NCBI GenBank assembly: GCA_902573865.1
Contig: CACGLI010000005.1
Span: forward strand, 1-43,045
Source of the DNA: an uncultured Pelagibacteraceae bacterium
Lineage (GTDB): Bacteria > Pseudomonadota > Alphaproteobacteria > Pelagibacterales > Pelagibacteraceae
Length of the DNA stretch: 43,045 nt
Direction of reading: 5' to 3'
The notes beneath the pieces were generated by a model. The model was not told the DNA's origin. It made no database searches and saw only the letters and a program-made list of their open reading frames with translations. Positions 1-43,045 of this stretch are shown here, piece by piece; position 1 is the first letter of the stretch, and the number at the start of each line of letters is the position of its first letter. Made by a program: the position numbers and the translations under genes.

Positions 1-31
1 GCCTGTTTGTTAAAAAATACCTTAGAATGCT

Positions 32-418
32 TTAAAGCTCAGTTGACCTAGTTTTATCAATTTTTAAATATTTACTATTTCTAAATCGAATTATTACTGT
101 TGCTATTGCTACTATTAAAATTGCAAGAGAAATGTAAATTAGATTAGCTGGATCACTTTCTTTGTCTTGTAAAATTATAAATCTGGCTAAGGCGGTTATA
201 GCGATAATTAATGGGTAAGTAATTCTTACTGATTGAGTTTCCCAATAAGATCTTACTAAACCAATAACCTCAATGTAAATGAACATCAAAAGTAAATCAG
301 CTAAAGTAATATCTTTGTTTTCGTACATTTCTTTCATCTCAAGAAAGAATGCGATAATAGTTGAAATAAGAACTACTATTACTGCTACAAGCTGAATATT
401 TCGAATCGAACTGTTCAT
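32..418 (-). CDS. PsiE-like small membrane protein
   Basis: A 128-residue protein with four predicted hydrophobic segments (roughly residues 9-27, 40-57, 66-82 and 92-111) and a basic C-terminal tail. The spacing of the helices and the central stretch FIYIEVIGLVRSY followed by ITALARFIIL resemble the PsiE (phosphate-starvation-inducible E) family, whose biochemical role is not established. It is the last gene of a minus-strand run and starts 22 nt after the end of argG, so it is probably co-transcribed with it. No Pho box or other phosphate-type regulation was visible. The family call rests on residue patterns only. Confidence 0.6.
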   Translation of the reverse strand: MNSSIRNIQLVAVIVVLISTIIAFFLEMKEMYENKDITLADLLLMFIYIEVIGLVRSYWETQSVRITYPLIIAITALARFIILQDKESDPANLIYISLAILIVAIATVIIRFRNSKYLKIDKTRSTEL

Positions 419-440
419 CAGTTTCTAACCTATCAAAAAT

Positions 441-1625
441 TTAAGCCTTATTTAACTGTTTCGAGTGAAATTTTATGAAATTTTCGACTTTTTTCTTATT
501 AAAAGTTTTATTTTCTTCAAAAGAAACTTTTTTCATAGAATACGCTTTGTTTTTTGTCCTTCTAGAAACTATGGTGATATTGCCTTTGTATATGCTTAAA
601 ATTATATCACCGGTAACTTGTTTTCTATTTTTGTCAATTATTTTCTGAAGTTTCATTCTTTTTTTTGAAAACCAATATCCATTGTAAACCAATTCAGCAT
701 ACTCGGGCATAATCTTTTCCTTTGCATGAGCGGTTTTTCTATCAAGCGTTACCGATTCAATTGCTCTATGAGCAACATATAACAGTGTTCCACCAGGTGT
801 TTCATAAACACCTCTGGATTTTATTCCAATAAATCTATTCTCTACTAAATCAACTCTGCCCCCTCCATTTTTTCCAGCAAGAAAATTTAATTTTTCCAAA
901 AGTTTTTCCGGTGACAATTTTTTTCCATTGATTGCGATCGGGTCACTATTTCTGAAAGAAATTTTTAATTTAGTTTTTTTATTGGGAGCCTTTTCAGGTG
1001 AAACTGTTCTTTGAAAAATAAATTCTGGCGGAGAGTTTTTAGGATTTTCTAAAACTTTACCCTCTGTTGAAGTATGAAAAATGTTATCATCAACCGAAAA
1101 AGGCGGCGCTCCTTTTTTGTCCCTTGGAATTGGAATTTTATTTTTTTTAGCGTATTTAATTAAATCTGCTCTAGATTGAAGTTTCCACTCTCTCCACGGA
1201 GCTATAATCTTAATTTTTTTTCCACCAAAATATGAGTAGCCCAGCTCAAATCTTACTTGATCATTACCTTTACCGGTTGCTCCATGAGAAACTGCAAATG
1301 CTTTGTATTTTTTAGCAATTTTAATTTGTCTTTTTGCTATTAGCGGTCTAGCAATCGATGTACCTAATAAATATAGTCCTTCGTAAACAGCATGTGCTCT
1401 TATCATTGGAAAAACATAGTCTTTTACAAATAAGTTTTTTAAATTTTCAATAATTACTTTTTTTACTCCTAATCTTTTAGCGTTTTTAATTATTTTTTTT
1501 CTGTCAATAACTTGTCCAATATCTGATGTGTACGCAATAACTTCTGCTTTATAATTTTCTTGTAACCATCTCAATATGATCGATGTGTCCAAACCGCCTG
1601 AGTAGGCCAAAACAATTTTTTTCAT
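441..1625 (-). CDS. argG: Argininosuccinate synthase
   Basis: Cytosolic enzyme of arginine biosynthesis: citrulline + aspartate + ATP give argininosuccinate. The 394 residues match the usual length of about 400. The N-terminus (residues 3-19) carries the ATP pyrophosphatase P-loop SGGLDTS, and the family stretches SHGATGKGNDQVRFE and APWREW follow at about residues 113-145. Its ATG shares one base with the stop codon of the upstream IalB-like gene (TAATG), which suggests translational coupling. No argH, ARG box or other arginine gene is seen in the window. Confidence 0.97.
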   Translation of the reverse strand: MKKIVLAYSGGLDTSIILRWLQENYKAEVIAYTSDIGQVIDRKKIIKNAKRLGVKKVIIENLKNLFVKDYVFPMIRAHAVYEGLYLLGTSIARPLIAKRQIKIAKKYKAFAVSHGATGKGNDQVRFELGYSYFGGKKIKIIAPWREWKLQSRADLIKYAKKNKIPIPRDKKGAPPFSVDDNIFHTSTEGKVLENPKNSPPEFIFQRTVSPEKAPNKKTKLKISFRNSDPIAINGKKLSPEKLLEKLNFLAGKNGGGRVDLVENRFIGIKSRGVYETPGGTLLYVAHRAIESVTLDRKTAHAKEKIMPEYAELVYNGYWFSKKRMKLQKIIDKNRKQVTGDIILSIYKGNITIVSRRTKNKAYSMKKVSFEENKTFNKKKVENFIKFHSKQLNKA

Positions 1626-2125
1626 TAACTACAATTTTTTTTCGCCGTATTATAAGCTTTTGTAAAACCCATCATTGAATAGTGATCAGTTGACTGAGTT
1701 CCTTTTTTTGAATTAGCTTTTATCATAAGATCAGTCGCTCTTTTCATGGTTTTTATTAATTTTTGTTCTTCTCTCTCATCTAAAAGCCAAGCAAAATTAT
1801 TTTGAGAAAAAAATGAAAAATTATTTTTCCCCGATCTTGCAGTCACTGAGGAAGATTTGTATTCGTGACCACTTGTTATACTCACTTCATCTTTAATATT
1901 CTCACCGGGTCTAAATGTAACAAATAATCTTGAACCATTTCTTTTAAAAGAAGCGGGAGATCTTTTAACCGGAATAGTTTGAGCGAAGCAAACTTTCCCT
2001 TTTTCACCTTTTAAAGTAAAAGCCTCCCAATTTTTAAATTTTCCTGATGACACAGGAGAATTAGCCAAAGCCTTTGTTAGCAAAAAAAATGTTAATATCA
2101 ATGTAAATAAAATTTTAGCTTTCAT
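1625..2125 (-). CDS. IalB-like periplasmic protein (invasion-associated locus B family)
   Basis: 166 residues with a clear signal peptide (hydrophobic residues 5-18, likely cleavage after ALA at about 21). The mature part follows the pattern of alphaproteobacterial IalB-like proteins: a GKFKNWEAF opening, a VCFAQTIPVKRSP segment, a beta-rich middle (SITSGHEY, FFSQNNFAWL) and a final DHYSMMGFTKAY...C motif. Cysteines near the start of the mature domain and at the C-terminus could form a disulfide. The family was named from a Bartonella invasion locus, but it is widespread in free-living alphaproteobacteria with no defined role, so no virulence function is implied. It sits directly upstream of argG with a one-base overlap. 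Confidence 0.75.
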   Translation of the reverse strand: MKAKILFTLILTFFLLTKALANSPVSSGKFKNWEAFTLKGEKGKVCFAQTIPVKRSPASFKRNGSRLFVTFRPGENIKDEVSITSGHEYKSSSVTARSGKNNFSFFSQNNFAWLLDEREEQKLIKTMKRATDLMIKANSKKGTQSTDHYSMMGFTKAYNTAKKNCS

Positions 2126-2169
2126 AACTTTCTTTTAATACTAAAATTTATTTTATTCAATGCCTTGAG

Positions 2170-3207
2170 TTACGGTGATGGGTTTGGGTTATTATTGTGA
2201 ATTAAATTGATTTTATCTAATATTTCATCAGTTAAAGTAACATCTACACTTTCAATATTCTCTTGGAGTTGATCCATTGTAGTGGCTCCAATTATGTTGC
2301 TGGTAACAAAAGGTCTAGAGTTTACAAAAGCATGCGCTAGCTTAGCAGGAGAAAGGTTGTGATCTTCAGCTAATTTAAAGTATTCTTCATAAGCTTTTAG
2401 TGCAATCGGATTTCCGTGTCTCTCCCAACCTTTAAATAGAGCTTGTCTAGAATTTTTTGGTTTTTTATTATTTCTATATTTGCCGCTGAGATATCCAGTT
2501 GCTAAAGGGTAGTAAGGTATCAATCCACATTTTTCTCTAATTGATATCTCTGACATACCAATTTCATAAGTTCTATTAACAAGATTATATGGATTTTGTA
2601 CCGTCATTACTCTTGGTAGATTTTTATTTTTGGAAATTTCTAAAAATTTTGAAAGACCATAAGGAGTTTCATTTGATACTCCGATGTATCTGATCTTACC
2701 TTCTTTTATAAATTTTTGGAGTGCAATTAGAATTGTCTCGAAGTCATTCCAACTTTTTTCTTCTTTATCAACATCAAACTCTCTTTTCCCGAAATAATTT
2801 GTAGATCTTTCAGGCCAATGAAGTTGATAAAGATCAATATAATCAGTCTGGAGTCTTTTTAAACTTCCATCAATTGCTTCTTTAATGTCTTTTTCATTAA
2901 AACTATTTTTTCCACCTCTTATCCATGAACAACCTGGGCCTGCTATTTTAGTAGCCAGAATTATTTTTTTCCTGTTTTTATTTGTTTTAAACCAATTTCC
3001 AATCATAGTTTCAGTTTTTCCGTATGACTCAGAATTAGGTGGCACCGAATAAAGTTCGGCCGTATCAAAGAAATTCACACCTTTTTCAAAGGCAAAATTC
3101 ATTTGAGCGAAAGCCTCATCTTGATTATTCTGAGTGCCCCAGGTCATTGTTCCAAGACAAATTAGACTTACATCTATATCTGTTGTCCCTAATTTTTTGT
3201 ATTTCAT
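2170..3207 (-). CDS. tas: Aldo/keto reductase, Tas-like
   Basis: A 345-residue NADP(H)-dependent oxidoreductase of the aldo/keto reductase superfamily (TIM barrel, cytosolic). The catalytic tetrad is visible as Asp48, Tyr53, Lys87 and His130. The subgroup looks like E. coli Tas because of the LGTMTWGTQN opening, the AELYSVPP segment and the LHWPERSTNYFG loop. Physiological substrate is unknown; E. coli Tas was found as a suppressor affecting tyrosine/prephenate metabolism, which need not apply here. First gene of the minus-strand run tas-ialB-argG-psiE, with 44 nt to the next gene and divergent from the BI-1 gene. Confidence 0.85.
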   Translation of the reverse strand: MKYKKLGTTDIDVSLICLGTMTWGTQNNQDEAFAQMNFAFEKGVNFFDTAELYSVPPNSESYGKTETMIGNWFKTNKNRKKIILATKIAGPGCSWIRGGKNSFNEKDIKEAIDGSLKRLQTDYIDLYQLHWPERSTNYFGKREFDVDKEEKSWNDFETILIALQKFIKEGKIRYIGVSNETPYGLSKFLEISKNKNLPRVMTVQNPYNLVNRTYEIGMSEISIREKCGLIPYYPLATGYLSGKYRNNKKPKNSRQALFKGWERHGNPIALKAYEEYFKLAEDHNLSPAKLAHAFVNSRPFVTSNIIGATTMDQLQENIESVDVTLTDEILDKINLIHNNNPNPSP

Positions 3208-3237
3208 TTAAATATTACTAGTTTAGAAAATTCGATC

Positions 3238-3265
3238 TTGAAAAGATATAAAAAATTACTATATT
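3238..3265 (+). promoter_or_regulatory. Sigma70-type promoter, probably giving a leaderless mRNA
   Basis: A good -35 box TTGAAA (3238-3243) lies 16 nt from a -10 box TATATT (3260-3265). The -10 ends only 6 nt before the ATG at 3272, and no Shine-Dalgarno sequence is present, so transcription should start at or next to the start codon. Prediction from hexamer matching only. Confidence 0.5.
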
Positions 3266-3271
3266 AACCTC

Positions 3272-4024
3272 ATGGAATTCAATAAACAAAAAACTGCCAC
3301 TCAATCATCAGTTTCTGATGCAATAATCGATCAAGGTCTGAGATCTTACATGCTTAAAGTTTATAACTACATGGCATCGGGAGTTGCATTAACAGGGTTT
3401 ATAGCTCTATTTTTATTCAAGATGGCGGTTGTAAGTGGTCCTAACGGAGAAATTTTAGGATTAACTCAGTTAGGTAATACATTATTTAATTCGGGTTTTG
3501 CTTGGGTTGTGATGTTGGCACCACTGGGCGTAGTTTTTTATATGAGTTTTGGAATAGCTAAAATGAGTGCATCAAAAGCACAAACAGTTTTTTGGATTTT
3601 TGCTGGACTGATGGGAGCTTCCTTGTCATCAATTTTCTTAGCTTATACAGGAACAAGTATTACAAGAGTATTTTTTATCACGGCAGGAACTTTTGGCGCG
3701 ATGAGTATCTATGGATATACAACTAAAAGAGATCTTACAAAATTAGGTTCATTCTTATTCATGGGGTTAATTGGAATTATTATTGCTTCGCTAGTGAATA
3801 TATTTTTAAAGTCTAGCATGATGTACTTTGTTATTTCAATAATTGGAGTTTTAGTTTTTGTTGGACTTACAGCCTACGATACTCAAAAGATAAAGAACAT
3901 GTACCTAGCTAGTGACAGTGGAGAAGTTATTGGTAAAAAAGCTGTTATGGGCGCGCTTACTCTTTACCTTGATTTCATAAATTTATTTATCATGTTATTA
4001 AGATTGTTTGGTCAAAGAAGATAA
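3272..4024 (+). CDS. Bax inhibitor-1/YccA family membrane protein
   Basis: A 250-residue inner-membrane protein with about seven hydrophobic helices from residue 32 to the C-terminus. It has the BI-1 family C-terminal signature TAYDTQKIKNMY (about residues 202-213) including the conserved Asp, and the closing LTLYLDFINLFIMLLRLFG stretch. Family members include YccA, an FtsH modulator, and BsYetJ, a pH-sensitive calcium leak channel; which role applies cannot be told from sequence. The N-terminal 25 residues are soluble. Its 3' end is one base from the convergent DUF2794 gene, with no room for a separate terminator. Confidence 0.9.
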   Translation: MEFNKQKTATQSSVSDAIIDQGLRSYMLKVYNYMASGVALTGFIALFLFKMAVVSGPNGEILGLTQLGNTLFNSGFAWVVMLAPLGVVFYMSFGIAKMSASKAQTVFWIFAGLMGASLSSIFLAYTGTSITRVFFITAGTFGAMSIYGYTTKRDLTKLGSFLFMGLIGIIIASLVNIFLKSSMMYFVISIIGVLVFVGLTAYDTQKIKNMYLASDSGEVIGKKAVMGALTLYLDFINLFIMLLRLFGQRR

Positions 4025-4025
4025 T

Positions 4026-4373
4026 TTATCCAACAGTTTTAAACTTGAACCAATTTCTTTTCTTTATAAGTGCACTTAAACTTTCACTTTTTTCTAATAC
4101 TAGACCATTTCTATCTTTGAGTAAAAATCTTTCGTTAGTACTTTTTGGATTAAAATTTTTTGAAATCTTGTAAATTGGTTTATCAGAACTTCTTTGATAA
4201 AAATCGAAAGAAATTTCTCTTGGTCCTAAGGTTAATCCATAATCTTTCCATTCATTATGAGATACCATCTTTGCGTATAAATTAAGTATTGTTTGCATTT
4301 CTTTTCTGATAAAAAATGTATTTTTAAATTTACTCCTTTTTTCGTTATTTATAATCAATTTTAATTTTTTCAT
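4026..4373 (-). CDS. DUF2794 family protein
   Basis: 115 residues, soluble, no signal peptide. The pattern F.R.EM..IL.LYAKMVSHNEWKDYGLTLGPREISFDFYQRSSDKP.YKI matches the alphaproteobacterial DUF2794 family, whose function is unknown. Its ATG overlaps the end of the upstream YciB/IspZ gene by 4 nt, so the two are translationally coupled. The N-terminal 20 residues are lysine-rich and probably disordered. Confidence 0.8.
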   Translation of the reverse strand: MKKLKLIINNEKRSKFKNTFFIRKEMQTILNLYAKMVSHNEWKDYGLTLGPREISFDFYQRSSDKPIYKISKNFNPKSTNERFLLKDRNGLVLEKSESLSALIKKRNWFKFKTVG

Positions 4374-4915
4374 TGCTTGTATTTATTTATTAAAGGAATT
4401 TGCATGATAGTAAATAATAAAGTGATTGGAAGTATAGCCCAAACTTTAAAATTTACCCATAATTCTTCTGTCTGGGTTCTCCAAACTAACTCATTTACCG
4501 CAGCTAAAAAAAAGAAAAAATAAGCCCATCTTAAATTCAATTTTTTCCACCCGTCATCATTCATGACTATTGCAGTTTGTAATAAAGTTTTTAAAAGATT
4601 TTTGTTAAAAAACTTATTACTAATTAAAAGGACTATTGCGAACATCAAATTTATTATTGTTGGCTTCAAATAAATAAAAATTGGATTATTGAAATACAAT
4701 GTTAATCCACCAAATATAGAAATAATTACTGCCCCAACCAAAGGTACATAAGGGATTTTTTTTTCAAGATAGTAAATAATCACTACAGCAACGATAGTTG
4801 AAATAATCAGTGGTGGTATTGCTTTACTTAAATCATTGCCGCTTTTTTTATATATAATAAAAAAAATTAAAAGTGGTCCAAAATCAGCTAAAAATTTAAC
4901 GAAAGACTTATTCAC
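4370..4915 (-). CDS. yciB: Inner membrane-spanning protein YciB / septation protein A (IspZ)
   Basis: 181 residues, five or six membrane helices. The opening FVKFLADFGPLLIFFIIYK and the later W(K)KLNLRWAYFFFFLAAVNELVWR are hallmarks of the YciB/IspZ family, linked in enterobacteria and Shigella to cell-envelope synthesis and septation. The start is GTG at 4913-4915, just before the first helix; no in-frame ATG fits better. On the minus strand TATTAT ends about 14 nt before this GTG and may be the -10 box. It is followed with a 4-nt overlap by the DUF2794 gene, an arrangement I recall as recurrent in alphaproteobacteria. Confidence 0.88.
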   Translation of the reverse strand: MNKSFVKFLADFGPLLIFFIIYKKSGNDLSKAIPPLIISTIVAVVIIYYLEKKIPYVPLVGAVIISIFGGLTLYFNNPIFIYLKPTIINLMFAIVLLISNKFFNKNLLKTLLQTAIVMNDDGWKKLNLRWAYFFFFLAAVNELVWRTQTEELWVNFKVWAILPITLLFTIMQIPLINKYKQ

Positions 4916-4958
4916 AAACCAATCTTAACATAATATTTTTTTGAATTAAATTTATATG

Positions 4959-4986
4959 TTGATTTTAAGTAAAAAATATTTATCTT
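4959..4986 (+). promoter_or_regulatory. Candidate promoter of hspQ, near-leaderless
   Basis: TTGATT (4959-4964) and TATCTT (4981-4986) are separated by 16 nt; the -10 ends 8 nt before the ATG at 4995. No Shine-Dalgarno sequence is present in the short gap. Weaker match than the BI-1 promoter. Confidence 0.35.
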
Positions 4987-4994
4987 AAAAGTAT

Positions 4995-5315
4995 ATGCCA
5001 ACAAATATAGCAAAATTTTCGATCGGTGATGTTGTAAAACATAGACACTTCGATTTTAGAGGTGTTATTTACGATGTAGATTTTGAATTTAATAATACAG
5101 AAGAGTGGTACCAATCAATTCCTAAGGATGTAAGACCAAGAAAAGACCAGCCATTTTATCATCTCTTAGCTGAAAGTAATGATGTAACCTATGAAGCTTA
5201 TGTTTCAGAACAAAATTTACTGACAGATGACTCTAAGGAACCTGTAAAACACCCTCTTATCGAGGAGATATTTGTTGGAAGAAGAGGATCAAGTTATTTA
5301 AAACCATCCAACTAG
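4995..5315 (+). CDS. hspQ: Heat shock protein HspQ / YccV-like hemimethylated DNA-binding domain
   Basis: 106 residues covering the whole YccV-like domain: KFSIGDVVKHRHFDFRGVIYDVD at residues 7-29, then RPRKDQPFYHLLAE and YEAYVSEQNL in the middle. E. coli HspQ binds hemimethylated oriC DNA in vitro and acts as a specificity factor for Lon protease; the latter is the better-supported role. Length is normal for alphaproteobacterial members. It is a single gene, followed by 169 nt of spacer before ccmC and without a clear terminator. Confidence 0.9.
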   Translation: MPTNIAKFSIGDVVKHRHFDFRGVIYDVDFEFNNTEEWYQSIPKDVRPRKDQPFYHLLAESNDVTYEAYVSEQNLLTDDSKEPVKHPLIEEIFVGRRGSSYLKPSN

Positions 5316-5387
5316 TATCTCTCGCCACAAATTAAACATTTTTAGTTCAAATCTATGACACTAATATCAATTATGTTGAATCTGTTA

Positions 5388-5438
5388 GCCTAATTGGAGA
5401 CATCATACTTCTTACTCCCTCTCGTTCTTCAATTAGGC
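5388..5438 (+). promoter_or_regulatory. Structured leader hairpin upstream of ccmC
   Basis: The 169-nt gap after hspQ (5316-5484) is the longest spacer in the window. It contains a perfect 9-bp inverted repeat, GCCTAATTG (5388-5396) with CAATTAGGC (5430-5438), extended inward by GAGA (5397-5400) with TCTC (5420-5423) across a 6-nt bulge. No T-run follows, so it is not a normal terminator. The 3' arm holds AGG, the only Shine-Dalgarno-like bases before the ATG at 5443. A structured cis-regulatory RNA is an inference. Confidence 0.45.
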
Positions 5439-5484
5439 GCAAATGATATCTTCACATACTGTCATTACTGTAGTAAGAAATTTT

Positions 5485-6195
5485 ATGTTTAATATTTTTT
5501 CTACATCTTCTATTTTTTCAATTATAAACAAACTTATTAAATTCTTTAGCTCATTAATTTTTATTGCTTTAGCTGTTGGCTTAACATTTGCATTATTAAT
5601 TTCTCCACCTGACTACATACAAAAAGACTCAGTAAGAATAATGTATGTTCATGTACCCTCTGCATGGTTGTCATTAGCAACTTTTTCTATAATGACATTA
5701 TTTTTTATTTTAAACTTTGTATTTAAAATCAAAAATTTACAATTAATTAATTATTCTATTGCGCCAATAGGATTACTTTTCACATGCTTAGCGATTATAA
5801 CTGGTGCAGCATGGGGAAAACCAACATGGGGAACATGGTGGGCATGGGATGCCAGACTTACATCAATGTTAGCACTTTTATTTTTTTATGTTTTAATTAT
5901 CTTATCTTTAAAATTTATATCTCCTGTTGAGAGAAGCTTAAAATTAGCAACATTATTTTCCATAATAGGTTCAATAAATATTCCAATTATAAAATACTCG
6001 GTAGATTGGTGGAACACTTTGCATCAGCCAGCAAGTATCAAATTTACTGGCACTTCTACTATACATTCAAGTTTTTTAGTCCCGTTATTCCTAATGTTAT
6101 TAGTTTTCTTGATTTTCTCTGCGTTAATTTTTCTAATGAAATATAAAACAGAAATCATTAAAATGAAGAAAAAAGGATTAAACAAATATGATTAA
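5485..6195 (+). CDS. ccmC: Heme exporter permease CcmC
   Basis: Inner-membrane protein that presents heme to the chaperone CcmE in cytochrome c maturation system I. It has six helices and the tryptophan-rich WWD heme-handling motif WGTWWAWDARLTS at about residues 112-124. MYVHVPSAWLSL is a second family signature. An in-frame ATG at 5443 would add 14 residues; I chose 5485 because the distance from Met to the PPDY motif then matches family members, although a weak AGG lies before 5443. Its end overlaps ccmD by 8 nt. Confidence 0.93.
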   Translation: MFNIFSTSSIFSIINKLIKFFSSLIFIALAVGLTFALLISPPDYIQKDSVRIMYVHVPSAWLSLATFSIMTLFFILNFVFKIKNLQLINYSIAPIGLLFTCLAIITGAAWGKPTWGTWWAWDARLTSMLALLFFYVLIILSLKFISPVERSLKLATLFSIIGSINIPIIKYSVDWWNTLHQPASIKFTGTSTIHSSFLVPLFLMLLVFLIFSALIFLMKYKTEIIKMKKKGLNKYD

Positions 6196-6415
6196 AGATT
6201 TAATATTTATGAACGGCTACGGTGTTTATGTTTGGTTTTCATTTGGTATTACGGTTTTTGCATGTGCTTTTTTATATTACAAAACATTAAAAAAACTAAA
6301 AAAATACGAAAAAGAATTAGCTTGCAAAATATTGGAACTTTCTGAAGTTGAGAGAACTGCGGAATTAAAAAAATCAAAAATTTTAAACCAAGTTTTTCTT
6401 AATTATAACAAATAA
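6188..6415 (+). CDS. ccmD: Heme exporter protein CcmD
   Basis: 75 residues with one membrane helix (about 11-30) preceded by the CcmD hallmark FMNGYGVYVWFSFG and followed by a charged, probably coiled cytoplasmic tail. CcmD is needed to release holo-CcmE from the CcmABC complex. It lies in the expected place between ccmC and ccmE, overlapping ccmC by 8 nt. The tail is somewhat longer than in most CcmD proteins. Confidence 0.85.
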   Translation: MIKDLIFMNGYGVYVWFSFGITVFACAFLYYKTLKKLKKYEKELACKILELSEVERTAELKKSKILNQVFLNYNK

Positions 6416-6432
6416 TATAAGAAGCATTATTG

Positions 6433-6864
6433 ATGCTTACTAGAAAAGTTAAAAATAGACTTTTATCAATATTCGTTTTCATATTTTTTTTGATATTCTT
6501 AGTTTATTTTATTTTAAGTTCTTTAAATAAAAATATACTTTATTTTAAAACTCCATCTGAAGTATTTAGTTCCGTCGATATATTGGAAAAAAATAAAAGT
6601 CAGTCTTTAAGAGTTGGCGGGATGGTAAAAAAAGGATCAATCAATGTCGATGATAACGAGATAAAATTTGTGATAACTGATTTTAAAAATGAAATTTTAG
6701 TTAGTTACAAAGGGACTGTTCCAAATCTTTTTTCTGAAGAAAAGGGGGTTATAGCTGAAGGAAAATTCAGTGACAAAAAATTTTTCCTAGCTGACAGAAT
6801 TCTTGCAAAACATGATGAAAATTATATTCCTCCAGAGCTTAAAGAAATAAAAAAAAATGATTAG
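6433..6864 (+). CDS. ccmE: Cytochrome c-type heme chaperone CcmE
   Basis: 143 residues from the ATG at 6433 (an adjacent TTG at 6430 is less likely). N-terminal signal anchor at about residues 10-29, then a periplasmic OB-fold domain. The covalent heme-binding histidine is in AKHDENY (His127), and the RVGGMVKKGS strand is typical of CcmE. It carries heme from CcmABCD to the CcmF/H ligase. It overlaps ccmF by 8 nt. Confidence 0.95.
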   Translation: MLTRKVKNRLLSIFVFIFFLIFLVYFILSSLNKNILYFKTPSEVFSSVDILEKNKSQSLRVGGMVKKGSINVDDNEIKFVITDFKNEILVSYKGTVPNLFSEEKGVIAEGKFSDKKFFLADRILAKHDENYIPPELKEIKKND

Positions 6865-8731
6865 TATTTTTGGAAATTCACTAATAATTTTAATTTTATT
6901 ATCAACTTTATCAATAATTTACTTTTCTTTTAATTCTATAACTTCGTTAGGAATAAATATTTCAAAAAAAATTTACCATTTATCTCTTTTGCAAGTTACA
7001 TTTGTAGTAACCTGCCTATTAACATTAATAGTTGGTTTTATTATCTCTGACTTTTCACTGACTACTGTCTTCGAGAACTCACACACTCAAAAACCCTTAA
7101 TTTATAAAATAGCAGGCACATGGGGAAACCATGAAGGAAGTTTATTGTTGTGGATCACACTTATGGTGTTTTTTAATTTTTTATTCTTAGTTTATGGAAA
7201 AAAATATGAAAAAAAATTTATGTTATTTTCATTAATCTCACAAAATTTTTTGATTTTGAGTTTCATTTTATTTTTATTTTTTACTTCGAACCCCTTTTTA
7301 CTTATTAATCCAGCGCCTATTGAAGGCTTGGGCTTGAATCCAATATTACAAGATCCTGCTTTAGCTATTCATCCACCTCTTCTTTATATCGGCTTTGTAG
7401 GCTCATCGATTTATTTCTCTTCTGCAATTGGAGCTTTGATTTCAAATTTACCTGCAAAAGAATTTGCTGCTTCAATTAAAAATTGGGTAATTTTTACCTG
7501 GTTTTTTCAAACGCTAGGTATTTTTGCAGGATCTGTTTGGGCGTATTATGAACTCGGTTGGGGGGGTTTTTGGTTTTGGGATCCTGTGGAAAATGCCTCT
7601 CTATTACCATGGTTTTGTATGACTGCACTCATGCATTCAATAATAGTTTTAGAGAAAAAAGGTCAGCTCTATTCCTGGGTTTTAATTTTGTGTTTGATGA
7701 CTTTTGTATTAACTATCGCAGGAACTTTTCTAGTAAGATCAGGTATTTTAAACTCAGTTCATACATTTGCCAACGATCCTACAAGAGGATTATACATCCT
7801 AATAATATTACTTTTAGCTTGCTTAGTTTCATTTTTTATTTTTATAAAACATAGTAGAGGAAACTCTATCCAAGGATACAATTTAGACAGAGGAACATTC
7901 ATTTTATCAAATAATTGGTTTATGATTTTTTACTTAGTTACTGTTTTTCTAGGAACAGTTTATCCAATTTTTACTGAGGTCATTTTTAACACTAAAATTT
8001 CGGTAGGGCCTCCATTCTATAATACAGTAATAATACCTTTTGTTATAGTTTTTTTAATATTAATGAGCTTAGGCCCAGAGTCTAAGTGGATCAAAACTAA
8101 ATTTCCAATAAGAAAACTTTTAACAATTTTAATTTTGTCATTCGTTTTAAACCTAATCATATCAGTTATCTTTAAATCTACTAGTTTAATTTCTAATCTC
8201 ATTTTTATAACTTCTTTTTTTCTTATAATTATGAGTTTTTTAGATGTAATTAAGTTAATTCAATTAAATAAAATAACTTTGATCTCTCGGTCAGTATCAC
8301 ATCTAGGATTTGGATTACTAATTTTATTTATTGGTTTAAATCATAACTTCTCTAAAGAATATGACGTAAATATAAAAACAGGAGAAATTAAGAAATTAAA
8401 TAATTTTGATTTAAAATTTAAAGATTTAAAATTAACAAATAGTCAAAATTATAAGTCTATAATTGGTAATTTTGAACTCAAGGACAATGATAAAAATTTC
8501 ATCAAAGAACTTAAGCCTGAAATTAGAATTTATCAAAATCCAGAGACTTTAACGTATGAAGCTAGCATAAAATCAACAATCTTTAATGACTATTATTTAA
8601 CAATGAGTAATTTACAAAATTCTGAATATTATAATGTAAAAGTCCAAGTGAAACCTTTTATGAGCTGGCTTTGGCTCTCAGTTTTAATCATGAGTCTTGG
8701 GGGATTTCTAAGGTTATTTTATAAAAGATGA
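6857..8731 (+). CDS. ccmF: Heme lyase subunit CcmF
   Basis: 624-residue polytopic inner-membrane protein that, with CcmH, attaches heme to apocytochrome c. The WWD motif GWGGFWFWDPVENASLLPW spans about residues 234-252. Likely heme-ligand histidines lie in AIHPPLLYIGF (His172) and VHTFANDPTRG. AGTWGNHEGS at 86-95 is another CcmF signature. A periplasmic domain near residues 490-600 precedes a last helix. Normal family length is 630-660. It overlaps ccmG by 4 nt. Confidence 0.97.
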   Translation: MISIFGNSLIILILLSTLSIIYFSFNSITSLGINISKKIYHLSLLQVTFVVTCLLTLIVGFIISDFSLTTVFENSHTQKPLIYKIAGTWGNHEGSLLLWITLMVFFNFLFLVYGKKYEKKFMLFSLISQNFLILSFILFLFFTSNPFLLINPAPIEGLGLNPILQDPALAIHPPLLYIGFVGSSIYFSSAIGALISNLPAKEFAASIKNWVIFTWFFQTLGIFAGSVWAYYELGWGGFWFWDPVENASLLPWFCMTALMHSIIVLEKKGQLYSWVLILCLMTFVLTIAGTFLVRSGILNSVHTFANDPTRGLYILIILLLACLVSFFIFIKHSRGNSIQGYNLDRGTFILSNNWFMIFYLVTVFLGTVYPIFTEVIFNTKISVGPPFYNTVIIPFVIVFLILMSLGPESKWIKTKFPIRKLLTILILSFVLNLIISVIFKSTSLISNLIFITSFFLIIMSFLDVIKLIQLNKITLISRSVSHLGFGLLILFIGLNHNFSKEYDVNIKTGEIKKLNNFDLKFKDLKLTNSQNYKSIIGNFELKDNDKNFIKELKPEIRIYQNPETLTYEASIKSTIFNDYYLTMSNLQNSEYYNVKVQVKPFMSWLWLSVLIMSLGGFLRLFYKR

Positions 8732-9252
8732 GCAAGATTAATTTTACAGCATACTTCATTTTACTATTAATAATATTTGTGTTTATGATATTTTTTTTTG
8801 GTCTTAAAAATAATCAAAAATACGATACTCGTGATAATGTTGGAAAACAGATATCAGAATTTGAGCTAACATCCGTTAAGTCTAACAATATTTTAACGAA
8901 AAGTGATTTAGATAAATCAAATTTTAAATTATTTAATTTCTGGGCCTCCTGGTGCCCACCTTGTAAAGATGAACATCCTTTTTTGATGAAGTTAAATAAA
9001 ATAGATAAATTAAAAATTTATGGCATCAATTTTAAGGATGATACAAAAAGTGCTAAAAAATTTTTAGTTAATCTAGGAGATCCATATGATCATTTGTTAT
9101 TAGATGAGACAGGCAAAAGTTCTGTTGATTTTGGTATTTATGGTATACCAGAAAGCATATTAATAGATAAAAATTTGATAATTATTAAAAGATATATTGG
9201 TCCAATTAACAATAAGGATTATGAAGAGATAAATTCTCTCGTAACAAAATGA
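8728..9252 (+). CDS. ccmG: Thiol:disulfide interchange protein CcmG/DsbE
   Basis: 174 residues: N-terminal membrane anchor (about 7-25) and a periplasmic thioredoxin-like domain with the active site WCPPC (Cys76, Cys79) and the cis-proline loop YGIPES. It keeps apocytochrome c cysteines reduced so heme can be attached. Overlaps of 4 nt on both sides fix it in the ccm operon. The electron donor (CcdA/DsbD) is not in the window. Confidence 0.94.
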   Translation: MSKINFTAYFILLLIIFVFMIFFFGLKNNQKYDTRDNVGKQISEFELTSVKSNNILTKSDLDKSNFKLFNFWASWCPPCKDEHPFLMKLNKIDKLKIYGINFKDDTKSAKKFLVNLGDPYDHLLLDETGKSSVDFGIYGIPESILIDKNLIIIKRYIGPINNKDYEEINSLVTK

Positions 9253-9623
9253 AGAAGATAATTTTCTATTTATTGATTCTAAATTTACTTTCTTTAAACT
9301 CTGTTATGAGTCAAAATTTCTCTCAACTAGAGATTAAAATCTTTAAAAATATCCGCTGTTTAGTTTGCCAAGGACAATCAATTGCGGATTCTAATTCCGA
9401 TTTTGCTCAAACAATTAAAAGTGTTGTGAGTGATAAAATTAGCCAAGGCAAAAATGAGAAAGAAATCTATAATTTTCTATCAAGCAAGTATGGAGATTGG
9501 ATTGTATACAAACCGAGTCTAAATATTCCAAACTTAATGCTCTGGGTAATTCCATATTTATTTGTAATATTTGGAGTAATGTTTTTTTTAAAAAATTTAA
9601 GAAAAAAACGCCAAAATAAATAA
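9249..9623 (+). CDS. ccmH: Cytochrome c maturation protein CcmH (CcmL-type short form)
   Basis: 124 residues: signal peptide (about 1-21), a three-helix periplasmic domain with the reactive pair RCLVCQGQSIADSNS (Cys37, Cys40), and a single C-terminal helix followed by a basic tail. It works with CcmG and CcmF in reduction and heme ligation. It lacks the TPR part found in fused E. coli CcmH; that part (CcmI) is not encoded next to it. The ccm run ends here, so ccmA, ccmB and ccmI must lie elsewhere if present. Confidence 0.93.
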   Translation: MKKIIFYLLILNLLSLNSVMSQNFSQLEIKIFKNIRCLVCQGQSIADSNSDFAQTIKSVVSDKISQGKNEKEIYNFLSSKYGDWIVYKPSLNIPNLMLWVIPYLFVIFGVMFFLKNLRKKRQNK

Positions 9624-9644
9624 AAAACTATACATTTTGAAATT

Positions 9645-9680
9645 TAGATAGTAGTTTCTCACTTATGAAAAAACTATCTA
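9645..9680 (+). promoter_or_regulatory. Inverted repeat enclosing the start codon of the PagL-like gene
   Basis: TAGATAGT (9645-9652) is perfectly complementary to ACTATCTA (9673-9680). The 20-nt loop contains the ATG at 9665, and no Shine-Dalgarno sequence is visible. It could form a hairpin that affects initiation; an 8-bp AT-rich match could also be chance. Confidence 0.25.
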
Positions 9681-10159
9681 CTCTTATAATGATACTGTGT
9701 ATTTGTATGAGCCAATCTCAGGCAAATGATACAAACCTATCTTTTTATACAGGAGTTTTTGATACGATTGACGAAGAAGGTGATGACCAAGCTAAGCTTG
9801 TTGGATTAGAACATAGAGATAACAATAAGTTCAGAAATACTTTTTTAGGTAAAATTTCTCCAATAACAGGAGGATTCGTTTCAGATAAAAATTCAATTTA
9901 TCTCTACACAGGTGTCGAAGCCATTTACGACATAGGACTAATTTCTATCAGACCAAGTTTCACACCTGGATATTATGAGGCTGGAGACGGTAAGGATTTG
10001 GGATCAGCTTTAGAATTTAAAAGCGAAGTAAGATTAGATTTTAATATATTTGAAAATAGTAAAATCGGATATACCTACAGTCACATTTCAAATAATGATT
10101 GGGGAGATATAAATCCGGGTATAGACAATCAAACAATAACTTTTTCTAAAAATTTCTAA
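9665..10159 (+). CDS. PagL-like lipid A 3-O-deacylase (acyloxyacyl hydrolase family)
   Basis: 164 residues: signal peptide (1-20, cleavage after SQA) and an outer-membrane beta-barrel pattern ending in aromatic Phe. The last hairpin YSHISNNDWGDINPGID aligns with the catalytic His-x-Ser...Glu of PagL: His140, Ser142 and Asp154, the last replacing the usual Glu. PagL removes the 3-O-linked acyl chain of lipid A. It starts 41 nt after ccmH and ends 5 nt before the hydroxyacid dehydrogenase gene, but has no obvious functional link to either. Family assignment from motif and architecture. Confidence 0.7.
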   Translation: MKKLSTLIMILCICMSQSQANDTNLSFYTGVFDTIDEEGDDQAKLVGLEHRDNNKFRNTFLGKISPITGGFVSDKNSIYLYTGVEAIYDIGLISIRPSFTPGYYEAGDGKDLGSALEFKSEVRLDFNIFENSKIGYTYSHISNNDWGDINPGIDNQTITFSKNF

Positions 10160-10164
10160 TAACA

Positions 10165-11313
10165 ATGAATTTAAATGATTGTTATAATTTCGATGATTTT
10201 AGAAGATTAGCAAAAAAAAATCTTCCAGCACCTATATTTCATTACATAGATGGTGGGGCTGATGACGAAACTACATTGAGAAGAAATACAGAGTCTTTTT
10301 TAAAGTGTGACTTAGTACCAAATATTTTAGCGAGTGTTGGCGAACCAGATTTATCTACTACTGTTTTCGGTCAAAAGATTGATTTACCAATTTTTTTATC
10401 ACCTACCGCAATGCAAAGACTTTACCATCACGATGGAGACAAGGCTTCAGCCAGAGCTGCGGAAAAATTTGGAACTTTCTACAGTATGTCAACTATGGCA
10501 ACTTCCTCGATTGAAGAAGTAGCTAACATTTCAGGTGGACCAAAACTTTTTCAACTTTATATTCATAAAGATCAAGGTCTCACAGATAATTTAATTGATA
10601 GATGTAAAAGCTCTGGATTTAAAGCGATGTGTCTTACAGTTGATACTGTGGTTGCAGGGAACCGGGAAAGAGATCATAGATGGGGATTTACCACTCCCCC
10701 TAAGCTTACTCTAAAAAGTTTAATGAGTTTTGCGATGCATCCAAAGTGGGCATTTAATTATTTAATCCATGAAAAGTTTCAACTGGCTAATGTTTCTCAC
10801 TGGACTAAAAACGGATCAAGTATTGCTAAAGGTGTAATGGAGTACATTAATGAACAGTATGACCCAGCAATGAGCTGGAAAGATGCAGAGTATGTGGTGA
10901 AGAAATGGGGCGGACCATTTGCTTTAAAAGGAGTTATGTCCGTTGAGGACGCTAAAAGAGCAGTTGATATTGGAGCATCAGCAATTATGCTTTCAAATCA
11001 TGGTGGAAGACAACTTGATGGATCAAGATCACCTTTTGACCAATTGCCTGCTATTGCAGATGCAGTTGGAGGAAAAATAGAAATTATTTTAGACGGTGGT
11101 ATTAGAAGAGGAACTCATGTTCTTAAAGCTCTCTCTCTTGGAGCAACAGCCTGCAGTTTCGGAAAAGGCTTTTTGTTTGCATTAGGGGCAGGAGGTCAAA
11201 AAGGAGTTGAGCAAATTCTTAAAAGAATGAGAGAGGAAATCAGGAGAGATATGATTTTATTAGGATGCAAAAGCATAAAAGAGCTCAATAAAACGAAAAT
11301 TGCGTACAGGTGA
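10165..11313 (+). CDS. lldD: FMN-dependent alpha-hydroxyacid dehydrogenase (L-lactate dehydrogenase LldD-like)
   Basis: 382 residues, TIM-barrel flavoenzyme oxidising an L-2-hydroxyacid such as lactate to the 2-oxoacid, normally passing electrons to the quinone pool. Active-site residues of the glycolate oxidase/lactate dehydrogenase family are present: Tyr27, Tyr132, Lys255, His279 and Arg282 (in LSNHGGRQLDG). The insertion at about residues 176-225 fits membrane-associated LldD. Substrate choice between lactate and other hydroxyacids is not decided by sequence. It heads a run of organic-acid genes. Confidence 0.88.
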   Translation: MNLNDCYNFDDFRRLAKKNLPAPIFHYIDGGADDETTLRRNTESFLKCDLVPNILASVGEPDLSTTVFGQKIDLPIFLSPTAMQRLYHHDGDKASARAAEKFGTFYSMSTMATSSIEEVANISGGPKLFQLYIHKDQGLTDNLIDRCKSSGFKAMCLTVDTVVAGNRERDHRWGFTTPPKLTLKSLMSFAMHPKWAFNYLIHEKFQLANVSHWTKNGSSIAKGVMEYINEQYDPAMSWKDAEYVVKKWGGPFALKGVMSVEDAKRAVDIGASAIMLSNHGGRQLDGSRSPFDQLPAIADAVGGKIEIILDGGIRRGTHVLKALSLGATACSFGKGFLFALGAGGQKGVEQILKRMREEIRRDMILLGCKSIKELNKTKIAYR

Positions 11314-11362
11314 TGCAAAAAAACTAGTTTCCAAAAGTGATAATAAATATTAGGTTTAGAAT

Positions 11363-12526
11363 ATGAAATTAGCAAAAAACTTAGATAGACTTGGAACAGA
11401 GACAGCTTTCAGTGTTTTAGCTGAAGCAAAGAAATTAGAAGCTCAAGGTAAAGAAATGATTCATTTAGGTTTAGGTCAGCCAGATTTTATGACACCTAAA
11501 CATATTATGGACGCAGCCAAAAAAGCTATTGATGACGGACATCATGGATATGTCTTAGCAAATGGAATTGTTGAATGCAGGCAAGCAGTCTCAAGAAAAA
11601 TTAAAAGTTTATATAAAAAGGAAGTGAGCCCTGACCAGATTATGATTATGCCAGGAGGGAAACCAACAATGTATTTTGCAATTCAAATGATTGGCGAAAC
11701 TGGCGCAGAAATTGTTCACCCCACACCAGGCTTCCCAATTTATGAATCTATGATTAATTATACAGGCGCGAAAGCAGTACCTTATGATTTAACTGAGGAA
11801 AAAGATTTAAAATTTGATCCCGAAAAAATTTTATCTCTAATAACCGATAAGACTCGTCTTGTGATTATAATAAATCCTAATAATCCAACAGGAAGTTTTG
11901 TTGAAAAACCAGCAATTGATTTTCTTGCTGAAGGATTAAAGAAATATCCACATGTTACAATCCTTAGTGATGAAATTTATAGCAGACAAATATTTGATGG
12001 AAAAGAAATGCCAACTTTTTTCAATTACCCTGATTTACAGGATAGATTAATTGTTTTAGATGGATGGAGCAAGGCCTACTCCATGACTGGATGGAGAATG
12101 GGTTGGAGTGTGTGGCCAGAAAAATTAATTCCTCATGTAACTAAGTTAGCAATAAATAGTTTCTCTTGTGTAAACGCTCCCTCTCAGTTTGCGGGAATAG
12201 CAGCTTTAGACGGACCTGATGATTCTATTCATCATATGATGGAAAAATTTGATCAAAGACGAAAATTAATACATAAAGGACTGAACGATTTACCAGGTGT
12301 GGAATGTAGTATGCCCGGAGGTGCATTTTATGCTTTTCCAAATGTAAAAGGTACAGGTATGAGTGGAAGTGAATTTTCTAAAAGATGCATGCATGAGGCT
12401 GGTGTGGCAATTGTGCCAGGTACTGCTTTTGGTAAGACATCCACAGATTTTGTACGATTTAGCTTCGCAGCTTCAAGGGACAACATTCAAAAAGCACTAG
12501 AAAAAATTTCAAAAATGCTTAAGTAG
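11363..12526 (+). CDS. Class I/II PLP-dependent aminotransferase
   Basis: 387 residues, fold-type I aminotransferase of the aspartate aminotransferase superfamily. NPNNPTG is at 171-177, SDEIYSRQIF at 202-211, and the PLP-binding lysine is Lys237 in SKAYSMTGWRMGW. Substrate specificity cannot be read directly. Its position between a hydroxyacid dehydrogenase and glcDEF suggests transamination of the 2-oxoacids these make, for example glyoxylate to glycine or pyruvate to alanine; that is inference. It lies 8 nt upstream of glcD. Confidence 0.88.
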   Translation: MKLAKNLDRLGTETAFSVLAEAKKLEAQGKEMIHLGLGQPDFMTPKHIMDAAKKAIDDGHHGYVLANGIVECRQAVSRKIKSLYKKEVSPDQIMIMPGGKPTMYFAIQMIGETGAEIVHPTPGFPIYESMINYTGAKAVPYDLTEEKDLKFDPEKILSLITDKTRLVIIINPNNPTGSFVEKPAIDFLAEGLKKYPHVTILSDEIYSRQIFDGKEMPTFFNYPDLQDRLIVLDGWSKAYSMTGWRMGWSVWPEKLIPHVTKLAINSFSCVNAPSQFAGIAALDGPDDSIHHMMEKFDQRRKLIHKGLNDLPGVECSMPGGAFYAFPNVKGTGMSGSEFSKRCMHEAGVAIVPGTAFGKTSTDFVRFSFAASRDNIQKALEKISKMLK

Positions 12527-12534
12527 GGAGATCT

Positions 12535-14031
12535 ATGAGTAGTTTGCAAATGCCAAAAGTTGATAGTTCAGTTTTGTCTAGAAAAGACAAAATTGCTTTG
12601 GATCTTAGAGCTATCATTAATTCTAAAAATGTTCTTTCGAACCCTGATGAACTGAGACCTTTTGAAACTGATGGTTTAACAGCATATAGACAAATGCCTC
12701 TTTTGGTAGTTATGCCTGAGAGTGTAAATGAGGTTAGTAAAATTTTAAAATATTGTAACGAGAATAAAATTAAAGTAGTGCCCAGAGGGGCAGGAACCGG
12801 CTTGTCAGGTGGTTCTATGCCTTTAGAAGATTGTGTTTTGATAGCGATGGGTAAATTTAACAAGATCCTAGAGATTGATTACGAGAATCGATGTGTCGTG
12901 ACCCAACCTTGCGTCACAAACTTAGCAATAACACAAGCAGTTCAAGAAAAAGGTTTTTATTATGCTCCAGATCCGTCGAGCCAAATTGCATGCTCTATCG
13001 GTGGAAATGTTGCAGAAAATTCCGGCGGGGTTCACTCACTAAAGTACGGAGCCACAACAAATAATTTATTAGGTATTGAAGTAGTTTTAATGGACGGAAC
13101 CATAACTACTTTTGGCGGCAAAACAATGGATGCCGAGGGATATGATTTTTTAGGATTAATGACTGGTTCTGAAGGTCTCCTAGGTGTAATCACAAAAGTA
13201 ACAGTAAAAATTCTAAAATCTCCTGAAGTTGTCAAGGCAGCTTTAATTGGTTTCCCATCAATCGAGGATGCAGGGAACTGTGTCGCTCAAATAATTGCAG
13301 AAGGATGCATACCAGCTGGGATGGAAATTATGGATAAAGCTCTTACCAAAGCGACTAACGATTATTCTAAAGCAGGTTACCCAACAGATGCTGAAGCAAT
13401 GATGATTGTAGAATTTGATGGAACTGAACATGAAGTTGAAGCATACATTCAGAAGGCTAAAGAAATTGCTGAAAAAAACAATTCATCAAGTTTAAAAATT
13501 AGTAAGTCAAATGAAGAAAGATTAAAATTTTGGGCAGGCAGAAAGGCAGCTTTTCCGGCTTGTGGAGTTTTAGCACCTGATTATATGTGCATGGATGGTT
13601 CAATTCCTAGAGGGAAACTTGCAGAAGTTTTAAATGAAATCTCTAGATTATCAAAGAAATATAATTTACCAGTTGCTAATGCATTTCATGCAGGCGATGG
13701 AAATCTTCACCCACTAATAATGTTTGACGCAAACGATAAAGAGTCTTTAAGAAAATGTGAAGAATTTGGTGCTGATATTTTAAAGTATTGTGTAAAAGTT
13801 GGTGGTGCACTTACAGGTGAGCATGGAGTTGGAATAGAAAAAAGAGAGTTAATGTGTGAAGCTTTCAATGATAAAGATATCCAGCAACAATTGACTATCA
13901 AGGTAGCACTCGATCCGAATTCTTTATTAAATCCAGGAAAAGTTTATCCAATACTTAGAAAATGTGCTGAGGAAGGAAGAGTTCATGTCCATGGAGGAAA
14001 AACAAAGTTCCCAGACATCCCTAGATTTTAA
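12535..14031 (+). CDS. glcD: Glycolate oxidase FAD subunit GlcD
   Basis: 498 residues, FAD-linked catalytic subunit of glycolate dehydrogenase (glycolate to glyoxylate, electrons to quinone). The FAD-binding domain has VPRGAGTGLSGGSMPL at about 83-98 and SIGGNVAENSGG at 152-163. The C-terminal FAD-oxidase domain has FHAGDGNLHPL and GEHGVGIEKRELM and ends with the GlcD-type VHVHGGKTKFPDIPRF. An SD-like GGGAG lies upstream of the ATG. The end overlaps glcE by 47 nt. Confidence 0.95.
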   Translation: MSSLQMPKVDSSVLSRKDKIALDLRAIINSKNVLSNPDELRPFETDGLTAYRQMPLLVVMPESVNEVSKILKYCNENKIKVVPRGAGTGLSGGSMPLEDCVLIAMGKFNKILEIDYENRCVVTQPCVTNLAITQAVQEKGFYYAPDPSSQIACSIGGNVAENSGGVHSLKYGATTNNLLGIEVVLMDGTITTFGGKTMDAEGYDFLGLMTGSEGLLGVITKVTVKILKSPEVVKAALIGFPSIEDAGNCVAQIIAEGCIPAGMEIMDKALTKATNDYSKAGYPTDAEAMMIVEFDGTEHEVEAYIQKAKEIAEKNNSSSLKISKSNEERLKFWAGRKAAFPACGVLAPDYMCMDGSIPRGKLAEVLNEISRLSKKYNLPVANAFHAGDGNLHPLIMFDANDKESLRKCEEFGADILKYCVKVGGALTGEHGVGIEKRELMCEAFNDKDIQQQLTIKVALDPNSLLNPGKVYPILRKCAEEGRVHVHGGKTKFPDIPRF

Positions 14032-15244
14032 CCAAAATATTTTTAAACCATCCACTAGAGAAGAAATAGTTGAGATTGTAAAGCACTGTTATAGAAAAAA
14101 TATTCCTTTAGAAATTAATGGTTTAAAATCTAAAAATAAAATAGGAAGAAATTTCCAATCTGAAAAAACTCTAGATCTTTCAAACTACAAAGGTATTATT
14201 GATTACAAGCCTGAGGAACTTTATATTAAAGTGAAATCGGGGACACCGTTAAAAGAAATAACAGATGAATTAGAAAAAAATAATCAACAATTTGCTTTTG
14301 AGCCTAATGATTTTGGTTACTTATTTTCTGGAGAAAGTAACAGCGGCTCAATTGGAGGAGTTGTTTCATGTAATTTTGCTGGTTCACGAAGATTTAAGGT
14401 TGGTAGCGTGCGGGATCATATACTTGGTTTTCAAGGAATTAACGGAAAAGGCGAAACTATAAAATCAGGAGGAACAGTAGTAAAAAATGTTACTGGATAT
14501 GACTTAAGTAAATTAGTTTCGGGATCTTTTGGAACACTTACTATATTAACTGAAATTTCGATAAAAGTTTTACCAAAACCAGAAACTAGCAAAACCCTTA
14601 TAATTAAGAATCCTCATCTTAAAAAAGCTTTAGGTTATCTAGGTCAGGCACTATCCTCTTCAACCGATCCATCGGGCGGAGTTTTTTATCCAGATTATTA
14701 TGGAAAAAATTTTATTTTAAATGATCTCACACATGAGGGTGGCTTAACGGCTATCAGGATCGAAGGCCCATCAAATTCAGTTGATCACAGATTAGAAAGA
14801 TTATCAAAAGAACTTGAACTAATAGATCAAGAACTTTCCATTTTAGATAATGCGCAAAGTAATATCTTTTGGAATAGAACAAAAAATTTGGAAGTCTTCA
14901 AAAATGTAAAAAGTAATTTATTAAGAATAGTGGTTCCAATTAGTGAGACTTTACAGGTTATTAAAAATCTAAAAAATCACGAAGTAAAATATTTTATCGA
15001 TTGGGGAGGCAGTCTGATCTGGGCTTTATTTGATCAATTAAATACTAAAATACTCAGCGAAATAAAGGATTTAGCTAGAAAACATCAAGGGTATGTTACA
15101 TTGATCAAAGTTGAGGAGGACCTTAAAGCCTCTGCTGATATTTTTACAATAGATCCAATTAAGTATAAAATAAGTGAAAAAATTAAAAGGAGTTTTGACC
15201 CAAAAAGAATTTTTAACCCGGGAAAAATGTATACAGGAATTTAA
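13985..15244 (+). CDS. glcE: Glycolate oxidase FAD-binding subunit GlcE
   Basis: About 420 residues; a diverged, shorter relative of GlcD needed for the active complex. It has an FAD-binding PCMH domain (FKPSTREEIVEIVKHC, then SGESNSGSIGGVVSCNFAGSR) and the conserved VKNVTGYDLSKLVSGSFGTL. The ATG at 13985 is preferred over GTG at 13964 because GGAAGGAAGAG lies just upstream; it overlaps glcD by 47 nt in another frame. The stop is immediately followed by glcF. Confidence 0.92.
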   Translation: MSMEEKQSSQTSLDFNQNIFKPSTREEIVEIVKHCYRKNIPLEINGLKSKNKIGRNFQSEKTLDLSNYKGIIDYKPEELYIKVKSGTPLKEITDELEKNNQQFAFEPNDFGYLFSGESNSGSIGGVVSCNFAGSRRFKVGSVRDHILGFQGINGKGETIKSGGTVVKNVTGYDLSKLVSGSFGTLTILTEISIKVLPKPETSKTLIIKNPHLKKALGYLGQALSSSTDPSGGVFYPDYYGKNFILNDLTHEGGLTAIRIEGPSNSVDHRLERLSKELELIDQELSILDNAQSNIFWNRTKNLEVFKNVKSNLLRIVVPISETLQVIKNLKNHEVKYFIDWGGSLIWALFDQLNTKILSEIKDLARKHQGYVTLIKVEEDLKASADIFTIDPIKYKISEKIKRSFDPKRIFNPGKMYTGI

Positions 15245-16543
15245 ATGCAGACATCATTTACTGACAAACAACTTCTGGACAAAGATAATAAGACCAGTGA
15301 AACAATTATAAGAAAATGTGTTCACTGTGGAATGTGTAATGCCACATGCCCTACGTACGGAATTAACGGTGAAGAATTGGAGGGTCCAAGGGGAAGAATA
15401 TATCTGATCAAAGATATGCTGGAGAAAAAAAAACCTGCTACTAAAGAAATAACCAAACATATTGATAGTTGTTTATCTTGTTATTCTTGTATGACTACTT
15501 GTCCTTCGGGTGTAAACTATATGCATCTAATTGATCATGGAAGAAATTATGTTGAAGAAACATACAAAAGACCTTTCTTTGACAGATTGTTTAGAAACAT
15601 TCTCTCGTTTGTTTTACCAAGACCAAATGTTTTTTTACTAATGGCTGTATCTGCCAAAATAATAAAGCCATTTAGTTTTTTACTTCCAAAATTTTTAAAA
15701 AATGCAGTTAATTTGATGCCTAGTAAAATTCCAGGCAAAAAAATAAAAGAAAAAAAAATCTATGAAGTTACTAATGGAAAAAAAATTTCGAGAGTCGCAT
15801 TGTTAACTGGATGTGTACAAAGAGTCATTTCTCCTGAAATAAATGAGTCAACTATAAGACTTTTAAATAGGCATAATGTTGAAGTTGTTGTCATGCCTGA
15901 TATAAATTGTTGTGGGTCCTTAAATCATCACTTAGGGAAAAAAAAATTAGCACATGCTTCATTTAAAAATAATATAGAAAGTTGGCATGATGAATATCTT
16001 AAAAATGGCTTGGATGCCATTATAAGCAATACTTCTGGATGTGGAACAACCTTAAAAGACTACGGACATATTTTTAAAAATGATAAGGATTTAAAAAAGA
16101 AAGCAAAAAAAATTTCAGAATTAACTAAAGATATAACAGAATTTCTAGATGAAAATTTGAAGTTAAATATCAACATTAGTAATGATAAAAAATATAGAAT
16201 AGCTTATCACTCAGCTTGTTCGATGCAACATGGGCAGAAAGTTCATCAGCAACCAAAAGATTTAATTTCAAAAACTGGTAACGAAGTATTAGATATCCCA
16301 GAAGGACATTTATGCTGCGGTTCTGCGGGTACTTATAATATTCTTCATCAAGATATGGCCGAGTCATTATTAAAAAATAAAGTAAAAAATATCGAGAAAA
16401 TTTCTCCGGATTTCATTTCAACGGGAAATATTGGATGCATGACGCAAATTTCTGCTGGAACCCAAATACCAATTATTCATACTGTTGAATTACTAGATTG
16501 GTTCACTGGAGGCCCTAAGCCATATAAATTGAAGAATTTTTAA
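15245..16543 (+). CDS. glcF: Glycolate oxidase iron-sulfur subunit GlcF
   Basis: 432 residues. Two [4Fe-4S] motifs, Cys25/28/31/35 and Cys76/79/82/86, are followed by two CCG domains (CCGSLNHH and CCGSAGTYN), the typical GlcF layout. It passes electrons from GlcD/GlcE towards the membrane quinone pool. The ATG follows the glcE stop directly, and its own stop is 1 nt from the next gene, so glcDEF plus the reductase gene form one unit. Confidence 0.95.
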   Translation: MQTSFTDKQLLDKDNKTSETIIRKCVHCGMCNATCPTYGINGEELEGPRGRIYLIKDMLEKKKPATKEITKHIDSCLSCYSCMTTCPSGVNYMHLIDHGRNYVEETYKRPFFDRLFRNILSFVLPRPNVFLLMAVSAKIIKPFSFLLPKFLKNAVNLMPSKIPGKKIKEKKIYEVTNGKKISRVALLTGCVQRVISPEINESTIRLLNRHNVEVVVMPDINCCGSLNHHLGKKKLAHASFKNNIESWHDEYLKNGLDAIISNTSGCGTTLKDYGHIFKNDKDLKKKAKKISELTKDITEFLDENLKLNINISNDKKYRIAYHSACSMQHGQKVHQQPKDLISKTGNEVLDIPEGHLCCGSAGTYNILHQDMAESLLKNKVKNIEKISPDFISTGNIGCMTQISAGTQIPIIHTVELLDWFTGGPKPYKLKNF

Positions 16544-16544
16544 G

Positions 16545-17501
16545 ATGAAAAAAAAAATATTTGTCACAAGAAGACTTCTGCCTGAAAATGAGGAGAAGCT
16601 CAAAGATTTATTCGAAGTTACCCTAAACAAAGATGATAAAATTTATACTTCAAAAGAAATAATTGAGGGTTCAAAAAATTATGATGGAATTTTAAGTTCT
16701 GTTTCAGATCCGATTAACGCAGATACCATTTCTAAACTTTCTAGTTCAATCAAGATTATTGCTAATGGTGCTGTTGGTTTTGGAAATATTGATTTTAAGG
16801 CTGCAAGGGAAAGAGGGATTGCGGTTACCAATACACCAGATGTTTTAACAGACGCCACAGCTGACATACAAATACTTTTGTTATTGGGAGCATCAAGGAA
16901 AGCTTACGAGGGTCGTTTGGCAGCTGAAACTCAAAATTGGAAGTGGTCTTGGGATTTTTTACTTGGCAAGCAAATGTCAAATAAAAGATTAGGTATTATT
17001 GGGATGGGAAGAATAGGAAGGGCTGTTGCAAAAAGAGCTAAAGCTTTCAATATGGAAATTCATTATCACAATAGATCTAAATTAAAACCAGAATTAGAAA
17101 ATGGAGCTATTTTTCACAAAGACTTGAAAAGTCTCTTAGAAAAAAGTGATTTTTTATCTATCAATTGTCCCGCTACACCAAAAACGAAAAAATTGATCAA
17201 TAAAGAGACATTGTGCTATTTAAAAGAAAATACTGTGGTTGGAAATGCAGCAAGAGGCGATATAGTTGATGATGATGCTATGATCGAAGCTCTAAAAAAT
17301 GGAAAAGTGTTCGCTTATGGGCTAGATGTTTATAATGGAGAACCAAAAATCCATCCAGAATATCTAAAGTTGAAAAATATTTTTTTATTACCTCATTTGG
17401 GCAGTGCTACTAAAAGAACAAGATGGGATATGGCCTTTAGAGCCACTAAAAATTTAGAAATGTTTTTTAAAGGCGAAAAACCTCAAGATTTAGTAAATTA
17501 G
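16545..17501 (+). CDS. D-2-hydroxyacid dehydrogenase, glyoxylate/hydroxypyruvate reductase-like
   Basis: 318 residues, NAD(P)-dependent D-isomer-specific 2-hydroxyacid dehydrogenase. Rossmann motif GIIGMGRIGRAVAKRAKAF at about 147-165. Catalytic residues are seen in NAARGDIVDD (Arg), DVYNGEP (Glu) and LPHLGSATKRTR (His). Direct linkage to glcDEF suggests glyoxylate or hydroxypyruvate as substrate, which could counterbalance glycolate oxidation. Specificity is inferred from context. Confidence 0.85.
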   Translation: MKKKIFVTRRLLPENEEKLKDLFEVTLNKDDKIYTSKEIIEGSKNYDGILSSVSDPINADTISKLSSSIKIIANGAVGFGNIDFKAARERGIAVTNTPDVLTDATADIQILLLLGASRKAYEGRLAAETQNWKWSWDFLLGKQMSNKRLGIIGMGRIGRAVAKRAKAFNMEIHYHNRSKLKPELENGAIFHKDLKSLLEKSDFLSINCPATPKTKKLINKETLCYLKENTVVGNAARGDIVDDDAMIEALKNGKVFAYGLDVYNGEPKIHPEYLKLKNIFLLPHLGSATKRTRWDMAFRATKNLEMFFKGEKPQDLVN

Positions 17502-17590
17502 TACAATTATAAATTGAATCTTTTTAATTATTCTAAAAAGATATAGAGACTCCACCTAGATATTATGCTTAAATATTTCATTAATTAATT

Positions 17591-17598
17591 AAGGGGGA
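17591..17598 (+). promoter_or_regulatory. Strong ribosome binding site of the TRAP binding-protein gene
   Basis: AAGGGGGA lies 3 nt before the ATG at 17602, the strongest Shine-Dalgarno match noticed here; most genes in this window have weak or no SD. The 100-nt spacer 17502-17601 also holds TATTAT at 17561-17566, a possible -10 box without a convincing -35. Consistent with high expression of a periplasmic binding protein. Confidence 0.6.
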
Positions 17599-17601
17599 CA
17601 T

Positions 17602-18750
17602 ATGTCAAATAAAAGAAAAGGAGTAAAAACTCCATCAAGACGTAAGTTCTTTAAAGTAGCTGCAGCGACAGGTGCAGCAGCGGCGGCTTCAGTAGCAATG
17701 CCAAGCATTGCATTAGGAGCTCCAAAAACTTTAAAGATGCAAGCTGCATGGCCTTCTGGTGCAAACATATTCTTTGAAATGGCAGGAGACTATGCCAAGA
17801 TGGTTCAAGATATGTCTGGTGGTGAATTGAAAATTGACCTTCAGCCAGTTGGAGCAGTAGTTAAAACTTCTGAAATCGGACAAGCGGTAAGTTCGGGAGT
17901 TCTAGATATGGGTCACTGGGTAACAGCGTACTGGTATGGGAAAAATCCAGCAGCGTCGTTGTTTGGTACAGGTCCATCATACGGTCTATCATCTCAAGAA
18001 GTAATGGGATGGATAGAATATGGCGGAGGTAGAAAACTATATGAAGAAACTTTATCAAAAGTTGGTTTCGATTACATAGGTTTCTTCCATATGCCGATGC
18101 CTGCTCAGCCTTTTGGTTGGTTTAAGAAAAATGTTACCAAAGTGTCTGATGTAAAAGGTATGAAGTATAGAACTGTAGGATTAGCTACAAACGTTCTAAC
18201 AGCAATGGGAATGGTAGTTAGACAATTACCAGGTGGTGAAATACAGCCAGCTATGAAAACTGGTTTGATTGAAGCCGCTGAGTTTAACAACCCAACTTCA
18301 GACTCTCAGTTTGGTATGCAAGATGTATCTAAGCACTATCACTTAGGTAGCTTCCACCAATCACAAGAGATGTTTGAAATCCCAATTAATAAGAAGACAT
18401 TTAATAGTTTAGAACCTAAACACCAGGCTATTCTAAAAAATGCTGCTTATGCTGCAAACTCAGATAACTACTTCAAAGCACTGGTTAGATATTCAGCTGA
18501 CCTTTCGAAGTTAATGAATCAACATAAAGTAAATGTTTATCAAACTTCTGATGCTATTTTAGGTGAGCAACTTAAAGGATGGGATAAAGTTATAGGTGAC
18601 TTTAATAAAAAAGATCCTTTCTTTAAGAAAATTGTAGACTCACAGAAAGCTTACGCTAAAAGAGTTATGAAGTACTTATTGATGAATCAGCCAAATTACA
18701 GACTGGCTTATGAAAATGAGTTTGGAAAACTTGGAAGTGTAAAAATTTAA
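17602..18750 (+). CDS. dctP: TRAP transporter solute-binding protein, DctP/TakP-like
   Basis: 382 residues. The N-terminus carries a twin-arginine signal (SRRKFF at 12-17 and a long Ala-rich stretch to about residue 39), so export is by Tat. The mature protein resembles TakP-type binding proteins known for 2-oxoacids: GWFKKNVTKVSDVKGMKYR followed by GGEIQPAMKTGLIEAAEF. The likely ligand is a small monocarboxylate (2-oxoacid, lactate or glycolate), supported by the neighbouring hydroxyacid enzymes but not provable from sequence. It has its own strong RBS and is followed by a terminator before the permease genes. Confidence 0.9.
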   Translation: MSNKRKGVKTPSRRKFFKVAAATGAAAAASVAMPSIALGAPKTLKMQAAWPSGANIFFEMAGDYAKMVQDMSGGELKIDLQPVGAVVKTSEIGQAVSSGVLDMGHWVTAYWYGKNPAASLFGTGPSYGLSSQEVMGWIEYGGGRKLYEETLSKVGFDYIGFFHMPMPAQPFGWFKKNVTKVSDVKGMKYRTVGLATNVLTAMGMVVRQLPGGEIQPAMKTGLIEAAEFNNPTSDSQFGMQDVSKHYHLGSFHQSQEMFEIPINKKTFNSLEPKHQAILKNAAYAANSDNYFKALVRYSADLSKLMNQHKVNVYQTSDAILGEQLKGWDKVIGDFNKKDPFFKKIVDSQKAYAKRVMKYLLMNQPNYRLAYENEFGKLGSVKI

Positions 18751-18774
18751 TATAATTTAAATTATAAAAAATTA

Positions 18775-18799
18775 GGGGGCTTATTGCCCCCTTTTTTTT
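18775..18799 (+). terminator. Rho-independent terminator between dctP and dctQ
   Basis: GGGGGC (18775-18780), loop TTATT and GCCCCC (18786-18791), followed by eight T residues (18792-18799). This is the clearest intrinsic terminator in the window. It sits inside the TRAP operon, 37 nt before the dctQ start, so it probably lets only part of transcription continue into the permease genes. Confidence 0.9.
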
Positions 18800-18836
18800 G
18801 ATAGCAATCTTTAAATATTTGTAATAGTTTTAGACA

Positions 18837-19421
18837 ATGAGGGGATTTATCTATTTTGCAGACCATCTGAGTACTTCAGCAGGAAAAGCATTTTCTTGGT
18901 TAATAGTAATTCTTATGGGCGGTACTTGCTATGAGGTTTTTATGGCAAAGGTTTTTAATGCTCCGACACTTTGGAATTTTGATTTTAGTTTACAGATGTA
19001 TGGCGCAATCTTTATGATGGCTGGTGCGTACACTCTATCAACCGAGGCTCATGTAAGAGGTGATGTGGTCTACAGACTTTTTAGACCAAAGATCCAAGGT
19101 TACATCGATTTAGTTTTATATTTTATATTTTTCTTTCCAGGTGTTCTAGCTCTAGCTTTTTATGGATATGAATATGCAGCTTTAGCATGGAAAATAAAAG
19201 AGACTAGTTGGAATAGCCCAGCTCAAATACAAATTTACATGGCAAAGGCGTTAATACCAGCTGCGGGCGTTTTATTAATTATTCAAGGTATAAGTGAAGT
19301 GTTTAGATCAATAATTTGTATACAAACTGGTCATTGGCCGGCCCGAATGGTTGTTGCAGAAGAAACAGAAAAAATTTTAATGAGAACTTCACAAGAGGAG
19401 GATCAAAAAGATGTTATTTAA
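18837..19421 (+). CDS. dctQ: TRAP transporter small permease subunit (DctQ)
   Basis: 194 residues with four membrane helices (about 15-33, 48-68, 90-110 and 137-155), the standard DctQ topology. The conserved segment TEAHVRGDVVYRLF after helix 2 fits the family. DctQ supports the large permease and docks the binding protein. Overlaps dctM by 11 nt. There is no strong SD; expression probably depends on read-through of the upstream terminator or a weak promoter in 18800-18836. Confidence 0.92.
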   Translation: MRGFIYFADHLSTSAGKAFSWLIVILMGGTCYEVFMAKVFNAPTLWNFDFSLQMYGAIFMMAGAYTLSTEAHVRGDVVYRLFRPKIQGYIDLVLYFIFFFPGVLALAFYGYEYAALAWKIKETSWNSPAQIQIYMAKALIPAAGVLLIIQGISEVFRSIICIQTGHWPARMVVAEETEKILMRTSQEEDQKDVI

Positions 19422-20772
19422 TTTAACAAATCCAGAAATAGCAATTTTTATGATGGCAATATTTTTATTTGCAGTTTTATTGGGTTTCCCTATTGCCTTT
19501 ACCTTAATGGCAATGGGAGTAGGATTTGGTTATTATGCTTACTATGATCCTTCAAGAATGGAACATCTATTAGACAACAGGATTTTTCAATTATTCGTAC
19601 AAAATACTTATACTGTTATGGATAATACCGTTTTAACAGCCGTGCCTCTTTTTTTATTTATGGGATATTTAGTTGAAAGAGCAGGTATAGTTTCCCGGTT
19701 ATTTTTTGCAATAAGACTTGCCTCACACAGGTTACCGGCCTCAATGGCTGTAGCTGCTTTAATAACATGCGCTCTGTTCTCAACTGCGACAGGCATAATA
19801 GGTGCTGTAGTTACTCTGATGGGTCTTTTGGCATGGCCAGCCATGGTAAAAGCAGGTTACGATAAAAAATTTGCCTCTGGTGTAATTTGTTCAGGAGGGT
19901 GTTTAGGTATTTTAATTCCTCCAAGTATAATGCTTATCGTTTATTCTGTAATTGCGCAGCTTTCACCCCTAAGACTTTTTGCGGCAGCAATATTTCCTGG
20001 TTTATTACTTGCGGGCCTTTATATTATATATGCTATTACAAGAGCATATCTAAATCCATCTATTGCACCTAAACCACCGCAAGAAGAAATTCCTCCAACT
20101 GCAGTGATAATGAAAGAAGTTTTAGTCTCTTTTTTACCTTTGTTTTCACTGATTATTCTTGTTCTTGGTACAATTCTTGGCGGTCTTGCGACTCCGGCAG
20201 AGGCAGCAGCAGTGGGGGCATTTGGATCCTTAGTTCTTTCTTACTTCTATAAAACACTCAAATGGAAAAATTTTAAAGAGTCAGTTTTCTTAACAGCAAA
20301 AACTACAGCGATGATAATGTGGTTATTCATAGGGTCCTGGACATTTGCATCTGTATTTTCGTATTTAGGGGGACATGAAGTTTTTGAACATTTCTTCAAA
20401 TCAATGAATTTAGCTCCATGGCAATTTCTAATTATTACACAATTAATAATATTCTTGCTTGGATGGCCTTTGGAGTGGACAGAAATACTAATAATTTTTG
20501 TGCCGATATTCTTACCATTAGTAGAATTTTTTGGGGTTAATCCTTATTTCTTTGCGATGTTAATTGCATTAAATCTTCAAACTTCATTTTTGACACCACC
20601 TATGGCCATGTCGGCGTATTACTTAAAAGGTGTTCAAACAAAAAATGTTGAGCTTCTTGAGATCTTTAGTGGTATCATGCCGTTTTTACTCATAGTAATA
20701 TTAGCTATGGTATTGATGTATCTTTTCCCAGGTATTGCACTTTGGCTTCCAGAAACATTATTTGCTAATTAA
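19411..20772 (+). CDS. dctM: TRAP transporter large permease subunit (DctM)
   Basis: 453 residues, about 12-13 membrane segments; the ion-coupled transport subunit of the TRAP system (Na+-dependent in characterised members). Recognisable DctM stretches are TAVPLFLFMGYLVERAG at about 71-87, FSTATGIIGAVVTLMG at about 128-143, GCLGILIPPSIMLIVYSVI and ATPAEAAAVGAFG. It completes a TRAP transporter with the two preceding genes. The amidase gene begins 6 nt later. Confidence 0.95.
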   Translation: MLFNLTNPEIAIFMMAIFLFAVLLGFPIAFTLMAMGVGFGYYAYYDPSRMEHLLDNRIFQLFVQNTYTVMDNTVLTAVPLFLFMGYLVERAGIVSRLFFAIRLASHRLPASMAVAALITCALFSTATGIIGAVVTLMGLLAWPAMVKAGYDKKFASGVICSGGCLGILIPPSIMLIVYSVIAQLSPLRLFAAAIFPGLLLAGLYIIYAITRAYLNPSIAPKPPQEEIPPTAVIMKEVLVSFLPLFSLIILVLGTILGGLATPAEAAAVGAFGSLVLSYFYKTLKWKNFKESVFLTAKTTAMIMWLFIGSWTFASVFSYLGGHEVFEHFFKSMNLAPWQFLIITQLIIFLLGWPLEWTEILIIFVPIFLPLVEFFGVNPYFFAMLIALNLQTSFLTPPMAMSAYYLKGVQTKNVELLEIFSGIMPFLLIVILAMVLMYLFPGIALWLPETLFAN

Positions 20773-20778
20773 TAACAA

Positions 20779-22107
20779 ATGAACAATATCGTTTCACTTA
20801 CAGCTAATGAATTGGTTGGAAAATTGAAATCTGGAGAAATTTCTTGTGAAGAGGTATGCAAAGCTTTTATTGAAAGAGTTGATAAATTTGAAAAGGAAGT
20901 TAAGGCTTGGGCTTATATTGATAAAAAAAATATTTTAGAAAAAGCCAAAGAAAAGGATGAGCACAGGAAATCAGGCAAACCATTGGGACCACTTCATGGC
21001 TTACCAATTGGTGTTAAAGATATAATTGGTACAGAAGACATGCCAACTGAGTGTGGCACTGTTTTAAGAAAAGGAACGCCAGAAAGTTCTGATGCAGAGG
21101 TAGTTAACTTATTAAAAATTTCAGGTGCTATTATCATGGGCAAAACAGTTACGACGGAATTAGCTTATTTTGATCCAGGGAAAACAACTAACCCTCATGA
21201 TAAATCTCGAACTCCAGGAGGATCTTCAAGTGGGTCTGCTGCAGCCGTAGGTGCTTTCATGTCGCCATTAACAGTTGGATCACAAACAAAGGGATCTATC
21301 ATTAGACCAGCATCATACTGTGGAGTTGTTGGTTACAAACCATCTTATGGTTTAATTTCAAGAAATGGTGTGCTTAAACAGTCTTCAAAATTAGACCATG
21401 TTGGAGTATTTGGAAAAAGTGTGTTGGATGTGGCTTTAATAGCAAAGTCTTTAATTAAAAAGGACCTATATGACAAAGATACCATTCATTACTCTGCAGA
21501 AAATATGCTAGATGAGTGCAAAAAGGGCCCACATTTTGAACCAAAATTTATTTTTTATAAAACAAAAAATTGGAAGAACATTGACAAAGAGTCACAAAAG
21601 GCTTTTGAGTTTTTGATTAAAAAATTCAAAAAAAATATAGAACTTTTTGATGAACCATCTTATTTTAAAGAAATTCACCACTACCACCAAGTTATTCATG
21701 AGACAGATATGGCAAATAGTTTTCAAAATTTTTATAAAAACTCAAAAAATAAACTAGGAAAAAAATTAGTTGAAGCCATTGAGAGGGGAATGAAGTATTC
21801 AGCTACCCAGTATACAGAGGCGGTTGACTTTATGGAACAAAGCTATAGATCATACAGTGAAGTGTTTGAAGACTACCACGGTGTTCTTACACCTTGTTCC
21901 ACAGGTGTCGCCGATAAAGGTTTAAAATTTACAGGAAGTCCTGAGTTTTGTACTATATGGACTTATATGGGATTACCTACAATTTCCTTACCTTTACTAA
22001 CAGGACAAAATAATTTACCATTAGGTGTTCAATTAGTTGGAGATAAACTAGATGATCTAAGATTTCTTGGAACAGCTAACTGGTTGGAAAAAAATTGTAA
22101 AGATTGA
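20779..22107 (+). CDS. Amidase signature family hydrolase
   Basis: 442 residues. The Ser-cisSer-Lys triad is visible: Lys80 (GVKDI), Ser149 (GGSSSGSAAA) and Ser173 (TKGSIIRPAS), with spacings like those of GatA. It is not GatA itself: it is short and has no gatB/C neighbours. The substrate is unknown. The residue two before the nucleophile is Lys171, usually Gly or Ala (TGGS, TAGS). Downstream of the TRAP genes by 6 nt; possibly it hydrolyses an amide whose acid feeds the same pathway. Its TGA shares one base with the next ATG. Confidence 0.85.
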   Translation: MNNIVSLTANELVGKLKSGEISCEEVCKAFIERVDKFEKEVKAWAYIDKKNILEKAKEKDEHRKSGKPLGPLHGLPIGVKDIIGTEDMPTECGTVLRKGTPESSDAEVVNLLKISGAIIMGKTVTTELAYFDPGKTTNPHDKSRTPGGSSSGSAAAVGAFMSPLTVGSQTKGSIIRPASYCGVVGYKPSYGLISRNGVLKQSSKLDHVGVFGKSVLDVALIAKSLIKKDLYDKDTIHYSAENMLDECKKGPHFEPKFIFYKTKNWKNIDKESQKAFEFLIKKFKKNIELFDEPSYFKEIHHYHQVIHETDMANSFQNFYKNSKNKLGKKLVEAIERGMKYSATQYTEAVDFMEQSYRSYSEVFEDYHGVLTPCSTGVADKGLKFTGSPEFCTIWTYMGLPTISLPLLTGQNNLPLGVQLVGDKLDDLRFLGTANWLEKNCKD

Positions 22108-22283
22108 TGAGTAGGTTAACAACAATAGTTGGATGTGGTCTTGCGATAGCTTTTTTGCTAGGCTTGGCAACAACATTAACTCGGTCTCCAATGATTGGTT
22201 TCAAAGATGTTTTACCAGTTTACATATTAATGGCCATAGTTATTGTCATGATGCTTTATGAAGCCTTCATTGACAAGAAATAA
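22107..22283 (+). CDS. Small two-helix membrane protein, 58 residues
   Basis: Read directly from ATG at 22107 to TAA at 22281-22283. The product has helices at about residues 5-25 and 35-52, a short loop with TRSPMIGFKD between them, and an acidic/basic end (YEAFIDKK). Its ATG overlaps the amidase stop (TGATG) and its end overlaps the EamA gene by 26 nt, so it bridges two genes in typical translational coupling. I do not recognise the family. It could be a small transporter or regulatory subunit; function unknown. Confidence 0.6.
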   Translation: MSRLTTIVGCGLAIAFLLGLATTLTRSPMIGFKDVLPVYILMAIVIVMMLYEAFIDKK

Positions 22284-23166
22284 TTCCTACTTCCCTTATT
22301 TGTTATTGTTTATACAGCCTGTTTTCATGGCATCTAACATTATTGTAGCTCGTGGAGGAGTGGAATATGTTCCACCAATTTCTTTAGCTTTTTGGAGGTG
22401 GCTAACTGTTTTTTTCATTTTATCTCCTTTTTTCTTAAGTGAAATATTAAAAAAGAAAAAAGATTTAAACAAAGAATTTTGGAAATTATTTTTCCTAGGT
22501 TCAATGGGATGTGGAGTATGTGGAGCTTTTCCTTTTATTGCGGGAATGTCAACTACAATGGCTAATATGGGTATCATTTATACATCATCACCTATATTTA
22601 TAATCATTCTATCTGTAATGTTTTTTAAAGATAAAATTACATCTTCAAGAATAATTGGTCTTTTAATTTGTCTGATTGGAGTTTTAACAATTATAGGCAA
22701 GGGTAATTTACAATTATTACTCAATTTAAAATTTACATCAGGAGATTTATGGATGATAGGTGCAGCTATTGGGTGGGCTGTTTATTCTATATATTTATTA
22801 AACTGGAAAAGTAATTTTAGTTTAATGGGAAGATTTACAATTATTTCTCTTTTTGGAGCAATATCTCTTTTTCCTTTTTATCTAATTGAAGAAATATATT
22901 TTTTTAATACTGAGTTTAATAATAATTTTATTTTTTGGGTTCTTTTTGCTGCAATTTCACCTGGTATTATAGCTTTTACATTGTATACCAAGGTTCAAAA
23001 ATATGTCGGAGCATCTTTGGCGGGTTTTACACTTTATATATTCTCTGTTTACTCAGCTATTTACGGAATAATTTTATTCGATGAAGCTTTGATGAATTTT
23101 CATTACATAGGTGCAGCGTTCGTATTTTTAGGCGTTTATTTAGCCAGGAAGGTAAAAAGCAAGTGA
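22258..23166 (+). CDS. EamA/DMT-family transporter
   Basis: 302 residues with ten predicted helices in two EamA repeats (about residues 14-145 and 160-297). The drug/metabolite transporter superfamily exports or imports amino acids, nucleobases and other metabolites; the substrate cannot be predicted. The ATG at 22258 is needed to include the whole first helix, although it lies inside the upstream small gene. Its stop overlaps the GTG of the hydrolase gene by 4 nt. Confidence 0.88.
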   Translation: MKPSLTRNNSYFPYLLLFIQPVFMASNIIVARGGVEYVPPISLAFWRWLTVFFILSPFFLSEILKKKKDLNKEFWKLFFLGSMGCGVCGAFPFIAGMSTTMANMGIIYTSSPIFIIILSVMFFKDKITSSRIIGLLICLIGVLTIIGKGNLQLLLNLKFTSGDLWMIGAAIGWAVYSIYLLNWKSNFSLMGRFTIISLFGAISLFPFYLIEEIYFFNTEFNNNFIFWVLFAAISPGIIAFTLYTKVQKYVGASLAGFTLYIFSVYSAIYGIILFDEALMNFHYIGAAFVFLGVYLARKVKSK

Positions 23167-23966
23167 AAATTTCAACCTTAATTTTTTCTGTAATATTAGT
23201 CTATCTAATAATTGTCGCTTATATGTATCTTAATCAAAGAAAACTTTTATACTTACCAAGTGAAAATAATTATATGGATGATCAAATACAATTTAAATAT
23301 CAAGAAGTTTTTATAGAAACTGAAAATAATTTAAAACTTAAATCTTGGATAATTGAAAAAGACTTAATAAATAAAAAAACATTAGTATTTTTTCATGGCA
23401 ATGCAGGAAACCTATCTAACAGGACTTATAAGCTTAACCAACTAAATAAGCTAGATATTAATATTATAATTTTAGCCTGGAGAAGTTTTAGCGGAAACAA
23501 AGGTGAACCCACAGAGAACAATTTATACAATGATGCAAGAAAAACTATTGATTGGTTAAATACGAAAGGTGTTAAAAATAAAAATATCATTTTATATGGC
23601 GAGTCTTTGGGAACCGGTGTTGCAGTAGAGTTAGGTCAAATGAATGAATTCGGAGGCATAATACTAGAGTCTCCATTTACATCAATGACTAGTGCAGCTA
23701 AGAACATTTACCCATGGTTACCTGTTAAATATTTATTAAAGGATAAATACGACTCCGAAAAAAAAATAAAATATTTAAAAATACCCATTTTAATCATGCA
23801 TGGAAAAAAAGATAATATTGTTCCATTTAAAATGGGTAAGAAACTATATGACTTAGCTAACAACCCGAAATTTTTTTACTTTACTGAAAATGATGATCAT
23901 ATGATGACCTTTGATGAGAGTTTAGTAAAAACTATAAAAAATTTCTTAACTTTTGATCCCCAGTAA
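23163..23966 (+). CDS. Membrane-anchored alpha/beta hydrolase (Bem46/ABHD13-like)
   Basis: 267 residues: N-terminal signal anchor (about 4-21), then an alpha/beta hydrolase domain. Oxyanion loop FFHGNAGN at 76-83, nucleophile Ser148 in GESLGTG, acid Asp217 (HGKKDNIVP) and base His246. Similar to YfhR/Bem46-type serine hydrolases with unassigned substrates. GTG start at 23163, coupled to the EamA stop. Its 3' end overlaps convergent ftsY by 21 nt. Confidence 0.85.
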   Translation: MKISTLIFSVILVYLIIVAYMYLNQRKLLYLPSENNYMDDQIQFKYQEVFIETENNLKLKSWIIEKDLINKKTLVFFHGNAGNLSNRTYKLNQLNKLDINIIILAWRSFSGNKGEPTENNLYNDARKTIDWLNTKGVKNKNIILYGESLGTGVAVELGQMNEFGGIILESPFTSMTSAAKNIYPWLPVKYLLKDKYDSEKKIKYLKIPILIMHGKKDNIVPFKMGKKLYDLANNPKFFYFTENDDHMMTFDESLVKTIKNFLTFDPQ

Positions 23967-24866
23967 AGCTTTCGAAAAATACTCAGCCTTAAACGGTTGG
24001 AGATCATCTTCCTTCTCCCCCATACCTACAGCCACGATTGGTAGTTTATATTTTTTACAAATTGCGAGAACCACCCCTCCTTTGGCTGTACTATCGAGCT
24101 TTGTAATTATTAAACCAGTTAATTTATGGATTTTACTGAATTCTTCAACTTGATTGAGAGCATTTTGGCCAGTAGTAGCATCTAAAACCAAAATTACTTC
24201 ATTAGGGAATGCGTCATCTATTTTTTTCAAAACACTGATTATCTTTTTATATTCTTCCATAAGATTTTTTTTATTTTGAAGTCTCCCTGCAGTATCAATT
24301 AAAGCAATGTCAATTTGATTTTTTTTTGCAAATTCAGCAGTTTTAAAAGCAACGGAGGCTGGATCACTATTAATCTCAGACTTAATTATATCTACTTTTA
24401 CTTTTGCAGCCCAAACTTGTAACTGATCAATTGCTGCTGCCCTAAAAGTATCTGCAGCTCCAAAGACAACTGATCTGTTATTGTCTTTAAAATACTTTCC
24501 AAGTTTTCCTATGCTTGTTGTTTTTCCTACTCCATTTACTCCAGATATAACAATAACAGCAGATTTTGAATTTCCCATTAAACTTAAATCTTTTTCGTAT
24601 TTAAGAAGATCGATTGCTAATTTATCTGCAAGAAGTTTTAAAATTTCTTTGTGATCATCTAATTTTTTATCTATTTTCAAATTTTCAAAGTCTTTTCTAA
24701 GTTCCTTGGCTACATCAACACCAGCATCAGAAGAAATAATTAATTCTTCAAATTCTGTAAGAACATTTTCATCAATTTTTTTTTTGGAAAATATATTTTT
24801 AAATCCCGTAGAGAGCCCATCTGAACTTTTACCTAATCCTATTTTAAATTTATCAAATAAACTCAT
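23946..24866 (-). CDS. ftsY: Signal recognition particle receptor FtsY
   Basis: 306 residues, SRP GTPase that docks the Ffh-ribosome complex at the membrane. The N domain is at about 25-95, the G domain has P-loop GVNGVGKT (109-116), AADTFRAAA, DTAGRLQNK and TKLDSTAKGG. There is only a 25-residue basic N-terminus in place of the long acidic A domain of E. coli, a common compact form. It directly follows dapF (ATG right after the dapF stop). Its partner Ffh is encoded close by on the other strand. Confidence 0.96.
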   Translation of the reverse strand: MSLFDKFKIGLGKSSDGLSTGFKNIFSKKKIDENVLTEFEELIISSDAGVDVAKELRKDFENLKIDKKLDDHKEILKLLADKLAIDLLKYEKDLSLMGNSKSAVIVISGVNGVGKTTSIGKLGKYFKDNNRSVVFGAADTFRAAAIDQLQVWAAKVKVDIIKSEINSDPASVAFKTAEFAKKNQIDIALIDTAGRLQNKKNLMEEYKKIISVLKKIDDAFPNEVILVLDATTGQNALNQVEEFSKIHKLTGLIITKLDSTAKGGVVLAICKKYKLPIVAVGMGEKEDDLQPFKAEYFSKALLGIKS

Positions 24867-25697
24867 TCAGATCTCAAGTTTAGTATGCCTTATTTCTGAA
24901 ACCGGACCTCTCATAAATATATTAAGATTTGCATCCATTTTTATATTTAAACTTCCTTCTTCGAATTTAATATTGATATCATTTTTAGTTAACTTCTTGA
25001 TGAACGCTGCAACAGCTGTAGCACAAGCAGCAGTTCCACATGCTTTTGTTAGTCCAGCACCACGTTCCCATACATTTACCGTAATATTATTTTCATCCTC
25101 TATTTGAGCAAAAGTTACATTTGTTCTTTCAGGAAATAATTCATGATTTTCTATTTTAGGTCCTAATATTTTTAGATTATATTCAAAACAATTTTTGATG
25201 AAAAAAATTATATGGGGATTTCCTACATTAAGGCTAAATCCATCAGTGAATTTTTTGCCATCAATATCTAGAGTTATATTTTTGTGATCTAACTTTTTTT
25301 TTAATGGAATCTTAGCCCATTCAAAAACAGGTTTCCCCATTTCCAGTTGAACATCTGACTCCCCAATAATTTTTGCATTAAGCAATCTATTATTTGTTCT
25401 TAATTTGATTTCCTTATTATTCAAATCTTTGCTTAATAAGTAAGCCACACACCTACTTCCATTTCCACACGCGCTTACCTCACCTCCATCTGAATTGAAG
25501 ATAGTTATTGGAAATGTGTTATTAATTTCTTTTTCAATAAATATCATTTGGTCAAACTCAATATTACGGTGAAACGACTTTAGATTACCCAAGTGAATTA
25601 TTTTTTCTTTGGGTATATTTATGGAGTTTTCTCTTCTATCTATAATAATAAACCTATTACCTAGACCGTCCATTCTAAAAGCATTAATCAAAGGCAT
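24867..25697 (-). CDS. dapF: Diaminopimelate epimerase
   Basis: 276 residues; converts LL- to meso-diaminopimelate for lysine and peptidoglycan. The two catalytic cysteines are Cys77 (SACGNGSRC) and Cys220 (KACGTAAC), and GNPHIIFF is present at 159-166. The N-terminal signature reads MDGLGNRFIIID. First gene of a dapF-ftsY unit, divergent from ffh. Confidence 0.95.
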   Translation of the reverse strand: MPLINAFRMDGLGNRFIIIDRRENSINIPKEKIIHLGNLKSFHRNIEFDQMIFIEKEINNTFPITIFNSDGGEVSACGNGSRCVAYLLSKDLNNKEIKLRTNNRLLNAKIIGESDVQLEMGKPVFEWAKIPLKKKLDHKNITLDIDGKKFTDGFSLNVGNPHIIFFIKNCFEYNLKILGPKIENHELFPERTNVTFAQIEDENNITVNVWERGAGLTKACGTAACATAVAAFIKKLTKNDINIKFEEGSLNIKMDANLNIFMRGPVSEIRHTKLEI

Positions 25698-25708
25698 ATT
25701 AGTAGATT

Positions 25709-25714
25709 AGTATA
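25709..25714 (-). promoter_or_regulatory. Candidate -10 box of the dapF-ftsY unit
   Basis: On the minus strand TATACT ends 11 nt before the dapF ATG, so a transcript would carry a leader of only about 4-5 nt. No good -35 box was found. Confidence 0.3.
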
Positions 25715-25762
25715 ATTATTCATTGACTTTTAAAACCCCAAATTGTAGTTTCCACAAACTTT

Positions 25763-25852
25763 CCGCAAATACACATGTTTTTGCGGTGCTCTTGAAAACA
25801 AGAGTGTCGACACTAGTCAGCGAAGGTTCGCCCACTAGTGCGATAGGTGTTG
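25763..25852 (+). ncRNA. Structured leader RNA upstream of ffh (candidate ffh cis-regulatory motif)
   Basis: The 167-nt dapF-ffh gap is GC-richer than its surroundings and holds three hairpins in a row: CCGCAAA/TTTGCGG (25763-25769 with 25780-25786), CTCTTG/CAAGAG with an AAAA loop (25789-25804), and CACTAGT/ACTAGTG (25811-25817 with 25834-25840) enclosing GCGA/TCGC. A 12-nt palindrome AGTGTCGACACT (25803-25814) joins the last two, and CGACAC (25808-25813) could instead pair with GTGTTG (25847-25852). From memory, a cis-regulatory RNA preceding the SRP protein gene has been proposed in Pelagibacter; identity with it was not checked. Confidence 0.65.
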
Positions 25853-25864
25853 GACGTTATAAAT

Positions 25865-27217
25865 ATGTTTGAAAATTTAACAAATAAATTAGAAAGTATT
25901 TTTTCTAAGCTAAAAAATGCTCCCTCATTGACTGAGGAACAAGTTGATTCTGGCTTAAAAGAGATACGACTAGCTTTATTAGAGGCCGACGTAGCTCTTC
26001 CAGTCACTAAAGAATTTATAGCTAATGTAAAACCAAAAGCTATTGGTAAAGAAATTATAAAATCAACATCTGCTGGCCAGATGATAGTTAAAATTGTTTA
26101 CGATGAACTAGTTAATATTTTAGGTTCTAAAAATGAAGAACTTAACTTTAAAGCTGTTCCGCCGGTTTCTCTTTTATTAGTTGGATTACAAGGTTCAGGT
26201 AAAACAACTTCTGCAGCAAAACTAGCAAAAAATATAGAGAATAATTACAAAAAAAAAGTGATGGTAGTTAGTTTAGATGTTTATAGACCAGCCGCCCAAC
26301 AACAACTTAAATTACTTGCCGAAGCAAATGGAATTCCGTGTTTACCTATTATTGAAAAGCAACAACCAATTGACATTACTAAAAGAGCATTAAATACAGC
26401 TAACCTTAACGGATCGGATGTTATTATATTTGATACTGCTGGAAGAACTCAGATAGATTTACCAATGATGTCTGAGATTAAGCAAATTAAAGATATCACA
26501 AAACCTTCTGAAACAATTTTAGTAGCTGATTCATTAACAGGACAAATTGCTGTGAATGTTGCAAAAGAATTTGATACGGCTGTTAATCTTTCTGGAATTA
26601 TTCTTACACGAGTTGATGGTGATGCTCGAGGTGGAGCAGCATTAAGTATGAAACATGTAACAGGTAAACCGATTAAATATATTGGAGTTGGAGAAAAAAT
26701 TACTGATCTTGAGCTTTTCCATCCTGACCGACTAGCGAACAGAATTTTAGGGATGGGTGATGTAGTAAGTTTAGTAGAGAAAGCCCAACAAGATTTAAGC
26801 GAAGAGAAAATTAAAGAAACAGAAGATGAATTAAAAAAAGGAATATTCACTATGGACTCATATCTTGCTCAACTTAGACAAATGAAAAAAATGGGAGGAA
26901 TGGAAGGTGTAATGTCTATGTTACCAGGTGTAAATAAAATGAAAGCAAAAATGGATCAAGCAAATATAGATGAAAAAATGCTTGTGGACAATGAAGCAAT
27001 TATTTTATCAATGACCAAAAACGAGAGAGATAATCCAAAAATTATAAGCGGATCAAGACGGAAAAGAATTTCAAAAGGAGCAGGCGTTGATGTTTCGAAA
27101 ATTAACAAATTGCTAAAACAATTTAAAATGATGTCAGACATGATGAGAAAAATGTCTCAAGGTAAAAAAATTCCATCTGGAATAATGCCAGATGAAATAT
27201 TAAAACAACTAAAATGA
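25865..27217 (+). CDS. ffh: Signal recognition particle protein Ffh
   Basis: About 450 residues, SRP54 GTPase that binds signal sequences and 4.5S RNA. N domain first, then G domain with P-loop GLQGSGKTT, DVYRPAA, DTAGR and TRVDGDARGG, then the methionine-rich M domain with ISGSRRKRISKGAG (RNA-binding helix) and a MM...MM-rich end. ATG 25865 chosen over TTG 25847 because it begins the usual MFENLTNKL. Any SD is distant (AGG near 25845), consistent with leader-based control. First gene of a long same-strand run. Confidence 0.97.
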   Translation: MFENLTNKLESIFSKLKNAPSLTEEQVDSGLKEIRLALLEADVALPVTKEFIANVKPKAIGKEIIKSTSAGQMIVKIVYDELVNILGSKNEELNFKAVPPVSLLLVGLQGSGKTTSAAKLAKNIENNYKKKVMVVSLDVYRPAAQQQLKLLAEANGIPCLPIIEKQQPIDITKRALNTANLNGSDVIIFDTAGRTQIDLPMMSEIKQIKDITKPSETILVADSLTGQIAVNVAKEFDTAVNLSGIILTRVDGDARGGAALSMKHVTGKPIKYIGVGEKITDLELFHPDRLANRILGMGDVVSLVEKAQQDLSEEKIKETEDELKKGIFTMDSYLAQLRQMKKMGGMEGVMSMLPGVNKMKAKMDQANIDEKMLVDNEAIILSMTKNERDNPKIISGSRRKRISKGAGVDVSKINKLLKQFKMMSDMMRKMSQGKKIPSGIMPDEILKQLK

Positions 27218-27227
27218 AAGGTACAAC

Positions 27228-27662
27228 ATGTTAAGAATAAGATTATCTATGGGGGGAGTGAGAAAAAGACCAATTTATAAAATTGTAATTGCTGATAGCA
27301 GATATCCTAGAGACGGTAAATTCATTGAAAAAATTGGCTCTTACAATCCTTTATTGCCTAAAGAAAAAAAAGATAGAATAAAAATAGAGGCGGAAAGAGT
27401 AAAGTATTGGATGAGCAAAGGGGCACAACCAACAATGAGAGTATCAAGGCTCTTAGGAGAGTTAGAAATTATGCCGATGCCTAAGCCTGGAAATAATCCT
27501 CATAAAGCAATTCCAAAAAAGGAGAGAAAAAAAGCTAAAGAGGAAACTAAAGATGCACCAAAAGCAGAAGCTAAAAAGGATGCACCAAAAGCAGAAGCTA
27601 AAAAGGAAGAACCGAAAGCAGAAGCTAAAAAGGAAGAACCGAAAGCAGAAGCTAAAAAATAA
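27228..27662 (+). CDS. rpsP: 30S ribosomal protein S16 with repetitive C-terminal extension
   Basis: 144 residues. Residues 1-85 are normal S16 (LRIRLSMGGVRKRPIYKIV, DSRYPRDGKFIEKIGSYNP). The remaining roughly 55 residues are a Lys/Ala/Glu/Pro tail ending in four tandem 9-residue repeats. Most bacterial S16 proteins are 80-100 residues, so the tail is an addition, probably disordered and solvent-exposed. It lies 10 nt after ffh and 14 nt before trmD. Confidence 0.96.
   Translation: MLRIRLSMGGVRKRPIYKIVIADSRYPRDGKFIEKIGSYNPLLPKEKKDRIKIEAERVKYWMSKGAQPTMRVSRLLGELEIMPMPKPGNNPHKAIPKKERKKAKEETKDAPKAEAKKDAPKAEAKKEEPKAEAKKEEPKAEAKK
27552..27659 (+). repeat. Four 27-bp tandem repeats inside rpsP
   Basis: Units at 27552-27578, 27579-27605, 27606-27632 and 27633-27659 encode DAPKAEAKK, DAPKAEAKK, EEPKAEAKK and EEPKAEAKK. 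Units 1 and 2 are identical; units 3 and 4 differ only in the last base. The near identity suggests recent duplication and possible copy-number variation among relatives. Confidence 0.95.
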
Positions 27663-27676
27663 TTCGGTTAATAAAA

Positions 27677-28372
27677 ATGTTAAGAGTAAAGATATTTACT
27701 TTGTACCCGGATCTATTCCCTGGACCACTTGATATTGGTTTATATAAAAAAGCTAGAGAAAACCATATCTGGAGTTTAGATATTATAAATATTAGGGACT
27801 ACGCTTTAGATAAACATAAAACTGTTGATGACAAGCCATATGGCGGTGGTAGTGGAATGGTTATGAGACCAGATGTTTTGTCTAATGCCATTGATACAAA
27901 CATAAATTTTTCAAAAGAAAAAACAATTTATTTATCACCAAAGGGAAAAGTTTTTAATCAAAAAATTGCTAAAAAAATGAGCAAAGAAAAAAATATAAAT
28001 ATTATTTGTGGACATTTCGAAGGAATTGACCAAAGGCTACTTGATGCGAGAGAGATTGAAGAAATTAGTTTGGGGGACTATGTTTTGTCTGGCGGTGAAA
28101 CAGCATCATTTGTTTTTCTGGATAGTATTTTAAGATTATTACCTAATGTTCTCGGTAATAAAGGGTCACTTATAGAAGAGAGCTTTGAAAAAGGCTTGTT
28201 AGAGCATCCACACTATACAAAACCAGAAAAATGGGAGCAAAAAAGGCCTCCAGAAGTACTATTATCGGGAGATCACGCAAAAATTAATGACTGGCGTTTA
28301 TCTCAATCTGAGGATATAACACGACGCCAGAGACCTGATCTTTGGAAAAAATATTTAGAGAAAAAAAAATGA
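27677..28372 (+). CDS. trmD: tRNA (guanine-N1)-methyltransferase TrmD
   Basis: 231 residues, SPOUT-class trefoil-knot enzyme that makes m1G37 in tRNA to prevent frameshifting. Signatures: [41 protein letters not shown] and knot segment [13 protein letters not shown]. It lies directly after rpsP; rimM, which often sits between the two, is absent. Its TGA overlaps the rplS ATG (ATGA). Confidence 0.96.
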
Positions 28373-28875
28373 AAAATATAGAAGAAATTAACATATTAGC
28401 GGTAAAAAAAATTATTGAAGCGAGAAAAATACCTGAATTTGCTCCAGGGGATACTATCAAAGTTGGTGTAAAAATTTTAGAAGGCAAAAGAGAAAGAGTT
28501 CAATATTTTGAAGGCGTATGTATTGCAAAAAAAAACAGAGATATTAACTCCTCTTTTACAGTTAGAAAAATTTCATTCGGGGAAGGTGTAGAACGTACTT
28601 TTGCATTATATAGTCCTAACCTAAGTTCAATCAAAGTTGTTAGATCAGGTAAAGTAAGAAGAGCAAAACTTTACTATTTGAGGGATAGAAAAGGTAAATC
28701 AGCGAGGATTGCAGAAAAGATTAAAAAAAAGATAGGCATAGATGTTTCAAGTAAAAATGAAACACAACAGGATTTAGTTCAAACTGAAAGTTCAAAAAAA
28801 TCTGAAGTTGAAGTTAAAACAGATGAATTATCAGAAAAAAAATCTGAAACTCAAAAGTCAAAAGATAAAAAATAA
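28369..28875 (+). CDS. rplS: 50S ribosomal protein L19 with C-terminal extension
   Basis: 168 residues from ATG 28369 (overlapping the trmD stop; an upstream in-frame ATG at 28342 lies within trmD and is unlikely). Residues 1-115 are L19: [45 protein letters not shown], and [20 protein letters not shown]. The last roughly 50 residues are Ser/Lys/Glu-rich and probably disordered; they are not part of ordinary L19. Confidence 0.95.
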
Positions 28876-28885
28876 TTAAAATTTT

Positions 28886-30286
28886 ATGTCTAAAACACTA
28901 TATGATAAAATATGGGAAGACCATTTAGTACATCAACAAGAAGATGGCACAAGTTTGCTTTATGTGGACAGACATTTGGTACATGAAGTTACAAGTCCAC
29001 AGGCTTTTGAGGGTTTAAGAATACAAAAAAGAAAAGTCAGAAGACCAGAATTAACTCTCGCTGTACCAGACCATAATGTTCCGACTACTGATAGATCTAA
29101 AGGTATTGATGATAAAGAGTCTAGAATCCAAGTAGAAACATTAAGAAACAACTGTAAAGATTTTGGGGTAAGATTGTTCGATGTTAATGACAAAAGACAA
29201 GGAATAGTTCATATAATAGGACCCGAGCAAGGTTTTACTCAGCCAGGAAATATAATTGTTTGTGGAGATAGTCATACAGCTACCCATGGTGCTTTTGGAG
29301 CCCTTGCATTTGGAATCGGAACTTCTGAAGTAGAACATGTGTTAGCTACACAAACTTTAATTCAAAAAAAATCAAAAAATTTTAGAATAAATATAAATGG
29401 CAAACTACCTATAGGAGTGACTGCAAAAGACGTAATTTTAAAAATTATCGGGACTATTGGTACAGCGGGTGGAACTGGCTATGTAATAGAGTACGCTGGA
29501 GAGATTATAAAAAGTCTTTCTATGGAAGAAAGAATGACTATTTGCAATATGACTATTGAGGCAGGTGCAAGAGCAGGCTTAATAGCTCCAGATAATAAAA
29601 CTTTTGAATATTTAAAAGACAGAACAATGTCGCCTAAAGGTGATGTATGGAAAAAAGCAATAGAGTCCTGGAACAAATTGTTTTCAGATAAAGACTGCAA
29701 GTTTGATAAAGAGGTAAATATTGACGGTCAGGATATCGAGCCATTAGTTACTTGGGGGACATCGCCTCAAGATGTATCACCAATTACTGGTACAGTTCCA
29801 GATCCTGATAAAGAAAAGAACCACGATAGAAAATTGGCTATGAAAAGATCTTTAGAATATATGGGTCTAAAACCAAATACAAAAATTTCAGATATAAAAA
29901 TAGACAAAATTTTTATAGGTAGCTGTACTAATGGAAGAATAGAAGACTTAAGAGCGGCAGCAAATTTATTAAAAGGAAAAAAAATTGCAAACGAAGTTAA
30001 TGCAATGGTAGTCCCAGGCTCAGGCCTTGTCAAAGAGCAAGCAGAAAAAGAGGGTTTGCATAGAATATTTATCGAAGCCGGATTTGAATGGAGAGAACCA
30101 GGTTGCTCAATGTGTTTAGGAATGAATCCAGACCAATTAAAGCCAAAAGAAAGATGTGCATCAACATCAAATAGAAATTTCGAAGGAAGACAAGGTAGAG
30201 GTGGTCGAACCCATTTAGTAAGTCCTGGAATGGCAATTGCTGCAGCAGTAAAAGGGTACCTTTCAGATGTAAGAGAGTTACAATAA
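28886..30286 (+). CDS. leuC: 3-isopropylmalate dehydratase large subunit
   Basis: 466 residues, aconitase-family [4Fe-4S] enzyme isomerising 2- to 3-isopropylmalate in leucine synthesis. Cluster-related motifs [11 protein letters not shown] and [12 protein letters not shown], plus [26 protein letters not shown], are all present. Starts 10 nt after rplS and overlaps leuD by one base. Confidence 0.97.
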
Positions 30287-30882
30287 TGGAGAAATTTGTA
30301 AATTTAAAATCAATCCCTTCGTATTTATCTTTGCAGAATATAGATACTGATATGATTATCCCAAAACAATTTCTTAAAACTATTAAAAGGACTGGGTTAG
30401 GTAAAAGTCTTTTTTACGAAATGCGGTATGATGAGAGCGGAAATTTAAATAAAGATTTTGTTCTTAATAAACATCCTTATAATAAATCAAAAATTCTACT
30501 TGCAGGAAAGAATTTTGGTTGTGGCTCATCAAGAGAACATGCTCCCTGGGCTTTATTAGATTTTGGAATAAGATGCGTGATTAGTTCTAGCTTCGCCGAT
30601 ATTTTTTATAATAACTGTTTTAAAAATGGTATTTTACCTATTGTCGTGGACGAAAGTTTAATTGAGGAAATTTCTGGGTACTCAAAAAGAAAAGAGGAGA
30701 TTTCCGTGGATCTTGCAAAGCAAGAAATTAAATATGGGAATAAATTAACTAAATTTAAAATAGACGAATTCAAAAAAAAATGTTTATTAAATGGACTAGA
30801 TGACATCGATTTATCTCTCGCTAAAATTAACGACATAACAAAGTACGAAGAAAAATTGTCCAATTTAAAACCTTGGATATAA
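30286..30882 (+). CDS. leuD: 3-isopropylmalate dehydratase small subunit
   Basis: 198 residues, swivelling domain of the isopropylmalate isomerase. [14 protein letters not shown] at about 19-32 and [19 protein letters not shown] at about 75-93 define the family. The ATG uses the last base of the leuC stop (TAATG), and leuB follows after 1 nt, so leuCDB is one tightly coupled unit. leuA is not in the window. Confidence 0.97.
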
Positions 30883-30883
30883 G

Positions 30884-31990
30884 ATGATAAAATCACAAAA
30901 CAGAAAATTTTTGCTATTACCAGGCGATGGAGTAGGACCAGAGGTAGTTAGAGAAACCAAAAAAATTTTAGAATGGTTTAATAAAAATAAATCACTTGAT
31001 TTTAAAATCGAAGAAGAATTAATTGGTGGCGCATCAATTGATAAAAATAAAATACCGATCACTGACGAAGTTTTTTATAAATCTCTAGAAAGTGAGGCTG
31101 TATTAGTTGGTGCTTGTGGTGGACCAAAATGGGATAACCTTGAGTTCTCAAAAAAACCTGAAAGGGCGCTTTTGAAATTAAGAAAAGAATTAAAGTTATT
31201 TGCTAATCTAAGGCCTGCTATTTGTTTTGAACAACTAGTTGAGTCATCAACACTAAAGCCAGAAATAGTAACTGGTCTTGATATTATGATTGTAAGAGAA
31301 CTTACAGGAGGAATTTACTTTGGAGAACCTAGAGGAATTGAACCAATTGAAAATAACGAGAGAAAAGGAATTAATACTCACACTTATACTACTAGTGAAA
31401 TACAAAGAATAGCTAGGACAGCATTTGAATTAGCAAAAAAAAGAAACAATAAAGTAACTTCCTGTGAAAAATCAAATGTTATGGAGGCAGGAGTTTTATG
31501 GCGAGAAGAAGTTCAATCAATAAAGGATAAAGAATTTAAAAGTGTTAAACTAGAACATATGTTAGCTGATAACTGCGCAATGCAATTACTGCGTAACCCA
31601 AAACAGTTTGATGTTATCCTAGCAGATAATTTATTTGGAGACATGCTTTCTGATGAAGCTGCGATGTTAACCGGTTCACTTGGTTTACTACCATCCGCAT
31701 CATTAGGAGCAAGAGATAAAAATGGTAAGATGAGATCACTATACGAACCTTGTCATGGATCAGCTCCAGATATTGCAGGAAAGAATATTGCTAATCCGAT
31801 TGCAACAATATTAAGTTTATCGATGGCATTTAGGTACTCATTAGATTTAGAAAAGGAAGCTGATCAGATAGATAGCGCTGTACAACAAGTTTTAAACGAT
31901 GGCTTAAGAACAAAGGATATTATCTCTAAGGGGACAAAGGAAGTGTCAACCTCTCAAATGGGAGATGCAATAATTTCAAAATTAAAATAA
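30884..31990 (+). CDS. leuB: 3-isopropylmalate dehydrogenase
   Basis: 368 residues, NAD-dependent decarboxylating dehydrogenase of leucine synthesis. [14 protein letters not shown] at 11-24, the Arg/Tyr substrate residues in [18 protein letters not shown], and [28 protein letters not shown] are all typical. Normal length. asd follows after 10 nt. Confidence 0.97.
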
Positions 31991-32000
31991 ATTTAAAAAT

Positions 32001-32987
32001 ATGAATTTAGCAATTATTGGTGCAACAGGTAACGTTGGTAGAAAAACGGTAGAAATATTAGAAAGGTCTAAAATCAAAATAGACAGTTTATTTCTTGTTG
32101 CGTCGGATAAAAGCGCAGGGAGAGAAATAATCTTTAGAAATAAAAAAATTAAAGTAGTTGCATTGAGCACTTACGACTTCTCGAAAGCAAAAATTACTTT
32201 TTTTGCAGCTGGAAGTAAAATTGCTGAAGAATGGGTACCAAAAGCTGCAAAAAATACGATTGTTATAGATAACTCAAAACACTTTAGAATGCAGGATGAT
32301 GTTCCATTAGTAGTAGCAGAGGTTAATGCAAATAGTTTAAAAAATCATAAAAATATTATTGCAAACCCCAATTGCTCAACAATACAGATGGTTTTAGTTC
32401 TAAAGCCACTTCATGAAAAATATAAAATTAAAAGAGTTGTTGTTTCAACTTACCAAGCTGTTTCAGGAGCTGGAAAAAATGCAATGGATGAACTTTTCTC
32501 ACAAACAAAAGATGTTATAGGGGGAAAAAAAGTTAAATCTAAAAATTTTACCAAGCAAATTGCTTTTAATATTATTCCTCATATAGATGCATTTGTGAAA
32601 GACGGATATACTAAAGAAGAATGGAAAATGGAAAATGAAACAAAAAAAATCCTTGATGATAATGTTAAGGTCACCGCTACATGTGTGAGAGTTCCTGTAA
32701 AAACATCTCATTCAGAATCAATTAATATTGAATTTGAGAATGATTTTAATTTAGATGAATTGAAAAATATTTTATCTAAATCTCCTGGTTGTAAAGTTGT
32801 TGACGAACAAATCGATGGTGGCTACATCACGCCTATTGAGGCAGAAGGGGATTATAAAACTTTTATATCAAGAATAAGAAAAGATAACACAAATATCAAA
32901 GCAATTAACTTGTGGATTGTTTCTGATAATCTTTTAAAAGGAGCTGCTTTAAATACTGTTCAAATAGCTGAGGAATTAGTAAAATAA
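32001..32987 (+). CDS. asd: Aspartate-semialdehyde dehydrogenase
   Basis: 328 residues, NADP-dependent enzyme of the lysine/threonine/methionine branch, producing the precursor that DapF's pathway also uses. Rossmann motif GATGNVGRKTVEIL at 7-20; catalytic Cys125 in NPNCSTIQM; TYQAVSGAGKNAMDEL; and CVRVPVKTSHSESINIEF. Located between leuB and sdhC with spacings of 10 and 9 nt. Confidence 0.96.
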   Translation: MNLAIIGATGNVGRKTVEILERSKIKIDSLFLVASDKSAGREIIFRNKKIKVVALSTYDFSKAKITFFAAGSKIAEEWVPKAAKNTIVIDNSKHFRMQDDVPLVVAEVNANSLKNHKNIIANPNCSTIQMVLVLKPLHEKYKIKRVVVSTYQAVSGAGKNAMDELFSQTKDVIGGKKVKSKNFTKQIAFNIIPHIDAFVKDGYTKEEWKMENETKKILDDNVKVTATCVRVPVKTSHSESINIEFENDFNLDELKNILSKSPGCKVVDEQIDGGYITPIEAEGDYKTFISRIRKDNTNIKAINLWIVSDNLLKGAALNTVQIAEELVK

Positions 32988-32996
32988 TAAAGATTT

Positions 32997-33383
32997 ATGA
33001 ATTTTGAAAAAAATCCGCTAACGCCACATTTACAAATCTATAAATGGCACATCTCGTCCCTTTTATCCATTGCACATAGGATAGTTGGTGTAGTAAATTT
33101 TATTGTATTAATTTTGATTTGTTTATGGATTTTTTCTTTTAACATAAACGAAAATATCTTTAATATAGTCGTAAATCTACTCACGACTAATTTTGGAAAA
33201 TTTCTTATAATTTCAATATGCTGGTCGTTTAGCTTTTTTATTCTTAATGAAATTAGACATTTGGCTTGGGATTTCGGATTTGGATTTGATTTAAAAGTAT
33301 CGAGAATAACGGGAATTTTAACTATTTTATTTTCATTTTTTTTTGCAGCTCTTTTATTTTTTTTCGGAGGTAGTCTGCTTTAA
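32997..33383 (+). CDS. sdhC: Succinate dehydrogenase cytochrome b subunit SdhC
   Basis: 128 residues, three membrane helices. N-terminal signature PLTPHLQIYKWHISSLLSIAHRIVG includes Ser24, His27 and Arg28, equivalent to the E. coli quinone-site residues Ser27, His30 and Arg31. The second signature EIRHLAWDFGFG is also present. However, Phe81 stands where E. coli SdhC His84, an axial ligand of heme b, is expected (FFILNEIRH against YHVVVGIRH). This raises doubt about whether heme is bound. Stop overlaps sdhD by one base. Confidence 0.93.
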   Translation: MNFEKNPLTPHLQIYKWHISSLLSIAHRIVGVVNFIVLILICLWIFSFNINENIFNIVVNLLTTNFGKFLIISICWSFSFFILNEIRHLAWDFGFGFDLKVSRITGILTILFSFFFAALLFFFGGSLL

Positions 33384-33706
33384 TGAACAGCTCAACTAAA
33401 AAATGGTTATTCTTAAAAGCCAGCTCTTTGGTCTTACTACCTTTAATGATATGGTTTATCTTGAACTTTTCCTCTATAGTTTTAAGCGACCCAACTGAGA
33501 TAATATTACTTTTAAAATCACAACCAGGCAAAATCTTATTTTCTGTTTTTCTTGTAGTCGCCTTATTCTTTTTTTCCCTTACTATTAGTGAGATATTTGA
33601 GGATTATATGTCTAATGAGAAATTCAAAAATGTCGCAAATAAATTTCTGTATATATTTGCTATATTATTTTCATTATTTGTTGTAATAAACATTTATAAA
33701 TTATGA
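33383..33706 (+). CDS. sdhD: Succinate dehydrogenase membrane anchor SdhD
   Basis: 107 residues, three helices. The family is recognised by the [15 protein letters not shown] opening, the P.......G spacing and the EDY motif (73-75; Asp74 and Tyr75 match E. coli Asp82 and Tyr83 of the quinone site). The residue ten before Glu73, where the heme b ligand His71 of E. coli lies, is Phe63, and the protein has no histidine at all. Position between sdhC and sdhA confirms identity. Overlaps sdhA by 4 nt. Confidence 0.9.
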
Positions 33707-35478
33707 AAGCTTATAAGATAATTGATCACGAATATGATGTTGTTGTTTTGGGCGCTGGAGGCTCGGGACTTAGAGCTGCAGTAGGTTTATCTGAGGCAGG
33801 GCTTAAAACTGCATGCATATCAAAAGTTTTTCCAACAAGAAGTCATACTTCGGCTGCACAAGGTGGTATTTCAGCAGCCCTAGGAAATATGGGAGAAGAT
33901 GATTGGAGATGGCACATGTACGATACTGTCAAGGGTTCAGACTGGTTAGGAGATCAAGATGCAATTGAGTATTTATGCAAAGAAGCACCAAGAGCTGTGA
34001 TAGAACTTGAGAGATACGGTGTTCCTTTCAGTAGAACTAAAGATGGAAAAATTTATCAAAGACCTTTCGGAGGAATGACAAAAAATTATGGTAACGGAAC
34101 TGCTCAAAGGACTTGCGCAGCTGCTGATAGAACTGGTCACGCTATATTGCATACTTTGTACGGACAAGCTTTGAAACACCAAACGGAATTTTTTATTGAA
34201 TATTTTGCTTTAGATTTGATTATGAAAAATGGAGAGTGCAAAGGTGTAATTGCTTGGAATTTAAATGACGGAACTATTCATAGATTTAGATCTCATATAA
34301 CTATCATAGCAACTGGAGGATATGGAAAAATTTACTATTCTGCAACTTCAGCTCATACTTGCACTGGCGATGGGAATGGAATGGTTTTAAGAGCAGGTCT
34401 ACCCCTACAAGATATGGAATTTGTACAATTTCACCCAACTGGTATTTACGGTGTTGGCTGTTTAATTTCAGAAGGAGTTAGAGGTGAAGGTGGTTATCTT
34501 CTAAATGCCAAAGGCGAGAGATTCATGGAGAGATATGCGCCTAAAGCAAAAGATTTAGCTTCCAGAGATGTTGTAAGTAGATCAATAGCAGTTGAGATTA
34601 ATGAAGGTAGAGGTGTTGGTAAAGAAAAAGATCATGTAAATTTACATTTAGACCATATTGATCCAAAAGTAATAGAGGAAAGATTGCCTGGCATTGCCGA
34701 GTCAGCTAAAACATTTTCAGGAGTCGATGTAACAAAAGAACCAATACCAGTTGTACCAACTGTTCACTACAATATGGGAGGTATTCCAACTAATTATAAA
34801 GCAGAAGTTTTGACATTAAACGGTTCAGAAAAAACTGTTAAAGGTTTAATGGCTATTGGTGAGGCAGCTTGTGTTTCAGTTCATGGAGCAAATAGATTAG
34901 GATCAAACTCTTTAATAGATCTAGTTGTGTTTGGAAGGGCTGCAGCTAAAAGAGCATCAGAATTAATTAAACCAGGCTCTCCCCATGAAGAAGTATCTAA
35001 CAGCGAAACAGATAAATGCTTGGAAAGATTTGATAAAATTAGAAATTCTAACGGTGGAACCAAAACTTCAGAGCTTAGATTATCTATGCAAAAAACTATG
35101 CAAAGCAAATGTGCTGTGTTTAGAACTGAAAAAACTTTAAAAGAAGGCGTTGACTCAATAAGGAAACCGTTTGAAGGTATAAATGATTTATCAGTGAAAG
35201 ATAAGTCTTTGTTATTTAATACTGACTTAGTAGAAAGCTTAGAGTTTGATAACTTGATTAGACAGGCAATCACAACTATGGATAGCGCATATCATAGAAA
35301 AGAGAGTAGAGGTGCCCATGCGAGAGAAGATTTTACAAAAAGAGACGACAAAAATTATATGAAACACACACTTGCATGGCATGATGGTGAAAAAGTGGAA
35401 ATTAAGTATAGAGATGTTCATTCTAGAACATTAACAAATGATGTACAATATTTTCCACCAAAAGAACGAGTGTATTAA
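33703..35478 (+). CDS. sdhA: Succinate dehydrogenase flavoprotein subunit SdhA
   Basis: 591 residues, FAD-carrying catalytic subunit of complex II (succinate to fumarate). FAD-binding [17 protein letters not shown] near the N-terminus; the covalent-flavin region [17 protein letters not shown] with its histidine; QFHPTGIYG; and RGEGGYLLN are all conserved. Length is normal. Its TAA overlaps the ATG of sdhB. Confidence 0.98.
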
Positions 35479-36254
35479 TGGCTCAGTTTAGCCTCCCTTC
35501 AAATTCAAAAATAATTAAGGGAATTTACTATAAAGACCAAACGGGTTCTAAAAATATAAAAAAAGTTAATGTTTATAGATGGAGTCCTGAAGATCAAAAG
35601 AATCCTAGAGTAGATACTTTTGAGGTAGACATGAATAATTGTGGCCCAAAAGTTTTAGATATCTTATTTAAAATCAAAAATGAAATTGATCCTTCTTTAA
35701 CATTTAGAAGATCTTGTGCACACGGTGTTTGTGGATCATGCGCGATGAATGTGGATGGAGTAAACACTTTATCATGTATAAAGTCCCACTCAGATATTAA
35801 AGGTGACCTTAATATTTATCCTTTACCGCATCTAAGAGTCATTAAAGATCTTATAGGTGACTTAAGTAATTTATATAAACAATACGAGTCAATTCAACCT
35901 TGGTTGAAAACATCAAAAACAGACAAAGAAAAACAAGAAATTAAGCAATCACAAAAAGATAGATCTAAGTTGGACGGTTATTACGAATGTATTCTATGTG
36001 CATGTTGTTCAACTTCTTGCCCTAGCTACTGGTGGAATGGAGATAAATATCTAGGCCCAGCAGTCCTTCTTCAAGCTTACAGATGGATTAATGACAGCAG
36101 AGATGAAGAAAAAAAAGAAAGACTTCAGAAAGTTGCAGATGAGTTAAAATTATACAGATGCCATACAATAATGAATTGCACAAATTCATGTCCCAAGGGT
36201 CTAAATCCAGCTAAAGCTATATCATCCATTAAAAAAATGCTTGCAACAAGTTAA
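35478..36254 (+). CDS. sdhB: Succinate dehydrogenase iron-sulfur subunit SdhB
   Basis: 258 residues carrying all three clusters: [2Fe-2S] in [16 protein letters not shown] plus a later Cys, [4Fe-4S] in [13 protein letters not shown], and [3Fe-4S] in [17 protein letters not shown]. The quinone-site Pro and Trp in SCPSYWW and the His of CHTIMNC are conserved, so electron transfer to ubiquinone should work even if heme b is missing. mmsA follows after 24 nt. Confidence 0.98.
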
Positions 36255-36278
36255 AAGCTTATTTATTCAATCTATATC

Positions 36279-37772
36279 ATGGAATTAATAGAACATTATG
36301 TAGGTGGAAAAAAATTCTCAGGAGGGTCAAAAAAAACAGGAAAAGTTTTTAATCCTGCTACAGGCGAGCAAAGCGCAGAAGTCAAACTGGCATCAAAATC
36401 AGATTTAGACGATGCTGTAAAAATAGCAAATAAAGCTTTTGTAGAATGGTCTAATAAACCCCCATTATACAGGGCAAGAATTCTTTTTAAATTTAAAGAA
36501 TTAATAGAAAAATATTCTGATGAACTTACAAAAATAATCGTAGCAGAGCACGGCAAAGTTTATGAGGACGCAAAGGGTTCATTAACAAGAGGTTTAGAAG
36601 TTGTAGAATTCGCTTGTGGTATACCGCAACTTTTAAAAGGTGAATTCACAGAGAATGTAGGTACTAATGTTGATAGTTGGTCTTTAAGGCAACCTTTAGG
36701 AGTTTGTGCGGGTATAACTCCTTTTAATTTTCCAGCGATGGTACCTATGTGGATGTTTCCAATTGCAATAGCATGTGGCAACACATTTATTTTAAAACCA
36801 TCTGAAAAAGATCCATCGTGCTCTTTACGTTTAGCAGAATTATTTAGCGAAGCAGGTCTACCCGATGGAGTGTTAAATATAGTAAATGGAGACAAAGAGT
36901 CTGTTGATGCAATAATAGAAAATAAGGATATAGCGGCAGTAAGCTTTGTAGGATCTACCCCAATAGCAAAATATATCTATGAAAATTGTGCAAAAAATGA
37001 AAAAAGAGTTCAGGCATTAGGCGGAGCAAAAAATCATTGTGTTGTGATGCCAGACTGTGATTTAGATCAAGCCGTAAATGGTTTAATGGGTGCTGCTTAT
37101 GGTTCTGCAGGAGAAAGATGTATGGCACAATCGGTAGCTGTAGCTGTAGGAGACATAGGCGATAAATTAGTGAAAAACTTAATAAAAAAAGTTGAAGCGC
37201 TTAAAGTCGGACCTGGGATGGACAAAAAATCTGAAATGGGGCCACTGGTGACTAAACAGCATTTAGAAAAAGTAAAAGGTTATGTTGATTTAGGTGTGAA
37301 AGAGGGAGCAAAGCTTGTCGTGGATGGAAGAAACTTAAAATTGCAGGGATATGAAAAGGGATTTTACATTGGTGGCTGTTTGTTTGATCATGTAAAGAAG
37401 AATATGAGAATTTATAAAGAGGAAATTTTTGGTCCAGTATTGTCCGTAATCAGAGCAAAAAATTTTGATGAAGCTTTAGATTTAGTAAATAGTCATGAAT
37501 ATGGTAATGGTGTAAGTATTTTCACAAGAGACGGTGACACTGGGAGAACTTTTTCCTCAAAGGCAAAAATAGGTATGGTGGGAATTAATATTCCAATTCC
37601 TGTGCCAATGGCTTTTCATAGCTTTGGCGGATGGAAAAGATCATTATTTGGAGATCAACATATGCACGGACCAGAAGGTGTAAGATTTTATACAAAACTA
37701 AAAACAATCACATCAAGGTGGCCATCAGGTTTTAAATCTAATCCTGAATTTATAATGCCAACTATGAAATAG
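36279..37772 (+). CDS. mmsA: Methylmalonate-semialdehyde dehydrogenase (CoA-acylating)
   Basis: 497 residues, aldehyde dehydrogenase superfamily. It oxidises methylmalonate or malonate semialdehyde to propionyl- or acetyl-CoA, in valine, inositol and beta-alanine-type catabolism. The catalytic cysteine is in SAGERCMAQSVAV, preceded by GGAKNHCVVMPD, both MmsA-specific. VPMAFHSFGGWKRSLFGD and the closing TSRWP motif also fit. Unusually it lies between sdhB and mdh. Confidence 0.95.
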   Translation: MELIEHYVGGKKFSGGSKKTGKVFNPATGEQSAEVKLASKSDLDDAVKIANKAFVEWSNKPPLYRARILFKFKELIEKYSDELTKIIVAEHGKVYEDAKGSLTRGLEVVEFACGIPQLLKGEFTENVGTNVDSWSLRQPLGVCAGITPFNFPAMVPMWMFPIAIACGNTFILKPSEKDPSCSLRLAELFSEAGLPDGVLNIVNGDKESVDAIIENKDIAAVSFVGSTPIAKYIYENCAKNEKRVQALGGAKNHCVVMPDCDLDQAVNGLMGAAYGSAGERCMAQSVAVAVGDIGDKLVKNLIKKVEALKVGPGMDKKSEMGPLVTKQHLEKVKGYVDLGVKEGAKLVVDGRNLKLQGYEKGFYIGGCLFDHVKKNMRIYKEEIFGPVLSVIRAKNFDEALDLVNSHEYGNGVSIFTRDGDTGRTFSSKAKIGMVGINIPIPVPMAFHSFGGWKRSLFGDQHMHGPEGVRFYTKLKTITSRWPSGFKSNPEFIMPTMK

Positions 37773-37773
37773 T

Positions 37774-38730
37774 ATGAAAAAAATATCTTTAATTGGTGCA
37801 GGTCAAATTGGGGGAACTTTAGCACACTTAATTGCATTAAAAAAATTGGCTAATGTTGTTTTGTTTGATGTTTCAGAGGGTTTAGCAAAAGGTAAAGCTT
37901 TAGATATTGCTCAATCTTCCGCTGTTGAAGGATTTAATGTAAATATAAAAGGTACAAGTAATTATGAGGACACTAAAGACTCAGATGTAATTATCATTAC
38001 CGCAGGAGTTCCAAGAAAACCAGGCATGTCAAGAGACGACCTGCTTGCAATCAATCTAAAAATTATAAAACAAGTCTCTGATGGTATTAAAACAACCTCT
38101 CCGAAAGCATTTGTAATTTGTATTACGAACCCTTTAGACGTAATAGTTTCAGCTTTACAGAAGTATACTAACTTTAAGCATAATAAAGTAGTGGGTATGG
38201 CAGGTATTTTAGACACATCAAGATTTATTTTTTTTTTATCAGAGCATCTTGGTGTAGAAACAAGTAAAATAAAGTCTTTTGTATTAGGCGGTCATGGTGA
38301 CTCAATGGTTGCCATGCTTAACCACACATATATAGATGGAAAACCCATTTCTGAGCTAGTTAAAAATGGAAAATTAAAAAAAGACAAGTTAGATTTTATT
38401 ATTAATAGAACAAAAAATGGTGGAGCTGAAATAGTTAAATTTTTGGAAAAGGGATCTGCATTTTACGCCCCAGCATCTTCGGGAGTAGAAATGGCAGACA
38501 GTTATCTTAATAATAGAAAGAAACAATTACCATGTGCTGCTTTTCTAAATGGTGAGTACGGTGTCAAAAGTTTATACGTGGGTGTTCCTGTTATTATAGG
38601 CTCCAATGGTGTTGAAAAGGTTATTGAAATCGATCTTAGTCCTACTGAGAAAGAAAATTTTAATAAATCTATAGATTCTGTTAAAAAACTTTATGAGGCA
38701 GCCATAAAGATTGATCCCACTCTCAAATAA
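37774..38730 (+). CDS. mdh: Malate dehydrogenase (LDH-like type)
   Basis: 318 residues, NAD-dependent malate to oxaloacetate. Rossmann motif GAGQIGGTLAHLIALKKL at 7-24, substrate-binding Arg residues in AGVPRKPGMSRDDL, and catalytic His in GGHGDSMVAM. The size and sequence are of the alphaproteobacterial LDH-like MDH. It is the last core-metabolism gene of the run; its stop overlaps the next gene by one base. Confidence 0.97.
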   Translation: MKKISLIGAGQIGGTLAHLIALKKLANVVLFDVSEGLAKGKALDIAQSSAVEGFNVNIKGTSNYEDTKDSDVIIITAGVPRKPGMSRDDLLAINLKIIKQVSDGIKTTSPKAFVICITNPLDVIVSALQKYTNFKHNKVVGMAGILDTSRFIFFLSEHLGVETSKIKSFVLGGHGDSMVAMLNHTYIDGKPISELVKNGKLKKDKLDFIINRTKNGGAEIVKFLEKGSAFYAPASSGVEMADSYLNNRKKQLPCAAFLNGEYGVKSLYVGVPVIIGSNGVEKVIEIDLSPTEKENFNKSIDSVKKLYEAAIKIDPTLK

Positions 38731-39974
38731 TGAGAAGAAAAAAAATATTAAAAATTATACTTCTCTTTTTTATTGTAGTATCAGCTTTTTTTGCTGGCCA
38801 TGAAAACCCTGAAATAATAATTAAAATTAAAAATATATCTAAGAATATCACTTCACAAATTGGAAAAAATCAGAAACCTCATGAAAATCAATTAAATAAA
38901 AATGATTCAGTCAATCAGCAAGAAAAAGTAGAAAAAATTATTAATGCCAATTCATTTAAATTTCAATATGTGAATGTAGTCTCATTTGAAGAAAAAACTG
39001 CTGGAGTTATTTTCGATGATAGTTCGAAAGATTATAAAATTTTTACTCAAAATGGCTATCTTATCGATAAAACAATAATGACGAAGCTAGAAATGCCTAA
39101 AGATTTTTATACAGACCAGGATGGAGGTATTAAAAGTGTTTTTATAGTGGATAATAATATTTATTTTTTACTTTCTAAGAGAGAAAATGATTGTTTTTTT
39201 GCATCTTTGATGAATTTTACAAAAAAAATTGAAGTAATGAGAAGCAAATGTATACCAGACAGCGAAAATATAAATTTCGCTGGTCTTGGTGGAGCATATA
39301 TATTCAAAGATGAAGAGCTACTTTTATCTATAGGAACGCCTACTCATATATCAGACATAATTGACAAATTATCTCAAGACAAGGACTCAATATTTGGAAA
39401 AATTATTTCCATTAAAACTGAAGAATTTAAAACTAGAAATGAAAAAATTAATTATAATTTTTTTAGTATTGGTCACAGGAATCCTCAAGGTCTTACAAAA
39501 TATAAAGAAAAAATATTTTCATTGGAACACGGACCTCAAGGCGGGGATGAACTTAACGAGATAATAGAAGATTCGAATTATGGCTGGCCTATCGCATCAT
39601 ATGGAACGAGATATAATAATGGTAAAGGTTTTGCTAGATCACATGCAGATCTTGGTTTTAAAGAACCTATTTACTCATTTTTACCTGCTGTTGCACCTTC
39701 AAGTTTAACCAAATGCCCAAACGAATTGCAAAATTATTACAATAATTCACTTTGTTTAATAGGTTTGAGCCTAAGAGAAATGTCTTTACTAATCATATTG
39801 TTGAATAATAAAAATTTAAGTACGATTAGTGTTGAAAAAATTAAATTAGATAAACGATTGAGAAATTTTGGTGTAAACAAAAAGGGAGAATTGTTTATAG
39901 ATGAAAATGGATATTTTTATTTTTCGTCTGACACATACGGGTTATTTAAGGGAAAATTTTTTAGTTTCAGATAG
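38730..39974 (+). CDS. Periplasmic PQQ-type sugar dehydrogenase-like protein
   Basis: 414 residues: signal anchor (about 6-22), a Lys/Asn/Gln-rich linker to about residue 75, then a beta-propeller-like domain. The C-terminal half resembles soluble aldose sugar dehydrogenases (YliI/Asd type): SIGHRNPQGLTKY, EHGPQGGDELNEI, NYGWPIASYGTRY and PAVAPSSL. The N-terminal blades are diverged and I could not assign the catalytic His, so it may be an inactive or repurposed propeller. It overlaps mdh by one base but probably belongs to the accessory region that follows. Confidence 0.65.
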   Translation: MRRKKILKIILLFFIVVSAFFAGHENPEIIIKIKNISKNITSQIGKNQKPHENQLNKNDSVNQQEKVEKIINANSFKFQYVNVVSFEEKTAGVIFDDSSKDYKIFTQNGYLIDKTIMTKLEMPKDFYTDQDGGIKSVFIVDNNIYFLLSKRENDCFFASLMNFTKKIEVMRSKCIPDSENINFAGLGGAYIFKDEELLLSIGTPTHISDIIDKLSQDKDSIFGKIISIKTEEFKTRNEKINYNFFSIGHRNPQGLTKYKEKIFSLEHGPQGGDELNEIIEDSNYGWPIASYGTRYNNGKGFARSHADLGFKEPIYSFLPAVAPSSLTKCPNELQNYYNNSLCLIGLSLREMSLLIILLNNKNLSTISVEKIKLDKRLRNFGVNKKGELFIDENGYFYFSSDTYGLFKGKFFSFR

Positions 39975-39975
39975 C

Positions 39976-40782
39976 TCATTTTTTTTTTAAAACAAGTTGT
40001 CTTCCCATTGCAAAAATACTTGGAAATAATTTAACTAAAACACTATCAATAAAATCTAGAGCTTTTAAAAAAAAGGAGTTCAAAGGTATATAAAAAGTTT
40101 TAGAAGTAACACCGCCCGAATTTAAAAAAATAAAACACTCGTAAAACTTTTCATGTTCAATTACAAATTTGTCTCCAAACTTTTTCTTAAAATTTTCAAT
40201 ATTATCAAAAATTAAATGCGGTATTGCGATATTGCCGGACCATCTATCATCTTCATCGGACATTGGCTGATTTTCGTTCCAAACTTCTTTTGTAAAGTCG
40301 AAACCCTCATGTCTCATTATTATTGTAATCACTTGAAAAATAACGGAGCAATATGCTTCTTGAATGATTAGTCTTCCTCCTTTTTTAAGAATTCGATGCA
40401 TTTCATTTAAAAATTTAATTGGATATGGGACATGATGAATCATATTAACTGCAATTACAAAATCGTAGTAATTGCTTTCAAATTGAGTTTTTTGAGCGTC
40501 AACATTCTTAAAATCAAGATGGTCGTACATTGCAAGGTCACTTATCTTAAAATTTTTATTTTTAATAAAGTTTTTTGAGAACCCCCCTCCAGCTCCTACT
40601 TCTAAGCCGGTATTTTTTTCGTCGATAAATTTTTTCATCCAACTAAATCTTTTTTTTAACAAAAAATCTAAATTTTTATTTTTTTTCTTTTTAAATTCGT
40701 TGATTGCATTTTCCACATCACCGATTTTTTTCATTCTGTTGGATTTAGAGTCAAAAACGGCTTTTTGAGTGATTTTGATCAT
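39976..40782 (-). CDS. Class I SAM-dependent methyltransferase
   Basis: 268 residues. SAM-binding motif I LEVGAGGGFSKNFI at about 60-73 and a Methyltransf_11-type core with FVIAVNMIHHVPYPIKFLNEMHRILKKGGRLIIQE. The C-terminal 90 residues have hydrophobic patches and a basic end. Substrate unknown; a sugar or lipid of the surface polysaccharide is likely from context. It converges on the preceding gene with a 1-nt gap and diverges from the next methyltransferase. Confidence 0.75.
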   Translation of the reverse strand: MIKITQKAVFDSKSNRMKKIGDVENAINEFKKKKNKNLDFLLKKRFSWMKKFIDEKNTGLEVGAGGGFSKNFIKNKNFKISDLAMYDHLDFKNVDAQKTQFESNYYDFVIAVNMIHHVPYPIKFLNEMHRILKKGGRLIIQEAYCSVIFQVITIIMRHEGFDFTKEVWNENQPMSDEDDRWSGNIAIPHLIFDNIENFKKKFGDKFVIEHEKFYECFIFLNSGGVTSKTFYIPLNSFFLKALDFIDSVLVKLFPSIFAMGRQLVLKKK

Positions 40783-40868
40783 AGATAACTACATTATATA
40801 AATTTATTTTTGTATTAAACCGTAATTCTTATATATATAAATTGAAATATAACTAATAAAAAATTTAA

Positions 40869-41702
40869 ATGAAGTTAAATTACGAAAAACTTTCAAAAAA
40901 GTATTTAAATTTGTTTGAAAATGAAGATAGATGTGACTTCGTTCTCACCGATGTATTATTTGCCTTTGAAGAACTTTATAACACTATAAGCGACTCAAGG
41001 ATTAACTCAATAATAGAGATTGGAAGTGGAACAGGAATTTTATTAAATGAACTAAGTGATGTTTTTCCCAAGAAAAATTTTTTTGGGCTTGATCCTCATG
41101 AAAGTGGTTTTCATAATTATGAAAATATAAAAAAAAAACTTCCTCAAAAAAACAATTTAAAATTTAAAAAGGCCCACTTGAAAGATTTGTCCCATCCTGA
41201 TAAATACGACTTAATTTTTTCATTTAATGTTTTCGAGCATGTAGAGAATCAGTTAAACTTTATTAAAGAATCTTATAAATTATTGAGTGACGACGGAAAA
41301 AAAATAATCTTTTTCCCCAATTATGACTTTCCGTATGAACCACATTTTGTAATTCCCTTAATAATAAATAAGTCTATAACGTTTAGATTATTTAAGAACA
41401 AAATAAATAATCATGAAAAAAATACAAACGAGATAGGTTTGTGGAAAGGGCTTAATTTTAACGGTCGAAGAAAAATTAAAAAAATGTTGACTAATGAAAG
41501 AATTAGATTTGAATTTGACTATAGCATAAAAGAGAAAATATTTGAGAGAATAGTTAATGATCCGTCACAGTATTTCAAAAAAAGACAGAATTTTGTTTCA
41601 AAATTAGCTTTATTGAGCAAAAAACTATATTTAGATAAATTTATTTTTAATTTTTTAAAAATCCCTTTTCCATACCTAAAGTTAATTATCTCAAAAAAAT
41701 AA
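40869..41702 (+). CDS. Class I SAM-dependent methyltransferase
   Basis: 277 residues. Motif I IIEIGSGTGILLNEL at about 48-62, then DLIFSFNVFEHVENQLNFIKESYKLLSDDGKKIIFFPN, typical of Methyltransf_23-type enzymes. The C-terminal third is basic and hydrophobic. Not closely similar to the neighbouring methyltransferase by eye. Its stop overlaps the ATG of the downstream glycosyltransferase-like gene (TAATG), so the two probably act on the same glycan. The 86-nt divergent promoter region 40783-40868 is nearly all A/T and includes the palindrome TTATATATATAA (40829-40840). Confidence 0.75.
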   Translation: MKLNYEKLSKKYLNLFENEDRCDFVLTDVLFAFEELYNTISDSRINSIIEIGSGTGILLNELSDVFPKKNFFGLDPHESGFHNYENIKKKLPQKNNLKFKKAHLKDLSHPDKYDLIFSFNVFEHVENQLNFIKESYKLLSDDGKKIIFFPNYDFPYEPHFVIPLIINKSITFRLFKNKINNHEKNTNEIGLWKGLNFNGRRKIKKMLTNERIRFEFDYSIKEKIFERIVNDPSQYFKKRQNFVSKLALLSKKLYLDKFIFNFLKIPFPYLKLIISKK

Positions 41703-43045
41703 TGGCATACATTACTAATATCCTAAATTTAATTTTTTTATCAATTTTTTCTTTTTCAATAAATTTTTATTTTGGAAATTTAGGTGTTTTTCCAATAGAT
41801 ACTTTTGCATTTTTTGATACTGGATACCTAATATTAAAAGATCAAATTCCAATAAAAGATATTTGGATTTCAACTGGTTTAGGTGTGGATATTCTACAAT
41901 CTTTTTTCTTTAGAGTATTTGGAGTCAGCTGGAACAGTTACTTAATCCACTCATCTCTAATGAATATGTTTGCATGCCTTTTTTTTTATTACTTTTTTTT
42001 AAGATTAAGCATCAACAAATTTTTAGTTCTTTCGTATTGTATTTTTATTTCTTCTCTTCTTTATCCGATGATAGGTACTCCTTATCATTATCATCATGCC
42101 TTAATATTTTCTCTGATTGGAATTCTTGTGCTTTGCGCAGCCATTAAAGATCAAAAAAATTATTTGTGGTTTGTTTTACCTATAATATTTTTATTTGCAT
42201 TTTTATTTATGCAAACTCCAAGCATATATATAATTTTTCTTTCAGCTTTAATTATCTTTCTTAACTTAATTCTGAAAAAAAATTTTAAAAATATTATTTT
42301 TCTAGTGGGTGGGGTATTTACTTCTATTATTTTATTTTTTTTATTTCTTTATATATTTCAGATTCCTTTACTGGAATTTATAAATCAATATATTCTTTTT
42401 CCTTCGTCTATTGGAATAAGTAGAATATTAGGTGAAGATTCTGCCTTTGTGGCACTTAATTCAAATTTTAACCTCAAAAGTGTGGTAGGACATTTTAAAT
42501 TCTTTCATTTAATATTAATAATTCTTATCTATTGTTTAATAAGTTGTTTACGACAGAATAATTATAAAAATAATGACATAATTATTTTTCTATTAATAAT
42601 TTCTTCTAGTTATCTTTTTATTTTTAGTCAGTTAATAACTGCAAATCAGACTTTTATTTTTTCATTAATCCCAATTATAGGTTTATTTGCACATTACGGG
42701 ATAAAAAATTACGGAAAAAAAAATATTTTTCTGAATATAATAGTTGTATTAATAGTAAGTATAAGCTCTTTTAAATATTTTTTTGAATATGTCCTAGATA
42801 GAAAGTTTATAGATTTACAGTCGGTTAAGTTAAGTAAAGCTATAGAGGCTAATTCAATAAATTCTAAATTCAAAGGTTTGAGATGGATTTCACATATATA
42901 TCCCAATAACCCAAGTATAGAAATCCAAATCATAAAACAAAGTTTGGACATTATAAGATCTGACAAAAAGATTAAAATGGTAATAACAGACTATCAATTT
43001 TTCTCAATTTTATTAGATGAAGAACTCAATAATCTTAATAGATGG
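41702..43045 (+). CDS. Polytopic GT-C-like glycosyltransferase, truncated by the window edge
   Basis: Open from ATG 41702 to the last base without a stop: 448 codons, so the 3' end is missing. Translation shows about ten membrane helices and a first extracytoplasmic loop PIDTFAFFDTGYLILKDQIP with acidic residues placed as in GT-C (PMT/ArnT-like) enzymes, followed by an IWISTGLGVDILQSFFF stretch. The last 70 codons are soluble. GT-C enzymes use lipid-linked sugar donors on the periplasmic face. The DNA is very AT-rich. Function inferred from topology and the first-loop motif. Confidence 0.6.
   Translation, partial: MAYITNILNLIFLSIFSFSINFYFGNLGVFPIDTFAFFDTGYLILKDQIPIKDIWISTGLGVDILQSFFFRVFGVSWNSYLIHSSLMNMFACLFFYYFFLRLSINKFLVLSYCIFISSLLYPMIGTPYHYHHALIFSLIGILVLCAAIKDQKNYLWFVLPIIFLFAFLFMQTPSIYIIFLSALIIFLNLILKKNFKNIIFLVGGVFTSIILFFLFLYIFQIPLLEFINQYILFPSSIGISRILGEDSAFVALNSNFNLKSVVGHFKFFHLILIILIYCLISCLRQNNYKNNDIIIFLLIISSSYLFIFSQLITANQTFIFSLIPIIGLFAHYGIKNYGKKNIFLNIIVVLIVSISSFKYFFEYVLDRKFIDLQSVKLSKAIEANSINSKFKGLRWISHIYPNNPSIEIQIIKQSLDIIRSDKKIKMVITDYQFFSILLDEELNNLNRW

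What the first reader, a model, noticed from the sequence alone, without database searches (positions are those of the whole stretch)
33237..33706. Succinate dehydrogenase apparently without heme b ligands
Aligned by eye to E. coli complex II, SdhC Phe81 replaces heme ligand His84 and SdhD Phe63 replaces heme ligand His71. SdhD contains no histidine at all. The quinone-site residues are kept (SdhC Ser24/His27/Arg28, SdhD Asp74/Tyr75, SdhB Pro/Trp/His), and SdhA and SdhB look fully intact. This predicts a working complex II with a quinone site but no heme b. It would be a natural version of heme-free E. coli mutants, which keep activity, and could save iron in an iron-poor ocean.
Basis: partly seen in the sequence, partly recalled or inferred. 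Interest (0 to 1): 0.72.

Follow-up and report, generated by a model that had tools for sequence, protein, structure and literature searches.

The report
SAR11 complex II without heme ligands
The succinate-oxidising respiratory enzyme of this ocean bacterium has lost both amino acids that normally hold its heme, and most of the SAR11 relatives that were read have lost one or both, while the parts needed to work are kept, so it probably runs without that heme, as the yeast enzyme does.

Summary
SdhC Phe81 and SdhD Phe63 occupy the positions of E. coli heme ligands SdhC His84 and SdhD His71; profile alignment confirms the register. The operon is intact, quinone-site and Fe-S residues are kept, and sdhCD evolve under purifying selection. 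It is not a private oddity. Of 143 Pelagibacterales genomes read, all 103 of three genera have Glu where canonical SdhC has Gly88, one turn after the ligand; 101 of 102 readable SdhD lack the ligand His; SdhC has Gln in 61, His in 40, Phe in 2. In a second family 21 of 26 show the mirror loss (SdhC His gone, SdhD His kept). The other genera read keep both His. Elsewhere in Alphaproteobacteria 116 of 121 SdhCD read are canonical. Remodelling of the pocket favours heme absence over a ligand swap. Heme-free type C complex II is known in yeast, Tetrahymena and Perkinsus (PMC13066397): a new variant of a known kind. My searches found no report for SAR11. The iron-saving purpose is untested.

The parts
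32997..33383 (+). sdhC, cytochrome b556 subunit, 128 aa
   Evidence: TIGR02970 97.9 bits, PF01127 82.6 bits
33237..33239 (+). SdhC Phe81 codon, at the position of E. coli heme ligand His84
   Evidence: Gln in 61, His in 40, Phe in 2 of 103 genomes of the loss branch
33249..33251 (+). SdhC Glu85 codon, at the position of E. coli Gly88 (ligand + 4)
   Evidence: Glu in 103 of 103 genomes of the loss branch; Gly in the 14 f1 genomes read outside it and in the 5 of f2 g3
33258..33260 (+). SdhC His88 codon (E. coli His91, hydrogen-bonds the distal heme propionate there)
   Evidence: 103 of 103; role in E. coli from PMC3290573
33383..33706 (+). sdhD, membrane anchor subunit, 107 aa, no histidine
   Evidence: TIGR02968 41.1 bits against a cutoff of 41.8; hhalign 99.2% to canonical SdhD
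33416..33418 (+). SdhD Lys12 codon (E. coli Arg20, propionate partner); proposed partner of SdhC Glu85
   Evidence: Lys in 97, Arg in 4, gap in 1 of 102 SdhD of the loss branch; the salt bridge is inference
33446..33448 (+). SdhD Met22 codon (E. coli Ile30), conserved Met of the loss branch and a possible replacement ligand
   Evidence: Met in 96 of 102; mostly Leu in 20 intact sequences
33569..33571 (+). SdhD Phe63 codon, at the position of E. coli heme ligand His71
   Evidence: Phe 95, Tyr 5, Asn 1, His 1 of 102
33581..33583 (+). SdhD Thr67 codon, at the position of E. coli Gly75 (ligand + 4)
   Evidence: Thr, Ser or Asn in 102 of 102 SdhD of the loss branch
33703..35478 (+). sdhA flavoprotein, intact
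   Evidence: TIGR01816 962 bits; FAD-His and active-site positions kept, T254 is Ser
35478..36254 (+). sdhB iron-sulfur subunit, intact
   Evidence: NF004616 351.8 bits; cluster cysteines and Pro/Trp/His of the quinone site kept

Best explanation
This is a working succinate:ubiquinone oxidoreductase descended from an ordinary heme-containing type C complex II, and it no longer binds heme b. Electrons go from succinate to FAD, through three Fe-S clusters, and straight to ubiquinone at the kept quinone site; in E. coli the heme lies off that path. The heme pocket between SdhC and SdhD is refilled by protein: bulky side chains replace the ligands (SdhD Phe63; SdhC Gln in many relatives, Phe81 here), and SdhC Glu85, one turn from the lost ligand, probably takes the place of a heme propionate by pairing with SdhD Lys12, as a mirror image of the Arg97(Sdh3)-Glu112(Sdh4) bond of heme-free yeast complex II. 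The SdhD ligand was probably lost once at the base of a large SAR11 branch; the SdhC ligand then drifted. Shown: the residues, their distribution, the selection on the genes. Inferred: absence of heme, the Glu85-Lys12 pair, the reason for the loss.
For: Both ligand positions are Phe. Loss branch, 103 genomes: Glu at SdhC +4 in 103 of 103, non-His at the SdhD ligand in 101 of 102, quinone-site residues kept in all or nearly all. The 14 f1 genomes read outside the branch keep both His, 13 of them with both Gly. The 74 loss rows can be held as one clade at a likelihood 3.08 higher than the free SdhA tree, p-AU 0.545. After the SdhD loss, SdhC has Gln in three separate parts of the branch and Phe in one, as expected if the His had lost its job. 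Purifying selection. In E. coli the heme is off the electron path, a heme-free variant supports growth on succinate, and paralogue Frd lacks heme (PMC3290573). Yeast complex II, with Sdh3 His kept, Sdh4 Tyr at the ligand and Glu at +4, shows no heme by cryo-EM, in line with its spectra (PMC13066397).
Against: No spectrum and no structure. 40 of 103 genomes of the branch keep the SdhC His, and one (G112) has His at the SdhD site. E. coli axial-ligand mutants are reported to retain heme (title of a 2001 paper seen in a reference list; not read). SdhD Met22 is newly conserved (96 of 102), SdhC Cys42 is conserved (94 of 103) and SdhC His88 is invariant, so a displaced heme cannot be excluded by sequence. 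Heme is needed for stability of the isolated E. coli enzyme (PMC3290573). Ferrochelatase is present in 10 of 10 genomes tested, so heme is presumably made.
Confidence: 0.77

Rival explanations
1. Ligand swap: the complex still holds a heme b, bound by other residues such as SdhC His88 or SdhD Met22, or as a five-coordinate heme in species that keep the SdhC His.
For: SdhC His88 is invariant and SdhD Met22 is conserved in the loss branch; E. coli axial-ligand mutants are reported to retain heme (title only).
Against: E. coli His91 (= His88) binds a propionate, not the iron (PMC3290573), and it is just as conserved in the 20 intact sequences. Gly to Glu at SdhC +4 in 103 of 103 and loss of Gly at SdhD +4 in 102 of 102 should fill the pocket (the filling itself is inference). 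In the window neither original ligand is left. Yeast with one replaced ligand has no heme (PMC13066397).
Confidence: 0.13
2. The anchor is decaying: SdhCD are degenerating and complex II is poorly active or not used.
For: Small, incomplete genome; ligand residues lost; one f2 genome (G058) shows only a short SdhC match with a stop codon inside.
Against: Intact sdhCDAB in register; dN/dS between 0.07 and 0.32 in 15 of 16 gene comparisons, 0.6 in one very close pair; quinone-site residues invariant or nearly so; SdhA and SdhB intact.
Confidence: 0.03
3. Adaptive iron or heme saving is the reason for the loss (a claim about cause, on top of the best explanation).
For: The genera that keep both ligands include closed genomes whose lengths match, as I recall them, IMCC9063 (g8) and HIMB114 (g5); the largest losing genus, g6, includes lengths that I recall for marine HTCC1062 and HIMB5. 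IMCC9063 and HIMB114 belong to the brackish-water subclade IIIa, LD12 is its freshwater sister, and estuaries are noted as having available ferrous iron (PMC10030771). SAR11 shows iron-stress responses in the sea (PMC11069385).
Against: Few habitat contrasts, names recalled from genome length, only 1 of about 10 iron atoms of the complex saved (2+4+3 in the clusters plus the heme; textbook count), drift after relaxed constraint would look the same, and f2 g3 keeps the heme site with habitat unknown.
Confidence: 0.3

Closest known systems
Saccharomyces cerevisiae complex II (heme-free type C; cryo-EM, PMC13066397)
   Same: Type C family; ligand His of the SdhD-type subunit replaced by an aromatic residue; a new Glu four residues after a ligand position; quinone site kept.
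   Different: Yeast keeps the Sdh3 His and has Tyr108 and Glu112 in Sdh4; here the Glu is in the SdhC-type subunit and the window has lost both His. Bacterial and separate in origin. Heme absence is measured in yeast, inferred here.
E. coli SdhCDAB (type C with heme b; 1NEK)
   Same: Same subunits, quinone-site residues, Fe-S ligands and gene order C-D-A-B.
   Different: The window lacks both axial His and both +4 Gly.
E. coli heme-free Sdh variant (Tran et al. 2007; not held, known here through PMC3290573)
   Same: Heme-free type C enzyme that still supports growth on succinate; ligands replaced in both subunits, as I recall.
   Different: Engineered, and the isolated enzyme needs heme for stability; here evolved, with further changes around the pocket.
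E. coli fumarate reductase FrdCD (type D, no heme)
   Same: Two anchor subunits, no heme, able to replace Sdh when overexpressed (PMC3290573).
   Different: Different anchor families; the window's anchors match Sdh_cyt/TIGR02970/TIGR02968 and no Frd anchor family.
Tetrahymena and Perkinsus complex II (heme-free, as cited in PMC13066397)
   Same: Natural complex II without the heme.
   Different: Divergent mitochondrial complexes; their papers were not read.

Membership tests
Type C succinate:quinone oxidoreductase | SdhA flavoprotein with covalent-FAD His and active-site residues | tested here: met
   TIGR01816 962 bits; H48, H244, R288, H355, R398; T254 of E. coli is Ser256
Type C succinate:quinone oxidoreductase | SdhB with ligands for three Fe-S clusters | tested here: met
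   All tested cluster positions are Cys; D63 of E. coli is Cys88
Type C succinate:quinone oxidoreductase | Two anchor subunits of the Sdh_cyt family | tested here: met
   SdhC above cutoff; SdhD 41.1 against 41.8 bits (TIGR02968) and 23.5 against 25.8 (PF01127), but hhalign 99.2%
Type C succinate:quinone oxidoreductase | Quinone-site residues (SdhC Ser27/Arg31, SdhD Asp82/Tyr83, SdhB Pro160/Trp164/His207) | tested here: met
Type C succinate:quinone oxidoreductase | One axial heme ligand from each anchor subunit | tested here: not met
   Phe81 and Phe63 at the two positions. A type C descendant by sequence that lacks the heme-ligand feature; PMC13066397 keeps heme-free yeast in type C
Heme-free type C complex II (yeast kind) | Axial His replaced in at least one anchor subunit, quinone site kept | tested here: met
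Heme-free type C complex II (yeast kind) | New polar residue at ligand+4 that stands in for a propionate | tested here: inconclusive
   Glu85 in SdhC present in 103 of 103 genomes of the branch; its bond was not modelled
Heme-free type C complex II (yeast kind) | No heme by spectroscopy or structure | not testable with these tools
Type D (FrdCD) fumarate reductase anchors | Membership of Frd anchor families | tested here: not met
   No Frd anchor family among Pfam or NCBIfam hits up to E 1 for SdhC and SdhD

The most novel reading that the evidence does not exclude
Most marine SAR11, a group among the most abundant cells in the ocean, respire succinate through a heme-free complex II. The heme site was dismantled twice in the order, from opposite sides (SdhD first in one family, SdhC in the other), while the genera that I take to be brackish and freshwater lineages keep it. 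This gives a natural series of intermediates (both His, one His, no His, pocket refilled) for finding out what complex II heme is for.
Probability: 0.5. Interest if true: 0.76.

Novelty: new variant of a known kind. Interest (0 to 1): 0.62.

Why it matters
The role of heme b in complex II is an open question (PMC3290573 calls it highly ambiguous). A natural bacterial series, in one order, of complexes with two, one and no heme ligands makes the question testable with native enzymes and not only mutants. If heme is absent, SAR11 needs one heme less per complex II, which bears on the iron budget of a group for whose cellular iron demand no estimate was available (PMC11069385). It would also be parallel evolution with yeast.

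Tried and rejected
Considered and set aside: sequencing error (two base changes at each site, and the same state in G026); a second, heme-binding copy in the genome (one search finds only this pair, genome about 70% complete); misalignment of the weakly similar SdhD; pseudogene decay.

A first pass with text patterns missed many SdhD frames and was replaced by HMM-based picking. The free SdhA tree put genus g10 (G310, both His kept) inside the loss branch on a long branch; holding it outside gave a higher likelihood. For f2, holding the SdhC-loss genera together gave a likelihood 8.81 higher, p-AU 0.674 (after unfinished runs). Neither test shows a clade; it only fails to reject one. PMC2888824 and PMC2084287 were not held; what I say of them comes from PMC13066397 and PMC3290573 or is recalled. 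What I saw of papers: PMC13066397 passages and one section; PMC3290573 passages and Introduction; PMC10030771, PMC11069385 and PMC10735183 passages; all others only as search listings. That no report for SAR11 was found rests on the listings, in an open-licence library only, and the papers listed there were mostly not opened.

Rows dropped from the 143-genome count: L002 (same as the window), L069 (same genome as L141), L070 (G058, broken match), L145 (G329, 64-aa fragment), and the loci of the search for related loci (L033-L050), which partly repeat the same genomes. The 143 were drawn from the genomes with a match (51 of 61; 348 of 397). The sample is not random: nearest relatives, best-scoring hits, hand-picked genera and some weak hits. 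The class survey read 121 of the 124 genomes with a match (of 144); G000 and G061 (Pelagibacterales) and G533 (fragment) were left out, and second matches in the same genome were not read.

Full report
What is there. The window carries an intact sdhCDAB operon (sdhC 32997-33383, sdhD 33383-33706, sdhA 33703-35478, sdhB 35478-36254), assigned by Pfam and NCBIfam. The genome is an 846-kb, 36-contig assembly of about 70% completeness in which one Sdh_cyt pair was found. The nearest named relatives are records titled uncultured Pelagibacteraceae (16 of 18 loci), so this is SAR11.

Register. SdhC aligns with solved SdhC chains through the strongly conserved IRHLxWD block. SdhD is weaker: it falls just under its family cutoff and finds no complex II chain in the PDB by sequence. 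I therefore compared profiles: 98 SAR11 SdhD against 115 canonical SdhD align over 103 columns without a gap at 99.2% probability and put F63 on H71; SdhC gives 100% and F81 on H84. The E. coli sequences were checked against the deposited record.

How wide it is. I read the residues in 143 Pelagibacterales genomes (codes f and g are the tool's unnamed families and genera; the 143 cover the 11 genera that had a match). Family f1: genera g1 (44, the window's), g6 (53) and g9 (6) form the loss branch. At the SdhC ligand they have Gln 61, His 40, Phe 2; at SdhC +4 Glu in 103 of 103; at the SdhD ligand Phe 95, Tyr 5, Asn 1, His 1 of 102. Genera g5 (4), g7 (4), g8 (5) and g10 (1) keep both His, with Gly at both +4 sites except Ser at SdhD in g10. 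Family f2: g3 (5) keeps His and Gly in SdhC, and in SdhD in the 4 that could be read; g2 (17), g4 (3) and g13 (1) have lost the SdhC His (Tyr, Tyr, Asn) and the SdhC Gly (Cys, Ser, Asp) but keep SdhD His and Gly. So the order shows losses that begin in opposite subunits. In 121 SdhCD pairs from other Alphaproteobacteria, 116 are His/Gly in both subunits; 5 are not (L235, L261, L262, L265, L266).

Tree. On a tree of SdhA fragments (122 rows), which leaves the trait's own genes out, the SdhD ligand needs 5 changes, the SdhC ligand 9 and SdhC +4 5 over the 113 rows given a state (111 Pelagibacterales and two others). The loss branch plus g10 is one group with 99% support (SH-aLRT, quick tree); with g10 held outside, the likelihood rises by 3.08 (p-AU 0.545). 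The f2 loss genera can also be one clade (likelihood 8.81 higher, p-AU 0.674). One loss per family is thus compatible with the data, not proved. Within the loss branch Gln occurs in g6, in part of g9 and in part of g1, and Phe81 in the window and G026, which are sisters (95% support).

Why heme absence is the best reading. Besides the ligands, both conserved small residues one turn away are gone, and SdhC has an invariant Glu in place of Gly; a mere ligand swap does not predict this. In E. [quoted passage not shown] In heme-free yeast complex II the propionate contacts are replaced by direct bonds, one of them Arg97(Sdh3)-Glu112(Sdh4), where Glu112 lies four residues after the replaced ligand Tyr108 (PMC13066397). 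SdhC Glu85 here lies four residues after the replaced ligand in the other subunit, and its symmetric partner would be SdhD Lys12 (E. coli R20; Lys in 97 of 102). That Arg97 of yeast equals E. coli SdhC R31 is recalled. I propose Glu85-Lys12 as the mirror image of the yeast bond; this is inference. Lys at this site is not diagnostic: f2 g3, with an intact site, has Lys too.

Function. Electron transfer from the last Fe-S cluster to ubiquinone does not pass the heme in E. coli, a heme-free variant keeps much activity and supports growth on succinate (with lower rates), and Frd lacks heme (PMC3290573). The quinone site is kept. Of 16 pairwise dN/dS values (8 pairs, two genes), 15 lie between 0.07 and 0.32 (for example L005/L014: sdhC 0.058/0.670, sdhD 0.071/0.415); one, sdhD of the closest pair, is 0.6; in several distant pairs, the window's among them, dS is near saturation. 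So the genes are selected for function.

Against. No heme measurement was found for these complexes. Forty genomes of the branch keep the SdhC His, and f2 keeps the SdhD His; E. coli axial-ligand mutants are reported to keep heme (title only), so in those lineages the case is weaker than in the window, though yeast with one replaced ligand has none. Conserved SdhD Met22 (96 of 102) and SdhC Cys42 (94 of 103) could be ligands in principle. G112 has His at the SdhD site with Gln at the SdhC site.

Why it was lost. Ferrochelatase is present in 10 of 10 genomes tested, six losing or mirror-losing and four keeping, so heme synthesis was not lost. Closed genomes in the keeping genera g8 and g5 have lengths (1,284,727 and 1,237,371 bp) that I recall for IMCC9063 and HIMB114; closed genomes in g6 have lengths (1,308,759 and 1,343,202 bp) that I recall for HTCC1062 and HIMB5 (lengths). 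IMCC9063 and HIMB114 belong to the brackish-water subclade IIIa (PMC10030771). Loss in open-ocean lineages and retention in coastal ones would fit iron saving, but the contrasts are few, the names are recalled, and drift would look the same.

Novelty. Heme-free complex II is known in yeast, Tetrahymena and Perkinsus (PMC13066397) and heme-free Frd in E. coli. I found no report for SAR11 in the listings. New variant of a known kind.

Noticed in passing
L235, L261, L262, L265, L266: Five Alphaproteobacteria outside Pelagibacterales, with genomes of 1.2-2.0 Mb, also have altered heme-ligand positions; L261, L262, L265 have Tyr in SdhC and, four residues after the kept SdhD His, a Glu like the one of heme-free yeast Sdh4. 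The SdhD of L266 is a weak match. Names unknown.
   Followed up: partly
33446-33448: SdhD Met22 is conserved in the loss branch (96 of 102) where 13 of 20 intact sequences have Leu; role unknown.
   Followed up: partly
L131 (G112): One genome of genus g6 has His at the SdhD ligand position with Gln at the SdhC position and Thr at +4: a regained or chance His.
   Followed up: no
L109 (G310, genus g10): SdhC and SdhD keep both His but SdhA falls inside the loss branch in the free tree on a long branch; early branching or transfer not resolved beyond the AU test.
   Followed up: partly
L070 (G058): Only a short SdhC match with a stop codon inside in this f2 genome; broken gene or assembly fault.
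   Followed up: no
25796-25848: Rfam ffh sRNA (RF01793, 42.4 bits), next to the start of a 456-aa reading frame; the only Rfam match at gathering threshold in the window.
   Followed up: no
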